64,000 nucleotides of DNA. Origin: Corallococcus sp. AS-1-6. Its GTDB lineage: Bacteria > Myxococcota > Myxococcia > Myxococcales > Myxococcaceae. The notes under the pieces are model-generated. The model made no database searches, was not told where the DNA came from, and saw nothing but the letters and a program-made list of their open reading frames with translations. A program made the translations under genes and the position numbers. Position 1 is the first letter of the stretch, and each line of letters starts with the position of its first letter. Below are positions 1 to 64,000 of the stretch, one piece after another. The stretch lies in contig NZ_JAIQDE010000030.1 in assembly GCF_020037015.1 (NCBI RefSeq), forward strand, positions 1-64,000. The letters run 5' to 3'.

Positions 1-255
1 TGTGCTCGAAGCTCCTGTCCCCCTTGTCGCTTGGCAGCCGGCCAACTGGCCTCGCTATTCCGCGCAGACCTCCTGTCGGACAGGTTCTGACGGGCCACCG
101 CGGACGGCCCGTGTCGGCGGAGCGACGGTCCTCCGGGACCCGGGGGCGGGCCCCCTCCACTGCGTCAGGTGCGGACCGCACGCCCCCGTGCGTCAGGGGA
201 TGATCCACGGCCCGGAACAGGTGGACGGCCCGGCGCGTGGTAATCTCGCCCCGCC
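1..255. other. Left edge, no gene recognised
   Basis: This GC-rich stretch precedes the M23 peptidase gene. Open frames cross it on both strands, but none has a recognisable domain or a good ribosome binding site, and they look like high-GC shadow frames. It probably holds the promoter and leader of the peptidase gene and perhaps the end of a gene outside the window. I see no convincing promoter boxes. Confidence 0.4.
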
Positions 256-1278
256 GTGCGCCGACCCGCCGTCCTTGCCCTGCTGGCCCTCTCCGCCTGC
301 GCGACGCCGCGGCCGGGGAAGATGAGCTTTGAGGAGCTGTACGCGACCTCGGGCGACAGCGGCTTCGCCAGCACCAGCACGCCCTTCCTCCCCCGCGAAC
401 CGGAGCGCGCCCGGGGGCCCCTGGCGCCGGAACGCTCCCCGGAGCTGGAGTCCGCCCTCACCGCGTTCACGCAGCAGGCCCAGGCCTACCGCGAGAAGGT
501 CCAGCGCGGCAGCGCCATGCCCGCCGAGCAGGTGCGCAACTGGGAGGCGATGAACGCGGCCCTGGACGCCTTCCTGGCCCGGCCGGTGGAGCACACCGAC
601 ACCCGCGACCTGACGCGCGCCCGGGGCGTGATGGAGGCGGAGCTGGAGCAGGACGCGCGCCTGTACGGCGACATGCCGGGCCCGCTCGCGGAGGCCGTGG
701 TGGTGCGCGTGGGCCGCCTCATCGTGCGCGCGTCCACGCTGCGCCGCTGGGAGCAGCCGCCGGAGCCCTCCGGCCCGCCGCGCCTCGCCTGGCCCGTGGA
801 GCCGGTCACCATCACCAGCCTCTACGGAGACCGCTGGCACCCCATCACCGGCCAACTGCGCCGCCACTCGGGCGTGGACCTGGCGGCGCGCCGGGGACAG
901 CCCGTGGGCGTCGCGGACCGGGGTGTCGTCCTGCGCGCCGGCTGGAACGGCGACCACGGCAAGATGGTGGAGGTCCAGCACGACGGCCAGTGGGTGACGC
1001 GCTACAGCCACCTGTCCGAGGTCCTGGTGACCACCGGCGAGGTGCTGGCGAGGGGCGACGTGGTGGGGCTCGCGGGGGACACGGGCCTGGCGACCGGCGT
1101 CCACGTCCACTTCGAGCTCTGGCACGACGGCGCTTCGTTGGATCCGCTGGAGGCGCTCGTCGCCCCCGAGTCGGGCCCGGACGCCTCCGACAACGAGCGT
1201 CCCGTGGCCCGCATGCCCGCGGAGTCCCCCGTCCTCACGTCCCAGGGGCGCCACCCGGCCGCGGGTTCGCGCCCCTGA
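256..1278 (+). CDS. M23 (LytM/lysostaphin-like) metallopeptidase lipoprotein
   Basis: Predicted zinc endopeptidase that cuts peptidoglycan cross-bridges, anchored to a membrane by lipid. The 340-residue product starts at a GTG and has a short signal peptide ending in a lipobox (LSAC, Cys15). A helical region without a known domain fills about residues 20–185. The M23 domain occupies about 190–305: the H-S-G-V-D motif (His204, Asp208) and the H-V-H motif (His283, His285) supply the usual zinc and catalytic residues, so the enzyme looks active rather than a degenerate LytM activator such as EnvC. The last 35 residues are low complexity. The GTG start is chosen because it places the signal peptide correctly. 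The gene stands alone, convergent with the HU gene. The substrate bond is not known from sequence. Confidence 0.88.
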   Translation: MRRPAVLALLALSACATPRPGKMSFEELYATSGDSGFASTSTPFLPREPERARGPLAPERSPELESALTAFTQQAQAYREKVQRGSAMPAEQVRNWEAMNAALDAFLARPVEHTDTRDLTRARGVMEAELEQDARLYGDMPGPLAEAVVVRVGRLIVRASTLRRWEQPPEPSGPPRLAWPVEPVTITSLYGDRWHPITGQLRRHSGVDLAARRGQPVGVADRGVVLRAGWNGDHGKMVEVQHDGQWVTRYSHLSEVLVTTGEVLARGDVVGLAGDTGLATGVHVHFELWHDGASLDPLEALVAPESGPDASDNERPVARMPAESPVLTSQGRHPAAGSRP

Positions 1279-1285
1279 GGGGGAC

Positions 1286-1303
1286 GGGCCTTCACGACGG
1301 CCC
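1286..1303. terminator. Short GC hairpin between convergent genes
   Basis: A 5-bp perfect stem (GGGCC/GGCCC) with an 8-nt loop lies between the stop codons of the M23 gene and the HU gene. It has no T-tract. It could act as a weak bidirectional terminator, but a stem this short can arise by chance in such GC-rich DNA. Confidence 0.25.
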
Positions 1304-1308
1304 TGCGA

Positions 1309-1578
1309 CTACAGCGAGTTCTTCAGCTCCTTGGCAGGACGGAAACCGACCGTCTTCGACGCCTTGAGCTTCATCATCTCGTTGGTCTGCGGGTTGCGGA
1401 TCTTCCGCGCCTTGCGCGAGCGCAGCGACCACGTGCCGAACCCGGGGTAGCTGAAGCGCGTGTCCTTCTTCACCGCCTTGCCGATGTTGGTGAAGACGCT
1501 GTCGAGGATCTGGGCAGCCTGCTTCTTCGTGAGCCTCGACTGCGCAGCCACCACCTCCACGAGCTCTGCCTTGGTCAT
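1309..1578 (-). CDS. HU/IHF-family DNA-binding protein
   Basis: Small histone-like protein that binds and bends DNA as a dimer. From the start MTKAEL the product is 89 residues, the standard HU length. The N-terminal helices (TKKQAAQILDSVFTNIGKAV) and the beta-arm region around RNPQTNEMM, followed by KTVGFRPAKELK, fit the HU fold; the common HU arm motif RNP is present. A longer frame exists upstream, but the ATG at 1578 follows a GAGGGAGGGG ribosome binding site at good spacing, so I take that start. A sigma70-like promoter lies about 50 bp upstream. Myxobacteria have several HU paralogues and I cannot say which this is. Confidence 0.93.
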   Translation of the reverse strand: MTKAELVEVVAAQSRLTKKQAAQILDSVFTNIGKAVKKDTRFSYPGFGTWSLRSRKARKIRNPQTNEMMKLKASKTVGFRPAKELKNSL

Positions 1579-1889
1579 GACACCCCTCCCTCTTGCGTTG
1601 TCTGGCGTTGAACGAGCGGATGGCGGAGGTAACAAATCGAGGTTTCGACTGTCAATGCGCCACCTGCTCCCAGGCCGGAAATTCGGCCTCCGGATGAAAA
1701 CTGGCCTCTGAAAATACACCCTGTAGAGAGAGGGAGGATCGCATCTTTTGATACATCCTCACACTCCTGCTTTTCACATCACGGGAAGTGATCGCCTGAT
1801 GATCGGTTTTGGGTGAAAGGCATTGGAAAATCGATCACTTAGCAGTCGCCGCTGATCCAGCTCCAGCAGGGCGCCATCAGGGGGCTAGA
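1579..1889. other. Divergent intergenic region with promoter and a dyad
   Basis: About 310 bp separate the HU gene (minus) from the beta-helix gene (plus). The HU side holds a promoter-like pair. The right half (about 1740–1840) is clearly AT-richer than its surroundings and holds an inverted repeat: AAGTGATCG at 1786–1794 and CGATCACTT at 1832–1840, with further GATCG words between. This may be a regulator site or a leader-RNA stem for the downstream gene. I see no credible gene here. Confidence 0.5.
1627..1655 (-). promoter_or_regulatory. Sigma70-like promoter of the HU gene
   Basis: On the minus strand a consensus -35 box TTGACA (1655–1650) is followed after 17 bp by TTACCT (1632–1627) as a weak -10 box. 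This predicts a leader of about 40 nt ending in the ribosome binding site of the HU gene. Confidence 0.5.
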
Positions 1890-3359
1890 GTGCCTGCCCG
1901 CGTGCCCACCCGACTGCTTCCATGGCTCCTCGTCCTGCTGTGCGCCTGCTCGCGGCCGGCCCCACGGCCCCAGGCGGCGGGTGAGCTCTGGGTGGACAGG
2001 GCGGCCTCGGGCGGCGACGGCACCCGGGAGCGCCCCCTGCGCTCACTCACCGAGGCCCTGGCCCGCCCCGGCCCGAAGCGCGTGCACCTGGCCTCCGGCC
2101 GTTACGAAGGCCCCTTCCGGCTGCCGGAGGGCACCCGGCTCGTGGGGAGGGGCCCCGCCACGATCCTGGCGGCGACGGACCCCGGTTCCTCCGTGGTGGA
2201 GGCGACAGGGGACACCGCGCTGGAGGCCCTGGTGGTCGAGGGGGGAGGCTGGGGCCTGGAAGCCCGGGGCCCCATGAGTGTCCACGCCGTGACTTTCCGG
2301 AGCCAGACCCGGGGCGCCATCCGGCTGGACGCGGGTTCGCTGGAGGGCAGGGGGCTGCGCTTCGAGGCGGGGGCGGCCATCCAGGCGCCGGCCGTGGTGG
2401 GCGTGCTCGTGGAGGCCGGAACCGCGGGGGCCTCCGCGCCCTCGCTGATCCTCCGGGACAGCGCCTTCGAGGGAGCCTACGACCGCGCGGTGCGGGCCCG
2501 GGGAGGGGCCACGGTGCGCCTGGAGGGGGTGGACTTCCAGGGCCCCCGGATGGCGCTGAGCCAGGAGGGCGGCGCGGCGGAGGTCGAGCGGGCGAGGGCC
2601 TCGGGGGGCACGGGCGCGGCGTTCTCCACGGTGGAGGGAGCGCTGACGCTGGTGGACGTCCGGGTCCAGGGACACGAGTACGGCGTGACGGCCAACCAGG
2701 CCCGGCTGTCGGTGCGGGGCTTCCGCTCGGAGCACGCCACGCGCGCGGGGATGGGGCTCACCGCGACGACCGGCCTGCTGGAGGACGTGACCGTGAAGGA
2801 CGCGGGCAATTACGGGGCGCTCCAGCTCACCGCCTCGGACCTGGAGGTGCGGCGCTTCCGCCTGGAGGGTTCACGGGAGTACGGCGTGGTGGCGCTGCAG
2901 GGACGCGTGCGCCTGCGGGACGGGGTCATCCAGGGCGTGAGCACCGCGGATGGCATCGCGGGGGACGGGCTCCACCTGCGCCAGGTGGACGCGGACGTCG
3001 ACACCGTGACCGTCGAGGGCGCGAAGGGCACCTGCGTGCTGGCGACGCAGCGGGCCCACGCCGTGCTCCGCGACGCCCGTCTCTCGGGCTGCGGGCTCGC
3101 CGCGCTGGCGGTGGATTCGAAGGCCACCCTGGAGTCCCGGAACGTCGATGTGCGCGACACGCCGGGGTCCATCCTGGTGGCCATCGAAGAGGGCCAGTTG
3201 CAGGTGGAGGGACTCACCGTGAAGGACGCGAGGGGCGAGCTGATCTCCACCGACTGCGAGGGCCAGACGCGCGTCCGCCTCCGCCACGTCGACGCGAGCA
3301 CCACGCGAGGCCTGCGCTCCCCCTGCGTCCAGCTCGACGCCCGCTCGCCTCAGCCCTGA
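1890..3359 (+). CDS. Right-handed beta-helix lipoprotein (pectate-lyase-like fold)
   Basis: Predicted secreted lipoprotein of about 489 residues. A signal peptide ends at a lipobox (LLCACS). The rest is made of imperfect repeats of roughly 22–25 residues with alternating hydrophobic strands and G-x-G/V-x-V patterns, typical of parallel beta-helix proteins; the first part (WVDRAASGGDGTRERPL) matches the DUF1565-type opening seen in many such proteins. No catalytic carbohydrate-lyase residues can be recognised, so ligand binding or a structural surface role is as likely as enzymatic activity. The frame is open from 1809, but the GTG at 1890 (or 1902) gives a proper signal peptide. It overlaps the 3' end of the convergent hydrolase gene by 10 bp. 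Confidence 0.75.
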   Translation: MPARVPTRLLPWLLVLLCACSRPAPRPQAAGELWVDRAASGGDGTRERPLRSLTEALARPGPKRVHLASGRYEGPFRLPEGTRLVGRGPATILAATDPGSSVVEATGDTALEALVVEGGGWGLEARGPMSVHAVTFRSQTRGAIRLDAGSLEGRGLRFEAGAAIQAPAVVGVLVEAGTAGASAPSLILRDSAFEGAYDRAVRARGGATVRLEGVDFQGPRMALSQEGGAAEVERARASGGTGAAFSTVEGALTLVDVRVQGHEYGVTANQARLSVRGFRSEHATRAGMGLTATTGLLEDVTVKDAGNYGALQLTASDLEVRRFRLEGSREYGVVALQGRVRLRDGVIQGVSTADGIAGDGLHLRQVDADVDTVTVEGAKGTCVLATQRAHAVLRDARLSGCGLAALAVDSKATLESRNVDVRDTPGSILVAIEEGQLQVEGLTVKDARGELISTDCEGQTRVRLRHVDASTTRGLRSPCVQLDARSPQP

Positions 3360-4468
3360 GCGGGCGCGGGCGTGGGCGGCAGCGGCGTGGCGCGCTGCTC
3401 GAGCCACTCGCGAATGACGGGGTAGACCTCCAGGGGCGCGCCGGTGCCGAAGATGAGGTCGCCGTGGCCGTAGTCCATCTTGTCCCCGCGGTCCCGGCCA
3501 AAGACATGCAGTGTGCGATCCGGTGACGTGAGCAGCGCGTACTGCGCCTCCACGTTGGCCGCGGTGGCCAGTCGGTCCGCGCTGCCGCCCATCACCAGCA
3601 CGGGCAACTGGAGCTTCGCGATGCCCGCGCGCCAGTCCGTCTTGCGGTCGTAGGAACGGAACGCGTCGTGGGAGATCCAATCCTGGAACTGGAGCAGCAC
3701 CTTGCGGCTCATCGCCGCCATCATGTTGACGGACAACTGCCGCAGGACGCGCGGCGGGACATGCCGGGGGTTCACGACGATGTCCGACAGGGGCAGCGCG
3801 AGGTAGCCCAGGAAGGGCGCCATGCTGGCGCTCACCCACGCCTGCCGGATGCTCCCGGGCCACGCCGCGCGCACGCCCAGCGAGATGAGCGTCCGCAGGA
3901 ACGGCTCCGACTTGAGGTACACCGGCGCGCCCAGCTCGAGCAGACCCGCCAGCTTCCCGCCCTCGGGCCCCTGCGCCACGCCGTACCCCACCAGGCCCCC
4001 CAGCGAATGGCCCAGCCAGAAGGCCTGCTTCGCGCCGGTCTCCTTCAGCGCCAGCTCCAGCAGGGCCGGTCCGTCGTGATGGATGTGGTCGTCCACGGTG
4101 AAGTCCGTGGGCCGCCGGCCCCTGGGCGGACGTTGCGAGTGCCCGGTGCCGCGCCACTCCACGCTGAAGCAGTCGAAGCCGGCCTCGGTGAGGTAGTGGG
4201 CCACGGAGTAGGGCGGCTCGAAGTCGAAGGTGAAGCGGTTGGCCGCCAGCCCGTGGCACAGCAGGACGGGCTCCGCGAAGCGGCGCACCGGTGCCCGCCG
4301 GGCGTGCACGGTCAGCTCCCACCCATCCGCGCACTTCACGCGCAGCATCTCCGGGAGAGGGCCCTTGAGGCGGTACCAGCGCCTCACGAGCAGGACCCAC
4401 CCCACGTTCACCAGCAGCAGGACGGCCGCCGCGGCCAATCCCCACAGGGCCCACTGCCCGTACGGCAT
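3350..4468 (-). CDS. Alpha/beta hydrolase with N-terminal membrane anchor
   Basis: Predicted serine hydrolase of 372 residues. A single hydrophobic helix (about residues 5–25) anchors the N-terminus. The oxyanion-hole motif LCHG lies near residue 85 and the nucleophile elbow GHSLGG holds Ser155; a late Asp in GGSADRL and a late His in YGHGDL are plausible triad partners. The family includes lipases and esterases, and acts here probably on a lipid or ester at the membrane; the substrate is unknown. The start ATG at 4468 is preceded by GGAGGAG; the longer frame to 4564 would run into the divergent pssA leader. Divergent from pssA with a gap of about 115 bp. Confidence 0.82.
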   Translation of the reverse strand: MPYGQWALWGLAAAAVLLLVNVGWVLLVRRWYRLKGPLPEMLRVKCADGWELTVHARRAPVRRFAEPVLLCHGLAANRFTFDFEPPYSVAHYLTEAGFDCFSVEWRGTGHSQRPPRGRRPTDFTVDDHIHHDGPALLELALKETGAKQAFWLGHSLGGLVGYGVAQGPEGGKLAGLLELGAPVYLKSEPFLRTLISLGVRAAWPGSIRQAWVSASMAPFLGYLALPLSDIVVNPRHVPPRVLRQLSVNMMAAMSRKVLLQFQDWISHDAFRSYDRKTDWRAGIAKLQLPVLVMGGSADRLATAANVEAQYALLTSPDRTLHVFGRDRGDKMDYGHGDLIFGTGAPLEVYPVIREWLEQRATPLPPTPAPAQG

Positions 4469-4584
4469 TTCTCCTCCCATAGGACCGGGGACTGACTCCG
4501 GCGCGAATAAAACCCTGCTAAGGTCCGTTCCCTCGCCGTTTCTGCCACATGGGCAGCCGACCACCTGGGGAAGTCGAGGGAACG

Positions 4585-5439
4585 ATGAAGCTGCGGAAAC
4601 TGATGTTCGTGCTCCCGAACCTCTTCACCGTCACCTCCATCTTCTGTGGCTTCTACGCCATCACCCTGTGTTCGGGTGAGGCTGAACCGGTGCAGATGTA
4701 CCAGGCGGCCCTGGCCATCCTCTTCGCCATGTTCTTCGACGGGTTCGACGGACGGGTGGCCCGCCTGACGAAGACGCAGAGCGACTTTGGCATGCAACTC
4801 GACAGCCTCGCGGACGTCATGTCCTTTGGCGCGGCGCCGGCGCTCCTCGTCTACAAGTGGGCGTTGGCCCCCATGGGCTTCTGGGGCCTGTTCATCTCCT
4901 TCGCGTTCATGGCCTGCGGCGCCATGCGGCTGGCGCGCTTCAACGTGCTCGCCATGCGCAACCCGCACGGCGGTGGCGGCGGCTTCTTCGTGGGGCTCCC
5001 CATCCCGCTGGCGGCCGGCGTGCTCGTCTCGCTCATCATCTCCCACCACGTGGCCACCCAGGGCGAGGCGCTCGGTGACGGCGCGCGCGTGCCGGTGGCG
5101 GTAGCGGTGGGCGCCCTGTCGCTGCTGATGGTGTCCACGGTGCGCTACCGCACCTTCAAGGACGCGCGTCCCAGCCGCAAGACGGCGCTCGTCTTCATGG
5201 CCATGGCGCTCACGGGCGCGTTCATCGCCCAGCGCTTCCACCCGGCCTGGGTGCTGGTGACGTACTTCGCCGCGTACCTGGTCATGGGGCTGGTGGAGTC
5301 CGCGGTCTCCGTGCGCAGCCGCCTCGCGTCGCGCAAGGTCGGCGCCGTCGCCGCGGTGGCGGTGGCGGCCGGGCTGGACGAGGACGACGACGAGGACTCC
5401 GAGCCCAACGCCACGGACGACGGTCCCGCGTTCCTCTGA
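4585..5439 (+). CDS. pssA: CDP-diacylglycerol–serine O-phosphatidyltransferase
   Basis: Membrane enzyme that makes phosphatidylserine from CDP-diacylglycerol and serine, the first step to phosphatidylethanolamine. The 284-residue product has the full CDP-alcohol phosphotransferase signature near residues 54–80 (D-G-x2-A-R-x8-G-x3-D-x3-D, read as DGRVAR … G … D … D) and several transmembrane helices. The early segment LPNLFTVTSIFCGFYAI is typical of the type II PssA family. The C-terminus is an acidic tail (DEDDDEDSE). I take the ATG at 4585 because it follows a GAGGG ribosome binding site; the upstream ATG at 4549 adds residues not typical of the family. Confidence 0.92.
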   Translation: MKLRKLMFVLPNLFTVTSIFCGFYAITLCSGEAEPVQMYQAALAILFAMFFDGFDGRVARLTKTQSDFGMQLDSLADVMSFGAAPALLVYKWALAPMGFWGLFISFAFMACGAMRLARFNVLAMRNPHGGGGGFFVGLPIPLAAGVLVSLIISHHVATQGEALGDGARVPVAVAVGALSLLMVSTVRYRTFKDARPSRKTALVFMAMALTGAFIAQRFHPAWVLVTYFAAYLVMGLVESAVSVRSRLASRKVGAVAAVAVAAGLDEDDDEDSEPNATDDGPAFL

Positions 5440-5496
5440 GCAGCCGAGCGCGGGAGCCGGGACGCGGACCGTGCCGGCCGCTAGGATGCCCGGCCC

Positions 5497-6762
5497 ATGC
5501 GCGTCGAGCTGCTGTGCACTGGTGACGAGCTCGTCACCGGCCTCATCACGGACACCAACAGCACCTATCTGGAAGCCCGCCTCTTCGACCTGGGTGTGAA
5601 GGTCGCACGGGTGACGGTGGTGGGTGACGTGCGCCCGGACATCACGGGCGCGCTGCTGGAGGCCTCCGCGCGCGCGGACGTGGTCATCGTCTCGGGAGGC
5701 CTGGGCCCCACGGCGGATGACTTCACGCTGGAGTGCGCCGCCGCCGCCGCGGGCGTGTCCATGGAAGAGGACGCGAGGGTGCTCGGCTGGCTGAAGGAGC
5801 GCTACGCCGCGCGAGGCATGCCCCTGAATCCAGGCGCCCTGCGCATGGCGCGCATCCCCTCGGGCACCGAGCCCGTGCGCAATCCCCAGGGTTCCGCACC
5901 GCTGGTCATCCAGCGATTGGGCCGAGCCCACCTGTTCTTCCTCCCCGGGGTCCCGCGCGAATACCGCGCCCTGGTGGACGGAGAGGTGTTGCCGCGCGTG
6001 CGGACCTGGCTCGCCGCCGAGCCCGGTCGCACGTTCCGGGCCTTCCGCCTGCTGAGAACCGTGCGCCTGCCCGAGTCCGTGCTGAACGAGCGGGTGATGC
6101 CCCTGGCCCCCAGCCACCCGAGGGTGGTGTTCGGCTTCCGGACGCACGCACCGGAGAACCACCTGAAGCTGATGGCGGAGGCCCCCACGCAGGCGGAGGC
6201 CGACGCCGCGCTCGCGGCCGCGGAGGCCGCATGCCGGCAGGTGCTGGGCACGCACGTCTACGGCGCGGATGGCAGCGAATACGCCCCCGTCCTCCTCGAC
6301 CTGCTGGCGCGCGGCGGCCACACGCTGGCGGTGGCGGAGAGCTGCACGGGAGGCCTCGTCGCGCAGGAACTCACGGCGGTCCCGGGTTCCAGCCGGGTCT
6401 TCATCGGAGGGGCGGTCGTCTACTCGGAGAAGATGAAGTCCGCCTGGGTGGGCGTGCCTCCGGACATCCTGGAGAAGCACAGCGCTGTGTCGTCCCAGAC
6501 GGCGCTCGCCATGGCGGAGGGAGTCCGCGCCGCCTGCGGCGCCACGTTCGGCCTGTCCGTCACGGGCTACGCGGGCCCTGGAGGAGGCACCCCCGAGGAC
6601 CCCGTGGGCACCGTGTACTGCGGGCTGGCCGGCCCCGGAATGGAGCCCCGCTTCGAGCGGATCTCGCTCGCGGGTGACCGGGACCGGGTCCGCCTGTTCG
6701 CCGCGTCCCACGTGCTGGAAATGTTGAGGTTGCACCTGCTCGCCGCCCCCGTGTCGCCATGA
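5497..6762 (+). CDS. cinA: CinA-family protein (nicotinamide-nucleotide amidase)
   Basis: Two-domain protein of 421 residues. The N-terminal molybdopterin-binding-like (MoCF) domain shows CTGDELVTG near residue 7 and SGGLGPTADD near residue 67. The C-terminal CinA domain starts about residue 265 and contains AESCTGG, the active-site serine region of NMN deamidases that recycle pyridine nucleotides. In some bacteria cinA is linked to competence and recA; here recA lies 2 kb downstream on the other strand with two genes between. It overlaps the next gene by the 4-bp ATGA, so the two are probably translationally coupled. Confidence 0.93.
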   Translation: MRVELLCTGDELVTGLITDTNSTYLEARLFDLGVKVARVTVVGDVRPDITGALLEASARADVVIVSGGLGPTADDFTLECAAAAAGVSMEEDARVLGWLKERYAARGMPLNPGALRMARIPSGTEPVRNPQGSAPLVIQRLGRAHLFFLPGVPREYRALVDGEVLPRVRTWLAAEPGRTFRAFRLLRTVRLPESVLNERVMPLAPSHPRVVFGFRTHAPENHLKLMAEAPTQAEADAALAAAEAACRQVLGTHVYGADGSEYAPVLLDLLARGGHTLAVAESCTGGLVAQELTAVPGSSRVFIGGAVVYSEKMKSAWVGVPPDILEKHSAVSSQTALAMAEGVRAACGATFGLSVTGYAGPGGGTPEDPVGTVYCGLAGPGMEPRFERISLAGDRDRVRLFAASHVLEMLRLHLLAAPVSP

Positions 6763-8228
6763 GTCGCTCCAAATCAAAGCGTCCCCGTCCGTCCGCCCTG
6801 GAAGCGCCGTCCACGGTGCCCCCGGCCACGCCCGAGTCCTCCGCGCAGCTCGCCAGCCCCACGGCGGAGACGGAGCCCACCAGCCCCCCCACGTCGCCGG
6901 CCGGAGCAGGAGCACATCCGGTGCGAAGCGCGGTGCGCCTGTGGCTGTCGGCCTACCGGGTGGAGGTGGTGCTGTTCCTCGTCGCGTTCGCGGTGCTGTC
7001 CAGCTTCAGCTCGCAGCGCTTCCTCCGGCAGAGCGCCGCGCCGCACTTCATCTACCAGGCGCAGTCCTGGCTGGAGGGGCGGCTCGACGTGGATCCGCGG
7101 GTGTTGCCCAACCTGGAGGACTGGGCCTGCGTGCGGCTGGTGGACGGACACAAGGTGCGGTGCGAGGGACGCCCGCTGCGCGATGACCGCTGGTTCGTCA
7201 GCTTCCCGTCCTTCCCCGCGGTCGCGATGCTCCCCTTCGTCGCGCTGCACGGCTACCAGTTCAACGACACGTCCTTCGGCGTCTTCGTGGGCGCGCTCGC
7301 GGTGGCGCTCTTCTATTCGCTGCTGCGCTTCCTCGCGCAGGAGGGGGAGACCGAGCGCAACCGCAATGACAACGTGGTGCTGTCGCTGGTGCTCGCCTTC
7401 GGCACGCTGTTCTTCTACTGCGCCATCCGGGGCGAGGTCTGGTTCGGCGCGCAGGTGATGGGCGTGGCGCTCACGTGTCTGTACGTGCGCAACGCCGTGA
7501 AGGCGCGGCGCCCCGTGCTCGCGGGCCTCTTCTTCTCCATGGCCGTGCTCACCCGCACGCCGCTGGTGTTCGCGGGCCTCTTCTTCGTCCTGGAGGCGCT
7601 CTGTCCCGGACCGGACCGGCTGGCCCAACTGAAGGCCCTTCCCACCGCGTGGAAGCCCGCCCTCCGCAAGCTGGCACTCTTTGGCGCGGGGGCCGCGCCC
7701 CTCGCGGTGCTCGCGGCCGCGTACAACGTCTACCGCTTCGGCAAGCCCGGCGAGTTCGGCCACTCGTACCTCTTCAACAACCGGGTGAACGTGGACATCG
7801 ACCGCTTCGGGCTCTTCAACATCGAGTACCTGTCGCGCAACCTCCAGGCCGCGTTCCTCAAGCTGCCCCAGGTATCGCTGTCTCCGCTGAAGCTGTCGTA
7901 CGACCCGCACGGGCTGACGCTGCTGCTCACGCTGCCCCTGCTGGTGTTCCTGCTGGTCCCCCGCACGCGTCCCCGGCTGCACTGGCCCCTGTGGCTGACC
8001 GTGGCGGTATGCGCGCTGCCGGGGCTCTTCTACCAGAACACCGGTTACATGCAGTTCGGCTTCCGGTTCAGCCTGGACTACACGCCCTACCTGCTGCTGC
8101 TCTTCGCCATTGGTGGATGGTCGCTGCGCAACCGCGCGGTGGTGGCCGTGCTGGCGCTTGGCGTGCTGGTGAACTTCTGGGGGGCCGTGGCCTTCCGTGG
8201 CTACACGGAGTTCGTGCGGAACTGGTAG
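6759..8228 (+). CDS. Polytopic membrane protein, GT-C glycosyltransferase-like
   Basis: A 489-residue integral membrane protein that I cannot assign to a named family with certainty. After a Pro/Ser/Thr-rich cytoplasmic N-terminus of about 50 residues there are roughly ten hydrophobic helices. The first loop after helix 1, with FIYQAQSWLEGRLDVD, and the overall layout resemble GT-C membrane glycosyltransferases, where an acidic residue in loop 1 is catalytic. It starts inside the cinA stop codon (ATGA overlap), so it is likely co-transcribed with cinA. A role in surface polysaccharide or lipid glycosylation is an inference only. Confidence 0.7.
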   Translation: MSRSKSKRPRPSALEAPSTVPPATPESSAQLASPTAETEPTSPPTSPAGAGAHPVRSAVRLWLSAYRVEVVLFLVAFAVLSSFSSQRFLRQSAAPHFIYQAQSWLEGRLDVDPRVLPNLEDWACVRLVDGHKVRCEGRPLRDDRWFVSFPSFPAVAMLPFVALHGYQFNDTSFGVFVGALAVALFYSLLRFLAQEGETERNRNDNVVLSLVLAFGTLFFYCAIRGEVWFGAQVMGVALTCLYVRNAVKARRPVLAGLFFSMAVLTRTPLVFAGLFFVLEALCPGPDRLAQLKALPTAWKPALRKLALFGAGAAPLAVLAAAYNVYRFGKPGEFGHSYLFNNRVNVDIDRFGLFNIEYLSRNLQAAFLKLPQVSLSPLKLSYDPHGLTLLLTLPLLVFLLVPRTRPRLHWPLWLTVAVCALPGLFYQNTGYMQFGFRFSLDYTPYLLLLFAIGGWSLRNRAVVAVLALGVLVNFWGAVAFRGYTEFVRNW

Positions 8229-8285
8229 GCCTCCAGGCTCCGGCGGCTTGAATCCGCCGGACCCGAACCGCACATCAAGGGTGAC

Positions 8286-8791
8286 ATGCAACCTCCTACC
8301 GGCCAGCCCCCTCCAGGCAAGCGTTGGCACACCCGTGAGGACAGCGGCATCCGTCTGGATGCGGCGCTGCGCTGGTGGCACGACGACGAGCCCATCGAGC
8401 ACCCGAAGATCATCGAACTCTTCAACGCCTCGCTGGTCCTGGATGACGACGGGCGCTACCAGCTCCGCATCGCCCCGGACTGGTGCTACGTCCAGGTGGA
8501 GGACGCGGCCTACGAGGTCCGCACCGTGGACGTCACTCCGGACGAGCGTGTGTCCCTGCGCCTGAGCGACCGGACAGCCGAAGCCCTGGACCTGGGGTCG
8601 CTCCAGCTCACGCCGGACGGAGTCCTCACCTGCCGCGTGAAGCAGGGCAGGGCGAAGGCCCGGTTCTCCCGGGATGCGCAGTACCAGTTCGGTGAGCTGC
8701 TGGAAGAGCGCCCCGGAGGGCACCTGGTGCTGCGCGCGGGCCAACGCCACTGGGAGGTCCCCCTCTCGCTGGATGCGTTCCAAGCCGCGAC

Positions 8792-8795
<4 letters not shown>
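8286..8795 (+). CDS. DUF1285-family protein
   Basis: A soluble protein of 169 residues that matches the DUF1285 pattern as I know it: [18 protein letters not shown], then a D-D-G-R-Y-Q-L strand, then [10 protein letters not shown]. Members are widespread in Proteobacteria and have no established function. The stop codon TAG is shared head-on with the recA stop: the palindrome CTAG at 8792–8795 ends both genes. Confidence 0.75.
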
Positions 8796-9817
<1,022 letters not shown>

Positions 9818-10098
9818 CTCGTCTGCCTCCCTCGCCGCCCTGCGGGCTGGATGCCTCGGCGGTGGGCAGAGCAACGCCCATGCCGCGCGGGCCTCCAGGC
9901 GGAAGGGCCTGCAAGGGCGTCCAGGTTCGCCGGAGCCGTCCGGATTGGCGGAGCGGCGTGGCTGTCTCCCACGCGCTGAGAAGGCGCAAAGGTGAGCGCG
10001 TCTCCGCATAAGCAGGCACGACGGGACGTGACAGGCCGGCTTGATGGGATGGAAGGCTTTGCGTTGAATCCCTGGCGCGTCGCGGTGACATCCCTCAC

Positions 10099-11478
10099 GT
10101 GAATACGACCCGTGAGAACCTTCCCCATGTGGTCATCCTGGGAGGCGGCTTCGGCGGCCTCTACGCGGCCCGGTACCTGCGAAAGGCAGGGGTTCGCGTC
10201 ACGATGGTGGACCGTCACAACCACCACCTCTTCCAGCCCCTGCTGTACCAGGTGGCCACGGCGACGCTGAGCCCCAGCGACATCGCCGCGCCACTGCGGG
10301 GGATGCTCGGACGCAATCACGTCCAGGTGCTGCTCGCGGAAGTCACTGGCGTGGACACCACGCGCAAGCACGTCCTCCTGGCGGATGGCGAGCTGGCGTA
10401 CGACTTCCTCATCGTCGCCACCGGGGCGACGCACTCGTACTTCGGCAATGACGCCTGGTCGCGACACTCGATGGGATTGAAGACCGTCGAGGACGCGTTG
10501 GAGATCCGCCGCCGCGTGCTGCTCGCCTTCGAGCAGGCCGAGCGCGAACCGGACCCCGAGCGCCGCCGCGCGCTGCTCACCTTCGCCATCATCGGCGCGG
10601 GGCCCACGGGCGTGGAGCTGGCGGGGGCGCTGGCGGAGATCAGCCGCAATTCCTTGTCGGGCGACTTCCAGAACATCGACCCACGGGATGCGCGCGTCAT
10701 CCTCATCGAGGGCATGGACCGCGTGCTGCCCACCTACCCCGAGAACCTCTCGGCGGAGGCCCGCCGGGTGCTGGAGGGGCTCGGCGTGGAGGTCCGTACG
10801 GGCACCCGGGTCACGAACATCGACGCCGCGGGCGTGGACATGGGCCCCGAACATCTGGCGGCCCGCACGGTGCTCTGGGCCGCGGGAGTGGAGGCCTCGC
10901 CTGTGGCCCGCTCGCTCGGCGTGACGCTGGACAGGGCAGGGCGCGTCCCGGTGACGCCCGAACTCACCGTGCCCGGGCATCCCGACATCTTCGTCGTGGG
11001 GGACCTGGCGCTCGTGAAGCAGGAGGACGGAAGCGCGGTCCCGGGAGTGGCGCCCGCGGCGATGCAGGAGGGAAAGCACGCGGTGCTCAACCTCCGCCGC
11101 CAGCTCGCGGGTCAGCCCATGCAGCCCTTCCGCTATTGGGACCGGGGAACCTACGCCGTCATCGGCAGGGGCCATGCGGTGGGCGTGGCCTTCCGCCGGG
11201 TGAAGCAGTCCGGCTTCGTCGCGTGGTTGGCCTGGCTCTTCATCCACATCACCTTCCTCATCGGCTTCCGAAGCAAGCTGGCCGTGCTGCTCAACTGGGC
11301 GTACGCGTACCTGACCTTCGGCAGGTCCGCGCGCATCATCACCGGCCCTGCTCCCCGTCTGGAGGAGCGGGGCGTGCAGTCCCTGCCCGCCAGTGGAACG
11401 TCAGTTGTTGCCGGCGGGGAACCCGCGGCTCCCGTCGTCCTCGGAGGCCTGGTTCCAGACCGCGGCGGGGCGGGGTGA
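10099..11478 (+). CDS. ndh: Type II NADH:quinone oxidoreductase
   Basis: Single-subunit membrane-associated NADH dehydrogenase that passes electrons to quinone without pumping protons. The 459-residue protein has an N-terminal FAD Rossmann motif ([13 protein letters not shown], about residue 14), the family motif [12 protein letters not shown] near residue 45, a second dinucleotide motif [14 protein letters not shown] near residue 167, and a hydrophobic C-terminal segment (about 375–415) for membrane association. The start is a GTG. The last 78 bp overlap the 3' end of the convergent comM gene; the overlapping tail is low-complexity Gly/Pro/Val sequence, not part of the fold. Confidence 0.93.
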
Positions 11479-13038
11479 GGCATTCAGCGCGCCCCGGGTA
11501 TTGGTGTGGAGCCAGCCCCGGCGGTCCATCATCCGGCAATCGATGGCCAGTTGCATGTCCACGGTCTCGATACGCCCGTGTCCCTCCAGGTCCGCGCGCG
11601 TCAGCGCGAGCTTGAGGATGCGGTCATGAGCCCGCGCGGACAGGCCAAAATGAGTGACCGCGCGCTCCAGTTGCTTCTCCGCGGAGGGTGACAGCACGCA
11701 GTAGCGGCGCAGCAGGTGCGAAGGCATCTGGGCATTGCAGTGCACCCCTGGCGTGTCTTGGAACCGGACGCGCTGCCGTTCGCGCGCGGCCTCCACGCGC
11801 TGGCGGTAGTAGTGGCTTGGCAGCTCCTGGCTCTTCTCCGCGAGGTGGTGGTACTCCACCGGCCGCGTCTGCACGGTGATGTCGATGCGGTCCAGCAGCG
11901 GCCCGCTGATGCGCGAGTGGTAGCCGAAGATGCGGTGCTCGAGGCAGGTGCACGTGCGGCCGGGGACGTTGAAGTAGCCGCACGGGCAGGGATTCATCGC
12001 CGCCACCAGCATGACCCGGCAGGGATAGGTGATGTGCTGGGTGGCCCGCGCCAGATGGATGGCGCCTTCCTCCAGGGGCTGGCGCAGCACCTCCAGCACG
12101 TTCTTCCGGAACTCCGGCAACTCGTCGAGGAACAGCACGCCGTGGTGGGCCAGGGACAGCTCCCCTGGACGGGCCATGGGACCTCCTCCCACGAGCCCCG
12201 CATCGGACAGCGTGTGATGGGGCGCGCGAAACGGACGCTCGCGGATCAGCGCCTGCTCGTCTCCCAGCAGCCCCTGGATGGAGTAGACCTTCGTGACCTC
12301 CAGCGCCTCGTCGAACGTCATCTCGGGCAGGATGCCTGGCAGCCGTCGCGCCAGCATCGTCTTGCCCGAGCCCGGAGGTCCGGCCATCAGGATGTTGTGG
12401 CCCCCCGCCGCGGCGAGCTCCAACGCCAGCTTCAATTCCGGCTGTCCCCTGACGTCGGCCATGTCCGCGGACACCGCGCGAGGACCGCTCACCGAGGTCC
12501 CCGTGCGCATCAGCGGCGTCAGCGGGGCCTTGCCGGTGAGGTGGCCCACGGCCTCTTTCAGGTGGGCCACGGACAGCACCTGGAGGCCCTCCACCAGCGC
12601 CGCCTCCGCCGCGTTGGCCGCCGGCACCATGACTCCCTGGAAGCCGCCATTCCGGGCCGCCACGGCCAGCGGAAGCACGCCCTTGATGGCCTTGATGGAG
12701 CCATCCAGCGACAGCTCCCCGCCAAAGAGATACCGCTCCAGCGGTTCCTCCTCCATCAACCGCGCCGCGGCCAGGACGCCCAACGCGATGGGCAGCTCGA
12801 AGGCCGCCCCTTCCTTGCGGATCTCCGCGGGCGCCAGGTTGACCGTGATCCGCTTCTGCGGAAGGTCGAAGCCCGCGTTCTTCAGCGCGGAGACCACCCG
12901 GACCTTCGACTCCCGGGCCGCGCCCTCAGGCAGCCCCACGACGTTGAAGTAGGGCAGCCCGAGCGCCATGTCGACCTCGCACTCCACCACCACCGCGTCG
13001 ATGCCCATCAATGCCCCCGACCGCACCCTCGCCAGCAT
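11401..13038 (-). CDS. comM: ComM/YifB-family Mg-chelatase-like AAA+ ATPase
   Basis: A 545-residue AAA+ protein of the family whose Vibrio and Haemophilus members (ComM) act as branch-migration helicases during integration of transforming DNA. The N-terminal ChlI-like domain begins with MLARVRSGALMGIDA and has the Lon-protease-like fold; the ATPase core has Walker A GPPGSGKTML near residue 217 and Walker B VLFLDELPEF near residue 300; Cys residues around CPCGYFN are typical of the family. The ATG at 13038 follows GGGGGAG and fixes the start against a long upstream frame. Its 3' end overlaps ndh. Confidence 0.92.
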   Translation of the reverse strand: MLARVRSGALMGIDAVVVECEVDMALGLPYFNVVGLPEGAARESKVRVVSALKNAGFDLPQKRITVNLAPAEIRKEGAAFELPIALGVLAAARLMEEEPLERYLFGGELSLDGSIKAIKGVLPLAVAARNGGFQGVMVPAANAAEAALVEGLQVLSVAHLKEAVGHLTGKAPLTPLMRTGTSVSGPRAVSADMADVRGQPELKLALELAAAGGHNILMAGPPGSGKTMLARRLPGILPEMTFDEALEVTKVYSIQGLLGDEQALIRERPFRAPHHTLSDAGLVGGGPMARPGELSLAHHGVLFLDELPEFRKNVLEVLRQPLEEGAIHLARATQHITYPCRVMLVAAMNPCPCGYFNVPGRTCTCLEHRIFGYHSRISGPLLDRIDITVQTRPVEYHHLAEKSQELPSHYYRQRVEAARERQRVRFQDTPGVHCNAQMPSHLLRRYCVLSPSAEKQLERAVTHFGLSARAHDRILKLALTRADLEGHGRIETVDMQLAIDCRMMDRRGWLHTNTRGALNASPRPAAVWNQASEDDGSRGFPAGNN

Positions 13039-13177
13039 CCGCTCCCCCTTCCAACCCGTACGAGAGGAGGGGAGAGCAATGCCCGTACCGGCGCGCCTCG
13101 CTCTCAGGCGGCCCGCCGCGGCCATCCCGCGCGGCAGACGTCGGGTCCCGAGCGGGGACATGGGGGCCTGAAAAGAA

Positions 13178-13211
13178 GAAGCCCGCTGGCGTCGGAACGC
13201 CAGCGGGCTTC
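13178..13211 (-). terminator. Rho-independent terminator of the tonB-exb operon
   Basis: A perfect 15-bp inverted repeat (GAAGCCCGCTGGCGT and its complement) with a 4-nt loop lies 54 bp past the exbD stop. On the minus strand the stem is followed by TTCTTTTC, which gives a usable U-rich tail. It therefore ends the leftward tonB operon and separates it from comM. Confidence 0.85.
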
Positions 13212-13264
13212 GGATGGAATCGGTGACGGCGTGTCCGCGCGTCAGCCCTGACGGAAGGCGCGGA

Positions 13265-13780
13265 TCAGGGCGTCGGCGGGGCAGGGGGCGCGGGCGGCGC
13301 ACCGTCCGGCGTGGCCTGCGTGCCCTGGATGACCGCGTTCTGGGGAAGCTCGGTGGCCATGCCCAGGATCTTCGCTCCCGCGGCACGGGCGCCATCCAGC
13401 GCCACCACGAGCTTGCCGTAGTTCGCCGCGTCATCCGCCATGAAGAAGACGACCTTCTCGTCCGGCTTCTTGGCGTTCAACATCCGCTTGAGGCGGGCGA
13501 TGTAGTCCGAAGCGGGGATCTGCTCCGTGTTGATGGAGTAGGCGCCGCTCTTGTCCACCTGCACGACGATCTGCTGATCATCGGGCTCCGGCGGCGGCTG
13601 GTTCTCCTCAACCTCCGTCTCCGGGACGCGGACGAGGATGTCCTTCTCCAGGAGGGGCGTCACCACCATGAAGATGATGAGGAGCACCAGCACCACGTCC
13701 ACCAGGGGCGTGACGTTGATCTCCGAGTTCGGCGCGGACGCGGGCTTGACCCACTGACGCTGCTTGTGTCCTCGGGACAT
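13265..13780 (-). CDS. exbD: Biopolymer transport protein ExbD (second copy)
   Basis: ExbD/TolR-family inner-membrane protein of 171 residues. A short cytoplasmic N-terminus leads to INVTPLVDVVLVLLIIFMV, the single helix with the conserved Asp that takes part in the proton path, then a periplasmic domain (about 50–150) and a Pro/Ala-rich tail. With ExbB it forms the motor that energises TonB. Its ATG overlaps the stop codon of the preceding exbD by one base (TAATG), so the two are translationally coupled. Two ExbD paralogues in one operon suggest a hetero-oligomeric or dual-purpose motor. Confidence 0.93.
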   Translation of the reverse strand: MSRGHKQRQWVKPASAPNSEINVTPLVDVVLVLLIIFMVVTPLLEKDILVRVPETEVEENQPPPEPDDQQIVVQVDKSGAYSINTEQIPASDYIARLKRMLNAKKPDEKVVFFMADDAANYGKLVVALDGARAAGAKILGMATELPQNAVIQGTQATPDGAPPAPPAPPTP

Positions 13781-14193
13781 TACTTCTTCTCCTCCACACC
13801 CAGGGCGATCTGCTTCGCCTTCGCCTTGCGGGCCGTGTCCAGCACCTTGCGCACGTCACCCACGTTCAGGGCGTTGTCGCCCTTCAGGAGGATCTTCTTG
13901 CCGGGATCCTTCACCAGCTCCGCGGCGATCTTCTCCTGGAGCCCCTTCTCGTCGACCTCATCGTTCTCCACGAACATCTTCTTGTCCGGGGTGATGGAGA
14001 GGATCAGCGGATCGGCGTCCGTCTTGCCTTCCTTCTCGATCTCCGTGGCCTTGGGCAGCTCCACGGACTTGCCGCGCTGGAGCATGGGCGTCACGACCAT
14101 GAAGATGATGAGGAGCACCAGCACCACGTCCACGAGTGGCGTGACGTTGATCTCGCTCTTGATGCCCCCTTTGGGGCCTGCTGACATTCCCAT
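13780..14193 (-). CDS. exbD: Biopolymer transport protein ExbD (first copy)
   Basis: ExbD/TolR-family protein of 137 residues with the same membrane segment INVTPLVDVVLVLLIIFMV near residue 15 and a periplasmic domain ending in a Lys-rich tail. Compared with the second copy, the membrane helix is nearly identical while the periplasmic halves differ, which fits duplication followed by divergence of the part that meets TonB or the peptidoglycan. The start may be the first ATG (14193) or the second (14187). It is the third gene of the tonB-exbB-exbD-exbD operon. Confidence 0.92.
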   Translation of the reverse strand: MGMSAGPKGGIKSEINVTPLVDVVLVLLIIFMVVTPMLQRGKSVELPKATEIEKEGKTDADPLILSITPDKKMFVENDEVDEKGLQEKIAAELVKDPGKKILLKGDNALNVGDVRKVLDTARKAKAKQIALGVEEKK

Positions 14194-14293
14194 GCGTGCA
14201 CCTGTATCCGGGAAGGAACGCCCACCCCGGGGCAGCGCGGCTTCTCAGCCGGACCGCCCACATGGGTGGGGACGTCCCAGGGTGGGGCTGCGA

Positions 14294-14968
14294 CTAGGCG
14301 TGCGACGAACCGCCGCCCACGTGCCGGGCCACCACGTCCAGGAACTCGTTGGAGGACTCGGAGATGTCCACGGAGCGGGCATCCACCCAGCCCTGCAGGA
14401 AGTTGTAGGCCATCACGGCGGGGATCGCCACGAGCAGACCGAACGCCGTGGTGATGAGCGCCTCGGAGATACCAGCGGAGATCGTCGCCAGACCGCCGGA
14501 GCCCGCGGCCGCCATGAGCTGGAAGGCGTTCACGATACCCATCGTGGTGCCCAGCAGACCGACGAACGGCGCCGTCGAACCGACCGTGGCCAGCAGGCCC
14601 AGGCCGCGCTTGAGGCTCTGCACCTCGCGCTGCGCCTGGCGCTCCAGCGCGCGGGCCACGGACTCCACCGCCAGGTCCTTGTTCCCGGGGGTGATGCGGT
14701 ACGCCGTCAGGCCGGAGTTGATGACGCGGCCCAGGTGGCCCACGTCCTTGCCCAGGTTGGTGTTCGCCGCGGTCGTCAGGTCGCCCTTCGCGAGGATGGC
14801 GCCCATCTTGGCGGCGAAGTTGCGGCTGTCCGAGCGGGTCTTGCGGAAGACGATGATCCGCTCCGCCATGACGACCAGCGACGCCACCGACATGATGGCG
14901 AGGGTGAAGATGATCATGCGGGCGAAGAGGCCCGTGTGGTGCCAGATATCAAGCAGGGTAAATTGCAT
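14294..14968 (-). CDS. exbB: ExbB/TolQ/MotA-family proton channel protein
   Basis: A 224-residue inner-membrane protein with three transmembrane helices (about residues 15–37, 125–150 and 165–190), as in ExbB and TolQ. The segment LGLLATVGSTAPFVGLLGTTMGIVNAF is the family hallmark and lies next to the proton pathway. It should form a pentamer around ExbD dimers and drive TonB using the proton gradient. Position directly after tonB favours ExbB over TolQ. Confidence 0.93.
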   Translation of the reverse strand: MQFTLLDIWHHTGLFARMIIFTLAIMSVASLVVMAERIIVFRKTRSDSRNFAAKMGAILAKGDLTTAANTNLGKDVGHLGRVINSGLTAYRITPGNKDLAVESVARALERQAQREVQSLKRGLGLLATVGSTAPFVGLLGTTMGIVNAFQLMAAAGSGGLATISAGISEALITTAFGLLVAIPAVMAYNFLQGWVDARSVDISESSNEFLDVVARHVGGGSSHA

Positions 14969-15043
14969 GGCTGTGGAGCGCTCCTCCTCACGAGCGCGAG
15001 GTGATGTTCGGCGGACTGCTCAAGCGGGACTGCCTGCTTTGGA

Positions 15044-15790
15044 TCAGCGCGGCAGCTTCAGGTTGAAGTTGAACGTGTACTGCACTTCGACCGGCCTGCC
15101 CTGGAACGTGACCGGCTTGTAACGTGAGGCAGTGAGCACGTCCATCACGGCCTGCTCCATGTGAGGGAGCGGCTTGATCGTGCGGCAGCGCTCGACCTTT
15201 CCCTCGGTCGTGATGACGCACTTCACGATCATCAGGCCCTGCACGCGCGCTTCAATGGCCTCACGCGTATAGGAAACCTCCGGACCCGCGATCTTCTCCG
15301 GACGCGTCATGCCCTGGCCGAACGCCAGCACGTCCGTGCCCGTTCCACCCAGTTGACCGCCCACCACGCCACCGATCACGCCGCCCACCACGCCACCCAC
15401 CACACCGCCCGCGACGCCACCTTCCACGCCACCCTCGACCTCGGACTCGCTCGCCTCCTCTTCCTCGGGCTCCGGCGCGGTCTCGGTCTCCTGCGGCTTC
15501 TGCTGCGGGATCTCCTTCGGCTGCACGATCACGTCCTTGGGCTTCTTGGGCGTGACCTTCTTCTCCGTCTTCGGCTTCGACGCCGGGGGAGGCGGAGGAG
15601 GCGGAGGAGGCGGAGGCGCCATCGTGGCCTTCAGCGTGACCTCGACCTCCTTCTCCTCCACGGGAGGCGGACGCGTGGAGAGATAGGCCACAAGACCCAG
15701 CAGGCCAACGTGGAGCAGCGTGGACACGCCAGCACCCACGCCGAACCGCGACCTGGGTCCTTGCCCGCGGTCAAGGACTGAATCGAACAT
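15044..15790 (-). CDS. tonB: TonB energy-transducing protein with Gly-Val repeat linker
   Basis: TonB links the ExbBD motor to outer-membrane receptors. The 248-residue protein has a cytoplasmic N-terminus, one helix (about 20–40), a run of eleven prolines near residue 60, a Lys/Pro-rich stretch, an acidic block (EPEEEEASESE), then an unusual run of GGV-type tetrapeptides (about 118–145), and a standard C-terminal TonB domain (about 160–248: YTREAIEARVQG … VDRC-type strand … SRYKPVTFQGRPVEVQYTFNF). The start ATG follows GAGGAG. It heads an operon with exbB and two exbD genes and faces an Oar-like receptor, its likely partner. Confidence 0.93.
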   Translation of the reverse strand: MFDSVLDRGQGPRSRFGVGAGVSTLLHVGLLGLVAYLSTRPPPVEEKEVEVTLKATMAPPPPPPPPPPPASKPKTEKKVTPKKPKDVIVQPKEIPQQKPQETETAPEPEEEEASESEVEGGVEGGVAGGVVGGVVGGVIGGVVGGQLGGTGTDVLAFGQGMTRPEKIAGPEVSYTREAIEARVQGLMIVKCVITTEGKVERCRTIKPLPHMEQAVMDVLTASRYKPVTFQGRPVEVQYTFNFNLKLPR

Positions 15791-15853
15791 GCAAGTAACT
15801 CCTCTTCACCAGTGGACTACCCGTCCCCGCCATGCCCGGATTGAAGGGCGGCC

Positions 15854-15881
15854 ACCATACAGAAAAGGGTTCCGGGTTCAA
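15854..15881 (-). promoter_or_regulatory. Promoter of the tonB operon
   Basis: Minus-strand boxes TTGAAC (15881–15876) and TATGGT (15859–15854) are 16 bp apart, about 65 bp upstream of the tonB ATG. Both boxes are close to sigma70 consensus. Confidence 0.5.
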
Positions 15882-15949
15882 GCAACCGTGTCTGGCGCCG
15901 CTGCGTGATCGCGCCAATGCCCCACTGGTCACCAAAAAGCAACGGTCTA

Positions 15950-15977
15950 TTGACAACTGCTTGACCTCGGCTATTTT
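15950..15977 (+). promoter_or_regulatory. Strong sigma70-like promoter of the Oar-like gene
   Basis: A perfect -35 box TTGACA (15950–15955) and a -10 box TATTTT (15972–15977) are 16 bp apart. The predicted transcript begins about 40 nt before the ATG and carries a GGAGGGG ribosome binding site. This fits high expression of a major outer-membrane protein. Confidence 0.7.
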
Positions 15978-16020
15978 CCCGAGTCATTTTCGGTTGCAGC
16001 CCACCTTGGAGGGGTTTGGT

Positions 16021-19000
16021 ATGCAAGTGAAACAAGTACTTCGGGAAACCGGAGTCGTCCTTGCTGCGGGTCTGTTGTACGGATCCGCGGCTTTCGCGCA
16101 GTCCAGCGTCATCATCGGCACTGTCATCAATACTGAGGACAAGAAGCCGGCAGCCGATGTCGTTGTGACCGCCACCTCGCCCAACCTGCAGGGCGAGCAG
16201 ACCGTGGTTACCGACGCACAGGGTAACTACCGTATTCCCCAGCTCCCGCCGGGCACGTATACGTTGCGGTTCGAGAAGGAGACGTTCAAGCCTTACGCCC
16301 GCCCCGAAATCCAGTTGCTCCTCAACCGCACCATCCGCGTGAACGTGGAGCTCCTGCCGGACTCCTTCACGCAGACGGTGGACGTCATTGGTACGCCGCC
16401 GACGATCGACGTCGGTTCGACGAACCAGGGCGTCAACGTTGATCAGGAGTTCATCAAGCGCATCGCGGTGGCCCGTCCGGTCGGCAAGGGCGGCGCGACG
16501 CGCTCGTTCGAGTCCCTGGCCGAGCTCGCCCCGGGCGCCCAGTCCGACCAGTACGGCGTGTCCATCAACGGCACGACCTCGCCCGAGAACGGCTACGTGG
16601 TGGACGGTCTGTCCACGAACGACCCGGCCTTCGGCGTGAACGCCAGCCCGCTCAGCATCGAGTTCGTGCAGGACGTGAACATCATCACCGGCGGTTACAT
16701 GCCGGAGTTCGGTCGCTCCACGGGCGGTGTGATCAACGCGGTGACCCGGTCCGGTTCCAACGAGTTCCACGGCTCCGTGTTCGCCAACTGGACGCCGGGC
16801 GCCCTGGAAGGCAACCGCAAGCTGGTCATCGAGGACGGCACCACGATCACCGGCCTGAACGCCCTGAGCAACCTGGGCGACTTCGGCGCCACCCTCGGTG
16901 GTCCCATCCTCAAGGACAAGCTCTGGTTCTTCGCCGGCTTCGCGCCGTCGTTCCAGCGCTACGAGCACACCCGCGCGCTCAACGCCTTCACGCTGAATGA
17001 CGACGGCGATGTGGCGACGGATGCGAACGGCTTCAGCGTCGTCCAGCAGATCCCGGGCTCCGAGCGGAAGTACTTCGCCGACTCCCGCACGATCCAGTTC
17101 ATGGGCAAGCTGACGTACCTCATCAACCAGGACCACAACGTGTCGTTCGCCCTGAACGGCACCCCGACCGTGTCGGGTGGTCTGGGCAAGCTGCAGATCA
17201 GCCCCCGCTCGGGTGGTCTGCCGGCCGCGCAGAACACGCGTCCCGAGGACATCGGCAACACCGAGAACCGCGCCAACACCACGGCACTCGCCCTCAAGTA
17301 CGCGGGCGCGTTCATGGAGAAGAAGATCCTGGTCGACGCCAACCTCGGTTGGTTCCACCAGACTGCCTCCACGCCTCCGGCGGACGGTAGCGCCATCGGC
17401 TCGACGGACGGCCTGGCCGGCTACGCGCTCGCGCGGTACTCGACCACGCGTCCCCTGACGATGTTCGAGAACGTCCCGAACGCCGACCAGTACTGCGGCG
17501 TGACGGATGCGGAGCGGGCTGTCCGCTGCCCCGTGACGAACTACTACGTCGGCGGCCCTGGCTTCATGTCCGAGGCCACCCTGGACCGCTACCAGATCAA
17601 CGCGAAGGCCACCTACCTTCTGAACGCCCTGGGGACGCACGTCTTCAAGGCGGGCGTGGACACCGAGTTCCTGTCCTACGACCAGAAGAAGGCCTACTCC
17701 GGCAGCGTGTTCCTGCAGGAGTCGCGCACGTCGTACAACGGCTCGACCATCAAGATCTGGTCGGACAACCGCCGCTACGGCTACCAGACGGCCCCGGACA
17801 CCCCGGTGTTCGAGACCCTGCAGCAGTCCTCGACGAGCGGCACCACCATCGGTGGCTTCCTCCAGGACAGCTGGTCCATCGCCAACCGCGTCACCCTGAA
17901 CCTGGGCGTCCGGTACGACGTGCAGTCGATGTACGGCGGCGACGGCAACCTGGCCCTGAAGCTCGGCAACCAGTGGTCGCCCCGCATCGGCGCCGTGGTG
18001 GATCCGTTCGCCAACGGCCGCGCGAAGCTGTTCGTGAACTTCGCCCGGTACTACGAGCAGGTTCCGCTCAACATGATGGACCGCGCCTTCCCGGGTGAGC
18101 GCCGCTTCAGCGCGCGTCGCTTCTTCTCGGAGCCGGGTGCCGCGGGCGGTTGCGATCCGTCCACGCTCGAGGGTCAGCGCGGCAACTGCGCGTCCGACCA
18201 GTTCATCGTGCCGCGCGCGGAGAGCACCTCCAACGCGAACCAGCTCTACAGCGGCGGTCTGGTGCAGAACGAGCCGGTCGATCCGGACATCGAGCCCCAG
18301 TCCTCCGACGAAATCGTGGTCGGCGGCGAGTACGAGCTCCTGGCGAACACCCGCCTGGGCGCGACGTACACGCACCGCGACATGAACAAGGTCATCGAGG
18401 ACATGAGCCGCGATGACGGCAACACGTACTTCCTCGGCAACCCTGGCAGCGGCTTCGCCAAGGAGTTCCCGACGCCGGTGCGTGACTACGACGCGGTCAC
18501 CGTCTACCTGAACCGCACGTTCACGGACGGCTGGCTGGCGCAGGCGAGCTACACGTGGTCCCGCCTGTACGGCAACTACCCCGGTCTGTTCCGTCCGGAG
18601 AACAACCAGCTCGACCCGAACATCCTCGCGGACTTCGACCTGGTGGCCCTCCTGAACAACCGCACGGGTCTGCTGCCCTTCGACCGTACGCACGCCATCA
18701 AGGTGTTCGGCGCCAAGGAGTTCAACATCTCCAACGCGCTGTCGGCGAGCATCGGTCTGTCCTACCGCGGCAACTCCGGTACGCCCATCAGCTACCTCGG
18801 CGCGTACCCGGGCTACGGCCAGGATGAGACGTTCATCCTGCCGCGCGGCAGCGGCGGTCGCACCCCGTGGATCAACAGCGTTGACTCCAACGTGGGCGTG
18901 AACTACCGCGTGAGCAAGGACAGCGTGGTGTCCTTCACCCTGGACGTGTTCAACCTCTTCAACTTCCAGGGCGTGGACAGCGTCGACGAGTCCTACACGT

Positions 19001-19194
19001 TCACCGAGGTCCTGCCGATCTACAACCCGGCCACGAAGACCGCCGGTACGCAGGCGGATCTCCCCACGGGTGTTCCGATCGCGGGCGCTCCGGGCGAGTT
19101 CCTGACCCAGGAAGACGTGAACAAGAACTTCAAGAACCCGGACCGTTACCAGGCCCCGCGGCAGATCCGCTTCGGTGTCCGGTACACGTTCTAA
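16021..19194 (+). CDS. oar: Oar-like TonB-dependent outer-membrane protein
   Basis: Large outer-membrane beta-barrel of 1057 residues, close to the size of the Oar family. A signal peptide ends near residue 26 (SAAFAQ). A carboxypeptidase-regulatory-like Ig domain follows (about 28–115), then a plug domain with a conserved GTTSPENGYVVDGL segment, and the barrel, ending in the C-terminal aromatic residue pattern RFGVRYTF used for barrel insertion. In M. xanthus an Oar protein is required for development and for secretion of the protease PopC; whether this copy does the same is inference. It is divergent from tonB-exbBD and has its own strong promoter and Shine–Dalgarno site. Confidence 0.85.
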   Translation: MQVKQVLRETGVVLAAGLLYGSAAFAQSSVIIGTVINTEDKKPAADVVVTATSPNLQGEQTVVTDAQGNYRIPQLPPGTYTLRFEKETFKPYARPEIQLLLNRTIRVNVELLPDSFTQTVDVIGTPPTIDVGSTNQGVNVDQEFIKRIAVARPVGKGGATRSFESLAELAPGAQSDQYGVSINGTTSPENGYVVDGLSTNDPAFGVNASPLSIEFVQDVNIITGGYMPEFGRSTGGVINAVTRSGSNEFHGSVFANWTPGALEGNRKLVIEDGTTITGLNALSNLGDFGATLGGPILKDKLWFFAGFAPSFQRYEHTRALNAFTLNDDGDVATDANGFSVVQQIPGSERKYFADSRTIQFMGKLTYLINQDHNVSFALNGTPTVSGGLGKLQISPRSGGLPAAQNTRPEDIGNTENRANTTALALKYAGAFMEKKILVDANLGWFHQTASTPPADGSAIGSTDGLAGYALARYSTTRPLTMFENVPNADQYCGVTDAERAVRCPVTNYYVGGPGFMSEATLDRYQINAKATYLLNALGTHVFKAGVDTEFLSYDQKKAYSGSVFLQESRTSYNGSTIKIWSDNRRYGYQTAPDTPVFETLQQSSTSGTTIGGFLQDSWSIANRVTLNLGVRYDVQSMYGGDGNLALKLGNQWSPRIGAVVDPFANGRAKLFVNFARYYEQVPLNMMDRAFPGERRFSARRFFSEPGAAGGCDPSTLEGQRGNCASDQFIVPRAESTSNANQLYSGGLVQNEPVDPDIEPQSSDEIVVGGEYELLANTRLGATYTHRDMNKVIEDMSRDDGNTYFLGNPGSGFAKEFPTPVRDYDAVTVYLNRTFTDGWLAQASYTWSRLYGNYPGLFRPENNQLDPNILADFDLVALLNNRTGLLPFDRTHAIKVFGAKEFNISNALSASIGLSYRGNSGTPISYLGAYPGYGQDETFILPRGSGGRTPWINSVDSNVGVNYRVSKDSVVSFTLDVFNLFNFQGVDSVDESYTFTEVLPIYNPATKTAGTQADLPTGVPIAGAPGEFLTQEDVNKNFKNPDRYQAPRQIRFGVRYTF

Positions 19195-19224
19195 CCACCT
19201 GACCACATGAGGAAGATCAGCAAC

Positions 19225-19941
19225 ATGCGCAAGAGCATTCTTTCGACCGTGGTGATGCTTGGGCTCGCGGGCGGCCTCGCCGCTTGCGACTCCGAGCAGC
19301 CGGATCCCGGGTGCATCGTTCAGGACGCCTCGTTCGCTACCTGGTGGGCGAAGTTCGATGCGGTGGACGCTCCGCAGGGCACCTGCGAGGACTTCGAGCC
19401 GCTGGTGGGTGATGAGCTGGGTGTCTGGAAGTTCGCGGACCCGGTGGCCAACACGGCCATCCTGGTCCTCCGGCCGCTGAGCCTGGCCGCCCTGGGCAAG
19501 TTCGACACGGACAGCACGGCTGCCGGGTTCGACAAGCTCCAGGCGACGGGCAGCCTGACCACCGGCAAGGACGCGGATCAGTTCTGCACCGCGGACGGCT
19601 TCTCGGTGGCGGGTGTCGAGGCGACGCAGGGTGACTTCGCGTCGGCGCCGCAGTCCATCTCGTACCAGTTCGGCAAGGTGCGCGTGTACTCGAGCCCGAG
19701 CGCTCCTGGCACGCAGATGACCGGCGAGCTGACCTACACGGTCAACGGGTGCACCGCGCACTACGTGATGCGTGCGGTGTGGCCGGCGACTGGCTGCGAC
19801 CCGTCGCTGGACCCGACCGTCGAGGAGAACTTCCCCTCGACGTGCGGTGCGGGCTCGGGCATGAACCCGGACTTCGATCTGGTCTGCGACGCCGAGACTG
19901 AGTACTGCACGCCTGCCAAGGCGATCCCGTCGTTCAAGTAG
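19225..19941 (+). CDS. Hypothetical lipoprotein downstream of oar
   Basis: A 238-residue lipoprotein with a signal peptide and lipobox (LAACDS). It has eight further cysteines, including pairs near the C-terminus, which suggests disulfides in an extracytoplasmic domain. I recognise no domain. It starts about 30 bp after the Oar-like gene on the same strand with no terminator between, so it is probably co-transcribed and may help assembly or function of the barrel. I prefer the second in-frame ATG (19225) because an AGGAAG site precedes it; the alternative is 19207. Confidence 0.75.
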   Translation: MRKSILSTVVMLGLAGGLAACDSEQPDPGCIVQDASFATWWAKFDAVDAPQGTCEDFEPLVGDELGVWKFADPVANTAILVLRPLSLAALGKFDTDSTAAGFDKLQATGSLTTGKDADQFCTADGFSVAGVEATQGDFASAPQSISYQFGKVRVYSSPSAPGTQMTGELTYTVNGCTAHYVMRAVWPATGCDPSLDPTVEENFPSTCGAGSGMNPDFDLVCDAETEYCTPAKAIPSFK

Positions 19942-19968
19942 TCGGCACTGACCGACCTTGAAGGCCAA

Positions 19969-20019
19969 CGCGGCCCCGGCAGCCCCTCCCCCACGCGGGA
20001 GTGGCGGTCCGGGGCCGCG
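19969..20019 (+). terminator. Terminator hairpin after the oar unit
   Basis: An 11-bp perfect stem (CGCGGCCCCGG and its complement) encloses a loop that contains its own small GC stem. It is followed by GCTGTTGTT rather than a pure T-run. Position between the lipoprotein and the next gene supports a terminator. Confidence 0.6.
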
Positions 20020-20056
20020 CTGTTGTTAGGTGTCTGGAATCCACGTCGGGAGGACC

Positions 20057-21601
20057 ATGGAGGGCCGTTACGAACTCATCGAGCATGTCTGCTCACTGCT
20101 GGCGGACGAAGCCGGGACGCTCCGCAAGGAGGCGCCCTACCGGGTCGCGCTCTGCTACCCGAGCCCCTACCACGTGGGCATGAGCTCGCTGGGCTACCAG
20201 GCCATCTACCGGGAGGTGCATTCGCACCCGGGCGCGACCGCCGAGCGCGTCTTCCTTCCCGATGATGTCGAGACATACAAGAGAACACGGACGCCATTGT
20301 TTACCTGGGAATCCCAGGCATCCGTGTCTGGCTTTGAAATGCTTGCCTTTTCAGTCGCCTATGAATTGGAGCTTTCAGGCTTGTTCACGATGTTGGATTT
20401 GTCTGGTTTGCCAGTTCTTTCGGCGGAACGGGATGCCAGACATCCGCTGGTGGTGGCGGGCGGTCCGCTGACGTTCTCCAACCCGGACCCGCTGGAGCCC
20501 TTCGTGGACGTGCTCGTCCAGGGGGAGGCGGAGGATTTGATCCACGTGCTGCTGGAGGCCGCGGCCTCCATGGAGCGCGAGGCGCTGCTCGATTACCTGG
20601 CGAAGGTCCCCGGCTTCCGGGTGCCCGGGCGGGGTGGGGCGCGCTACCACGTGGCGAAGGCGACGGACGCCCGGCTGCCGGCGCGCACGCAGATCATCAC
20701 GCCCCACACGGAGCTCCGGTCGATGTTCCTCATCGAGCCGGAGCGGGGCTGCTCCCGCGGCTGCCACTACTGCGTCATGCGCCGCACCACGAATGGCGGC
20801 ATGCGCACGGTGCCCCCGGAGCGCATCCTGTCGCTCATCCCCGAGCACGCGAAGCGCGTGGGGCTGGTGGGCGCGGCGGTGACGGACCACCCGCGCATCG
20901 TGGAGCTCCTGCGCACCATCGTGGACTCGGGGCGCGAGGTGGGCGTGTCCTCGCTGCGCGCGGACCGGCTCACGCAGGAGCTGGTGGATCAGCTCCGGCG
21001 GGGCGGGGCGACGAACCTCACGGTGGCCGCGGACGGGGCGTCCCAGAAGATGCGGGACCTGGTGGACCGCAAGCACTCCGAGGAACAGATTGTCCGCGCG
21101 GCCCGGTTCGCGCGCACGGCGGGCATGAAGCAGCTCAAGGTCTACAACGTGGTGGGCCTGCCCCATGAGGAGGACGCGGACATCGACGAGCTGATCCGCT
21201 TCACCACGGAGCTGTCGCGCATCCTGCCGGTGGCGCTGGGGGTCGCGCCCTTCGTGGCCAAGCGCAACACGCCGCTGGACGGGGCGCCCTTCGCGGGGCT
21301 TCGCGAGGTGGAGAACAAGCTGGAGCGCCTGCGCAAGGGGCTGCGCGGGCGGGCGGAGGTGCGGCCGACGTCCGCGCGCTGGGCCTGGGTGGAGTACATG
21401 CTGGCCCAGTGCGGTCCGGAGGCGGGGCTCGCGGCGATGGACGCCTGGCGCGCGGGGGGCAGCTTCGCCGCGTGGAAGCGGGCCTTCCAGGAGCGCGGGT
21501 GCGAGCCGTACATGGCCCGCCGGGTGGAGGACGGGCGGCGCCAGCCCACGGTGTGGCCCATCGTGCCGGGCCGCCCGCCGCCCCAGCCGTCCGCCGCCTG
21601 A
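20057..21601 (+). CDS. Radical SAM protein with B12-binding-like N-terminus
   Basis: A 514-residue iron–sulfur enzyme. The N-terminal half (about 25–190) resembles the cobalamin-binding-type domain of B12-dependent radical SAM proteins (CYPSPYHVGMSSLGYQ, VVAGGPLTFSNPDPLEPF, GEAED). The radical SAM core carries the cluster motif CSRGCHYC near residue 234. The substrate is unknown; the layout resembles B12-binding radical SAM proteins of the tRNA/methyltransferase type. The ATG at 20057 has a GGGAGGA site just upstream. A patch inside the N-terminal half (about 20275–20440) has far lower GC than the rest of the gene while keeping the frame. Confidence 0.85.
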   Translation: MEGRYELIEHVCSLLADEAGTLRKEAPYRVALCYPSPYHVGMSSLGYQAIYREVHSHPGATAERVFLPDDVETYKRTRTPLFTWESQASVSGFEMLAFSVAYELELSGLFTMLDLSGLPVLSAERDARHPLVVAGGPLTFSNPDPLEPFVDVLVQGEAEDLIHVLLEAAASMEREALLDYLAKVPGFRVPGRGGARYHVAKATDARLPARTQIITPHTELRSMFLIEPERGCSRGCHYCVMRRTTNGGMRTVPPERILSLIPEHAKRVGLVGAAVTDHPRIVELLRTIVDSGREVGVSSLRADRLTQELVDQLRRGGATNLTVAADGASQKMRDLVDRKHSEEQIVRAARFARTAGMKQLKVYNVVGLPHEEDADIDELIRFTTELSRILPVALGVAPFVAKRNTPLDGAPFAGLREVENKLERLRKGLRGRAEVRPTSARWAWVEYMLAQCGPEAGLAAMDAWRAGGSFAAWKRAFQERGCEPYMARRVEDGRRQPTVWPIVPGRPPPQPSAA

Positions 21602-21700
21602 CGGGGCCCGCAAAGGCCGTATTCGCCGGGCTCCGCTTTCGCTAGAAGACGGCAAGGCGGGGCCGATGGCCGGCACTCGCATGGCCTCGGAGAGCATCTG

Positions 21701-22639
21701 GTGAGCACGCAGCGCGTGGAAAAGTCGTGGCAGAAGACGGGCCTCAAGGACTACTCGACGGAGGCCCTGCTGGGCACGCTGGGGCACTACGGCGTCCCCG
21801 TGGGCGAAGAGGACTACCGCAAGCTGGCGGAGTCCGCCTATCCGCTCGGCATCGCCCAGCAGTGGGCGGCGAAGTGGAAGGGCACCGGCCCCTTCAAGGA
21901 CTACGTCGTGGCCGCGGCCGTGGAGCTGTGGCGCCGGTGGATGCCGGACCGCGTGTCCCCGCAGGAGTTCACCACCGCCCTGGCGACGCTGATGCAGGTG
22001 CTGGTGCACAAGCTCAACGGCGCGAAGGAGGCCCCGGTGGCCTCCGCCTTCGAGCACGTGAAGAGCCTGCGCTCCAAGCTGGCGGTGGATGACAAGGGCG
22101 CGCTGCCCCAGCCCTTCCTCCAGGAGGCGCTGGCGCCCTTCTCGGAGAAGGACGCGGAGCTGTTCGACAGCCTGGCGGAGTCGCTGGCCGCGCAGGGGCA
22201 CCTGGACGACGCCACGACGTTCGCGGAGGTGGAGGAGTTCCTGCTGCCCGACCGGCGCGGCATCTCCCAGGCGGTGGTGCGCGCCGCGAAGGGCGAGCGC
22301 GAGCCCGCCATCCAGGACCTCAAGAACCTCATCCACGACACGGCGCGCGCGCCCATCTCGCGCCTGCTGGCGGTGGACGGCCTCATCCACCTGCAGGCCT
22401 GGATTGACGCGAACGTCGAGGGCCGCGGCCTGCTGGCGGAGGCGGAGAAGGCCAACGACATCCACCTGGCGCTGGACCTGGTGCCCCGCCTGGAGCACGT
22501 CTTCAAGCAGCAGAACGACCGGTCCGCGCTCCTGGAGCTGATGGGCACGCAGGAGCGGCTGGAGGCCCTGCACGACAAGATGCACCCGGGGCACCGGGCG
22601 CACCGTCACCAGCACGCGCAGCCGCAGCGCCGCCGCTAG
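21701..22639 (+). CDS. Hypothetical soluble helical protein
   Basis: A 312-residue protein, predicted almost wholly helical, with a His/Arg-rich C-terminal tail (HPGHRAHRHQHAQPQRRR). I recognise no domain or motif and see no signal peptide or membrane segment. It starts at a GTG, 100 bp after the radical SAM gene. The tail could bind metal or nucleic acid, but that is only a compositional remark. It is probably a lineage-restricted myxobacterial protein. Confidence 0.7.
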   Translation: MSTQRVEKSWQKTGLKDYSTEALLGTLGHYGVPVGEEDYRKLAESAYPLGIAQQWAAKWKGTGPFKDYVVAAAVELWRRWMPDRVSPQEFTTALATLMQVLVHKLNGAKEAPVASAFEHVKSLRSKLAVDDKGALPQPFLQEALAPFSEKDAELFDSLAESLAAQGHLDDATTFAEVEEFLLPDRRGISQAVVRAAKGEREPAIQDLKNLIHDTARAPISRLLAVDGLIHLQAWIDANVEGRGLLAEAEKANDIHLALDLVPRLEHVFKQQNDRSALLELMGTQERLEALHDKMHPGHRAHRHQHAQPQRRR

Positions 22640-22649
22640 CCGGCCGGCT

Positions 22650-23285
22650 TCAGGTCCCCGTGCGCCGGGGGCTCCGGGCTTCCGGGGCCTCGGGCGCCTG
22701 GGGGGCGCTGGCCGCGGCGGGCGTCGCGCCTTCCGCGTCCGGGGTGACGGGCTTCACGCCGGGCTTCTCCGGCGCCGCGCGCTTGAGCTTCACGGTGACG
22801 ACGCCGGGCACGCCCTCCGCCACGTCGCGCACGGGCACCACGGCGCCCACGGTGGTGTAGCGGATGGCGCCCGTCTGGGTGAAGGCGTGCTTGAGGGCGT
22901 ACTCCTTCGCGCGGGGGAGGAACCACTCGCGCACCCGGGGCAGGGGCAGGGCGTGCAGCTCCCCCTGCGTGAGGAACACGTACAGCATCAGGTCCGCGCC
23001 GCTGTAGAGGAAGCAGCCCGGCGTGTCCTTCTCCAGGTTGGAGATGAGCTCGAAGAAGTAGCGGCGGCGGGTGGCCTGGCGGTCGCCCTTCACTTCAATG
23101 CCGCGCACCTCTCCGGAGGGCAGCTCCCAGAGCAGGTCCACGCCCCGATGCTGGAAGCGCGGGTCCAACTGCACGTCGTGCACGCGCGACCCGGGCTCCG
23201 TCTCCAGGAGCCACGCGCGGGCGTGCTGCACGGCCCGGTCGGCCGCGCCCTGCACGCCCCGCATGCTGAAACTGCGGCCTCCCAT
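22650..23285 (-). CDS. Hypothetical protein with possible PD-(D/E)XK nuclease fold
   Basis: A 211-residue protein. Residues 35–75 read VHDVQLDPRFQHRGVDLLWELPSGEVRGIEVKGDRQ, split here by its motif: the Asp of GVDLLW and the Glu/Lys of IEVKGD are spaced as in PD-(D/E)XK nucleases. The C-terminal 60 residues are Pro/Ala-rich and disordered. I cannot identify a family, and the fold can also serve non-nuclease roles. It starts 5 bp after the stop of the DUF4920 gene on the same strand, so they form an operon. The ATG at 23264 is an alternative start. Confidence 0.65.
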   Translation of the reverse strand: MGGRSFSMRGVQGAADRAVQHARAWLLETEPGSRVHDVQLDPRFQHRGVDLLWELPSGEVRGIEVKGDRQATRRRYFFELISNLEKDTPGCFLYSGADLMLYVFLTQGELHALPLPRVREWFLPRAKEYALKHAFTQTGAIRYTTVGAVVPVRDVAEGVPGVVTVKLKRAAPEKPGVKPVTPDAEGATPAAASAPQAPEAPEARSPRRTGT

Positions 23286-23290
23286 CGCGG

Positions 23291-23848
23291 CTAGCGGCGC
23301 AGCTCGACGCCGGAGGCCACGAGCTGCACCTCGCGGGGCTTGCCGTCGGTGCCGCGGGGGACGATGGCGCCTTCCGCCTCGTAGTGCTTCGCGTGGGCGT
23401 CGCTCAGCTCCGCGACCTTCACCACGCCCTCCACGCGCGCCTGCGAGCCCGCCGAGTCCAGCGGGACGAAGAAGCCGTAGTCCTTGAACGTCACGCGCAC
23501 GCCGGGGCTCTTGGCGTCCTGGGCCAGCTCCATCCAGCAGCCCTTCTTCTCACACGCCTTGCGCACCTGGCCCTCCACGCGCACGACCTTGCCGTCGTGG
23601 GCCTGGGGCTTCGCGAGCAGCTCCGACAGCTTCACCGTCTTCTCGCCCTTGAGGGGCTCGCCGCGGGTGAGCGTCCAGTCGCCAGGGTTCGCGGCCTTGG
23701 CGGCCTCGGGCGCCTTCGCGTCGGCGGGGTGGTGGCAGTCGCTCGACGCGGCCTCGGCCTTGGCGGCGGGCTTGGGCGTCTTGTCCGCCGCGAGGGCCAC
23801 GAGGGGGGCGGCGACCAGCATCACGAGGGCAGTGCGGAGCATGTGCAT
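23291..23848 (-). CDS. Exported DUF4920-type protein
   Basis: A 185-residue secreted protein. The signal peptide (MHMLRTALVMLVAAPLVALA) is followed by an Ala/Lys-rich linker and a domain (about 75–165) that matches DUF4920: a strand with KVVRVEGQV, the motif CEKKGCWM, then VRVTFKDYGFFVP. The two cysteines of this motif suggest metal or redox binding. Function is not established. I chose the start at 23848 since upstream codons spoil the signal peptide; 23842 is also possible. Confidence 0.75.
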   Translation of the reverse strand: MHMLRTALVMLVAAPLVALAADKTPKPAAKAEAASSDCHHPADAKAPEAAKAANPGDWTLTRGEPLKGEKTVKLSELLAKPQAHDGKVVRVEGQVRKACEKKGCWMELAQDAKSPGVRVTFKDYGFFVPLDSAGSQARVEGVVKVAELSDAHAKHYEAEGAIVPRGTDGKPREVQLVASGVELRR

Positions 23849-23937
23849 GCCCGTCCGCTTAGCCCAGGTTTCCAGGGCCGGGCAAGGCGCCCCTTCCATC
23901 CTCGCGACTTGTCCCGCACACTCGGCGCGAGGTGCGC

Positions 23938-24369
23938 ATGAAGGTCACCATCCCCGCTCCCAACCGCCGGTTGGGCACATTCGAATGGCTCGGGCTCGTC
24001 GGGCTGGGTGGGCTGCTCGTGGGGCGCTACGTCCCCGTGGCCCGCATCATCCCGTTCTGGGGCTGTGTGCTTCGCGAGCACACGGGCTGGCCCTGCCTGG
24101 GCTGTGGGCTCACCCGCGTGGCGGACCGCGTCGCGCACTTCAACATCCCCGGGGCGTGGGAGGCCAACCCCCTGGGCACCGTGTGCGCGCTCCTGTTCGC
24201 GCTGGCCGCGGTGGCGACGGTGCTGCACTTCCTCTTCGCGATGCCCATCCCGGAGGTGGAGCTGGAGGAGCGCGAGTGGCGGTGGGTGCGCATCGCGTTC
24301 CCGCTGGTGTTGCTGGTCAATTACGCCTACGTCGTGGTGCACACCCGTTTCCCGCACCTGCTGTCCTGA
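23938..24369 (+). CDS. DUF2752 membrane protein
   Basis: A 143-residue protein with about three transmembrane helices and the DUF2752 signature PCLGCGLTR near residue 58, where two cysteines and an Arg are conserved at a membrane boundary. Function is unknown. The ATG at 23938 follows GAGGTG. It is followed after 24 bp by plsY on the same strand, so the two are probably co-transcribed. Confidence 0.8.
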   Translation: MKVTIPAPNRRLGTFEWLGLVGLGGLLVGRYVPVARIIPFWGCVLREHTGWPCLGCGLTRVADRVAHFNIPGAWEANPLGTVCALLFALAAVATVLHFLFAMPIPEVELEEREWRWVRIAFPLVLLVNYAYVVVHTRFPHLLS

Positions 24370-24393
24370 AGGGCGGGGCCCCTGTCCTCTTCC

Positions 24394-24972
<579 letters not shown>

Positions 24973-26169
24973 GCCGGGGGGCAGCGGCGGGGCGCGGTAG
25001 CCCAGCAGCGTGCAGGGGATGGGGCCGTTCCACACGTCGCGCCGGGCCATGGGGCGCGCGTGGAAGGCGCTCTCGAAGGCGGGGTTGCCGGACAGCACCC
25101 AGACGCGCCAGCCCGGCAGCGCGCGCAAGCTGTCGCCCAGCTTGAAGTAGAAGGTCTTCATGCCCTTCTGGCCGCCGGAGCCCAGCCGGTCTCCGTAGGG
25201 TGGGTTGGTGAGGACGAGCCCGCCGCCCTCGGGCAGGGGCGGGAGCTTCGTCGCGTCGCCCTCCGCGAGCGTTATCTCCTCGCCCAGCCGCGCCGCCTTC
25301 ACGTTGCGGTCCGCGGCCTCCAGGGCCTCGTCGCTCTTGTCGAAGCCGAGGATGGGGACCTCCACCTTGCGCTCGTTGCGCCGCGCGTCCGCGCGCAGGT
25401 CCGCGAGCAGCTCCTTCGCGCGCGCGCCCAGGTGCGGCCAGCGCTCCACCGCGAAGCTCCGGTTGATGCCCGGGGCCCGCTTGCGCGCGATGAGGCCGCC
25501 TTCGATGACGAGGGTGCCCGAGCCGCACATGGGGTCCACCAGCGCCTCCGTGCCGGTGTAGCCCGCCGCGCGCAGCAGGGCCGCGGCCAGGTTCTCCTTC
25601 AGGGGCGCGGGGGTGGGGCGCACGCGGTAGCCGCGCCGGTGCAGGGGCTCGCCGCACAGGTCCAGGGAGAGGGACAGCTTCTCCTTCACCAGGTGCGCCA
25701 CCACGGACACGTCCGGGTTGCGCGTGTCCACGTCCGGCCGCGAGCCCAGCTTGTCGCGCAGGCGGTCCACGATGGCGTCCTTCACCTTCAGCGCCACGAA
25801 GCCGGAGTGCGCGTGCTCGGTGTCCTTGAGGTTCGCGTCCACGGCGAACGTCACGTTCGTGGTGAGGTGCTCCTCCCACGGCACGCTGGCCACCGCGTCG
25901 TAGAGCCCCTGGGCCCCCTTCGCGTCGAACTCGCTCAGCGGGTAGAGCACGCGCATGGCGATGCGGGACCAGAGGCAGACGTTGAGGGCCTCGTCGAGCG
26001 CGGCCATGAAGCGCACGCCGCCCCGGTCCTGGCGGATGCGCTTCGCGCCGAGTTCCTTCAACTCCTCGGCGAGCAGGTCCTCGGTGCCGCGCGCGGCGGT
26101 GGCGAATAGGGCAAGACGTTCAGCCATGGTGCACCGCCCTTAGACGACCCGGGGGCGATTGGGAACTGC

Positions 26170-26454
26170 TCAGGTGGCCACGACCTCGTACATCGTGAAG
26201 GTGGCGTCCTCCTGGGACGCGCTGGCCCCCTTCGCCCGCTGGAAGTCCTCCGACTGGAAGTAGGCCTTCAGGGCGTCCCGGTCCTTCCAGCGGGTGACGA
26301 GCAGGATTTCAGGCGAGCGCTCGAACGAGCGCAGCACCTCCAGGCCCAGGAAGCCCGGGTAGCCGTCCACGCGCCGCGAGCGCTCCTGGAGCCGGTGCAC
26401 CCAGCCGTCGGCCTCTTCGGGGGATGCGCGGAAGCGGGAGATGGCGACGATCAT
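26170..26454 (-). CDS. Antibiotic-biosynthesis-monooxygenase (ABM) domain protein
   Basis: A small 94-residue alpha/beta-barrel protein. MIVAISRFRASPEEADGW, then a strand with GFLGLEVLRS and ILLVTRWKDRDALKAYF are typical of ABM-fold proteins, which include quinol monooxygenases and heme-degrading enzymes. There is no context for a secondary-metabolite pathway here, so the specific reaction stays unknown. It lies 60 bp downstream of the ftsK stop. Confidence 0.8.
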   Translation of the reverse strand: MIVAISRFRASPEEADGWVHRLQERSRRVDGYPGFLGLEVLRSFERSPEILLVTRWKDRDALKAYFQSEDFQRAKGASASQEDATFTMYEVVAT

Positions 26455-26514
26455 GACCGGGGAGAAACCCCGGGGGACGGAGGTCCGTTCCCCGGGGCGT
26501 GAAGGGGTGGGGGC

Positions 26515-29500
26515 CTACATCGCCCCGGCGCCGGGCATCTCGCCCAGGCCGCGCAGCAGCACCTCGCGGGGCTTGGCGCCGTCCGCGGGGCCCACCACGC
26601 CGTCGCGCTCCATGCGCTCGATCATGCGCGCCGCGCGGTTGTAGCCGATGCGCATCTTGCGCTGGAGCATGGAGATGGAGACGGAGCGCATCTCGCTGAC
26701 CGCCGCGAGCGCCTGGTCGTAGAGTTCGTCGGACAGCTCGTCCTCCTCGCCACCGCCGCCCTCGCCCTCCTCGTCGCGCGGCTTGAGGATGGACTCGTCG
26801 AAGACGGGCTTGCCCTGGGCCTTGAGGTGGTCCACCGCCTTCTTGATTTCGTGCTCGGAGACGTAGGCGCCGTGCACGCGCTGCAGGTGGGCGCTCGTGG
26901 GCGGCATGATGAGCATGTCGCCCATGCCCAGCAGGGCCTCCGCGCCCACCGTGCCCAGGATGGTCATCGAGTCCGGCTTGGAGCGCAGCATGAAGCTGAT
27001 GCGCGTGGGGAAGTTGGCCTTGATGATGCCCGTGACGACGTCCGTGGACGGACGCTGGGTGGCGACCATCAGGTGGATGCCGGCCGCGCGCGCCATCTGC
27101 GCGAGGCGCGCCACGTAGGTCTCCACCTCGCGGCTGGCGACCATCATCAGGTCCGCGAGCTCGTCGATGATGACCACGATGTAGGGCAGCTTCTTGAGCT
27201 CCTTCTTCTCCGTGGAGGCGGCCTCCACCGGCGTGGACTCCTCGCCGTCCTCCTCGAACTCCGCGTCCTCCTCGCCGTCGGCCTCCAGGGCAGGGGAGAC
27301 AGTGGGCTCGGAGACGATGGACTCACGCAGGTCCTCGTCGTCCTCGCGCGGCATGGCCACGCCCAGCCCATCGCTGGCGGAAGCAGGGGCCACGGCCTCG
27401 GCGCTGCCCTCCACGACGAGCACCTTCTTGGGCTTCTTCTTCTTCGCGGCGGGCGCGGCGGCGGCGGGCTTCTCCTCGGAGGCCTGCGTCTCCACCAGCT
27501 TGTTGAAGCCGGCGATGTTGCGCACGCCCGCCTCGGACAGCATCTGGTAGCGGCGCTCCATCTCCTCCACCGCCCAGCGCAGCGCGAGCGCGGCCTTCTT
27601 CGGGTCGGTGACGACGGGGAGCAGCAGGTGCGGGATGCCCTCGTAGACGGAGAGCTCCAGCATCTTCGGGTCCACCATGATGAAGCGGACCTCCTCGGGC
27701 GTGGCCTTGAGGAGGATGCTCATGATCATCGAGTTCACCGCCACGGACTTGCCGGAGCCGGTGGTGCCCGCGATGAGCAGGTGGGGGGCCTTCACCAGGT
27801 CGAAGACGTACGGCATGCCTTCGATGTCCTTGCCTACGCACATGGTGAGCTTGCTGCCGCTCTTCTGGAACGTGTCCTGCTCGGCGATCTCCTTGAGGAA
27901 CACCGTCTCGCGGTCGCGGTTCGGCACCTCGATGCCCACCACGCCCTTGCCGGGGATGGGGGCCACGATGCGCACGCGCATGGCCTCCATGGCCATGGCC
28001 AGGTCGTCCTGGAGCGCGGCGATCTTGCTGACCTTGATGCCGGGCCCGGGCAGGAACTCGTACATGGTGACGACGGGGCCGGGGCGGATCTCCACCACCT
28101 CGCCCACGATGCCGAAGTCCGCCAGCTTCGCGCGCAGCTTCTCCGCCGTGACGAGGAACGCGTCCTTGTCCAGCGCGGAGCGCTCCTTCTTGTCCGCCTC
28201 CAGCACGTCCAGCGGCGGCAGGGAGAAGCTCTTGCGGTCACCCACGAACTCGAACTGGTCCTGGGGCCGCTTCATGGCGGTGGGCTTGGGCGGCGCCTTG
28301 GGCTCCACGATGAGCGGCATGCGCGCCAGCGCGGCGGGGGGCGCGGGGATGAGGGCGTTGCCCGGCGCGGCGGCGGGCTTCTCCGCGGCCACGGGCTTCG
28401 CGGCGGGCTCGGCGGCCGGAGGCGTGAGCGACGCGGCGGGCACCGGGGGCGTGGACGGAGCGGCGGGCGGGGTGACGATCTGCGGCGTCTTGCGCGCGCG
28501 GCGGGGCGGCTCGCCCGCGTCCGCGTTGGCGGGCAGTTGCGGCTGGGGCGCGAGGAAGGACGCGGCCCAGGCGGGGTCGGCGCCCGGGGAGCGGCGCTCG
28601 ACGCGCTCGGGCGGCAGCGAGGGCTGCTCGTCGGAGGCGTCGTCGCCCTCGTCCTCGGCCGGCTCCTCGCGGGCGAGCTTCTTCTCCAGCTTCTCGCGGT
28701 CCTTCTGCTCCTTGAGCGCCTTCTTCGCGTTGGCGAGCTGCTCCTTCTCGTTCTGGCGGGCCAGGCGCACGGCCTCCTCGGCCAGGGCTTCGGCCTCGGC
28801 GGCCTCGGCCTCGGCGGCCAGGCGCTCCGCTTCGGACAGCTCCTCCTCCTCGGCCTCCAGCTCCGCGAGGAACGCGGCCTCCTCTTCCTTCTCCTGCGCG
28901 AGCCGCTCCTGGCGGGCCGCGTAGTTGACCTTCTGCTGCTCCCAGAAGACGTGCGCGGCCTCGGAGACGCGGCGGCCCAGGACGGTGAGGCCGGCCCACA
29001 CCAGCGAGCACAGCTTGAAGAACGTGTACTGGGTGCCCACGATGAGCGCCGCCGCGCTGATGGCGGTGACGAGGATGATGGTGCCGACGGTGGAGAACAT
29101 CCCCTCCATCAGGCCGCCCAGGCCCGCGCCCAGCGCGCCGCCGGGCGGGTGGGCCCAGCCCTTGTCCTTGGCGAACATGAGCTGCGCGAGCACGGACACG
29201 CTGCAGGTGAGCAGCGCCAGGGAGATGATCTGCGGCAGGCGGCGCCGGTCGCGGTTGCCCACGAAGAGCACCACGGCGGTGTAGATGCCGCCCGCGGGGA
29301 TGAGGTAGGCGCACACGCCCAGCGCGCCGCGCAGGGCCTCCGCGATGAGGTGGCCCATGGGGCCCACCGCGTTGTGGAAGCCGGGCCCCACGCGGTCGTG
29401 CGCGTCGAACGTGGCGACCGCCAGCAAGGCCAGCAACGAGGCGGCCAGGATGAAGACGCCGATGAGCGCCCGCTTCGCGGGGCTCGCCGCGCCCGGGGCC

Positions 29501-29598
29501 TTCATCTTCTTGTTCGCGAGCGCCTTGCGGCGCGTCGCGATCTCCTGCCGGGAGAGCACCGCCTTCTCCGCCCGGCCACCCTTCTTTGCCGCTGTCAT
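26515..29598 (-). CDS. ftsK: DNA translocase FtsK/SpoIIIE with insert in the motor domain
   Basis: Septal DNA pump that clears chromosome DNA and helps dimer resolution. The 1027-residue protein has four N-terminal transmembrane helices (about 45–190), a charged coiled-coil and Pro-rich linker (about 230–500), the alpha/beta motor with Walker A GTTGSGKS (about 611) and Walker B VVIIDELADLM (about 806), and a C-terminal gamma winged helix (SVSISMLQRKMRIGYNRAARMIERM) that reads KOPS-type sites. About 100 low-complexity residues (701–800), Lys-rich then acidic, interrupt the motor just before Walker B. The ATG at 29598 follows AGGGG; the frame upstream is non-genic. Confidence 0.95.
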   Translation of the reverse strand: MTAAKKGGRAEKAVLSRQEIATRRKALANKKMKAPGAASPAKRALIGVFILAASLLALLAVATFDAHDRVGPGFHNAVGPMGHLIAEALRGALGVCAYLIPAGGIYTAVVLFVGNRDRRRLPQIISLALLTCSVSVLAQLMFAKDKGWAHPPGGALGAGLGGLMEGMFSTVGTIILVTAISAAALIVGTQYTFFKLCSLVWAGLTVLGRRVSEAAHVFWEQQKVNYAARQERLAQEKEEEAAFLAELEAEEEELSEAERLAAEAEAAEAEALAEEAVRLARQNEKEQLANAKKALKEQKDREKLEKKLAREEPAEDEGDDASDEQPSLPPERVERRSPGADPAWAASFLAPQPQLPANADAGEPPRRARKTPQIVTPPAAPSTPPVPAASLTPPAAEPAAKPVAAEKPAAAPGNALIPAPPAALARMPLIVEPKAPPKPTAMKRPQDQFEFVGDRKSFSLPPLDVLEADKKERSALDKDAFLVTAEKLRAKLADFGIVGEVVEIRPGPVVTMYEFLPGPGIKVSKIAALQDDLAMAMEAMRVRIVAPIPGKGVVGIEVPNRDRETVFLKEIAEQDTFQKSGSKLTMCVGKDIEGMPYVFDLVKAPHLLIAGTTGSGKSVAVNSMIMSILLKATPEEVRFIMVDPKMLELSVYEGIPHLLLPVVTDPKKAALALRWAVEEMERRYQMLSEAGVRNIAGFNKLVETQASEEKPAAAAPAAKKKKPKKVLVVEGSAEAVAPASASDGLGVAMPREDDEDLRESIVSEPTVSPALEADGEEDAEFEEDGEESTPVEAASTEKKELKKLPYIVVIIDELADLMMVASREVETYVARLAQMARAAGIHLMVATQRPSTDVVTGIIKANFPTRISFMLRSKPDSMTILGTVGAEALLGMGDMLIMPPTSAHLQRVHGAYVSEHEIKKAVDHLKAQGKPVFDESILKPRDEEGEGGGGEEDELSDELYDQALAAVSEMRSVSISMLQRKMRIGYNRAARMIERMERDGVVGPADGAKPREVLLRGLGEMPGAGAM

Positions 29599-29659
29599 GG
29601 ACCCCTGTTCCCTCTGCCCGATTCCAGCCGCGTAGCGAGCTGTAGCAATCCGCCCGGCG

Positions 29660-29687
29660 AGAATAGGGAGGGAGGGGGCGGGGTCAA
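29660..29687 (-). promoter_or_regulatory. Promoter of ftsK
   Basis: On the minus strand TTGACC (29687–29682) and TATTCT (29665–29660) are separated by 16 bp, about 60 bp before the ftsK ATG. Both resemble sigma70 boxes, and the local dip in GC supports a promoter. Confidence 0.6.
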
Positions 29688-29800
29688 TTTTCCGGCAGGC
29701 GTCCAAGGGGGCTCCGAGGAGGCGGAAGCAGGGCCTACATTTCGGGCGCGTCCCCGCGGCGAGAGGGTATGGTGCCTGCCGCCAAGGAGAACCCAAGACC

Positions 29801-30148
29801 ATGTCCGACCTGAGCCCCGACAAGCCCTCCCACAACGAAGACGACTACTTCGCGCGCGAGGAGATTGAAGCCAAGCGCAAGCTGGCCCTCCAGCAGTCCC
29901 GGGAGATGGCCGCCCAGCAGCGCGAGTCGCTCAAGCAGCTCCACCACATGAAGTGCCCCAAGTGCGGCATGGACCTGCAGACGCTGAAGCAGGGCAACGT
30001 GGAGCTGGATAGCTGCTTCAACTGCCACGGCGTCTGGCTGGACGCGGGCGAGCTGGAGCAGCTCATCAAGCAGCACGGCCACGAGGGCAGCCAGCGGGTG
30101 ATGGGCTCCATCCTCAACCTCTTCAAGCGCTCGCCGCCTTCCCCGTAG
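29801..30148 (+). CDS. zf-TFIIB-type zinc-finger protein
   Basis: A 115-residue soluble protein. After a charged helical N-terminus the segment CPKCGMDLQTL … CFNCHGVWLDAGEL (about 50–85) is the zf-TFIIB Pfam-type zinc ribbon, with four metal ligands from two CxxC/CxxCH pairs. The molecular role of this family in bacteria is unknown. It starts divergently from ftsK and lies 27 bp before gatC, so it may be the first gene of the gatCAB transcription unit. Confidence 0.85.
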   Translation: MSDLSPDKPSHNEDDYFAREEIEAKRKLALQQSREMAAQQRESLKQLHHMKCPKCGMDLQTLKQGNVELDSCFNCHGVWLDAGELEQLIKQHGHEGSQRVMGSILNLFKRSPPSP

Positions 30149-30175
30149 CACCTCAAGCCCGGAGGAGGCTTCCCC

Positions 30176-30463
30176 ATGGCCCTCACGCTCGAGCAGGTCC
30201 GGCACGTGGCCACCCTGGCGCGGCTGTCGCTGACGCCGCAGGAGGAGGAGCGCTACGCCACCCAGTTGTCCGCGGTCCTGGACGCGGTGGCGGAGCTGGA
30301 AGCGCTCGACGTGAGCCAGGTGGAGCCCACCTCCCACGCGACGCTCGCGTCCTCGCTGTTGCGCGAGGACGTGCTGCGTCCGTCACTGCCCCCGGAAGCA
30401 GGGCTCGCCAACGCGCCGGCGAAGGTGGGCAGCGCCTTCGCGGTCCCGAAGATTTTGGAGTAG
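30176..30463 (+). CDS. gatC: Asp/Glu-tRNA amidotransferase subunit C
   Basis: Small 95-residue subunit that wraps around and stabilises the GatA–GatB complex. The sequence LEQVRHVATLARLSLTPQEEERY is the family hallmark. It is directly followed by gatA (6 bp gap) and gatB, which gives the complete gatCAB operon. The complex converts Glu-tRNAGln to Gln-tRNAGln and/or Asp-tRNAAsn to Asn-tRNAAsn. Confidence 0.95.
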   Translation: MALTLEQVRHVATLARLSLTPQEEERYATQLSAVLDAVAELEALDVSQVEPTSHATLASSLLREDVLRPSLPPEAGLANAPAKVGSAFAVPKILE

Positions 30464-30469
30464 CCCGCC

Positions 30470-31933
30470 ATGTCGTCGCTGACCGACCTGTCGATGCTGG
30501 AGCTGGCGGCGAAGCTGGCTTCGCGCGAGGTGTCCTCCGTGGAGGCCACGCGCGCGAGCCTCGAGCGCATCGCCCGGGTGGACCCGAAGGTGCGCGCCTT
30601 CCTGCGCGTGGACGAGGCCGGGGCGCTGAAGGCCGCCGAGGCCAGTGACGCGCGCCGTACGGCGGGCAGCCCGCTGAGCGCGCTGGACGGCGTGCCCGTG
30701 GGGCTCAAGGACATCTTCCTCACGCAGGGCGTGGAGACCACCTGCGCCTCGCGCGTGCTGGAGGGCTTCGTCCCGCCCTACGACGCCACCGTGGTGCGCC
30801 TGCTGAAGGAGGCGGGCCTGCCGCTCTTGGGCAAGCTGAACATGGACGAGTTCGCCATGGGCTCGTCCAACGAGTCGAGCGCGTACTTCCCCACCCACAA
30901 CCCGTGGGACCTGACGCGCACGCCGGGCGGCTCGTCCGGGGGCTCGGCGGCGGCGGTGGCGGCGCGCGAGGTGTTCGGCGCGCTGGGCACCGACACGGGC
31001 GGCTCCATCCGCCAGCCCGCGGCGCTCACCAACACCGTGGGGCTCAAGCCCACGTATGGCCGGGTGTCGCGCTACGGCGTCATCGCCTTCGCCTCGTCGT
31101 TGGACCAGCCGGGCCCCATGGCGCGCACGGTGGGGGACACCGCGGCGCTCCTCCAGCTCATCGCGCGGCATGATCCGCTCGACTCCACCTCCGCGGACGT
31201 GGAGACGCCGGACTGCCTCACGGGGCTGGAGGACGGCGTGCGCGGCCTCAAGCTGGGCGTGCCGCGCGAGTACTTCGCGGAGGGCATGGACCCGGAGGTG
31301 GCGGGCACGCTGCGCGCGTCGCTGGAGGAGCTGGAGAAGCTGGGCGCGACGCTGGTGGACGTGTCCCTGCCGCACACGAAGTACGCGCTGGCGACGTACT
31401 ACCTGCTGGCCTCGTCTGAGGCGTCCAGCAACCTGGCCCGCTACGACGGCATCCGCTACGGGCAGCGGGCGAAGGACGCGCGCGGGCTCAAGGAGCTGTA
31501 CACGCGGACGCGGGGCGAGGGCTTCGGCGCGGAGGTGAAGCGCCGCATCATGCTGGGCACCTACGCGCTGTCCGCCGGCTACTACGACGCGTACTACCTG
31601 CGCGCGCAGAAGGTCCGCACGCTCATCCGCGAGGACTTCACGAAGGTGTTCCAGCAGGTGGACGCCATCGTGTCGCCCACGTCGCCGGTGCCGGCGTTCA
31701 AGCTGGGCGCGAAGGTGGACGACCCGCTGTCCATGTACCTGATGGACGTCTACACGCTGCCGTGCAACCTGGCGGGCCTGCCCGGCCTGTCCGTGCCGTG
31801 CGGCTTCACGCAAGGCGGGCTGCCCATCGGCATGCAGCTCCTGGGGCGCCCCTTCGACGAGGCCCGCCTGCTCCGCATCGCCCGCGCCTTCGAGCGCGAG
31901 CACGACTTCTTCCGCCGCGCCGCCCCCGTCTAG
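30470..31933 (+). CDS. gatA: Asp/Glu-tRNA amidotransferase subunit A
   Basis: Amidase-signature glutaminase of 487 residues that releases ammonia from glutamine for the transamidation. The Gly/Ser-rich segment [15 protein letters not shown] (about 148–163) and the Lys in VGLKDIFL (about residue 78) provide the Ser-cisSer-Lys triad. Near the C-terminus [11 protein letters not shown] is typical for GatA. Second gene of gatCAB. Confidence 0.97.
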
Positions 31934-31960
31934 CGGGCGCGACACGAGGGTGACACCGCC

Positions 31961-33402
<1,442 letters not shown>

Positions 33403-33406
<4 letters not shown>

Positions 33407-34440
33407 CGAGACACCGTGACGTGGAGCACGTCCTCGCCGCGCGGATCCGCTGACTGGGCGAGCACGTGCACGTCGTCCGGCCCCCGGCGCTCCAGGATGA
33501 GCGAGGGCGCTTCGAAGGTGTTGTCGAAGAAGCCGCCGGTGAGCTGCGGGTTCACCGCGTAGCGCACGCGCTTGAGGGTGCGCAGTTGCGTGAAGAGGCC
33601 CTCGTTGAACCACTGCTCGCGGCGCGACTGCGTCTCGCCGGGCGCGTTGAAGGCCCAGGGCGCGTCCCAGCTCCAGGCGTTGGCGGAGGGCTGCGCGAGC
33701 ACCTCCACGCCCAGCGCGTCCAGGTACTGCGCGCAGGGCACGAAGTAGGGTTCGCCGGAGGTGTGCGGTTCGCGGAAGCCGTCGTAGCAGACGAGCGTGC
33801 CCAGCTTCCCGAACGGCGTGTCCAGCACGGGCAGGTCCTCCGGGCGGCCCGGGCTCAGGTGCAGCACGTCCTCCTGCGTGGGCACCAGGTTCACCTTGCG
33901 CGTGACGGCCACGCAGTGCCCGTCCGGTGAGAACGTGTAGCTGGTGTTGAAGGTGCGCGCGCCCGCGGGCTCGTACTCGGGGGTGTCCGGGCCCAGGCGG
34001 TTCGTGGGCAGGAGCGCGCTGCCGGCCACCACCCACAGGCCGAAGTCACGCGCGATGCCGGAGAAGGTCTCGTACATGGCGCGGTGCACGCGGGGCGCCA
34101 CCGTGGCGTAGAGGCACTCCTCCAGCGTCGGCGGATGGAAGGCGCTCCACGTGCGGAACATGCCCAGCCACTCCGCGAGCGCCACGCGCGTCATCGCGCC
34201 GTTCGTCGTCTTGCGGCGGCGCACGCGCGGCAGGTGCCCCAGCAGTCCCAGCGCCGCGCCCACCATCTCCGGCCAGACGGCGAGCGCGGGGTTCAACGGC
34301 CGGCCCTCCGCGTCCCGGGGGCGCAGCGCGTCCACCCGGGCCGCGAGCGCCCGGTGGTGCGAGGCGAACGTCTCCTGCGAGGCATAGTCCTCCAGCGTGA
34401 CGCGCGGCTGGATGGCGAACAGGTCGAGCGAGGTGGCCAC
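33403..34440 (-). CDS. Nitrilase/carbon–nitrogen hydrolase family protein
   Basis: A 345-residue protein of the C–N hydrolase superfamily. The Glu–Lys–Cys triad can be read in VWPEMV (about residue 57), TRKVNLVP (about 180) and [10 protein letters not shown] (about 214). These enzymes hydrolyse nitriles, amides or carbamoyl groups, or transfer acyl groups; the substrate cannot be told. It lacks extra membrane segments, so it is not apolipoprotein N-acyltransferase. Starts at a GTG. Its partner genes do not form an obvious pathway. Confidence 0.82.
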
Positions 34441-34607
34441 GGTGCCGCGAGGATGGCACCGGCTCCCATGCCGCGCGCGAGCATCCTGGCGGCGGAGCTA
34501 CAGCCTGTCCTCCCGGGGACACCCGCGCCTGGGACCCTGGCTCCACGGCGCGGAAGGGACTCGCCACTTCCGCGTGCACATGGGCGAACGGCGCTGCCTC
34601 GCGGGGG

Positions 34608-35570
34608 CTACTTGAGGAAGCCCAGCTCGCGCAGGCGCTGCTTGAGGAACGCGTCCGCGGTGATGGGCGGGTGGCGCGCGGGGTTGTCCGGCGTCTCCGT
34701 CTGCGGCAGCGGCTTCAGGATGCAGTCGGAGAACGGGTGCACGAAGAAGGGCATCGAGTAGCGCACCGTGTCCTGCTCCGGGCTGGGCGGGTTCACCACC
34801 CGGTGCGTCGTGGACGGGATGACGCCGTTCATCACCCGGCTGAGCATGTCGCCGGAGTCCACGACGATCTGCCCGCGCAGCGTGTCCACGGGGATCCACT
34901 CGCCGTCGCGCGTGAGCAGCTCCAGGCCGCCGGCCGTGCCCTCGCACAGGAGCGTGATGAAGTTGATGTCCTCGTGCTCCGCCGCGCGCACCGCGCCCGG
35001 GATGAAGCGGTCCTTCAGCGGCGGGTAGTGGATGAGCCGCAGCACGGAGTTGCCGTCCACCGTCATGTCGCTGAACGTGTTGCGCGCGATGCCCAGGTAG
35101 TCCGCCAACGCCTGGAGCATCACCGTCGCCGCGTCGTCCAGCTCGCGGTAGAGCGTCAGCGTGTGCTCACGGAAGGTGGGCACCTCCTCCGGCCAGACGT
35201 TGGGGCCGTAGTCGTCGCGGTACGGGTGGCCCTCGGGCAGCTCGCGGCCCACGTGCCAGAACTCCTTCAGGTCCCCCACCTTGCGGTTCTTCGCGTGCTC
35301 CTGGCCAAACGCCATGAAGCCCCGCTGCCCCGGACGCTCCGGCACCGCATAGCGCGTCTTGGTGGACTCCGGCAGTTGGAAGAAGCGCTCCACGTCCGCG
35401 TACGTGCGGCGGATGAGCGCGTCCTCGACGCCGTGGCCTTCCACGGTCACGAAGCCGAACTCCTTGAGTGCGTCGCCAAACACCTGGACGAAGCGGGCCC
35501 GCTCCTCGGGAGTGCCGGAGCGGTAGTGGGACAGGTTCACGGTGGGGATGCGTCGGGCCGAGCGGGACAT
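34608..35570 (-). CDS. 2-oxoglutarate/Fe(II) oxygenase, isopenicillin-N-synthase-like
   Basis: A 320-residue non-heme iron oxygenase. An N-terminal DIOX_N region (IPTVNLSHYRSG … GFVTVEGHG) is followed by the catalytic jelly-roll core. The iron ligands are seen in EHEDIN (HxD, about residue 200) and STTHRVVNP (His, about 255), and the Arg of RYSMPFF binds 2-oxoglutarate. Relatives hydroxylate or desaturate diverse small molecules; no secondary-metabolite cluster lies next to it, so the substrate is unknown. Confidence 0.87.
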   Translation of the reverse strand: MSRSARRIPTVNLSHYRSGTPEERARFVQVFGDALKEFGFVTVEGHGVEDALIRRTYADVERFFQLPESTKTRYAVPERPGQRGFMAFGQEHAKNRKVGDLKEFWHVGRELPEGHPYRDDYGPNVWPEEVPTFREHTLTLYRELDDAATVMLQALADYLGIARNTFSDMTVDGNSVLRLIHYPPLKDRFIPGAVRAAEHEDINFITLLCEGTAGGLELLTRDGEWIPVDTLRGQIVVDSGDMLSRVMNGVIPSTTHRVVNPPSPEQDTVRYSMPFFVHPFSDCILKPLPQTETPDNPARHPPITADAFLKQRLRELGFLK

Positions 35571-35746
35571 GCGCGCATCCTATCCGCGTGACACCTTCCT
35601 GACACGCCGCAGTCCTCCGCCCAACCGTCACCCCGGCCCCGGGGCCGGGACGCCTCCTCACTTTGCGACACCCACCCTTGGCGGCAGTGGATGCCGGGCT
35701 TCCGGGATGTGCAGATTGGGCAGGGAATAGGCCAGGGGGGCGCGGT

Positions 35747-37765
35747 ATGGCCGAAGTCGCGAGGAACGAGCGCACGTGCTCAGCGTGCGGGCGGGGACAT
35801 GGCGAGGGGACGTCGTGCGACACGCTCGTCCGGGACGCGGGGGGCGGCCCGGGCAAGGCCGTGGCGGACGAGGTGGACCCGCTGGTGGGCACCCAGATGG
35901 GCAGCTTCCGGCTGGTGCGCCGCGTGGGGCGGGGCGGGATGGGCTCCGTCTACCTGGCCGAGCACGTCTCCATTGGGAGCCGCGTGGCGGTGAAGGTGCT
36001 GCACGAACACCTGACGCGCTACCCGGAGCTGGTGCAGCGCTTCCACGCCGAGGCCCGGGCGGTGAACCTCATCGGGCACGAGAACATCGTCAGCATCTTC
36101 GACCTCAACGCCTCGGCGCCCCGGCCGTACCTCATCATGGAGTTCCTGGAGGGGGCGCCCCTGTCGGCCTGGGTGGGGACGCCCATGTCCGCCGGGGCGG
36201 TGGTGCCCATGCTGATGCAGGTGTGTGACGCGCTGCATGCGGCGCACGCGCGGGGCATCGTCCACCGCGACCTGAAGCCGGACAACATCTTCCTGGTGAA
36301 GCGCGGGCGGGGGATGCCGTTCGTGAAGGTGCTCGACTTCGGCATCGCGAAGCTGGTGGACGCGAGCATGCCGGAGACGGTGGCGGGCATCATCGTGGGC
36401 ACGCCGGAGTACATGGCCCCGGAGCAGTCCCTGAGCCGGCGCCTGGACGGCCGCGCGGACCTGTACGCGGTGGGCGTCATCGCCTACCAGTTGCTCACCG
36501 GGCGGCTGCCCTTTCCCGACGAGGGGCTCACCGCCCAGCTCGTGGCGCACCAGACGCGCACGCCTCCGGCCCCCCGCTCCATCTGCCCCTCGGTGCCGCC
36601 CGCGCTGGAGATGGTGGTGCTGCGCGCGCTGGCGAAGACGCCGGAGGAGCGCTTCCCCCACGCGCTCGCCCTGCGGGCCGCGCTGGAGCAGGCGCTCGCC
36701 ACGCGCCCCCCGTCGCCGCGCGCGGCCCTGGGCGGTCCCCGTCCCGTGCAGGGAGCGGCCTCATCGGGGACCCCCGTCACCGGGCCCCGGCGGACCCCGG
36801 CGCTGGCCTCGCCGGGCGCCTCCGGGGGGAAGACGCTCCCGGTGCCGGTGCAGGTGGTTCTGCAGCCGGGCGCGCAGCCCCGGCCCTTCACGGGGTCGGA
36901 CCTGTCGCGCGGCGGCGTGTTCCTGCACGCGACGGGGGAGCTGCCCCCGATGTTCGCCCAGGTCCAGGCGGTGCTGCCGCTGTCCACGGGGCCGCTGTCC
37001 GTCACGTGTGAGGTGGTGCGCCACGTCTCGCCCGAGCAGGCCCAGGCCTGGAGCATGCGCCCGGGCTTCGGCGTGCAGTTCGTCGCGCCGTCCACCGCGC
37101 TGAAGGCCCGCATCGAGCAGCACTTGGCGAGCGCCACGGCCTCTCCGCCCCCCGCGCCCCGGGAGCTCCCGGAAGACGTCGAGGCCGAGCGCGTCCTGGC
37201 GATGTGGCGCGGACAACTGGCGGGGGAGGGCACGCACTACACGGTGCTGGGGCTCTCACCGGACGCGGAGCTGGAGTCCGCGCGGGAGCGGGCGCGCGAG
37301 CTGTGGGGTGCCCTGTCCGCGCTGCGGCAGCGGCCCCTGTCGCGCGGGCAGCGCTCGCGCCTGGAGTCCATGCTGATCCGCGTGAGGGACGCGGGCGACA
37401 CCCTGGGCATGCCGCTGCGCCGGGCCCGCTACGACGCCCGGCTGGGCAATGCCCGGGGCGTGGCGCGCTGCCTGGAGGCGGGCCTCACGGCCGCCCAGAC
37501 GGACGCCCTGCGCCGTGAGTACCTGGCGGAGCAGCCCCGGGCGGTGGGCACCGCGCGGGTGCACTTCCTCACCGGCAACGCGCTGGAGCGCGACGGCCAG
37601 CTCCAGCGGGCCCTGGAGTCCTACGAGCGGGGCCTGGAGCTGGACCCCCTGGAGTGGGAGTACCACCAGCGCCGCCGGGTGGTGGACCGGGCGCTGGGCG
37701 CGCGCCTGCCGTCCGGGGCACGAAATGAAAGAGCCCGATTCCCTGGGGAGGGAACCGGGCCCTGA
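35747..37765 (+). CDS. Ser/Thr kinase with zinc-ribbon, PilZ, J-like and TPR parts
   Basis: A 672-residue multidomain kinase. A small Cys cluster (CSACG … C) sits near residue 9. The kinase domain (about 52–305) is complete: GRGGMGSVYLAEH glycine loop, VAVKVL Lys, HRDLKPDN catalytic loop, DFGIAKL, and GTPEYMAPEQ. Then come a Pro-rich linker, a PilZ domain (about 365–470; a c-di-GMP-type beta-barrel), a J-domain-like segment (HYTVLGLSPDAEL … ARYDARLG, about 495–565) without an HPD motif, and TPR-like helices. The ATG at 35747 is chosen since earlier codons look non-coding. No transmembrane helix is visible. The mix suggests c-di-GMP-responsive phosphorylation, which is inference. Confidence 0.85.
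   Translation: MAEVARNERTCSACGRGHGEGTSCDTLVRDAGGGPGKAVADEVDPLVGTQMGSFRLVRRVGRGGMGSVYLAEHVSIGSRVAVKVLHEHLTRYPELVQRFHAEARAVNLIGHENIVSIFDLNASAPRPYLIMEFLEGAPLSAWVGTPMSAGAVVPMLMQVCDALHAAHARGIVHRDLKPDNIFLVKRGRGMPFVKVLDFGIAKLVDASMPETVAGIIVGTPEYMAPEQSLSRRLDGRADLYAVGVIAYQLLTGRLPFPDEGLTAQLVAHQTRTPPAPRSICPSVPPALEMVVLRALAKTPEERFPHALALRAALEQALATRPPSPRAALGGPRPVQGAASSGTPVTGPRRTPALASPGASGGKTLPVPVQVVLQPGAQPRPFTGSDLSRGGVFLHATGELPPMFAQVQAVLPLSTGPLSVTCEVVRHVSPEQAQAWSMRPGFGVQFVAPSTALKARIEQHLASATASPPPAPRELPEDVEAERVLAMWRGQLAGEGTHYTVLGLSPDAELESARERARELWGALSALRQRPLSRGQRSRLESMLIRVRDAGDTLGMPLRRARYDARLGNARGVARCLEAGLTAAQTDALRREYLAEQPRAVGTARVHFLTGNALERDGQLQRALESYERGLELDPLEWEYHQRRRVVDRALGARLPSGARNERARFPGEGTGP
37733..37760 (-). 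terminator. Terminator for the Cys-rich lipoprotein gene, inside kinase 3' end
   Basis: Arms 37733–37744 and 37749–37760 pair over 11 of 12 positions (one A·C mismatch) with a GGGG loop. On the minus strand the stem is followed by CTCTTTCATTTCG, a fair U-rich tail. It therefore serves the leftward lipoprotein gene and lies within the last codons of the rightward kinase gene, whose last residues are probably dispensable. Confidence 0.65.
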
Positions 37766-37797
37766 TCCGGCTTCGGTGCTTCAGCCGGGGACGATGA

Positions 37798-38160
37798 CTA
37801 CTCGCCCGCCGCGCAGGCGGCGCTCACGCCCTCGGCCTTGCTGCTGCACGCGAGGATGCGGGACGCGAACGCCTGCTGCTCGGCCTCGGTCTTGTCGGAG
37901 CAGCCCTTGACGTCGCTCAGGCAGTCCACGTAGGCGCTCAGCTTGTCCTTGTCGGAGTCGCTGCAGGAGTCGAGGGACTCCTTACAGGACTCGATGTCCG
38001 AGTCCGTCGGCTTCTGGACGCCGGTGGTCGGCAGGCCACACTCCTCGGCCTTCTTCACCATGTCGTTGAGCGCGTCCGCGGTGTCGTCGCAGATGTTGCC
38101 GCCGCAAGCGGTGAGCGTGAGCGAGGCCATGGCCGCCAGACCGAACAGGATCTTCTTCAT
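37798..38160 (-). CDS. Small Cys-rich lipoprotein
   Basis: A 120-residue lipoprotein. The signal peptide ends in LTACGG, and eight further cysteines are spread over the mature part (for example in NICDD, EECG, ESCKESLDSC, VDCL, KGCS), which suggests four disulfides in a small helical bundle. Proteins of this plan are frequent in myxobacteria; the function is unknown. The ATG at 38160 follows GGGGGAG; the longer frame to 38202 adds non-signal codons. It has a hairpin terminator just downstream. Confidence 0.8.
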   Translation of the reverse strand: MKKILFGLAAMASLTLTACGGNICDDTADALNDMVKKAEECGLPTTGVQKPTDSDIESCKESLDSCSDSDKDKLSAYVDCLSDVKGCSDKTEAEQQAFASRILACSSKAEGVSAACAAGE

Positions 38161-38310
38161 GATGGTTCTCCCCCTCAGGGATGAGGTACAGGTGGAAGGC
38201 AAGCGGCGCGCATCCTAGCGAGCGCCGCGTTGCGGTCCAGTGGACTTTATTCCGGGAATTCTATTCAAAAGCAAATAGGGGGCTGGGGGCGGGCTGATCC
38301 GCCAACTGCC

Positions 38311-38339
38311 TTGACTCCCCCCCGGGATTCTCGTAAGTC
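38311..38339 (+). promoter_or_regulatory. Promoter of the rplU-rpmA-obg unit
   Basis: TTGACT (38311–38316) and TAAGTC (38334–38339) are 17 bp apart in the region before rplU. The predicted leader is close to 90 nt long. Confidence 0.55.
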
Positions 38340-38396
38340 CCGCCGTCTTTTAGCGCGCCGGCCGGTCCTCCGTCCGAAATGCGCGTTGGATTCCAT

Positions 38397-38411
38397 GGGT
38401 TGAAGCAACCC
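38397..38411 (+). promoter_or_regulatory. Hairpin in the rplU leader
   Basis: A perfect 6-bp stem GGGTTG/CAACCC with a 3-nt AAG loop lies 21 nt before the L21 start codon, in the predicted leader RNA. Ribosomal protein operons often carry such structures for autoregulation, but I cannot match it to a known L21 leader motif. Confidence 0.4.
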
Positions 38412-38432
38412 GAAGCTGACAGGGGTTCGACG

Positions 38433-38741
38433 ATGTACGCAGTCATTCGCACGGGCGGAAAGCAGTACCGCGTCGCCGAGGGCGACGTTGTCCGGATCGA
38501 GAAGATCGCCGGTGATATCGGCGCCGAGGTCTCGTTCACCGAGGTCCTCCTGCTGGGCGGCTCCGAGAGCCCGAAGGTGGGCCAGCCGACGGTGGCGGGC
38601 GCGAAGGTCGTGGGCAAGGTGCTGGCGCAGGACAAGCACCGCCGCGTCCTGCACTTCCGGAAGGAGAAGGAAGGCTGGACCCGTCGCCGTGGCCACCGCC
38701 AGCCGTACACCGAGGTGAAGGTCACCTCGATCTCCGGCTAG
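38433..38741 (+). CDS. rplU: 50S ribosomal protein L21
   Basis: Large-subunit protein that binds 23S rRNA near L20. The 102-residue product has the canonical start [14 protein letters not shown] and the C-terminal RNA-binding signature [14 protein letters not shown]. The ATG at 38433 follows AGGGG. It is the first gene of rplU-rpmA-obg, an order conserved in many bacteria. Confidence 0.98.
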
Positions 38742-38787
38742 TCGTCTTTCCGGGCATTCCCCACACGAACTTCAAGGAGCAGGTGTC

Positions 38788-39063
38788 ATGGCCCATAAAA
38801 AAGGTCAGGGTTCTTCGCGCAACGGGCGTGATTCCAACCCGCAGTACCGTGGCGTGAAGGTGTACGGCGGTGAGACCATCACGGCGGGCAGCATCCTCGT
38901 CCGTCAGGTCGGCACGGTCATCCACCCGGGCACGAACGTGAAGCTCGGTCGCGACTTCACCCTCTTCTCGACCGTGGACGGCGTGGTGAAGTACGAGCGC
39001 CTCGGCCGCGACAAGAAGAAGGTGTCCGTGTACCCGGCCGCCGCCGAGCAGGCGAGCGCCTAG
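38788..39063 (+). CDS. rpmA: 50S ribosomal protein L27
   Basis: A 91-residue protein at the peptidyl-transferase centre. [20 protein letters not shown] is typical; the N-terminus starts directly with MAHKKG, with no cleavable extension of the Firmicutes type. Located 46 bp after rplU. Confidence 0.98.
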
Positions 39064-39191
39064 TCAGTGGCCCTGGGGCGACCCGGGGCACGGCTTACCG
39101 AGCGGGTCGTTCCCGGTCCTTCCGTTCCCGTTGGGGACGGGCGGATGCGAGGACGGCCCGCTTTGTGTTTTTCCAGGAGGGCGTTGGCCCC

Positions 39192-40532
39192 ATGAAGTTC
39201 GTCGACGAAGTACGCATCTACGTGAAGGCGGGAGACGGCGGGAACGGCGCCGTGGCCTTCCGGCGGGAGAAGTTCATCGAGCGCGGCGGCCCCAACGGAG
39301 GGGACGGCGGCAATGGCGGCTCCGTGGTGTTCGTGGCGAACCCGCAGTTGACTACGCTCCTGGACTACCGCTACCAGCAGCACCACCGGGCCAAGAGCGG
39401 CGAGCACGGCATGGGCAGCGACTGCAACGGCCATGGCGCCGAGGACCTGGTCCTCCAGGTGCCGGTGGGCACGCTGATCCGCGACGAGCAGACGGGCGAG
39501 CTGCTGGTGGACCTGAGCGACCCGGGCCAGCGGTTCGTGGCGGCCAAGGGCGGCCGGGGCGGCCTGGGCAACATGAACTTCGCCACCTCCACGCGCCAGA
39601 CGCCGCGCTTCGCGCAGGACGGCGGAAAGGGTGAGGAGATCACCCTGCGGCTGGAGCTGAAGCTCCTGGCGGACGTGGGCCTGCTGGGCTTCCCCAACGC
39701 GGGCAAGAGCACGTTCATCTCGCGGGTGAGCCGGGCGCGGCCGAAGGTGGCGGACTACCCGTTCACCACGCTGGTGCCGAACCTGGGCATGGTCCAGTAC
39801 AAGGACAACCTGTCCTTCGTGATGGCGGACATCCCCGGCATCATCGAGGGCGCCAGCGAGGGCGTGGGCCTGGGCCACCAGTTCCTGCGCCACGTGGAGC
39901 GCTGCAAGGTGCTGGTGCACCTCATCGACATGGGCGCCGAGGGCGAGGGCCGCAAGCCGCTGGACGACTTCAACATCCTCAACACGGAGCTGAAGAAGTA
40001 CAGCGCGGAGCTGGCCAGCAAGCCGCAGGTGGTGGCCGCCAACAAGCAGGACCTGACGGAGGGCCGCGAGCGCCTGGGGCCCTTCATGGAGGCGCTGCGC
40101 CGCCGGGGCATCCGCGTGTACCCGGTGTCCTGCGCCACGGGCGAGGGCATGCAGCCCCTGATGGACGCGGTGGCGGAGGTGCTCTTCACCGGCAATACCG
40201 ACAAGCTCCACGTCGAGATGCCGACGAAGAAGTCCGCCTCCAAGGCGCCGGCCAAGAAGGCTCCCGCGAAGAAGGCTCCCGCGAAGAAGGCTCCCGCGAA
40301 GAAGGCTCCGGCCAAGAAGGCTCCCGCGAAGAAGGCTCCGGCCAAGAAGGCCGCGAAGCAGGCGGCGCGCAAGGCTCCGGCGAAGAAGGCCGCCGCGAAG
40401 AAGGCTTCACGCAAGGCCCCGGTGAAGAAGGCCGCCGCGAAGAAGGCCTCGCGCAAGGCTCCGGTGAAGAAGGCCGCCGCGAAGAAGACCGCCCGGAAGC
40501 CCCCGGCGAAGAAGTCCGGCGGGAGGCGCTGA
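39192..40532 (+). CDS. obg: Obg-family GTPase with histone-H1-like tail
   Basis: Essential GTPase in 50S ribosome assembly and stress control. The 446-residue protein has the Gly-rich Obg fold (about 1–157: [16 protein letters not shown] … [12 protein letters not shown]) and a GTPase domain with G1 GFPNAGKST (about 166), G2/switch I ([11 protein letters not shown]), G3 DIPGIIEGA, and G4 in the form ANKQDL. In place of the usual OCT domain or a short end there is a tail of about 105 residues made of Lys/Ala/Pro repeats such as KAPAKK. The ATG at 39192 matches MKFVDEV of the family; a frame from 39165 is less likely. Confidence 0.95.
40245..40525 (+). repeat. Tandem repeats encoding the Lys/Ala/Pro tail of Obg
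   Basis: A 15-bp unit (AAGAAGGCTCCCGCG or with CCGGCC) is repeated in the first part, and longer degenerate units with AAGGCCGCCGCGAAG follow. All are in frame ([15 protein letters not shown]). Such repeats can change copy number by slippage, so tail length may vary between strains. Confidence 0.85.
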
Positions 40533-40536
40533 GCCG

Positions 40537-41220
40537 ATGGCTGGTGGAGGCCCCCGCTACGAGAAGTTCGAGCGCGACGTCGTCGAGCCGGAGCAGTTCC
40601 TGCTCGACGTGCGGAAGGAGAAGATCGACCGCGTCGTCAGCCAGCGCACGCGCAACTTCGTGGTGGTGCTCGACCGGCTGGAGGACAACTTCAACATGGC
40701 CGCGGTGCTGCGCACCTGCGAGTCCATGGGCGTGCAGGAGGTGCACGTCGTCATCAACCCGGAAGCGCCCTTCATCCCCAACTCGCGGGTGGCCCAGGGC
40801 TGCGACAAGTGGTTGGACGTGCACCTCTACAAGACGTTCGCGGAGTGCCGCGAGCACCTGAAGGGGCGGGGCTTCAGCCTCTACGCGTCGGCGCTGCGCG
40901 AGGGGGCCACCAACCTCTACAGCCTGCGCTTCGACACGAAGTTCGCCATGGTGTTCGGCAACGAGCGCTACGGCGTGAGCGACGACGTGCTCACCGGCGT
41001 GGACGGCACCTTCTGGGTGCCCATGAAGGGCTTCAGCCAGAGCCTGAACATCTCCGCGGCGGCGTCCGCCAGCATCACCCGGGCGATCGCCTGGCGGGAC
41101 GAGCACCTGGCAGGGGGCTCCGGGGACCTGTCCCCCGAGGAGGCCCAGGCGCTGCGGGAGCGCTTCTACCTGCTGGGCGTGAAGCAGCGGAAGCGTCTGG
41201 TCAAAGCCACACAGCGGTGA
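40537..41220 (+). CDS. trmH: TrmH-family tRNA/rRNA 2'-O-methyltransferase
   Basis: SPOUT-fold RNA ribose methyltransferase of 227 residues. All three family motifs are seen: NFNMAAVLRTCESMGV (about 50–66), MVFGNERYGVS (about 140), and VPMKGFSQSLNISAAASA (about 164), with the trefoil knot formed by motifs 2–3. The motifs are closest to TrmH, which makes Gm18 in tRNA. It starts 4 bp after obg, so it belongs to the same operon. Confidence 0.9.
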   Translation: MAGGGPRYEKFERDVVEPEQFLLDVRKEKIDRVVSQRTRNFVVVLDRLEDNFNMAAVLRTCESMGVQEVHVVINPEAPFIPNSRVAQGCDKWLDVHLYKTFAECREHLKGRGFSLYASALREGATNLYSLRFDTKFAMVFGNERYGVSDDVLTGVDGTFWVPMKGFSQSLNISAAASASITRAIAWRDEHLAGGSGDLSPEEAQALRERFYLLGVKQRKRLVKATQR

Positions 41221-41302
41221 ATGCCGGCCCCCCGGGGCCCGTCCGGATGCGGTAGATGGACCCTGCGGGCGCCTTTGGGGGCCCGCTCCGGAGGCGCACG
41301 CC

Positions 41303-42100
41303 ATGTTGCTGGAATCCCTGCTCTTCGCGCTGCTCACGCAGGCCCCCACCCCCGCGCCCGCGCCGAAGCCCGCGGCCGCCGCCAAGGCCCCCGCCGCCGC
41401 GCCGAAGCCCTCCGCTCCCTCGGATGCCGGCACGGCCGCCATGCCCCCCGCCGCGAAGTCTGGCGACGCGAGCGTGGCCGCCACGAAGCCCGCGCCCAAG
41501 CCGATGACGCCCGAGGTGAAGACGCTCGTGGACCGGATGCAGGCCTTCTACGAGAAGACGGGCGACTTCAAGGCGGGCTTCAAGCAGGACTACAAGTACA
41601 AGGCCTTCCGCCGCACGCAGACGTCCACGGGCACGGTGACCTACAAGAAGCCGGGGCTGATGCGCTGGGAGTACGAGAACCCGTCCAAGCGGACCTTCGT
41701 GCTCGCGGGCAACAAGGTCTACATGCACGACCCGGAGGCGCAGACGCTGTCGGTGGCGGCCATGGACACCAGCCAGCTCTCCGCGTCGGTGACGTTCCTC
41801 TTCGGCCAGGGGAAGCTGGCGGACGAGTTCGCCATCACCAAGGGCGACTGCAAGGACTGCAAGGGCACGCTGCTGGTGCTGGATCCGCTGAAGAGCGAGC
41901 CGCGCTTCCGCCAGGTGCGCCTGGAGGTGGACCCCTCGACGGCGCAGGTGCTCAAGAGCACGGTGGTGGATCCGGACGGCAGTGAGAACACCATCGCCTT
42001 CCTGGACCTGAAGACGAACGTGGGCATCTCCGCGGACAGCTTCAAGCTGAACCCGCCCGAGGGCACCCGCGTGGACGACTTCACCAAGAAGGCGCAGTAG
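41303..42100 (+). CDS. lolA: Outer-membrane lipoprotein carrier LolA
   Basis: Periplasmic chaperone that takes lipoproteins from LolCDE to the outer membrane. The 265-residue protein has a weak signal peptide (MLLESLLFALLTQ), an Ala/Pro/Lys-rich linker of about 55 residues, and the LolA fold (about 70–265) with GTVTYKKPGLMRWEYENP and later SEPRFRQVRLEVD strands. The linker before the fold is longer than in E. coli. Many lipoproteins in the window fit a large demand for this system. Ribosome binding site GGAGG is present before the ATG. Confidence 0.9.
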   Translation: MLLESLLFALLTQAPTPAPAPKPAAAAKAPAAAPKPSAPSDAGTAAMPPAAKSGDASVAATKPAPKPMTPEVKTLVDRMQAFYEKTGDFKAGFKQDYKYKAFRRTQTSTGTVTYKKPGLMRWEYENPSKRTFVLAGNKVYMHDPEAQTLSVAAMDTSQLSASVTFLFGQGKLADEFAITKGDCKDCKGTLLVLDPLKSEPRFRQVRLEVDPSTAQVLKSTVVDPDGSENTIAFLDLKTNVGISADSFKLNPPEGTRVDDFTKKAQ

Positions 42101-42114
42101 GACGGCCGCCCTCC

Positions 42115-43533
42115 ATGCGCGGCGTGCTGCTGGCGGGATGCGTGCTGCTGGGCGCGGGGTGTCACTCCGCCGCGCCCGCGGGCCCTTCACGTCCCACGAG
42201 CCTCGCGGGGCAGACGCTGCCCCTCCTGTCGTCGCCCGCGCTGCGGCTGACGGTGGCGGGGCGGTTGGGGAACCGGGCCGTGCCGGTGGTGCTGGACGTC
42301 ACGCGGCCGCTGTCGCTCGTGTCCTCCCAATGCTTCGACGGCGCGCCGCCCGTGGCCGCGGGGACCGCGCGCGTGCCGGAGTCCTCCGGCGGTCATCGCT
42401 CCTGGCCGGAGGTGCCGGCCCCGCCGGTGACGGTGGGCCCGGTGTCGCCGCCGCTGCGCACGCTGCTGCTCTCCGGTGAGACGAGTTGCTCGGTGACGCT
42501 GGGGCAGGACGTGCTGTTCCCGTATGCCCTCACGGTGGATCCGCTGCGCCGCGAGGTGACCTTCACCGCCTCACGTCCCCGGGAGGCCTACGACGCGGAG
42601 CTGCGCGCGACGGACTCGGTGCGCGAGTCACACGTCGTGGAGCTGAGCCGCGAGCCGCTGGGCGACTGGCCGCTCCTGGCCGTGCAGGTGACGCAGGGGG
42701 GGGCGAGCATCACCGGCCCCTTCGTGCTGGGCACGCGTGAGCCCTTCTCCCGCCTGGCGGTGGACCCCGCGCTGGGGTTGGGGCTTCAGCCGCTGGAGAC
42801 GGCCGCGGGCCTGCCGCCGCGCACCTTCGTGGTGGACGCGGTGGAGGTGGCCGACGGCCTGGGCGTGAAGCCGCTGGTGATGGAGGCCGCGGGGCGCTGG
42901 CCGTCGCAGAGCAGCCTGGGCCGGCTGGGGCCGGACGTGTGGGGCCGCTTCACGGCCACCGTGGACGCGCAGGGTGGGGCGCTGGTGCTGCGCAGGCCCC
43001 ACGTGCGCACGCCCGAGGGCGGAGGCCGGCAGCAGTGCGCGGGCGAGGGTGGCGCGTTCAGCGAGGAGGCCTGCTACGGCCTCTTCGTGCGCGCGGAGCC
43101 CGACGGCGCGGTGGCCCTCTCCGGAGAGGTGTTCCGGGACGTGCCGGAGGGCGTGCGCCTCTACGTGGAGCCCAGGGGCGCGGACGGTCAGCGCCTGGAG
43201 ACGGGCTGTCAGGTGGGCCTGAGCTTCTCCACCACCACGCGCGGCGCCAACACGCAGCACCGGCTGCCGTGGGCCTCGCTGGCGAAGACGCTGCCCGCGT
43301 GCCACGCCGCGCTCCAGGGCGCGAAGAGCTACGCCGTGTCGCTGGTGGAGGAGGGGCGCCAGCCCGAGTGCCCCACGACGTGCGCCTTCGTCACCGAGTC
43401 CGCGTCGCGGCGCACCGTGTGCGAGTGCCAGCCCACGCCGCTGGGCGAGGGCGTGGCGGTGCCGGCGAAGGGCTCGGGCCCGCAGCCGCCGCCCGTCGAG
43501 GAGCGCGAGCTGGAGCCCGAGGATCCGAAGTAG
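42115..43533 (+). CDS. Hypothetical lipoprotein, possible aspartic-protease-like fold
   Basis: A 472-residue protein with a signal peptide and lipobox (LGAGCHS, Cys16). Residues 45–70 (RLTVAGRLGNRAVPVVLDVT) look like the opening strands of retropepsin-type domains, but the active-site motif D-T/S-G is D-V-T here, so catalysis is unlikely by that mechanism. The second half contains several Cys pairs (CECQ, CPTTC) and a Pro/Glu-rich tail. Function unknown. It is 14 bp after lolA, so co-transcription is likely. Confidence 0.72.
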   Translation: MRGVLLAGCVLLGAGCHSAAPAGPSRPTSLAGQTLPLLSSPALRLTVAGRLGNRAVPVVLDVTRPLSLVSSQCFDGAPPVAAGTARVPESSGGHRSWPEVPAPPVTVGPVSPPLRTLLLSGETSCSVTLGQDVLFPYALTVDPLRREVTFTASRPREAYDAELRATDSVRESHVVELSREPLGDWPLLAVQVTQGGASITGPFVLGTREPFSRLAVDPALGLGLQPLETAAGLPPRTFVVDAVEVADGLGVKPLVMEAAGRWPSQSSLGRLGPDVWGRFTATVDAQGGALVLRRPHVRTPEGGGRQQCAGEGGAFSEEACYGLFVRAEPDGAVALSGEVFRDVPEGVRLYVEPRGADGQRLETGCQVGLSFSTTTRGANTQHRLPWASLAKTLPACHAALQGAKSYAVSLVEEGRQPECPTTCAFVTESASRRTVCECQPTPLGEGVAVPAKGSGPQPPPVEERELEPEDPK

Positions 43534-43631
43534 CACCCACGAACGGCTCGGGCAGCGGCGACCGCCCGCGGCATCGACATGGCGTGTGCTGACCGGTCAC
43601 CGGCGCAGCGGCACCCACGAACGGCTCGGGC
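43533..43631. repeat. Two copies of a 20-bp direct repeat
   Basis: The sequence GCACCCACGAACGGCTCGGG occurs at 43533–43552 and again at 43611–43630, 78 bp apart, each followed by C. The first copy overlaps the stop of the lipoprotein gene, and the second leads into a GC hairpin. The cause (a small duplication, or regulatory sites) is not clear. Confidence 0.8.
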
Positions 43632-43668
43632 CCGCGACCGCCTCCGGGTGGGAGGACGGGGCGGGCCC
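43628..43668. terminator. Hairpin between convergent lipoprotein and rimO genes
   Basis: An 8-bp perfect stem GGGCCCGC/GCGGGCCC with a loop of 25 nt lies between the two convergent stops. There is no T-tract. It could stop both transcripts. Confidence 0.4.
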
Positions 43669-43693
43669 GGGACACGGCCTTCGCGGGGGTGGA

Positions 43694-45121
43694 CTACTCC
43701 GGCCGCGGCTCCGGCGGACGCACCAGCGCCTTCAGCGGCACGGGCGCGGGCGGGGCCTCGCGCGGGGTGTGCGCGCGCTGCTTCGGGTCCGGACGCTCCA
43801 CCACGCGGGCGATGAGGTCGTAGTCGTGCGCCTCCGTCACCTCCACGGTGACGAACTCGCCCGGGTACGCCAGGCCGTCGTTGATGTAGACCTGCCCGTC
43901 GATTTCCGGCGCCTGGCCCTCGTGGCGGCCCACCAGCAGGTGCTCGGACTCCTCGCTGGGGCCCTCCACCAGCACGGTGAGCTTCTGGCCCACGAGCTTC
44001 TTGTTCTGCTCGCGGTTGATGCGCTTCTGGATGGCCATCACCTCGCGCCAGCGGCGCTCGATGGTCTTCGCCGGGACCTTGTTCGGCAGGTCGAACGCGG
44101 CGGTGTTCTCCTCGTCCGAGTACTGGAACACGCCCAGGCGCTGGAAGCGCTGCTCCTTCACGAACTCCTTCAGGAGCTCGAAGTCCTCCTCCGTTTCACC
44201 CGGCAGGCCGACGATGAGCGAGGTGCGCATCACCAGGTTCGGCACGCGCTCGCGCAGCTTGCCCAGCAGCTTCTTGAGGAACTCCGAGTTGCGGCCGCGC
44301 TTCATGGACAACAGCAGCTTGTCGCTGGCGTGCTGCACCGGCATGTCCAGGTACTTGGCGATCTTCGGCTCGGTGGCGATGACGTCGATGAGCTCGTCCG
44401 GGAACACGCGCGGGTAGGCGTAGTGCAGGCGGATCCACTTCACGTCCACCTTCACCAGCTCCTTGAGCAGCTCGTGGAGCTTCGGCTTGCCGGGCAGGTC
44501 ATGCCCGTACGCCGTCAGGTCCTGCGCGACGAGGTTCAGCTCCTGCACGCCGCTGTCCGCCAGCTTCTGCGCCTCCGCCACGATGTCCGCCACCGGGCGC
44601 GAGCGCTGGGCACCGCGCAGCTTGGGGATGATGCAGAACGCGCAGGCGTTGTCGCAGCCTTCCGAAATCTTCAGGTACGCCGTGTACTTCGGCATCGAGT
44701 TGACGCGCGGCGTCTCCGCGTTGTGGATGTACTCCGGATCCGGAATCACCTGGCGCGGCGTGGCCTCGGCCGCCAGCAGGTCACCAATCTGGGCGTACGC
44801 GCTGGTGCCCAGGAAGTGGTCCACCTCCGGCATCTCCTGCGACAGCTCCTGGCCGTAGCGCTGGGACAGGCAGCCGGTGACGACGAGCGTCTTGCACGCG
44901 CCCGACTTCTTCAGCTCCGCCATCTCCAGGATGGAGTCCACCGACTCCTGCTTCGCGGGGCCGATGAAGGCGCACGTGTTGACCACGATGACCTCGGCCT
45001 GCGAGGCCTCCTGCACGAGCGAATAGCCACGCGTGCGCAGCGTGCCCAGCATCACCTCGGAGTCCACCCGGTTCTTCGGGCAGCCGAGGGTCATCATGTA
45101 CAGGCTCTTGGTCTCTTCCAC
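43694..45121 (-). CDS. rimO: Ribosomal protein S12 methylthiotransferase RimO
   Basis: Radical SAM enzyme that adds a methylthio group to an Asp of ribosomal protein S12. The 475-residue product has the N-terminal UPF0004 domain with three cysteines for one 4Fe–4S cluster ([19 protein letters not shown]), the radical SAM core with CDNACAFC near residue 162, and a TRAM domain (about 370–440) followed by a Pro-rich end. [15 protein letters not shown] is specific for RimO rather than MiaB. It is 6 bp after the exported protein gene upstream and so in one unit with it. Confidence 0.95.
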
Positions 45122-45127
45122 GCGCGT

Positions 45128-46237
45128 CTACCGCTTTCCCAGTTGCGTCCGCTCGAAGTGGTCCGCACTCCAAACGAAGTTGATGATGGCGCCGTTCGAG
45201 TAACCGATGTTCAGCGCCCCGTCTTCTTCCAGCTCCACCGAGGTGGCGCGACCCAGCGCACAGGTGGCGGCCGGCCAGTCGAGCACCCGCTGGGCTGTCT
45301 TCCCCGACACCACGTAGAGCCCCATCCGGAGCTCGTCATCGGAGTCGCATTGACCCTCGACGGCATAGGGGTTCTTCCCGGTGAGCACGGTAACGACCGG
45401 CCGCCCGTCCGGCAGGCTCAATGCTTCCGGCAGGTTCACGCCCATCTTGGACGCGTCCACCGCGTTGGGGGCCACCAGCTCGCGCAGCGAGCCGGGCGTG
45501 AGGGGCGCGTCGCCCTGGGCCCAGTTGGGGTAGCTGAGCACGCCCCAGCCCAGCCAGCCGGTGGGGGCCGCCTCCAGGGCGGTGACGTTCTCCGGGGGCT
45601 TGAGCTTGAGGTTCTTGCGCGCCTCGTCCGGCAGGCGCAGCGACTCGCCCTCCGGCATCGTGCCGCCCTTGCAGTTGGACACCGGCACCGCCTTGGCGCC
45701 CACCTGGTCCTGGTCCTCGTAGGTGATGCAGAGGTCCATGACGAGCGGATCCACGGCAGGGAAGCGGGGCAGGGCGCGCACGGGAATCATCGCCACGACC
45801 GACAGCGTGTCGCCCTGGCGGTGCACGGCGGCGTTCACCAGCCCTTGAGCGAACTTCGGCGTGCCGCTGTCCGCCCCGGAGGTGCGCTGCCCGTCGAAGG
45901 CGAAGCGGTAGGTGTAGCCCGTGGAGGTGGGCCCGGAGTCCGGGAAGTAGAGCGTGAGGGTGATGACGTCACCCGCGAGCAGTTGGTTGTCCGTGGCCTC
46001 CACGCCCACGAAGAGCGTGTCCTTGCGCCAGCCCACCCGGGCGGAGAAGTTGGCGGTGGCGCCCTCGGTGGACAGCGGCTTGAGGACCAGCGGCGAGCCG
46101 AAGTCCTTGAGCCCCTTCTCCGGCCGGGGGGCCTTCTTGAGCACGGGCACCGGCTTGCTGGGACGGGGCGCCGCGTCCTGGGCGAAGGCGGAGGTGGCGA
46201 GCAGCAGGCCGAGGGAGGCCAGACGGATGGCGGACAT
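45128..46237 (-). CDS. Hypothetical exported protein, CBM9-like N-terminal half
   Basis: A 369-residue secreted protein with a clear signal peptide (ending ATSAFAQ). Residues about 65–200 form a beta-rich domain in which ARVGWRKDTLFVGVEATDNQ resembles CBM9/DOMON-like sandwich folds. The second half has no recognised motif. No lipobox is seen. It is transcribed together with rimO (6 bp gap) and lies 15 bp after yajQ. A role in surface binding is inference. Confidence 0.7.
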   Translation of the reverse strand: MSAIRLASLGLLLATSAFAQDAAPRPSKPVPVLKKAPRPEKGLKDFGSPLVLKPLSTEGATANFSARVGWRKDTLFVGVEATDNQLLAGDVITLTLYFPDSGPTSTGYTYRFAFDGQRTSGADSGTPKFAQGLVNAAVHRQGDTLSVVAMIPVRALPRFPAVDPLVMDLCITYEDQDQVGAKAVPVSNCKGGTMPEGESLRLPDEARKNLKLKPPENVTALEAAPTGWLGWGVLSYPNWAQGDAPLTPGSLRELVAPNAVDASKMGVNLPEALSLPDGRPVVTVLTGKNPYAVEGQCDSDDELRMGLYVVSGKTAQRVLDWPAATCALGRATSVELEEDGALNIGYSNGAIINFVWSADHFERTQLGKR

Positions 46238-46252
46238 GGCGAAGAGGCCCCT

Positions 46253-46750
46253 CTAGTCGCGGAAGTTGGTGAACTGCATGTCCAGCTTGAGCTTGTCCTG
46301 CTCCTTGCGGAACAGCGCGATGGCCTCCTGCAGGTCGTCGCGGTTCTTGCCCGTGACGCGGAGCTGATCCGCCTGGATGGAGCCCTGCACCTTCAGCTTG
46401 GACTCCTTGAGCAGCTTGATCAGCTCCTTGGACTTCTCCACCGGGATGCCCTGCTGGAGCTTGATGGGCTGCTTCACGTTGCTCATGCCCGTCTTCTCGA
46501 TGTCGCCGAACTCCAGCACCCGCAGGCTGATGCCGCGCTTGGCCAGCTTGCCGAGGAGGACCTCCTTGGCGGCCTGGAGCTTCTCCTCGCTGTTGGTCTT
46601 CACCGTGAGCGCGGAGTGGTCCGGGGCGATTTCGATTTCGGCCTTCACGCCCTGGAAGTCGTAGCGGGTGCTGAGCTCCTTCCGGGTCTGATTGACCGCG
46701 TTGTCGAGCTCAGCCAGGTCGATTTTGGAGATGACGTCGAAGGAGGGCAT
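46253..46750 (-). CDS. yajQ: YajQ-family nucleotide-binding protein
   Basis: A 165-residue protein with two ferredoxin-like domains. MPSFDVISKIDLAELDNAVNQ is the family's usual opening, and residues 90–165 hold the second domain. Some members bind cyclic di-GMP and affect gene control; others have been linked to tRNA/nucleotide binding. Since the window also codes for a PilZ-containing kinase, c-di-GMP signalling is plausible but not shown. Confidence 0.95.
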   Translation of the reverse strand: MPSFDVISKIDLAELDNAVNQTRKELSTRYDFQGVKAEIEIAPDHSALTVKTNSEEKLQAAKEVLLGKLAKRGISLRVLEFGDIEKTGMSNVKQPIKLQQGIPVEKSKELIKLLKESKLKVQGSIQADQLRVTGKNRDDLQEAIALFRKEQDKLKLDMQFTNFRD

Positions 46751-46780
46751 GGGGGGGACCTTTTCGCGCCCTTAACATAC

Positions 46781-48421
46781 CTACACCCGGACGACCAAGG
46801 GGACCACCAGGGTGCGCCGGGAGGTGTGCTGCTTGAAGGCCCGCTTCACCGCCTTCGTGAGCTCCTCCCGCACCAGGGCGTCGTCCCCCCGGAGCAGGGG
46901 GTTGAGCTCCTCGAAGTAGGCCCGCGCCTCCTGGGCCACCCGGGCCAGCACGCCCTGCTCGTCCGGGCCGAGGCCCTGGCCGGAGAGCTGGGGCCCCGCC
47001 ACCAGGGCCTGGGTGTCGCGCCGGAGCACCACCGCCGCGGCCACCACCCCCGTCTCCGCCAGCCGGTTGCGCTCCACCAGCGTCTCCGGCGTCACCACCC
47101 CGTCCCCGGAGCGCTCCATCATGAGGCGCCCTGAAGGCACGCTGCCAGTGAAGCGGCCCCGCCCCTCCTCGAACGTCACCACGTCCCCGTCGTGGGCCAG
47201 CAGCAGGCCCTCCGCCGCCATGCCGGCCTCGCGCGCGGTGGTCAGGTGTCGGTGCAGGTGCCGGACTTCCCCATGCACGGGGATGAAGTTCCGGGGGCGG
47301 ATCAACTCCAGGACGCGGCGCTGCTGGGGGCGGCTGGCGTGTCCGGAGACGTGCACGCCGGGCTCCACCTGCGCGTAGACGATGCGGGCGCCGCGCCAGT
47401 GGAGCTGGTCGAGCAGCGCGCCCACGGAGCGCTCGTTGCCGGGGATGGGCCGGGCGCTGACGATGACGGTGTCGCCGGGCTCCAGGCGCACGGGCCCGTC
47501 GCCGTTCGCCAACTGGGTGAGGCCCGCGCGCGGCTCGCCCTGCGCGCCGGTGGTGATGACGGCCACGCGGTGGGGCGCGAGCTTGGGCACGTTGTCCAGG
47601 TGCACGAAGAGCGAGTCGGGCACGTCCAGGTAGCCCATCTCCCGCGCCAGCTCCACGTTGCGCACCATGCTGCGGCCCTGGAGCGCGACGAGCCGGCCGG
47701 TGCGCTCGCACAGGGCCAGCAGGTGCCGGATGCGGTGGAGGTTGGAGGAGAACTGGGCCACGACGACGCGGCCCTTCGTCTCGTGGAAGAGGCGCTCGAA
47801 GGTGGTCTGCACCACGCGCTCGCTGCCGGTCTCGTCCACGTGCTCGGAGTTGGTGGAGTCCGACAGCAGGCACAGCACGCCTTCGTCGCCCGCCTCGCCC
47901 CAGCGCTCCAGGTCCGTCTTGAGCCCGTCGATGGGGTCCGGGTCCAGCTTGAAGTCGCCGGTGTGGATGACGGTGCCTTCGGGAGAGCGCACGATGAAGC
48001 CCACCGCGTCCGGCACGGTGTGCGTCACGCGCGTGGCCTCCACGTTGAAGACGCTGCCCACGGGGAAGGGCGTGCGCGGCTCGATTTCGCGCAGGTCCGC
48101 CTTCACGCCCAGCTCCTCCAGGCGCTGACGCGCGAGCGCGAGCGTGAAGCGCGTGCCGTAGATGGGGACGGGCACGTCGCCCAGCAGATAGGGGAGCGCG
48201 CCGATGTGGTCCTCGTGCCCGTGCGTGAGGAGCACGCCCTTCAACTGGGCCGCGTTGCGCTGCAGGTGCGTGAAGTCCGGGACGATGATGTCCACGCCGG
48301 GCATTCCCGACGAAGGGAACATCAGGCCGGCGTCGATGAGCAGCATCTCCCCACGACAGGCGAGGACCATGGCGTTCAGGCCGATTTCGCCAAGGCCGCC
48401 CAGAGGGATGACGTGGAGCAT
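46781..48421 (-). CDS. rnj: Ribonuclease J family
   Basis: Metallo-beta-lactamase-fold RNase with 5'-to-3' exo- and endonuclease activity. The 546-residue protein carries the zinc motif HGHEDH (about 67), HTGDFKLD, and the beta-CASP domain with SSNLHR and the motif HVSGHAS (about 360), then a C-terminal domain with HGE. It starts right at an ATG with MLHVIPLGGLGEIG, the family hallmark. The gene is followed by yajQ after 30 bp on the same strand. Confidence 0.95.
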   Translation of the reverse strand: MLHVIPLGGLGEIGLNAMVLACRGEMLLIDAGLMFPSSGMPGVDIIVPDFTHLQRNAAQLKGVLLTHGHEDHIGALPYLLGDVPVPIYGTRFTLALARQRLEELGVKADLREIEPRTPFPVGSVFNVEATRVTHTVPDAVGFIVRSPEGTVIHTGDFKLDPDPIDGLKTDLERWGEAGDEGVLCLLSDSTNSEHVDETGSERVVQTTFERLFHETKGRVVVAQFSSNLHRIRHLLALCERTGRLVALQGRSMVRNVELAREMGYLDVPDSLFVHLDNVPKLAPHRVAVITTGAQGEPRAGLTQLANGDGPVRLEPGDTVIVSARPIPGNERSVGALLDQLHWRGARIVYAQVEPGVHVSGHASRPQQRRVLELIRPRNFIPVHGEVRHLHRHLTTAREAGMAAEGLLLAHDGDVVTFEEGRGRFTGSVPSGRLMMERSGDGVVTPETLVERNRLAETGVVAAAVVLRRDTQALVAGPQLSGQGLGPDEQGVLARVAQEARAYFEELNPLLRGDDALVREELTKAVKRAFKQHTSRRTLVVPLVVRV

Positions 48422-48504
48422 GTGCCCGGAAGTCTAAGGGCCCGGCCCCTCCCGTGCGTGGGAATCCGCACACCCCCTGCCACCGCGAGCCAGCGCCCGC
48501 CTGC

Positions 48505-48556
48505 TTGACGGATTCAAACTAAAGGCTTAGTTGTATTGGAACTAAGGATTTAGTTC
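48505..48556 (+). promoter_or_regulatory. Promoter with two BlaI-type dyad operators
   Basis: A -35 box TTGACG (48505–48510) precedes two dyads: AAACTAA-AGGC-TTAGTTG (48516–48533, perfect over the inner 6+6) and GAACTAA-GGAT-TTAGTTC (48539–48556, perfect 7+7). Their centres are 23 bp apart, about two helical turns. The region is AT-rich compared with the flanks. Both lie where the -10 box and the transcript start should be, so binding of the adjacent repressor would block transcription of its own gene. Confidence 0.8.
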
Positions 48557-48577
48557 GTAGCCGGGGAGGCCCTGCCC

Positions 48578-48979
48578 GTGATGAAGCCGCCGTCATCCAC
48601 CGAGGAGTCCAAGCCGCTCACGCCCGTGGAGCTGGAGCTGATGCAGCTCGTGTGGAGGCTGGGGGAGGTGAGCGTGGCGGACGTGCTCGCGGCGCTGCCG
48701 CCGGAGCGCAAGCTGGCCTACACGTCGGTGTCCACGGTGCTGCGCATCCTGGAGCAGAAGGGCGTGGTGCGGAGCCGCAAGGAGGGGCGGGGGCACCTGT
48801 ACTCGGCGCGGCTGTCCCGCGAGGCCTACGAGGCCCAGAGCGTGCGCCACCTGGTGGCGACGGTGTTCGACGGGACGCCGTCATCGCTGGTGGCCCGGCT
48901 GGTGGAGGCGGTGCCGCTGTCCCCGGAGGAGGTGGAGCAGATCCGCAAGCTGCTGGGCCGCAAGGGAGGCCGGGGATGA
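48578..48979 (+). CDS. BlaI/MecI/CopY-family transcriptional repressor
   Basis: A 133-residue winged-helix repressor. LTPVELELMQLVWRLGEVSVADVLAAL and TSVSTVLRILEQKGVVRSRKEGRGHLYSA are the BlaI DNA-binding domain; the C-terminal part dimerises and in BlaI is cleaved on signal. The start is GTG 48578 or ATG 48581, after a GGGGAGG site. The end overlaps the next gene by ATGA, as in classic blaI–blaR pairs, and two operators precede it. No beta-lactamase gene lies nearby, so the target is probably its own operon and unknown distant genes. Confidence 0.93.
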   Translation: MMKPPSSTEESKPLTPVELELMQLVWRLGEVSVADVLAALPPERKLAYTSVSTVLRILEQKGVVRSRKEGRGHLYSARLSREAYEAQSVRHLVATVFDGTPSSLVARLVEAVPLSPEEVEQIRKLLGRKGGRG

Positions 48980-50559
48980 GCGTCGTCGCTCGGGAGGTGC
49001 TGGCCGCGTATCTCACGGCGGCGGTGCTGGTGGCGGTGGGCTTCGGGCTCGTGCGCGCGGCGCTGGCATGGGGGATGGAGCGGAGGCTGGACGCGCGGCA
49101 GACGCTGCGCGTGGGCCGGGTGACGCTGGGGCTGGCGGTGCTCCTGCCGTTCGTGGCGCTCGCGGCGCGGGAGTGGATGCCGTCGGCGCCGCTCTTCAAG
49201 TTCGAGCGTTCCCTGGCGGGCTTCGCCGCGCCGCTGACGCCTGTCGAAGCGCGTCCCGTGCTCGGCGCCGCGCCGCGGCCGCGGTCCTCGGGCCTGGGCC
49301 TTCCGGGGGCGATGGTCGGAGTGGGGCTGGTGGGCGTGGGGGCGCTGGCGTTCCTGGCGTGGGAGCTGCGGCGGTACGCGCGCTTGCGGTGGAAGCTCGC
49401 GACGCTGCCCGTGCTTCGCCGCGTGGGCCGGGTGCGCGTGGTGCTGGGGGACGGTGCGTTCTCCGTGTGGTTCCCCGGTGGCGGCGCGTGGGTGGTGGTT
49501 CCCGCCGAGGTGCTGGAGGACGCGGAGGCGCTCCGGCTCACGGTGCGGCACGAGCTGCAACACCACCGGCAGCGGGACACGGTGTTTGCCTATGCGCGGC
49601 TGGGGTTCGACAGCGCCTTCTTCTGGAATCCGTTCACCCGGGCGTTCTCGCGGTGGTTGGCGGAGCGTCAGGAGTTCGCCTGTGACGAGGCGCTCGTCGC
49701 CGTGAGGCACGTGTCCGCGGAGGCGTATGCGCGGTGCCTGTTGCAGGCGTCGCTGCGTGTCCCGGCGGCCCTCTCTCTTCCCGCCGGTGTCACCGGCATG
49801 TCCCACCCCACTGTCAGGAGGATCCACATGCTGTTCCAGCCTCGTCCCCGTAGCTCCGTGCGCACCCTGGGTCTGTCGTTGTCGCTGGCGTTGGTGCTCG
49901 CGCCGCTGGCGTTGTGGGCTCAGGGCGCGGCGCGGGGGCGCGCGGTGTCGCTGACGGAGGCCCGCGCGCTGGCGGAGGCGGGGCGGAAGGCGGGGGACCT
50001 GCCGGTGGTGGTGGACGCCGCCGTGGTCGAACAGCTCAACACGTTCGTCACCACGCCCAAGGGCCGCGACTTCATGCGCAAGGCGCTGGCGAACCTCCAG
50101 GCGCACCGGGAGGCGATGACGGGCACGCTGCGCTCGCGCTCCCTGCCGGAGGGGCTGCTCGCGGTGGCGATGGTGGAGTCCGCGGTGAGCAACCTGCCGG
50201 AGACGTCCCGCGAGCCGTCGATGGCGCCGGGGCCGAGGGGCGCGGGCGTGTGGATGTTCATCCCGGAGACGGCGCGTCGCTACGGCCTGAAGGTGGAGGC
50301 GGGGCGGGACGAGCGGCTGGACGTGGCGCGGGAGACGGAGGCCGCCGCGGCGCTCTTCCAGGCGCTGTATGAACGCTACGGCGACTGGCGGCTGGCGCTC
50401 GCGGCCTACAACCAGGGGGAGGGCGTGGTGGACCGCGTCCTCGCGGAGACCGGCGTGCGCGACGTGAGCGAGCTGGTGCGCACCGGCAAGCTCAACGGCT
50501 ACACCGCCACCGTGCAGGCCGGAGTGCTGCTGCTGCGCAACCCGCACCTGCTCGACTGA
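48976..50559 (+). CDS. M56 BlaR1-like membrane protease fused to lytic transglycosylase
   Basis: A 527-residue membrane protein. Three hydrophobic helices (about 6–28, 46–63, 112–130), a cytoplasmic M56 zinc-protease loop with HELQH (192–196) and a further acidic ligand region (ERQEFACDEAL, about 235), and a fourth helix (about 298–314) reproduce BlaR1/MecR1 topology. The part outside the membrane is not the penicillin-binding sensor but an MltD-type transglycosylase: catalytic Glu401 in MVESAVSN, then GAGVWMFIPETARRYGL, and AAYNQGEG near 476. So it may sense or cut peptidoglycan and signal by cleaving the adjacent repressor. Overlap by ATGA with that gene supports coupling. Note the cytoplasmic protease plus periplasmic enzyme arrangement is inferred from helix count. 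Confidence 0.85.
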   Translation: MSVVAREVLAAYLTAAVLVAVGFGLVRAALAWGMERRLDARQTLRVGRVTLGLAVLLPFVALAAREWMPSAPLFKFERSLAGFAAPLTPVEARPVLGAAPRPRSSGLGLPGAMVGVGLVGVGALAFLAWELRRYARLRWKLATLPVLRRVGRVRVVLGDGAFSVWFPGGGAWVVVPAEVLEDAEALRLTVRHELQHHRQRDTVFAYARLGFDSAFFWNPFTRAFSRWLAERQEFACDEALVAVRHVSAEAYARCLLQASLRVPAALSLPAGVTGMSHPTVRRIHMLFQPRPRSSVRTLGLSLSLALVLAPLALWAQGAARGRAVSLTEARALAEAGRKAGDLPVVVDAAVVEQLNTFVTTPKGRDFMRKALANLQAHREAMTGTLRSRSLPEGLLAVAMVESAVSNLPETSREPSMAPGPRGAGVWMFIPETARRYGLKVEAGRDERLDVARETEAAAALFQALYERYGDWRLALAAYNQGEGVVDRVLAETGVRDVSELVRTGKLNGYTATVQAGVLLLRNPHLLD

Positions 50560-50669
50560 GCGTTTGTCCACCGCCTGGGGGAATGTCCCCGCCGCGCCGG
50601 GGTTCGGATGCGCGCCACCCCGCTTTCGCGCGAGGATGGCGGCGCTCAGCGCCAGGGGTGGGAAACGCC

Positions 50670-51470
50670 ATGAAGATCGTCGCGCTCGTTCGTCCCGCGG
50701 GTGAGGTTCCAGAAGCCGCCCAGGTGCTCGCCGCCGCCGCGGGCATGGCCCCGGCGGAGGCCCGCATGCGGCTGGCCCCCGAGCCCCCCGCCCTGATTGC
50801 ACGCCTGGCTCCCGATGCGGCGGATGCCCTGGTGAAGGCCCTCCGGGACGCGGGGCTCGCGGCGCTCGCCATCGACGAGTCGGAGGTCGCGGAGCGCGTC
50901 ACGGCACGCACCGTCACGTTCGGCACGGCGCAGGCGACGTTCACGCCTCGCGCGGGCGCGCCGCTCACCATGGCCTGGGAGGACGTGACGGTCATCCTCC
51001 GGGGCGCGTCGTCCCTGCGCACGCAGAGCGAGCACACGGAGAAGAAGACGCAGGTGGCGCTGGGCACGGCCCTCATCACGGGCGGCCTGAAGATGACGAA
51101 GACGGCGGAGAAGAGCGTGCGCGGCTCGCAGGAGGAGACGTCGCAGGTCGTCTTCGTCTTCGACCGCGACGGCCGGGGCGCCGTGCTTCCCGAAATCGGG
51201 TTCGACTTCTCGTGCCTGGGCCCCGCGATGCAGCCGTCGCGCACCGCGAACATGGTGGCCCTGGCGCGCCTGGTGCGTGAGCGCGCCCCGGCCGCGTTCT
51301 ACGACGAGCGGCTCCTGCGGCTGGGCCGCCGGCCCCTGCCCTTCGTGCTGGGGGGAGCCGTGCAGGTGGTCAGCGGCGCCACGTCCCACTCCCGCATCAA
51401 CACCGCGCAGGGCCTGGACGTGCTCGCGGAGGCCATGCGCCTGGGCGTGGCCCGGGGCGACCTGCCCTGA
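50670..51470 (+). CDS. Hypothetical protein
   Basis: A 266-residue soluble protein without signal peptide or membrane helix. The N-terminal 75 residues have an alternating alpha/beta pattern (MKIVALVRPAG … ARLAPDAADALVKALRDAGLAALAI), like domains that sense or handle small ligands. The rest has no motif I recognise. The ATG at 50670 follows GGGGTGGG; the frame is open further upstream, but those codons look non-coding. Convergent with the Clp–RF2 fusion gene. Confidence 0.7.
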   Translation: MKIVALVRPAGEVPEAAQVLAAAAGMAPAEARMRLAPEPPALIARLAPDAADALVKALRDAGLAALAIDESEVAERVTARTVTFGTAQATFTPRAGAPLTMAWEDVTVILRGASSLRTQSEHTEKKTQVALGTALITGGLKMTKTAEKSVRGSQEETSQVVFVFDRDGRGAVLPEIGFDFSCLGPAMQPSRTANMVALARLVRERAPAAFYDERLLRLGRRPLPFVLGGAVQVVSGATSHSRINTAQGLDVLAEAMRLGVARGDLP

Positions 51471-51555
51471 GCGTGCATGCGCGGCTCCGGCCGCTCCAGT
51501 GCGCGGCACGGGCGGTCCGGGCGGCGGTCCTCGTCGGGGCGGAGGCCCCGGCCGC

Positions 51556-54378
51556 TCAGGGCAGCGGCGTGGAGCCCTCCGGGGGCGGGCGGGAGATCCA
51601 CGCGGCGATGAACACGTCCAGCTCACCGCGCATCACGTCCTTCACGCGGGGCGTCCCCGCGCCCGTGCGTGGATCCTCCACCCGCGCTCCTCGGCCCAGG
51701 AAGTAGCGGCGGGCCTCGTCGGTGCTGGCGCCCTGTCCGGCGACGACTCGCGCGGCGATGCCCTTGAGCTCGTCCAGCTCTCCCGCGCCAATGAGCGTGA
51801 GCACGCGGCCCGTGGCCTCGTCCTTCGCGGTGACCTCGTTGCGCACGCGCTGGAGGTACTCGCCCTCGCGGCTCTTCACCGGCCGGCCCTCCAGCACCAG
51901 CAGCTCCCGCTCCACCTCCTCCAGCGGTCCGCCCCGGTGCACGCGCACGTACGCGCGCTGGCGCTTCTCGTCCTCCAGGCGGCGGTGCAGCCCCGCCTCG
52001 CCCGCGAGGAACCCATACGCGCCCGGTCCGGCGATGCGCACCACCACGCGCGCGGGGGCGTCCGCCTCCGCGACGGCGGTGGCCTCGTAGCCCCGGCGCT
52101 GCGCCCAGCCCAGGTACATGGTGGCCAGCTCCTGCACCCACATGGCCTGCTGCTCCGACGTGTCGCTGGCGCAGATGTCCACCAGCGCCTCGTTGTCCAG
52201 CGGCGTGGCCCCGGCGGCCCGCAGCGCTTCCGCCATCTGGACCTCGCGCGCGACCTCCTCCACCTGCTTCGCCGCGGAGCCCAACTGCATCTCGTTCTTC
52301 GCCTCGCGCACCAGCCGGCGCCCGAAGTGGCACGCGGCCTCCAGGCGGTCCAGCTCTCCCAACTGCGCCTCCACCGTGCGGAAGGCGCGGAGGACCTCCG
52401 CCGCGCGCCGCGGGTCGTCCCAGAGGTTGGGCGCCTGCGTCTCCGCGAGCAGCGCGGCCCGGCGCGTCTCCAGCTCCGGCCGTCCCGTGGACTCGGCGAG
52501 CGCGCGGGCGCGGCCCACCAGCCGGTCCATTTCGATCAGCAGCGACTTGCGGTCCAACCGGCGCTTCACCGCCGCGGCCTTCGGCGTGGGCAGGAGCAAC
52601 TGCGCCGTCACCTCGCGGGGCGGCGGCACGGGCTCCGCGACCGCGACCACGCGGCCTCCGGGACGGGCCTCCACGCGCACGGGCGTGCCGGGCGGCAGGG
52701 GCCTGCGGGCGATCTCCACCGCGAGCGCCGCGGTGAGCGTCTTCTCGATTTCACGCTGCAGGTAGCGCGCGCCGAACTGCGGCGAGTAGCCGCGCTCCAC
52801 CAGCCGGTCCACGACCTCCGGTGTCACCTCCACGTCCAGGGCGCGGGCGCGGATGCCCTCGCGCTCCAGCACGCGGCCCACCTCGCGCTGGGCAATCTTG
52901 CGGATGTCCACGCGCGACAGCGGGCGGAAGTGGCAGATGGCGTCGAAGCGGTTGAGGAACTCCGGGCGGAAGGCCTCCGCGATGCGGCGGTCCACCTCCG
53001 ACACCTGCTCCTCGGCGCGCTTGTGCGCGGCGAAGCCCAGGCCCGCCTCGCGGTACACCTCCGAGCCCACGTTGGACGTGGCCACGATGAGCGTGTTGTT
53101 GCACGACACCGCCTCGCCCGCGCCGTTGACGAAGGTGCCCTCGTCGAAGAGCTGGAGGAAGCGGTCGTGCACGCTGCGCGCGGCCTTCTCGAACTCGTCC
53201 AGCAGCAGCACGGTGAACACCTTGCCGTCGAGCAGCGCGGACAGCTCACCGCGCCGCGTCTCCAGCGCGGGCGCCCACGATGCGCCGAAGGGGACGCTCT
53301 CGTCGCCGTCGTTGGGGTAGTCCGCCATGTTCAGGCGCACCAGTCTGTCGGCGGAGCCGAAGAGATACTCCGCCAGCAGCTTCGCCAGTTGGGTCTTGCC
53401 CACGCCCGTGGGGCCGGCGAAGAGGAACACGCCCAGCGGACGGCGCGGGTCGTTGAGCCCCGCCTTGAGCAGCGCCACCGAGCGCAGCACCGCGGCCACT
53501 GCGTCCGTCTGGCCGAGCAGCCGCTCCCCGAAGAAGCGCTCCGTCTCCTCCAGGTCCAGCGGCATCGCGTCGTCCACGACGAAGCGGGGCAGGCGCGTGG
53601 CGGCGCAGAAGCGGGTGAGCACGTCCTCCGGGCCCACGTGGTCGCGCGCCACGCCCGCGGCCTCCGCCGCCGTCTCCTTGAGCAGCTCGATCGCCTTGCG
53701 CGGCATGTGCTGCGCCAGGAGGAACTTCGCGGACAGCCGCAGCGCCAGGTCGCACGCGGCCGGGTCGATGGGCAGCCGCAGCTCGCGCTCCAGCTCCTCC
53801 GCCACGCGGCCGACGATCCAGCGCGCCTTCTCCAGCGACGGCTCGTTCAAAGGCAGCAGGTGCAGCCGCTCCGCCAGGGCCTCGTCGGCGCGCAGCAGCT
53901 CCTGCACGCGCTTGGGCTCGGTCTCGAAGATGAAGCGCAGCCCGCCGGTGCGCAGCGCGCGCACGGCCACGGGGGCCAGGGGGCCGCCGAGGGCCACCGG
54001 CAGGTCGCGGATGTAGACGATGGGGCAGGGGTGGCGGCCCAGGTGGGTGAGCAGCTCCTCGAAGGACTCGGCGGCCTGGCGCTGGGTGCTGCGCGCCAGG
54101 ATGTTCGCGACGGACACCTCCACGAGCCGCGCCTGGGCCAGGTCGCCGTCCACGCGCCCCTCGGCGATGCGGCGGGCCACCTCCTGCACGAGCGCGCTCT
54201 TGCCCACGCCGGGTTCGCCCGCCAGCAGCGGGTGCTTGCCTCCGCGCGCCAGCAGCCCCAGCACCTCCGTCACGGCGGTGTCCACGCCGTGGGCGGCCGG
54301 CAGCTTGCCCTCGCGCGCCATCGCGGTGAGGTCGCGGTCGATGAGCCGCTCCTGGTCTTCGTTCTTCCTCGTCGCCAT
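51556..54378 (-). CDS. ClpB-like double AAA+ protein fused to release-factor-2-like domain
   Basis: A 940-residue fusion. Residues 1–250 form a ClpB/ClpA-type NBD1 (DRDLTAMAREGKLPAAHG; Walker A GEPGVGKSA about 54); where Walker B should be it reads VYIRDLP, so hydrolysis there is doubtful. NBD2 (about 290–560) is intact: GPTGVGKTQLAKLLAEYLFG split by its Walker A, VLLLDEFEKA, and the D2-small domain. From about 600 the sequence follows RF2: the APNLWDDPRRA helix region, ALVDICASDTSEQQ with MYLGWAQRRGYE, GAYGFLAGEAGLHRR, and the C-terminal end RTGAGTPRVKDVMRGELDVFI. The RF2 tripeptide SPF and the catalytic GGQ are missing. The Clp N-domain is absent. Likely bound to ribosomes or stalled complexes; function unknown. 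Confidence 0.9.
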   Translation of the reverse strand: MATRKNEDQERLIDRDLTAMAREGKLPAAHGVDTAVTEVLGLLARGGKHPLLAGEPGVGKSALVQEVARRIAEGRVDGDLAQARLVEVSVANILARSTQRQAAESFEELLTHLGRHPCPIVYIRDLPVALGGPLAPVAVRALRTGGLRFIFETEPKRVQELLRADEALAERLHLLPLNEPSLEKARWIVGRVAEELERELRLPIDPAACDLALRLSAKFLLAQHMPRKAIELLKETAAEAAGVARDHVGPEDVLTRFCAATRLPRFVVDDAMPLDLEETERFFGERLLGQTDAVAAVLRSVALLKAGLNDPRRPLGVFLFAGPTGVGKTQLAKLLAEYLFGSADRLVRLNMADYPNDGDESVPFGASWAPALETRRGELSALLDGKVFTVLLLDEFEKAARSVHDRFLQLFDEGTFVNGAGEAVSCNNTLIVATSNVGSEVYREAGLGFAAHKRAEEQVSEVDRRIAEAFRPEFLNRFDAICHFRPLSRVDIRKIAQREVGRVLEREGIRARALDVEVTPEVVDRLVERGYSPQFGARYLQREIEKTLTAALAVEIARRPLPPGTPVRVEARPGGRVVAVAEPVPPPREVTAQLLLPTPKAAAVKRRLDRKSLLIEMDRLVGRARALAESTGRPELETRRAALLAETQAPNLWDDPRRAAEVLRAFRTVEAQLGELDRLEAACHFGRRLVREAKNEMQLGSAAKQVEEVAREVQMAEALRAAGATPLDNEALVDICASDTSEQQAMWVQELATMYLGWAQRRGYEATAVAEADAPARVVVRIAGPGAYGFLAGEAGLHRRLEDEKRQRAYVRVHRGGPLEEVERELLVLEGRPVKSREGEYLQRVRNEVTAKDEATGRVLTLIGAGELDELKGIAARVVAGQGASTDEARRYFLGRGARVEDPRTGAGTPRVKDVMRGELDVFIAAWISRPPPEGSTPLP

Positions 54379-54430
54379 GGTGTGGTCCGGAACGCCCCCT
54401 CGACGTGCGGCACTCTAACCGGTGCGGCGC

Positions 54431-54478
54431 GGAAGCGAAGTCCCGGCCCATTCCGTGGGCCGGGGACCCTACGCTTCC
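54431..54478 (-). terminator. Extended hairpin downstream of the HNH gene
   Basis: An outer pair GGAAGCG (54431–54437)/CGCTTCC (54472–54478) encloses an inner stem GTCCCGGCCCA (54440–54450) with its complement at 54456–54467 (one bulge, 5-nt loop). The stop of the HNH gene overlaps the outer arm. It should reduce read-through from the HNH gene into the Clp–RF2 gene, which starts 90 bp on. Confidence 0.6.
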
Positions 54479-55011
54479 AGCTCCGTGTGCCAGTAGGCCA
54501 CGTCCCTCAGGAACTTGCGCCAGGACAGGGGCAGGCCCTTCTCCATGAGGAACGACACGACCAGCGCGTCCGGCAGCCGCTTCGGCTTCGCGGGCACGGT
54601 GCGCAGCGTCATGCGCGCCTGCGCCGGGGTGCGGTTGCCCTTCTTCTGGTTGCAGGGCACGCAGGCGATGACGATGTTGTCCCAGCTCGTGCGGCCGCCC
54701 TGCGCGCGCGGCAGCACGTGGTCGTACGTGGCCTCCGGGCGGGTCACCTTGCGGCCGCAGTACTGGCAGCGGCACTGGTCGCGCTGGTAGACGTTCTCCC
54801 GGCTGAAGCGCACGCCGCGCGGGCCCTTCCACAGGGCGCGCACGAAGCGGATGACGGACGGCATGCGCAGCTCCACCGTCACCGAGCGGATGACGCGGTC
54901 CTCGTACTCCTCGACGACCTCCACCTTGCCCTGGACGAGCAGCATGACGGCGCGTTGCCACGGGATGCGTGCGACAGGTTCGTAGGACTGGCTCAGCACC
55001 AGCGTTTCCAT
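54469..55011 (-). CDS. HNH endonuclease
   Basis: A 180-residue HNH-family nuclease. The N-terminal part METLVLSQSYEPVARIPWQRAV is typical for a group of small chromosomal HNH proteins. The beta-beta-alpha-metal site is seen as CQYCGRKVT, then YDHVLPRAQGG (catalytic His) and CVPCNQKKGNRTP, giving CxxC…CxxC zinc and H–N–H residues. The biological role of this group is not established. I choose the ATG at 55011; the frame extends to 55089 through a tRNA-like element, which makes a longer protein unlikely. The leader holds a GAAAGG site. Confidence 0.88.
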   Translation of the reverse strand: METLVLSQSYEPVARIPWQRAVMLLVQGKVEVVEEYEDRVIRSVTVELRMPSVIRFVRALWKGPRGVRFSRENVYQRDQCRCQYCGRKVTRPEATYDHVLPRAQGGRTSWDNIVIACVPCNQKKGNRTPAQARMTLRTVPAKPKRLPDALVVSFLMEKGLPLSWRKFLRDVAYWHTELEA

Positions 55012-55035
55012 GACACGGGGGCCTTTCGGGCGGGA

Positions 55036-55103
55036 CAGGCCGCCAGGGAGTCGAACCCTGCTCGTCCGGATTTGGAGTTCGGACTGCACCCGGTGCGCGG
55101 CCT
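55036..55103 (-). tRNA. tRNA-Trp-like element (anticodon CCA) with reduced D arm
   Basis: On the minus strand, 68 nt fold as a tRNA. The acceptor stem AGGCCGC/GCGGCCT pairs perfectly over 7 bp, the discriminator is G, the T arm CAGGG-TTCGACT-CCCTG is perfect, and the anticodon loop is CTCCAAA (anticodon CCA, Trp). The anticodon stem has an A·C mismatch in 5 (it can extend to 7 positions outward). Between acceptor and anticodon stems there are only 14 nt with GCA/TGC able to pair, in place of a normal D arm of about 16 nt with TA at 8–9. CCA is not encoded. A1–U72, G2–C71, G3–C70, G73 and the anticodon are Trp identity features. It ends 24 nt before the HNH start codon, so it may be a tRNA or a tRNA-like mRNA leader. 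Confidence 0.55.
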
Positions 55104-55153
55104 ATGGGTGGAGATGGGAAGCGGAAGGTGAGCGGGAGCCCGGACGTGAAGAA

Positions 55154-55183
55154 GGCCGGGTCCCCTGTGTCGGGGGCCCGGCC
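55154..55183 (-). terminator. GC hairpin after the small ORF
   Basis: Arms GGCCGGG (55154–55160) and CCCGGCC (55177–55183) are perfectly complementary, extended inward by CCCC/GGGG, with a short loop. On the minus strand it lies about 40 bp past the small ORF stop and about 50 bp before the tRNA-like element. No clear T-tract. Confidence 0.5.
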
Positions 55184-55222
55184 TCCAGGGGCATGCCGCG
55201 TCAGGGACGGGGCGTGACGCCT

Positions 55223-55381
55223 TCAGGAGCCGGGCGAGGCGAGGCGAAAGGACGCGAAGTCCCGCCAGCGGCACGTGGAAGGAGCGGTCACCGGGCTGGG
55301 ACGCGAGGCCGCGTCGATGCCGTGACCGGAAGGATTCAGGTGCTTGAGGTTCATCGGGGCCTGCTTCGTCGCCTGGCGCAT
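55223..55381 (-). CDS. Small ORF of 52 residues, function unknown
   Basis: This minus-strand ORF begins at an ATG 8 nt after AAAGGAG, the best Shine–Dalgarno match in the neighbourhood. The product is MRQATKQAPMNLKHLNPSGH followed by 32 residues rich in Ser, Pro, Arg and Ala with one Cys and one Trp. It has no signal peptide or membrane helix. It sits between two hairpins, so it may form its own short transcript. It could be a small regulatory protein or a peptide precursor; no family is recognised. It may also be a non-coding coincidence. Confidence 0.45.
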   Translation of the reverse strand: MRQATKQAPMNLKHLNPSGHGIDAASRPSPVTAPSTCRWRDFASFRLASPGS

Positions 55382-55457
55382 CGGGACCGCTCCTTTCGCT
55401 CCCAGCGACGGCGGCGAAAATGCAGTCCTGACAGGCAGCCGGGCGACGCAGGGCCTT

Positions 55458-55478
55458 CCGTGCGCCGCCAGCGCACGG
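55458..55478 (-). terminator. Terminator hairpin after the S9 peptidase gene
   Basis: An 8-bp perfect stem CCGTGCGC/GCGCACGG with a 5-nt loop begins 8 nt after the peptidase stop codon on the minus strand. It lacks a T-run, but its position fits a terminator. Confidence 0.55.
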
Positions 55479-55485
55479 GCTCCGC

Positions 55486-57420
55486 TCAGGGCTTGGGGGC
55501 CGAAGCCGTCGCGGGCTTCAGGTAGCGGTCGAGGAACGCCAGGATGCGCCGGTCCACCTCCGCCTCGTTCTTCTTCTTCCTGAAGCCGTGGCCCTCGTCG
55601 GGGAGCAGCAGGTACTCCACGGGCACGCCGTGCTTCTTCACCGCCGCCACGATGTCGTCCGACTCCGCCTGGAGGACGCGCGGGTCGTTGGCGCCCTGCA
55701 CGACGAACAGCGGCTTCTGGATGCGCTCCGTGTGGAAGAGGGGGGAGATCTCCCTGAGCATCGCCTCCTGCTTCTCCGGGTCACCTATCTCCTGGATCAT
55801 GGCCTGACGGAAGGCGCCCCACTCGGGCGGCATGCTCTTGAGCGTGCGCAGCCAGTTGGACACGCCGAAGACGTCCACGCCCACGTCGAAGGCGTCCGGG
55901 TGGAAGGCGAGCGCCGCCAGCACCATGTAGCCACCGTAGCTGGCGCCGAGGATGCCCACGCGCGAGCCATCCACGTACGGCAGGCTCGCCAGGTACTTGC
56001 GCGCCTCCACGCAGTCTCGCAGCGGATCCTTGCCGTGCTTCTGGTCGTCCGCCCTCCGGAACGACTTGCCGTAGCCGCCGCTGCCCCGGTTGTTGATGCC
56101 CAGCACCACGTAGCCGTGGTTCACCAGGTACTGGATGTAGTTGTTGTAGCCCCGGGTCGTCTCTCCGCCCGGGCCGCCATGCACGTAGACGATGGCGGGC
56201 GCCTTGTTCTGGGCCGTGGCCTGGTGCGGCTTGAAGAGCAGGTTGGGGATCTCCATCCCGTCGAAGGACTTGAAGCGCACCACCCGCGCGTCCACCAGGT
56301 CCTCCGGGTCCAATTCGCGGCTCATCGTGTCCGTCACGCGCGTGGTCTTCTTCGTGGCCAGGTCCTGGACGTAGAGGTTCGCGGAGGAGCGGTCCGTCTC
56401 CAGCAGGACCGCCAACTGCTTCTCGTCACGGGAGAAGACGGCTTCGGAGATCATCCCGGCGGGGAGCTGCGTCAGCGGGACCTGGGTGCCGGCCTTCACG
56501 TCGTGCAGGCGCACCTCGAAGCCGGCGTCCACGTTGATGACGGAGACGCGGAACGCCCCCGCGCGCGAGAAGGAGGTGTCGACGATGTCCCAGTCCGCCC
56601 TCTCCACGTCCTCCCACTTGCCGGCCTCCTTCGCCGGGCGCACCACGCGGGCGAACTCCGAGCCGTCGTCCGTGATGACGTACAGCTCGCCGGTGACGGG
56701 GTGGATGTCCCCCACCCGGTAGCTGGCCGAGCCCGTGTGGGGCGTGAGGTTCTTCAGCGTCTTCGTCGCGACGTCGTAGCGCCACACGTTGCCGTCCGAC
56801 GTGGTGACCGCCTCCTCCAGGGCCACCCAGCTCTCGTCCGGGGCCACGGCCGCGACGCCGAACCCTTTGTCGTTCCGGGCCAGCAGCGTGCGCGCGTACG
56901 TCTTCGCGTCATGGCGGTACACGTCCATGGCGCCCGGGTCGCGCTCGTTGGTGGTGATGTAGAACGCGCTGTCGTCGTGGCTGAAGCCCAGGAAGTGGGC
57001 CACGCCCTTCTTCATGGGCGTGAGGTCCTTCTCCTTGCCGTCCGGCGTGCGCACGTAGACGTGGGTCTGCTCATCGCCGCCCTTGTCGCGCTCGAAGAGG
57101 AAGCGGCCGTCACGCGGGAAGGCCCCCACCACGCGGAGGCTGTCCGTCTTCGAGCGCGTCAGCGCGGTGGGCTTGCCCCCGCCCACCGGCACGCTGTGGA
57201 CGTTGAAGATGCCGGACGCGTTCGACGAGAAGAGCAGTTGCCTGCCATCCGAGGTGAAGACCGGGGCCATCACCTCCGTGGACCCCAGGAACTGCTCCAC
57301 CGTGTACTGCTTCGACGGCCGGGCCGCCGGCGTGGCCGCCTTCTCGGGCGGGGCGGCCCCCAGCAGGGGCAGGAGCAACGTCGGGGCAAGGACACGGGCC
57401 AGGGACTTCCACGCGGGCAT
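55486..57420 (-). CDS. S9-family (prolyl oligopeptidase-type) serine peptidase, exported
   Basis: A 644-residue serine peptidase. A signal peptide (about 1–22) is followed by a beta-propeller (about 35–390) with WD40-like/TolB-like repeats (for example VFTSDGRQLLFSSNASG), and an alpha/beta hydrolase domain (about 395–644). The nucleophile is in LGASYGGYMV (about residue 497), the acid in GANDPRV (about 580) and the His in DEGHGF (about 612). Family members release dipeptides or act on short peptides. The ATG at 57420 follows GGAGG; frames beyond are not genic. Confidence 0.92.
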   Translation of the reverse strand: MPAWKSLARVLAPTLLLPLLGAAPPEKAATPAARPSKQYTVEQFLGSTEVMAPVFTSDGRQLLFSSNASGIFNVHSVPVGGGKPTALTRSKTDSLRVVGAFPRDGRFLFERDKGGDEQTHVYVRTPDGKEKDLTPMKKGVAHFLGFSHDDSAFYITTNERDPGAMDVYRHDAKTYARTLLARNDKGFGVAAVAPDESWVALEEAVTTSDGNVWRYDVATKTLKNLTPHTGSASYRVGDIHPVTGELYVITDDGSEFARVVRPAKEAGKWEDVERADWDIVDTSFSRAGAFRVSVINVDAGFEVRLHDVKAGTQVPLTQLPAGMISEAVFSRDEKQLAVLLETDRSSANLYVQDLATKKTTRVTDTMSRELDPEDLVDARVVRFKSFDGMEIPNLLFKPHQATAQNKAPAIVYVHGGPGGETTRGYNNYIQYLVNHGYVVLGINNRGSGGYGKSFRRADDQKHGKDPLRDCVEARKYLASLPYVDGSRVGILGASYGGYMVLAALAFHPDAFDVGVDVFGVSNWLRTLKSMPPEWGAFRQAMIQEIGDPEKQEAMLREISPLFHTERIQKPLFVVQGANDPRVLQAESDDIVAAVKKHGVPVEYLLLPDEGHGFRKKKNEAEVDRRILAFLDRYLKPATASAPKP

Positions 57421-57565
57421 GCGGCCTCCGGGAACGGTGGACAGGGGCACTCTGGGCCACGCCCCGCCGGGTTCAACAGGAGGCGGCGACAAACCTGACA
57501 TAAGGCTGTCACGGGCCGGGGCGACATTGAGTGCGTTCCCACAACGCGGCACCGGAGATACCGCC

Positions 57566-58015
57566 ATGAACCCGAACGACCTTCAGAAGACCCCTGCCCT
57601 GCGCGGCCTGCACACCTACGCGGGCGGCTGCCTGTGTGGCGCCGTGCGTTACGAGGCCACCGTGGACCTGGCGAGCGTGAGCCGCTGCAACTGCACCATC
57701 TGCATGAAGTACGGCTACGGCGGCGGCGCGGGGATGAAGCCGGACGCCTTCCGGCTCCTGAAGGGCCAGGACGCCCTCAAGAAGTACGGGCGCGACGGCA
57801 GCCCCAACACCCGCAGCTTCTGCTCGAACTGCGGCGTCGTGTGCTTCGGCGACGGCGACGTCCCGGAGCTGGGCGGGAAGTTCGTCTCCATCTACGTCAA
57901 CACGCTGGATGACGTGGACCCGTCGCTGCTCACCTTCGGGTACTGGGACGGCCGGCACGACAACTGGGCGGCCGGGATGCGCTCCACGCCGTGGCCCTTC
58001 CAGGCCGCCGCCTGA
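57566..58015 (+). CDS. GFA-family (DUF636-type) zinc protein
   Basis: A 149-residue protein of the glutathione-dependent formaldehyde-activating enzyme family, which binds two zinc ions. GGCLCGAVRYE (about 27), CNCTICMKYG (about 50) and FCSNCGVVCFG (about 92) provide the Cys ligands. Most members have no proven formaldehyde activity, so the reaction is not assigned. ATG at 57566 follows GGAG. Its stop is 4 bp from the convergent FAD protein gene. Confidence 0.9.
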   Translation: MNPNDLQKTPALRGLHTYAGGCLCGAVRYEATVDLASVSRCNCTICMKYGYGGGAGMKPDAFRLLKGQDALKKYGRDGSPNTRSFCSNCGVVCFGDGDVPELGGKFVSIYVNTLDDVDPSLLTFGYWDGRHDNWAAGMRSTPWPFQAAA

Positions 58016-58018
58016 GGC

Positions 58019-59674
58019 CTACACACTCCCCGCCGCGGCCCGGCCCGCGGCGCGGCCGGAGAAGATGCAGCCGCCCAGGAACGTGCCTTCCAGGGCGCGG
58101 TAGCCGTGGACGCCACCGCCTCCGAAGCCGGCCACCTCGCCTGCCGCATAGAGCCCTGGGATGGTCTGCCCCCTGGCGTTGAAGACGCGGCCCTGGAGGT
58201 CCGTCTCGAAGCCGCCCAGCGTCTTGCGCGTGAGGATGTTCAGCTTCACGCCGATGAGCGGCCCCGCCTTGGGGTCCAGGATGCGGTGCGGCTTCGCGGT
58301 GCGCACCAGCTTGTCACCCCGGTAGTTGCGCGCCTGCCGGATGGCCGCGAGCTGCAGGTCCTTGCTGAAGGGGTTGTCCATCTGCAGGTCGCGGGCCTTC
58401 ACCTCGCGCTCCACCGTGGCGAAGTCCAGCAGCGGGGTTTCCGTCTTCGCGTTCATCCCGGCGACCAGGTCGCGCAGGTTGTTGGAGATGACGAAGTCCT
58501 CGCCCTTCTCCTTGAAGGCCTCCACCGGGCCCATGGCCTTCTTGCCCACGGCGCGGTTGAGCACGCCCAGCCAGTCCTTGCCCGTGAGGTCCGGGTTCTG
58601 CTCCGAGCCGGAGAGCGCGAACTCCTTCTTGATGATCCACTGGTTGAGGATGAACCAGGTGTGCTCGTGGCCCGTCTTGAGGATGTGCTCCAGCGTGCCC
58701 AGCGTGTCGAAGCCGGGGAACAGCGGCGGCGGCAGGCGCTTGCCGGTGGCGTCCAGCCACAGCGAGCTGGGGCCCGGCAGGATGCGGATGCCGTGCCGGG
58801 GCCAGATGGGGTTCCAGTTCCGCAGGCCCTCCGTGTAGTGCCACATGCGGTCGCGGTTGATGAGGCGTCCGCCCGCGGCCTCCGTGATGGCGATCATCCG
58901 GCCGTCCACGTGGTCGGGCACGCCTTGAATCATGAACTTCGGCGCGGGGCCCATGCGCTGGGGCCACGCCTTGCGAACCAGCTCGTGGTTGCCGCCGATG
59001 CCGCCGGACGTGACGATGACCGCGCTCGCGCGCAGCTCGAAGTCACCTGTCGTCACGCGCGAGCTGCTGGCGCCGCGCGGGACGTCCGTGGGCTCCAGCG
59101 TCATGCCGCGCACGCCCACCACGGCGCCGTTCTGGGTGAGCAGCTCGTCCACGCGGTGGCGGAAGTGGAAGGTGAGGGTGCCCTTGGCCTCCGCGGCCCT
59201 GGCGCGGCGGACGAAGGGCTCCAGCACGCCGGGGCCGGTGCCCCAGGTGACGTGAAAGCGGGGGACGGAGTTGCCGTGGCCCACGGCGCCGTAGCCGCCG
59301 CGCTCCGCCCAGCCCACCACGGGGAACCAGCTCATGCCCTGTTGGACCAACCAGGGGCGCATCTCGCCCGCGGCGAAGTCGACGAAGGCCTCCGCCCACT
59401 TGCGCGGCCAGTGGTCCTCCTCGCGGTCGAATGCCGCGGTGCCCATCCAGTCCTCCAGCGCGAGCGCGTGGGAGTCCTTGATGCCCATGCGCCGCTGCTC
59501 GGGCGAGTCCACGAGGAACAGGCCGCCGAACGACCAGAACGCCTGGCCGCCCAGGTTCTGGGGGCCCTCCTGGTCCACCACGGCGACGCGCTTGCCCGCA
59601 TCCGCGAGCTCGGTCGCGGCGACGAGTCCCGCGAGCCCTCCGCCCACGACGATGACGTCCACTTCCTGTCCCAT
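58019..59674 (-). CDS. FAD-dependent oxidoreductase (FAD_binding_2, KstD/fumarate-reductase-like)
   Basis: A 551-residue flavoprotein. The N-terminal dinucleotide motif VVGGGLAGLVAATELADAG starts near residue 7, the FAD-binding EE-type Asp/Glu follows near 30 (VVDQEG), and the C-terminal FAD motif GLYAAGEVAGFGGGGVHGYRA and GTFLGG is near 500. This group includes ketosteroid dehydrogenases and fumarate-reductase-like enzymes; the substrate is unknown. The ATG at 59674 follows GGGAGG. Confidence 0.88.
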   Translation of the reverse strand: MGQEVDVIVVGGGLAGLVAATELADAGKRVAVVDQEGPQNLGGQAFWSFGGLFLVDSPEQRRMGIKDSHALALEDWMGTAAFDREEDHWPRKWAEAFVDFAAGEMRPWLVQQGMSWFPVVGWAERGGYGAVGHGNSVPRFHVTWGTGPGVLEPFVRRARAAEAKGTLTFHFRHRVDELLTQNGAVVGVRGMTLEPTDVPRGASSSRVTTGDFELRASAVIVTSGGIGGNHELVRKAWPQRMGPAPKFMIQGVPDHVDGRMIAITEAAGGRLINRDRMWHYTEGLRNWNPIWPRHGIRILPGPSSLWLDATGKRLPPPLFPGFDTLGTLEHILKTGHEHTWFILNQWIIKKEFALSGSEQNPDLTGKDWLGVLNRAVGKKAMGPVEAFKEKGEDFVISNNLRDLVAGMNAKTETPLLDFATVEREVKARDLQMDNPFSKDLQLAAIRQARNYRGDKLVRTAKPHRILDPKAGPLIGVKLNILTRKTLGGFETDLQGRVFNARGQTIPGLYAAGEVAGFGGGGVHGYRALEGTFLGGCIFSGRAAGRAAAGSV

Positions 59675-59781
59675 GCGTGCCTCCCGGTAGCACCTGGCGC
59701 GCGGATGATAGCGTTTCGCGCGGATGACAGACGTTCCTTCACCAGCGCATCCGCACGCTCCGGAGGCTAGACTCCCCGCGC

Positions 59782-60486
59782 ATGGATCCAGGTGTGAAGG
59801 GAAACACGGGACCGCTGGGCCATGATGCCGCCGCCTACGCGCAGCGTCAGGACGGGCTGTCCCCGGAGCCGCTGCGGGACGCGGCCTGGAGCGTGGCGGG
59901 GCAGCGGGCCTTCGGCGTGGTGCTCGACGTGGGGTCGGGCAGTGGCGGGTGGATCCGCCGGCTGCAGCGGAACCCGGCCGTCGAGCGCATCCTGAGCACG
60001 GACATCCACGACGCGGGCGCAAGCCGCCTGCCGGGCGTGGAGTTCCAGCTCCGGGACGTGTCCCGGGACGCGCTGCCGTGGGGCGACGCGTCGGTGGACT
60101 GGGTGTTCGCCATTGAAGTGCTGGAGCACCTGGCCAACCCGCGCCACTTCGTGAAGGAGGCCTTCCGCGTGCTCAAGCCCGGAGGCCACCTCTTCTTCAC
60201 CACGCCCAACAACGACAGCCTGACGGCGCGCCTGTCCTTCCTGGTCCGGGGCTACTTCCCCGCGTTCTGCGAGCAGGACTACCGGGACTCCGGACACATC
60301 ACGCCCATCACGGAGCTGGACGCGCGGCGCATGGCCGTGGAGGCGGGGTTCCAGTCCATTGACTTCGACTATCCACTGCCCGGGCGGATTCCCCGCAGCA
60401 GCGTGTACTGGCAGCGGTTCCTGCCGGGGCTGCGCGGCCGGTGGTGGAGCGACGGGCTGTTCGCGCTGCTGACGCGCCCGCGCTGA
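59782..60486 (+). CDS. Class I SAM-dependent methyltransferase
   Basis: A 234-residue methyltransferase of the Methyltransf_11 type. SAM binding motif I reads VVLDVGSGSGGWIRRL (about 46), an acidic residue follows in STDIHD, motif with FAIEVLEHL (about 110) and the post-motif VLKPGGHLFFTTPNND (about 132) are present. The acceptor is unknown; the type is common in quinone, lipid and glycan methylation. It is divergent from the FAD protein gene with about 105 bp between. Confidence 0.88.
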   Translation: MDPGVKGNTGPLGHDAAAYAQRQDGLSPEPLRDAAWSVAGQRAFGVVLDVGSGSGGWIRRLQRNPAVERILSTDIHDAGASRLPGVEFQLRDVSRDALPWGDASVDWVFAIEVLEHLANPRHFVKEAFRVLKPGGHLFFTTPNNDSLTARLSFLVRGYFPAFCEQDYRDSGHITPITELDARRMAVEAGFQSIDFDYPLPGRIPRSSVYWQRFLPGLRGRWWSDGLFALLTRPR

Positions 60487-60561
60487 AAAGACAGGGGACG
60501 GGACTGGCCGCCTGTTCAGGCTCCGTGATACCCCTCCGCCGCGAACCAGAGAGGAGCGCGG

Positions 60562-61128
60562 ATGCAACAGCGTTGCGTGTGGGTGGGGACGGATCCGCTG
60601 TACCAGACCTACCACGACGAGGAGTGGGGTGTGCCCGTGCGCGACAGCCGCGCGCTCTGGGAGATGCTGATGCTGGAGGGCTTCCAGGCGGGGCTCGCGT
60701 GGATCGTCATCCTTCGCAAGCGCGAGGCCTTCCGGAAGGCGTTCAAGGGCTTCGACCCGAAGGTGGTGGCGCGCTTCACGGAGAAGGACGTCACGCGCCT
60801 GATGGCGGATGAGGGCATCGTCCGGGCGCGCGCGAAGATTGAAGCCACCATCGGCAACGCGCGCGCCTACTTGAAGATGCAGGAGGCGGGCGAGGACTTC
60901 TCCTCGTTCGTCTGGGGCATGGCGGGCGGGAAGCCCCTCCGCAACGCATGGAAGGGCCGGGGCGACGTGCCGGCGAAGACGGAGCTGTCGGAGGCGTACT
61001 CCAAGGCCTTCAAGCAGCGGGGCTTCAAGTTCGTGGGGCCGGTCATCGTCTACGCGTGGATGCAGGCCACGGGCATCGTGGATGACCACACGGTGGACTG
61101 CTTCCGGCACGGCGTGCGGCACCGGTGA
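60562..61128 (+). CDS. tag: DNA-3-methyladenine glycosylase I
   Basis: Base-excision-repair enzyme that removes 3-methyladenine. The 188-residue protein starts with QRCVWVGTDPLYQTYHDEEWG, providing the Cys and His of the zinc snap, and ends with DDHTVDCF, providing the other His and Cys. The helix-hairpin-helix region with the catalytic Glu (MLEGFQAGLAW) is intact. Starts after GAGAGGAGCG. Confidence 0.96.
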   Translation: MQQRCVWVGTDPLYQTYHDEEWGVPVRDSRALWEMLMLEGFQAGLAWIVILRKREAFRKAFKGFDPKVVARFTEKDVTRLMADEGIVRARAKIEATIGNARAYLKMQEAGEDFSSFVWGMAGGKPLRNAWKGRGDVPAKTELSEAYSKAFKQRGFKFVGPVIVYAWMQATGIVDDHTVDCFRHGVRHR

Positions 61129-61160
61129 AGTGAAATGATGAACCACCTGGAAGGAATGCG

Positions 61161-61547
61161 ATGCGGATCAGCGTGACGAGCGTGATGGTGGATGACCAGT
61201 CCAAGGCCCTGAAGTTCTACACGGAGGTCCTGGGCTTCGTGCTGAAGGTGGACGTCCCGCTGGGCCCCAAGGACCGGTGGCTGACCGTCGTCGCGCCGGA
61301 CGCGCCGGAGGGCACGCAGCTGCTGCTGGAGCCCATGGGCTTCGCGCCCGCGCGCGTGTTCCAGAAGGCGCTGTTCGACGCGGGCATCCCGTTGACGTCG
61401 TTCGGCGTCGACAACTGTGAAGCGGAATATGAACGCATGGTGAAACTGGGCGTGGTGTTCCGCAGCAAGCCCACGGTCATGGGCCCCGTCACCGCCGCTG
61501 TCTTCGAGGACACTTGCGGCAACCTCATCCAGATGGCGCAGGTCTGA
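61161..61547 (+). CDS. VOC-superfamily (glyoxalase/bleomycin-resistance-like) protein
   Basis: A 128-residue protein with two beta-alpha-beta-beta-beta modules. VTSVMVDDQSKALKFYTEVLGF is the typical start of the VOC fold, and VFEDTCGNLIQMAQ holds the usual metal-ligand Glu position near the end. Substrate unknown. It lies 32 bp after tag on the same strand, so the two may form one unit. Confidence 0.9.
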   Translation: MRISVTSVMVDDQSKALKFYTEVLGFVLKVDVPLGPKDRWLTVVAPDAPEGTQLLLEPMGFAPARVFQKALFDAGIPLTSFGVDNCEAEYERMVKLGVVFRSKPTVMGPVTAAVFEDTCGNLIQMAQV

Positions 61548-61597
61548 GCCTTGTGTTGAGGCCCCGGGCTCCCGGGGTGTTGCGCTAGCGTGGGGCC

Positions 61598-62680
61598 ATG
61601 TCTTCGGAGCGCGGTAGGGGCCGTGTCCGCACGGTGGAGGAATGGTTGGGGCGGCTCTCGTCGCGTGACGCGGGAGCACGCGAGGAGGCGCAGTCGGCGC
61701 TGGAGGAGTTGCTGGTGTCCGGGCCGCCGGAGTCGCGGGAGCGGACCGCGCGGGCGCTCCTGGAGGAGCTGGGGCGACCGGGGACGACCGTCGCGGAGCC
61801 CCTGCTGTTCCTGTTGCAGCGGAGCTGGTGGCCTCCGCAGGCGGGCCTCACCGGGCTCGCCGTCCAGAGCGTGCTGGCGGTGCTGCCGCGGCTGGAGGCG
61901 GACGCCCCGGCCCTGGAGAACGCGGCGAGCGTGCTCGCCGGGGTGTGCCGGGTGGACCCCTTCCAGCTCGCCGCGCTGGACGGGCTGTTCCAGCGCCCGG
62001 AGGCGTCGGTGCGCGGCGCCATGGCGCGCGTGGTGGGGCGGCTGGGGACCGCCGCGGCGTCGGAGCTGCGCCAGTTGCTGGCGCTCCTGGAGGACGAGGA
62101 GCCCGTGGCCCTCTCCGCGCTGGAGTCCCTGGCCGCGCTCGCCCCGCTGGCGCCGGACCTCACCGCGCCCCGGCTGCTGGAGCAGGTGCGCAAGTCGGAC
62201 GGAGCGCGCCTCTACCTGGCGCTGGTGTCGCTGCGGGGCCTGCTGGAGGAGCTGAACGGAGAGGCGCGGCCCGCGCCCGCGCTGCCGGACCTGGAGCCCG
62301 CGCTGCTGCGTGCGTTGACCGCGCCGGAGGCACCCATCCGGCAGGAGGCGGCGGCGCTGCTGGGGGTGCGCGGCCCGCTGTCGCCGGAGGCCGTCTCGGC
62401 CCTGCGCGAGCACCTCCGCGACGAGAGCCCGCACGTCGCGGCCCGCTCCGCCGTGGCGCTGGTGCGCTCCGGTGCTCCGGCGGCGGAGGCCCTCTTCCTG
62501 CTGAAGGGCCAGTTGGGCCCGGCCGCGTCCCGCGAGCTCCAGGAGGCCGCGGTGGCCGCGCTGGAGGAAGCGGACCCGGCCCGGTTGGGCCGGGCCCGGG
62601 GGATGCTGGAGACGGCGGCTCGCGACGCGGCGGGGCTGACGCGCGAGGCCCTCTTCGAGCTGCTGGGGCAGTTGCCCTGA
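61598..62680 (+). CDS. HEAT-repeat protein
   Basis: A 360-residue all-helical protein made of about ten paired-helix repeats, such as REEAQSALEELLVSG and RQEAAALLGVRGPL-type units, which form an elongated solenoid used for protein–protein contact. No catalytic residues or signal peptide are seen. Function cannot be assigned. Convergent with the chitinase-like gene. Confidence 0.78.
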   Translation: MSSERGRGRVRTVEEWLGRLSSRDAGAREEAQSALEELLVSGPPESRERTARALLEELGRPGTTVAEPLLFLLQRSWWPPQAGLTGLAVQSVLAVLPRLEADAPALENAASVLAGVCRVDPFQLAALDGLFQRPEASVRGAMARVVGRLGTAAASELRQLLALLEDEEPVALSALESLAALAPLAPDLTAPRLLEQVRKSDGARLYLALVSLRGLLEELNGEARPAPALPDLEPALLRALTAPEAPIRQEAAALLGVRGPLSPEAVSALREHLRDESPHVAARSAVALVRSGAPAAEALFLLKGQLGPAASRELQEAAVAALEEADPARLGRARGMLETAARDAAGLTREALFELLGQLP

Positions 62681-62684
62681 GGCG

Positions 62685-63896
62685 TCAGCAGCCCAGGTTG
62701 CTGCCGGGGCTCACGCCGAGCATGGAGCAGAACTGGAGGTACTTGTCGATGCGGCTCTGCACCTGGCCGGGGTTGCGGCCGTAGCACTCCACCGACCCGT
62801 TGATGGTGCGGATGGTCTCACCGAAGCCCGCGCCGTTGACGATGGCGTTGTGGGCCGTCATGGAGCCCGCGCCGTTCTGCGTGGTCCAGAACCAGAAGCC
62901 CGTGCGCCACGCGGCGTTGGCGTCCTGGGCCAGCAGGTCCGGGTTCGCCTGGAGCGGCAGGCCCAGCGCGTTGCCCGCGGCGCAGTAGTTGCCATTCCAC
63001 GACAACTGCATGGGGCCGCGGCCGTAGTACCGCTTGCCCGCGGCGCAGAAGCAGCCCGGAGGTCCCCACGACGTGTCGCAGTAGTCGCCCTTGTTGATCT
63101 CCTCGATGTACACGAGCCCGCCCGTCTCGTGCGACACGTTGGCCAGGAAGGCGGCCACCTCGCGCTTGCGCGTGTCGGTGTCACCCGTCGTCGCCACGCT
63201 CGGGAAGGTGTTCGCGGCGGCGATGAGCGCGTCGTACGTGTAGAAGCCGTTGCGGCTGGGGAACATGGTGTTGAACGTCTCGCGGGTGAGGATGCCCCCG
63301 AAGCCCGTGCCGCCGCTCCCGCCACCGGAGACCTTGTCGAACGTCCAGCGCTGGTTGTCGCGGTCCGCGTAGTACGGGTATTGGACGATGAGGGTGCCGT
63401 TGTCGAAGGAGCCCCACGACAGGTCCATGGCCATGCCGGTGTGGCGCGGGTGGAAGCTGAACTGCGTGCCGCCCCGGTTGATGAACTGGAACTGCTGGTT
63501 GGCGCCGTCGACGTAGGTCCACTGGTGGAGGACCGCGTTCTCCGCGGTGCTGACCCCCTGGATGTCCAGGGCCTTGCCGCTGTTGACGTTGATGATCTTG
63601 AAGAACCCGCCCGACGTGGGCGAGATGTGGAACTTCTGCGCGTTGGTGCCGTTGCAGTCCCACTGCTGCACCTTCGCGCCGTCCGCCGTGCTGGACGACG
63701 CCACGTCGATGCACTTGTTCGTGCGCACCGAGCGGATGACGTAGTCGCCCTCCGTGATGGTCGACACCACGGCGGCGCTCTCCACCTGACCCACGGTTTC
63801 TTGCGCGGTGTCTCCGGTCTCCGGCCCCGAGCAGCCCGCCAGCGCGCCCACGACTCCCAGCAACGACAGACCGCGGATGATTCCCTTGTGGCTCAT
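62685..63896 (-). CDS. GH19 chitinase-like lipoprotein with ricin-type lectin domain
   Basis: A 403-residue secreted lipoprotein. The signal peptide and lipobox (LAGCSG, Cys23) are followed by a ricin-B-type beta-trefoil (about 45–185) with the QXW-type motifs AKVQQWD and NQRWTF. After a Gly/Ser linker the GH19 lysozyme-like domain (about 195–403) carries FLANVSHETGG with the catalytic Glu and YYGRGPMQLSWNGNY. The enzyme likely hydrolyses chitin or related glucosamine polymers, or peptidoglycan; it may serve predation on fungi or bacteria. The ATG at 63896 follows GGGAG; 63908 is an alternative. Confidence 0.9.
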   Translation of the reverse strand: MSHKGIIRGLSLLGVVGALAGCSGPETGDTAQETVGQVESAAVVSTITEGDYVIRSVRTNKCIDVASSSTADGAKVQQWDCNGTNAQKFHISPTSGGFFKIINVNSGKALDIQGVSTAENAVLHQWTYVDGANQQFQFINRGGTQFSFHPRHTGMAMDLSWGSFDNGTLIVQYPYYADRDNQRWTFDKVSGGGSGGTGFGGILTRETFNTMFPSRNGFYTYDALIAAANTFPSVATTGDTDTRKREVAAFLANVSHETGGLVYIEEINKGDYCDTSWGPPGCFCAAGKRYYGRGPMQLSWNGNYCAAGNALGLPLQANPDLLAQDANAAWRTGFWFWTTQNGAGSMTAHNAIVNGAGFGETIRTINGSVECYGRNPGQVQSRIDKYLQFCSMLGVSPGSNLGC

Positions 63897-63957
63897 GACG
63901 TCTCCCATGGGTACCGCCAGCAGGTGGAGGAACTCCTGGGAGGTGCACGTGTCCATC

Positions 63958-63998
63958 CCAGGTAGACTTTGTTTTCCGAAAGAACAAAGTCTGCCTGG
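63958..63998. repeat. Long inverted repeat upstream of the chitinase-like gene
   Basis: Arms CCAGGTAGACTTTGTT (63958–63973) and AACAAAGTCTGCCTGG (63983–63998) pair over 15 of 16 positions (one T·G) with a 9-nt loop. It could be an intrinsic terminator of a leftward gene outside the window or a regulator site for the chitinase-like gene. The window ends two bases later. Confidence 0.75.
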
Positions 63999-64000
63999 CT

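Follow-up and report, generated by a model that had tools for sequence, protein, structure and literature searches.

In Corallococcus sp. AS-1-6 a Clp-type motor is fused, within one open reading frame, to a disarmed module derived from release factor 2 (RF2), as had been proposed in the original prediction and as profile matches, a fold match and a motif scan now bear out. We refer to this Clp-RF2 fusion protein as ClpRF, a name coined in the present work. The gene lies exactly where it had been placed (51556-54378, minus strand, 940 aa) within the window, i.e., the whole 64,000-nucleotide stretch of contig NZ_JAIQDE010000030.1 that was analyzed; the Clp/Hsp100 class I double AAA+ core takes up residues 12-570 and the RF2-derived module residues ~606-930. 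No description of a Clp-RF2 fusion was found in the literature (open-licence papers). The explanation we favor, and to which we would give about an even chance, is that ClpRF is a ClpA-type AAA+ machine with a built-in docking (adaptor) module derived from RF2. The domain layout is as follows; the full-length AlphaFold model (pLDDT 68, pTM 0.40) was taken for this layout only.

54378..51556, minus strand: ClpRF, one open reading frame of 940 aa with an ATG start, Clp double AAA+ core and then the RF2-derived module
53644..54345, minus strand: NBD1, residues 12-245; intact Walker A, RD for the DE acid pair of Walker B, no pore aromatic
52669..53556, minus strand: NBD2 and small domain, residues 275-570; AAA_2, ClpB_D2-small and motif alignment
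53032..53040, minus strand: [LMI]GF loop, residues 447-449; aligned with the loop by which the genome's own ClpA would dock ClpP
52564..52668, minus strand: proline-rich linker, residues 571-605; model confidence low, fast-changing in most pairs
52192..52563, minus strand: RF2-like domain 1, residues 606-729, helical; predicted model and fold comparison
51940..52191, minus strand: RF2-like domain 2, residues 730-813; with its core but no SPF loop or codon-side helix tip
51733..51906, minus strand: RF2-like domain 3, residues 825-882; predicted fold without the GGQ loop
51589..51717, minus strand: RF2-like C-terminal tail, residues 888-930; VEDPRTG..TPR.KDV.RGELD.FIAAW, poorly modelled

A double-ring Clp motor

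The tandem Clp-type AAA+ modules are matched by the NCBIfam models for ClpA, ClpB, ClpV, ClpK and ClpG, by the Pfam families AAA_2 (residues 313-481, 7.8e-34) and ClpB_D2-small (487-569, 4.1e-14) and by PDB sequences of ClpC, ClpB and ClpA (E down to 1.4e-72). Walker B of ring 1 is broken, as originally predicted, and reads IVYIRDL in place of the FIDE type: in a motif scan of 74 homologous rows (which the same genomes enter more than once) the DE pair has become RD in 71 and PD in 1, with 2 rows empty there. Walker A of this ring is kept in all 34 of the scanned rows that cover the site, and none of 16 aligned members has an aromatic residue at the ring 1 pore position. On these motifs, NBD1 is expected to bind ATP without hydrolyzing it. 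The second ring, predicted to be intact, does keep Walker A, Walker B, sensor 1, the arginine finger and sensor 2 (Walker A/B in 74/74 rows), and no core residue varies across the 16 aligned members, which carry W368 at the pore; the pore GYVG, though, is replaced, occurring in 0/74 rows, and the loop there reads xW(A/G)x, with W368 in every row. Since neither ring keeps the canonical pore aromatic, it is unsure whether substrates are threaded.

Which Clp type this motor represents is best judged from its anatomy. In ClpA, the ClpP-docking motif [LIVM]G[FL] follows sensor 1 of ring 2. All 74 ClpRF rows have an [LMI]GF loop, and this site aligns with the MGF of the genome's own ClpA; the genome's own ClpB, a true ClpB encoded elsewhere, has no such motif. 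The loop thus looks like a ClpP-docking loop and points to ClpA rather than ClpB. Unlike the ClpB/Hsp104 disaggregase, with which it has the double AAA+ Hsp100 core in common, ClpRF has no N-domain (the open reading frame starts at the AAA core) and no middle coiled coil between the rings (the NCBIfam ClpA model spans both, residues 14-569, in a single stretch), so that, taken with the [LMI]GF loop, the original label of a "ClpB-type" motor has to be given up for a Clp/Hsp100 motor that appears nearer ClpA. It shares with ClpA the two AAA+ rings without a middle domain, the ring 2 motifs and an [LMI]GF where ClpA has its ClpP loop, but differs from it in the missing N-domain, the loss of the ring 1 Walker B and of both canonical pore aromatics, and the C-terminal RF2 module. 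The best NCBIfam score was for ClpB (288.8 bits, below the cut-off of 1232), that for ClpA was 277.4 bits against a cut-off of 993, and in a small, 12-row tree built from the AAA part ClpRF groups with no single Clp type.

A disarmed RF2-derived module

The RF2-like character of the protein from about residue 600 to the C-terminus, also part of the original prediction, was recovered by Pfam (PCRF, residues 637-799, E 1.4e-15), by NCBIfam (prfB, 623-799, E 1.7e-22, with 79.9 bits against a cut-off of 370), by PDB sequences (RF2 at 1.8e-15 for residues 594-940, with a second, weak alignment piece covering the C-terminal RTG...LDxFI end) and by the predicted fold; PCRF was found in 15/15 RF modules scanned. 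The AlphaFold2 model of the module has a mean pLDDT of 70.8, with the last 46 residues below 50, so that for the tail the sequence match carries more weight than the fold; the RF2 fold, domains 1-4, is recovered in it, with the tail poorly modelled. All 50 Foldseek matches listed were RF1/RF2-type chains, the best being 1gqe (E 5.3e-16, TM-score only 0.54), and comparison with this structure of free E. coli RF2 gave Z 17.9 over 297 aligned residues at an rmsd of 5.4. The alignment and structure check that had been proposed for the C-terminal half therefore yielded an RF2 fold match with the GGQ loop missing.

What the module shares with RF2 (prfB) is the domain order, the predicted fold over those 297 residues, and residues of the domain 2 core and the tail; unlike RF2, it is fused to a motor and has undergone replacement or deletion of the codon-side helix tip, the SPF loop, the GGQ loop and the switch-loop hairpin. 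The predicted absence of SPF and GGQ proved general (0/74 RF parts carry either): the SPF loop is deleted, and the GGQ loop is short by ~7 residues, not merely altered. The Y-L-Q that had been read at the former GGQ site is indeed the commonest variant, but its Q is not conserved, relatives having E, A, S or D instead. A true RF2, with SPF and GGQ, is encoded elsewhere in the genome. With both motifs lost, ClpRF is most unlikely to terminate translation; its RF module can, by its sequence, hardly decode stops or hydrolyze peptidyl-tRNA.

Judging by substitution rates, the module, with its domain 2 core and tail, is nonetheless under purifying selection. Its dN/dS was 0.11-0.33 in 9/10 pairs (0.62 in the most distant pair) and that of the tail 0-0.20 in 10/10; in most pairs no part of the module was better conserved than the tail, and in 7/10 domain 3 was the least conserved RF part. 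In the RF tree a single clade on the RF2 side holds all 16 RF modules; its stem measures 3.19 changes/site and the branches after it are shorter, a pattern as would be expected from a one-time change of role. Loci L097 and L099, for which a wrong frame had been picked, are left out of the RF2 set.

Distribution and gene neighborhood

The suggestion to look for the same architecture in other genomes was well founded: ClpRF is present, nearly full length and in one piece, in 76/145 genomes of the order and at least in part in 86/96 genomes of the family, and it occurs in Myxococcus xanthus strain AM003 (locus L022), a species that is genetically tractable. No clear piece of it was found in 10/96 family genomes, which would make it dispensable there if those genomes are complete. 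The suspicion that the fusion is an artefact (two genes joined through a frameshift or an assembly error, which the original prediction had named among its refuting conditions, or else a decaying pseudogene) could draw on G068, a 13.3-Mb genome where the two halves lie in different frames with the break at the linker, and on G045, where the RF part is kept alone in one open frame between xerC and hslU, a position absent from the other loci compared. The many independent one-piece open reading frames exclude such a join, and the RF part has a dN/dS well below 1 in all 10 pairs; we consider an artefact of either kind wildly improbable.

ClpRF appears confined to the Myxococcaceae and one further family, and none was found in the other collections sampled (viral, plasmid, phage and two phylum samples). 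Viral contigs held no relative, and a search of phage records with the whole of ClpRF yielded 160 matches, none covering at least 80% of it and the 8 listed covering the Clp part only. Plasmid records searched with the RF module alone gave 8 matches, all below 60% identity (23-28% in the rows), with 2 reaching 83% query coverage. Of H3 and H5, the two records inspected, H5 carries an RF2 annotation, and RF2 is the probable identity of the remaining records too. The two phylum samples, G195 (395 genomes) and G196 (386), were also searched with the RF module (E <= 1e-22, up to five candidates scored in each): the former gave two weak matches (4e-23 and 5e-23) in frames of 359 and 379 aa, the size of RF2, and the latter, run without a positive control, gave none at that threshold. 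Distant fusions may exist elsewhere, as the phylum searches had these limits and the scan of genome contigs used exact peptide patterns, which recover close relatives only.

An HNH gene lies near ClpRF, at varying distance, in 26/37 loci (L009-L042, L076-L078), and some downstream genes are also common to Corallococcus and a few other ClpRF loci. Among the 37 loci compared, some of which are short (L041 has only 242 bases upstream), no neighbor gene is shared with the 60%-identity relatives. We therefore rejected an operon with a telling partner gene: neighbors are shared among closer relatives only and name no partner. A link with RF3 was likewise dropped, because RF3 occurs both with and without ClpRF (above cut-off in 88/96 family genomes, including 9/10 that lack ClpRF). 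The ArfB model NF006718 was above cut-off in 0/96 family genomes and is therefore uninformative. Excerpts of one paper describe MXAN_4832 as an M. xanthus Clp ATPase upregulated with chloramphenicol (PMC6617876). In G077 (one contig, 9.3 Mb) the positions matched are 1.76 Mb for ClpRF and 6.02 Mb for another Clp, which hints that ClpRF and MXAN_4832 differ.

Possible roles of the fusion

If ClpRF is indeed a ClpA-type machine with an RF2-derived adaptor, the stripped RF2 copy at its C-terminus would serve as a dock instead of the usual N-terminal substrate/adaptor domain of ClpA, which is absent. ClpRF would assemble as a hexamer, stabilized by the ATP held in ring 1, and ring 2 would hydrolyze ATP and pull on a partner held by the RF2 core and tail. 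This partner, most likely a translation-apparatus protein that formerly interacted with RF2, would be pulled apart and then either released or passed to ClpP. The ClpA-type assignment draws on the ClpA model match (14-569 in one stretch, no N-domain or middle domain), the invariant ring 2 core (16 members) and the [LMI]GF loop (74/74). That the RF2 part is a disarmed adaptor is argued by the replacement or deletion of the A-site loops while domain 2 core and tail residues remain shared with RF2, by the low dN/dS of module (0.11-0.33, 9/10 pairs) and tail (0-0.20, 10/10), and by the single clade with its stem of 3.19 changes/site and shorter branches. Against it, the RF module comes after ring 2, where ClpP would dock, and could stand in its way. 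The loss of the pore aromatics, the uninformative neighbors, the 10/96 absences, the RF3 pattern and the dN/dS of 0.62 were further points counted against the adaptor.

Along the lines of the original prediction, the RF2 module could instead act as an A-site or L11-stalk factor that does not terminate and through which the motor docks on (stalled) ribosomes, where the rings would extract a nascent chain or a stuck factor; we regard this as possible but on the unlikely side. The RF2 fold is kept, with the domain 2 core and with domain 1, which passages of PMC5378476 describe as the part of RF2 that binds the L11 stalk; a eukaryotic parallel exists in Vms1 with Cdc48 (excerpts of PMC6514570). 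The basic tail residues R911, K913 and R917 (K in 2/74 rows) are conserved in ClpRF and not in the RF2 set, and net charge is no counter-argument: the modules carry little net charge (-8 to +2), and since 13/14 RF2 rows are themselves acidic (-4 to -19, the fourteenth +5) we dropped this as an objection to docking. However, the loops that touch the codon, the decoding centre and the peptidyl-transferase centre are lost, and replacement or deletion of the codon-side tip, SPF, GGQ and switch loops speaks against RF2-like binding in the A site, even if the retained domain 1, domain 2 core and C-terminal tail would allow another mode of ribosome contact. In addition, domain 1 of RF2 faces the factor-binding side, whereas gripping a nascent chain would be possible at the exit tunnel, and a tmRNA is present in the host genome, leaving no obvious gap in rescue to fill. 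Alternatively, the module may recruit no substrate at all and act as a structural or regulatory cap (for oligomerization or autoinhibition of the D2 ring), as the short linker to the D2 small domain and the conservation of domain 2 core and tail, with domain 3 drifting, might indicate; we think this quite unlikely, as there is no obvious need for an RF2 fold across the whole module, domain 1 included, and a linker this rich in proline and this poorly modelled points to an independent domain.

To return to the adaptor, it looks as if a chaperone or protease machine has taken over an old translation factor as its docking or adaptor part. It is a doubtful prospect that ClpRF is a quality-control machine in a single protein, with the RF2-derived dock carrying a ClpA-type motor, perhaps one linked to ClpP, to translation complexes, where a ribosome-bound factor or product would be pulled apart or degraded. 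Just as doubtful, by analogy, is that ClpRF would then be the bacterial counterpart, in one covalent chain, of Vms1, an RF-like protein that works with Cdc48. Dom34/Pelota, a GGQ-less eRF1 paralog without catalysis (the partner of Dom34 being ABCE1), has the idea only in common with ClpRF. The same is true of Vms1/ANKZF1 with Cdc48, an RF-related protein coupled to an ATPase (excerpts of PMC6514570); unlike ClpRF, both belong to an unrelated RF superfamily (aeRF1), with other ATPases, and are unfused.

An adaptor role would show a bacterial class-I release factor disarmed and kept as the binding module of a protein-unfolding machine, for which we found no example in the open-licence literature. 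If the partner belongs to the translation apparatus, ClpRF would offer a direct route to a new myxobacterial quality-control or regulatory step; if it lies outside translation, a translation factor would have been recruited as a proteolytic adaptor. Another RF-derived protein, PrfH, lacks domain 1 and retains a GGQ-type catalytic domain. It was a lower-ranked match of the RF module model (Z 10.2 for 9mor) and, going by the titles of structure entries, is bound to damaged ribosomes.

The ClpRF gene and its RF2-derived half

ClpRF, our name for the fusion of a Clp double AAA+ core with an RF2-derived module, is encoded in a genome of 9.5 Mb (82 contigs) and is most similar to proteins of Corallococcus strains among named relatives (96-98% identity). 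The features of its neighborhood in the window are as follows:

54378-51556, minus strand: ClpRF, one ORF of 940 aa
54380-54468, minus strand: gap separating ClpRF from the HNH gene; holds an inverted repeat that is rich in G+C and lacks a T run (seen by eye)
54472-55089, minus strand: HNH endonuclease gene, upstream of ClpRF

The HNH part of the upstream gene resembles the IscB (E 7e-14) and Cas9d (5e-14) models, in both cases below the cut-offs, and an HNH gene is found near ClpRF in 26 of the 37 loci compared. A ClpRF 88% identical to ours, also with the HNH neighbor, is present in a record under the title Comamonas sp. KCTC 72670, which looks mislabelled. Regarding rescue factors, no protein passed the ArfB model cut-off in any of the 96 Myxococcaceae genomes, and tmRNA was found in the genome of the window.

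The similarity of the C-terminal half to RF2, claimed in the original prediction, was borne out by both sequence and structure searches. The match spans residues 606-930, with PCRF detected at E 1.4e-15 (Pfam; also in 15/15 family modules scanned), prfB favored over prfA (E 1.7e-22 vs 5.2e-7; NCBIfam), and E. coli RF2 structures matched at E 1.8e-15, with a second, weak C-terminal piece. In an AlphaFold2 model of the module built from 15 family sequences (pLDDT 70.8; below 50 at module residues 1-23, 301-303 and 311-356), free RF2 (1gqe) ranked first both by Foldseek (E 5.3e-16, TM-score 0.54) and by VIA-align (Z 17.9, 297 residues, rmsd 5.4). Domain 3, the catalytic domain in RF2, is predicted by this model to be present; the conserved C-terminal tail falls in its poorly modelled part.

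Alignment of the module with ten myxobacterial RF2 sequences and one RF1 indicates which elements were lost. The tip of the codon-side helix is replaced, and deletions remove about 6 residues at the SPF loop, about 7 at the GGQ loop and some 23 at the hairpin and switch loop, in agreement with the earlier claim that SPF and GGQ are absent. The “Y-L-Q” then read at the GGQ site is indeed the commonest variant, but its Q varies, being E, A, S or D in relatives. In RF2 itself, stop-codon reading depends critically on the SPF motif, GGQ binds within the peptidyl-transferase center, the switch loop makes contact with the decoding center and domain 1 attaches to the L11 stalk (PMC5378476). Residues identical in ClpRF and RF2 include G784, G789, L791, E794, G796, H798, R799 and R806 in domain 2 and R890, Y892, V900, D902, R904, T905, G906, V915, G918 and F923 in the tail. 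R911, K913 and R917 are conserved in ClpRF and not in the RF2 set, with R917 replaced by K in 2 of 74 homologous rows (the query is left out of these rows, and some genomes, the window's own among them, are repeated because the loci were drawn from two collections).

By a simple Nei-Gojobori estimate on ten pairs, dN/dS of the module was 0.11-0.33 in nine, with the most distant pair at 0.62, and that of the tail (888-930) was 0-0.20 in all ten. Of the four RF parts, the least identical was domain 3 in seven pairs and domain 1 in the other three, which are the closest. A tree of 32 rows groups the 16 ClpRF modules into a single clade that falls on the RF2 side; its stem, at 3.19 changes per site, makes its placement inside RF2 unsure. 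This history is consistent with a single fusion and a later change of role.

The motor half and possible roles of the fusion

The residues of the motor half form a double AAA+ Clp core (Pfam, NCBIfam) and match PDB sequences of ClpC, ClpB and ClpA, with E down to 1.4e-72. Since the NCBIfam ClpA model covers residues 14-569 in one stretch, ClpRF has no middle domain, and since the ORF begins right at the AAA core, it has no N-domain. It reaches neither the ClpA nor the ClpB curated cut-off (NCBIfam); elsewhere the same genome encodes a genuine ClpA and a genuine ClpB, which both exceed their cut-offs, and another protein, ClpB/ClpA-like, that does not.

We compared the ring motifs with those of these Clp proteins. 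Ring 1 keeps its Walker A (34/34 rows covering the site), carries RD instead of the Walker B acid pair and has lost the pore-loop aromatic, while ring 2 retains Walker A, Walker B, sensor 1, arginine finger and sensor 2, confirming the predicted combination of a broken Walker B in the first ring and an intact second ring. The GYVG pore loop of ring 2 is replaced, with Trp there in 74/74 rows. After ring 2 sensor 1, GF is invariant and preceded by L, M or I in all 74 rows (LGF 36, MGF 25, IGF 13). At the aligned position, this genome's ClpA has MGF and its ClpB has no such motif. The loop at that position is the ClpP-docking loop of ClpA, ClpX and ClpC, and we infer that the GF loop of ClpRF may likewise dock ClpP.

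In our preferred reading, whose chances we put at about even, ClpRF would be a ClpA-type machine carrying an RF2-derived adaptor. The original prediction had the RF2 module docking the motor on ribosomes, which we consider rather unlikely: the clipped loops count against an RF2-like entry into the A site, although the retention of domain 1 and the core would permit other ribosome contacts. Net charge speaks neither for nor against docking: ClpRF modules are close to neutral, and 13 of the 14 rows of RF2 itself have a net acidic charge. Less probable still is that the RF2-derived module serves as a structural cap. The text retrieved from the open-licence literature searched (release factors, PCRF, Clp/Hsp100, myxobacteria) contains no description of a ClpRF-type fusion, and that retrieved from a survey of release-factor evolution mentions neither Clp nor “myxobacter” (PMC6514570). 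Eight clpA/B/C copies are reported for M. xanthus (PMC11423568), and one of them may be the ClpRF gene. Databases may well carry ClpRF under a generic name; it is the fusion itself for which a description was not found.

Distribution of ClpRF

The architecture, for which a search of other genomes had been proposed, recurs nearly full-length in 76 of 145 genomes of the order (in one piece, starting no later than residue 12 and reaching at least residue 930), including G137, from another family, and G049, which has one TAG in the order-level alignment and none in the phylum-sample alignment. Within the family, 86 of 96 genomes have at least a piece clearly of ClpRF type; none was found in G001, G043, G050, G081-G086 and G093. 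A phylum sample of 195 genomes yielded no further ClpRF-type protein, and its hits below 1e-70 outside ClpRF genomes covered the Clp part alone. No ClpRF could be recognised in viral contigs, plasmids, phages or samples from two further phyla, where distant fusions could still occur.

In the small genome G045, only the RF2-like part is found, as an open frame (locus L075, 7091-8281; 46-47% identity) right after xerC and before hslU, with no in-frame ATG, GTG or TTG before base 7451. Upstream, a different frame (from 7138) resembles the ClpRF N-terminus over some 25 residues, and the greater part of the AAA region was apparently lost. The 13.3-Mb, two-contig genome G068 has the motor and RF halves in different frames (locus L077, 2126-5156), switching within the proline-rich linker; the split could be a sequencing error or real. 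Several family genomes (G025:C14:174642-182802 and similar places) also carry more Clp-like ATPases, as two open frames (about 1140 aa and 765-880 aa) separated by a few kilobases.
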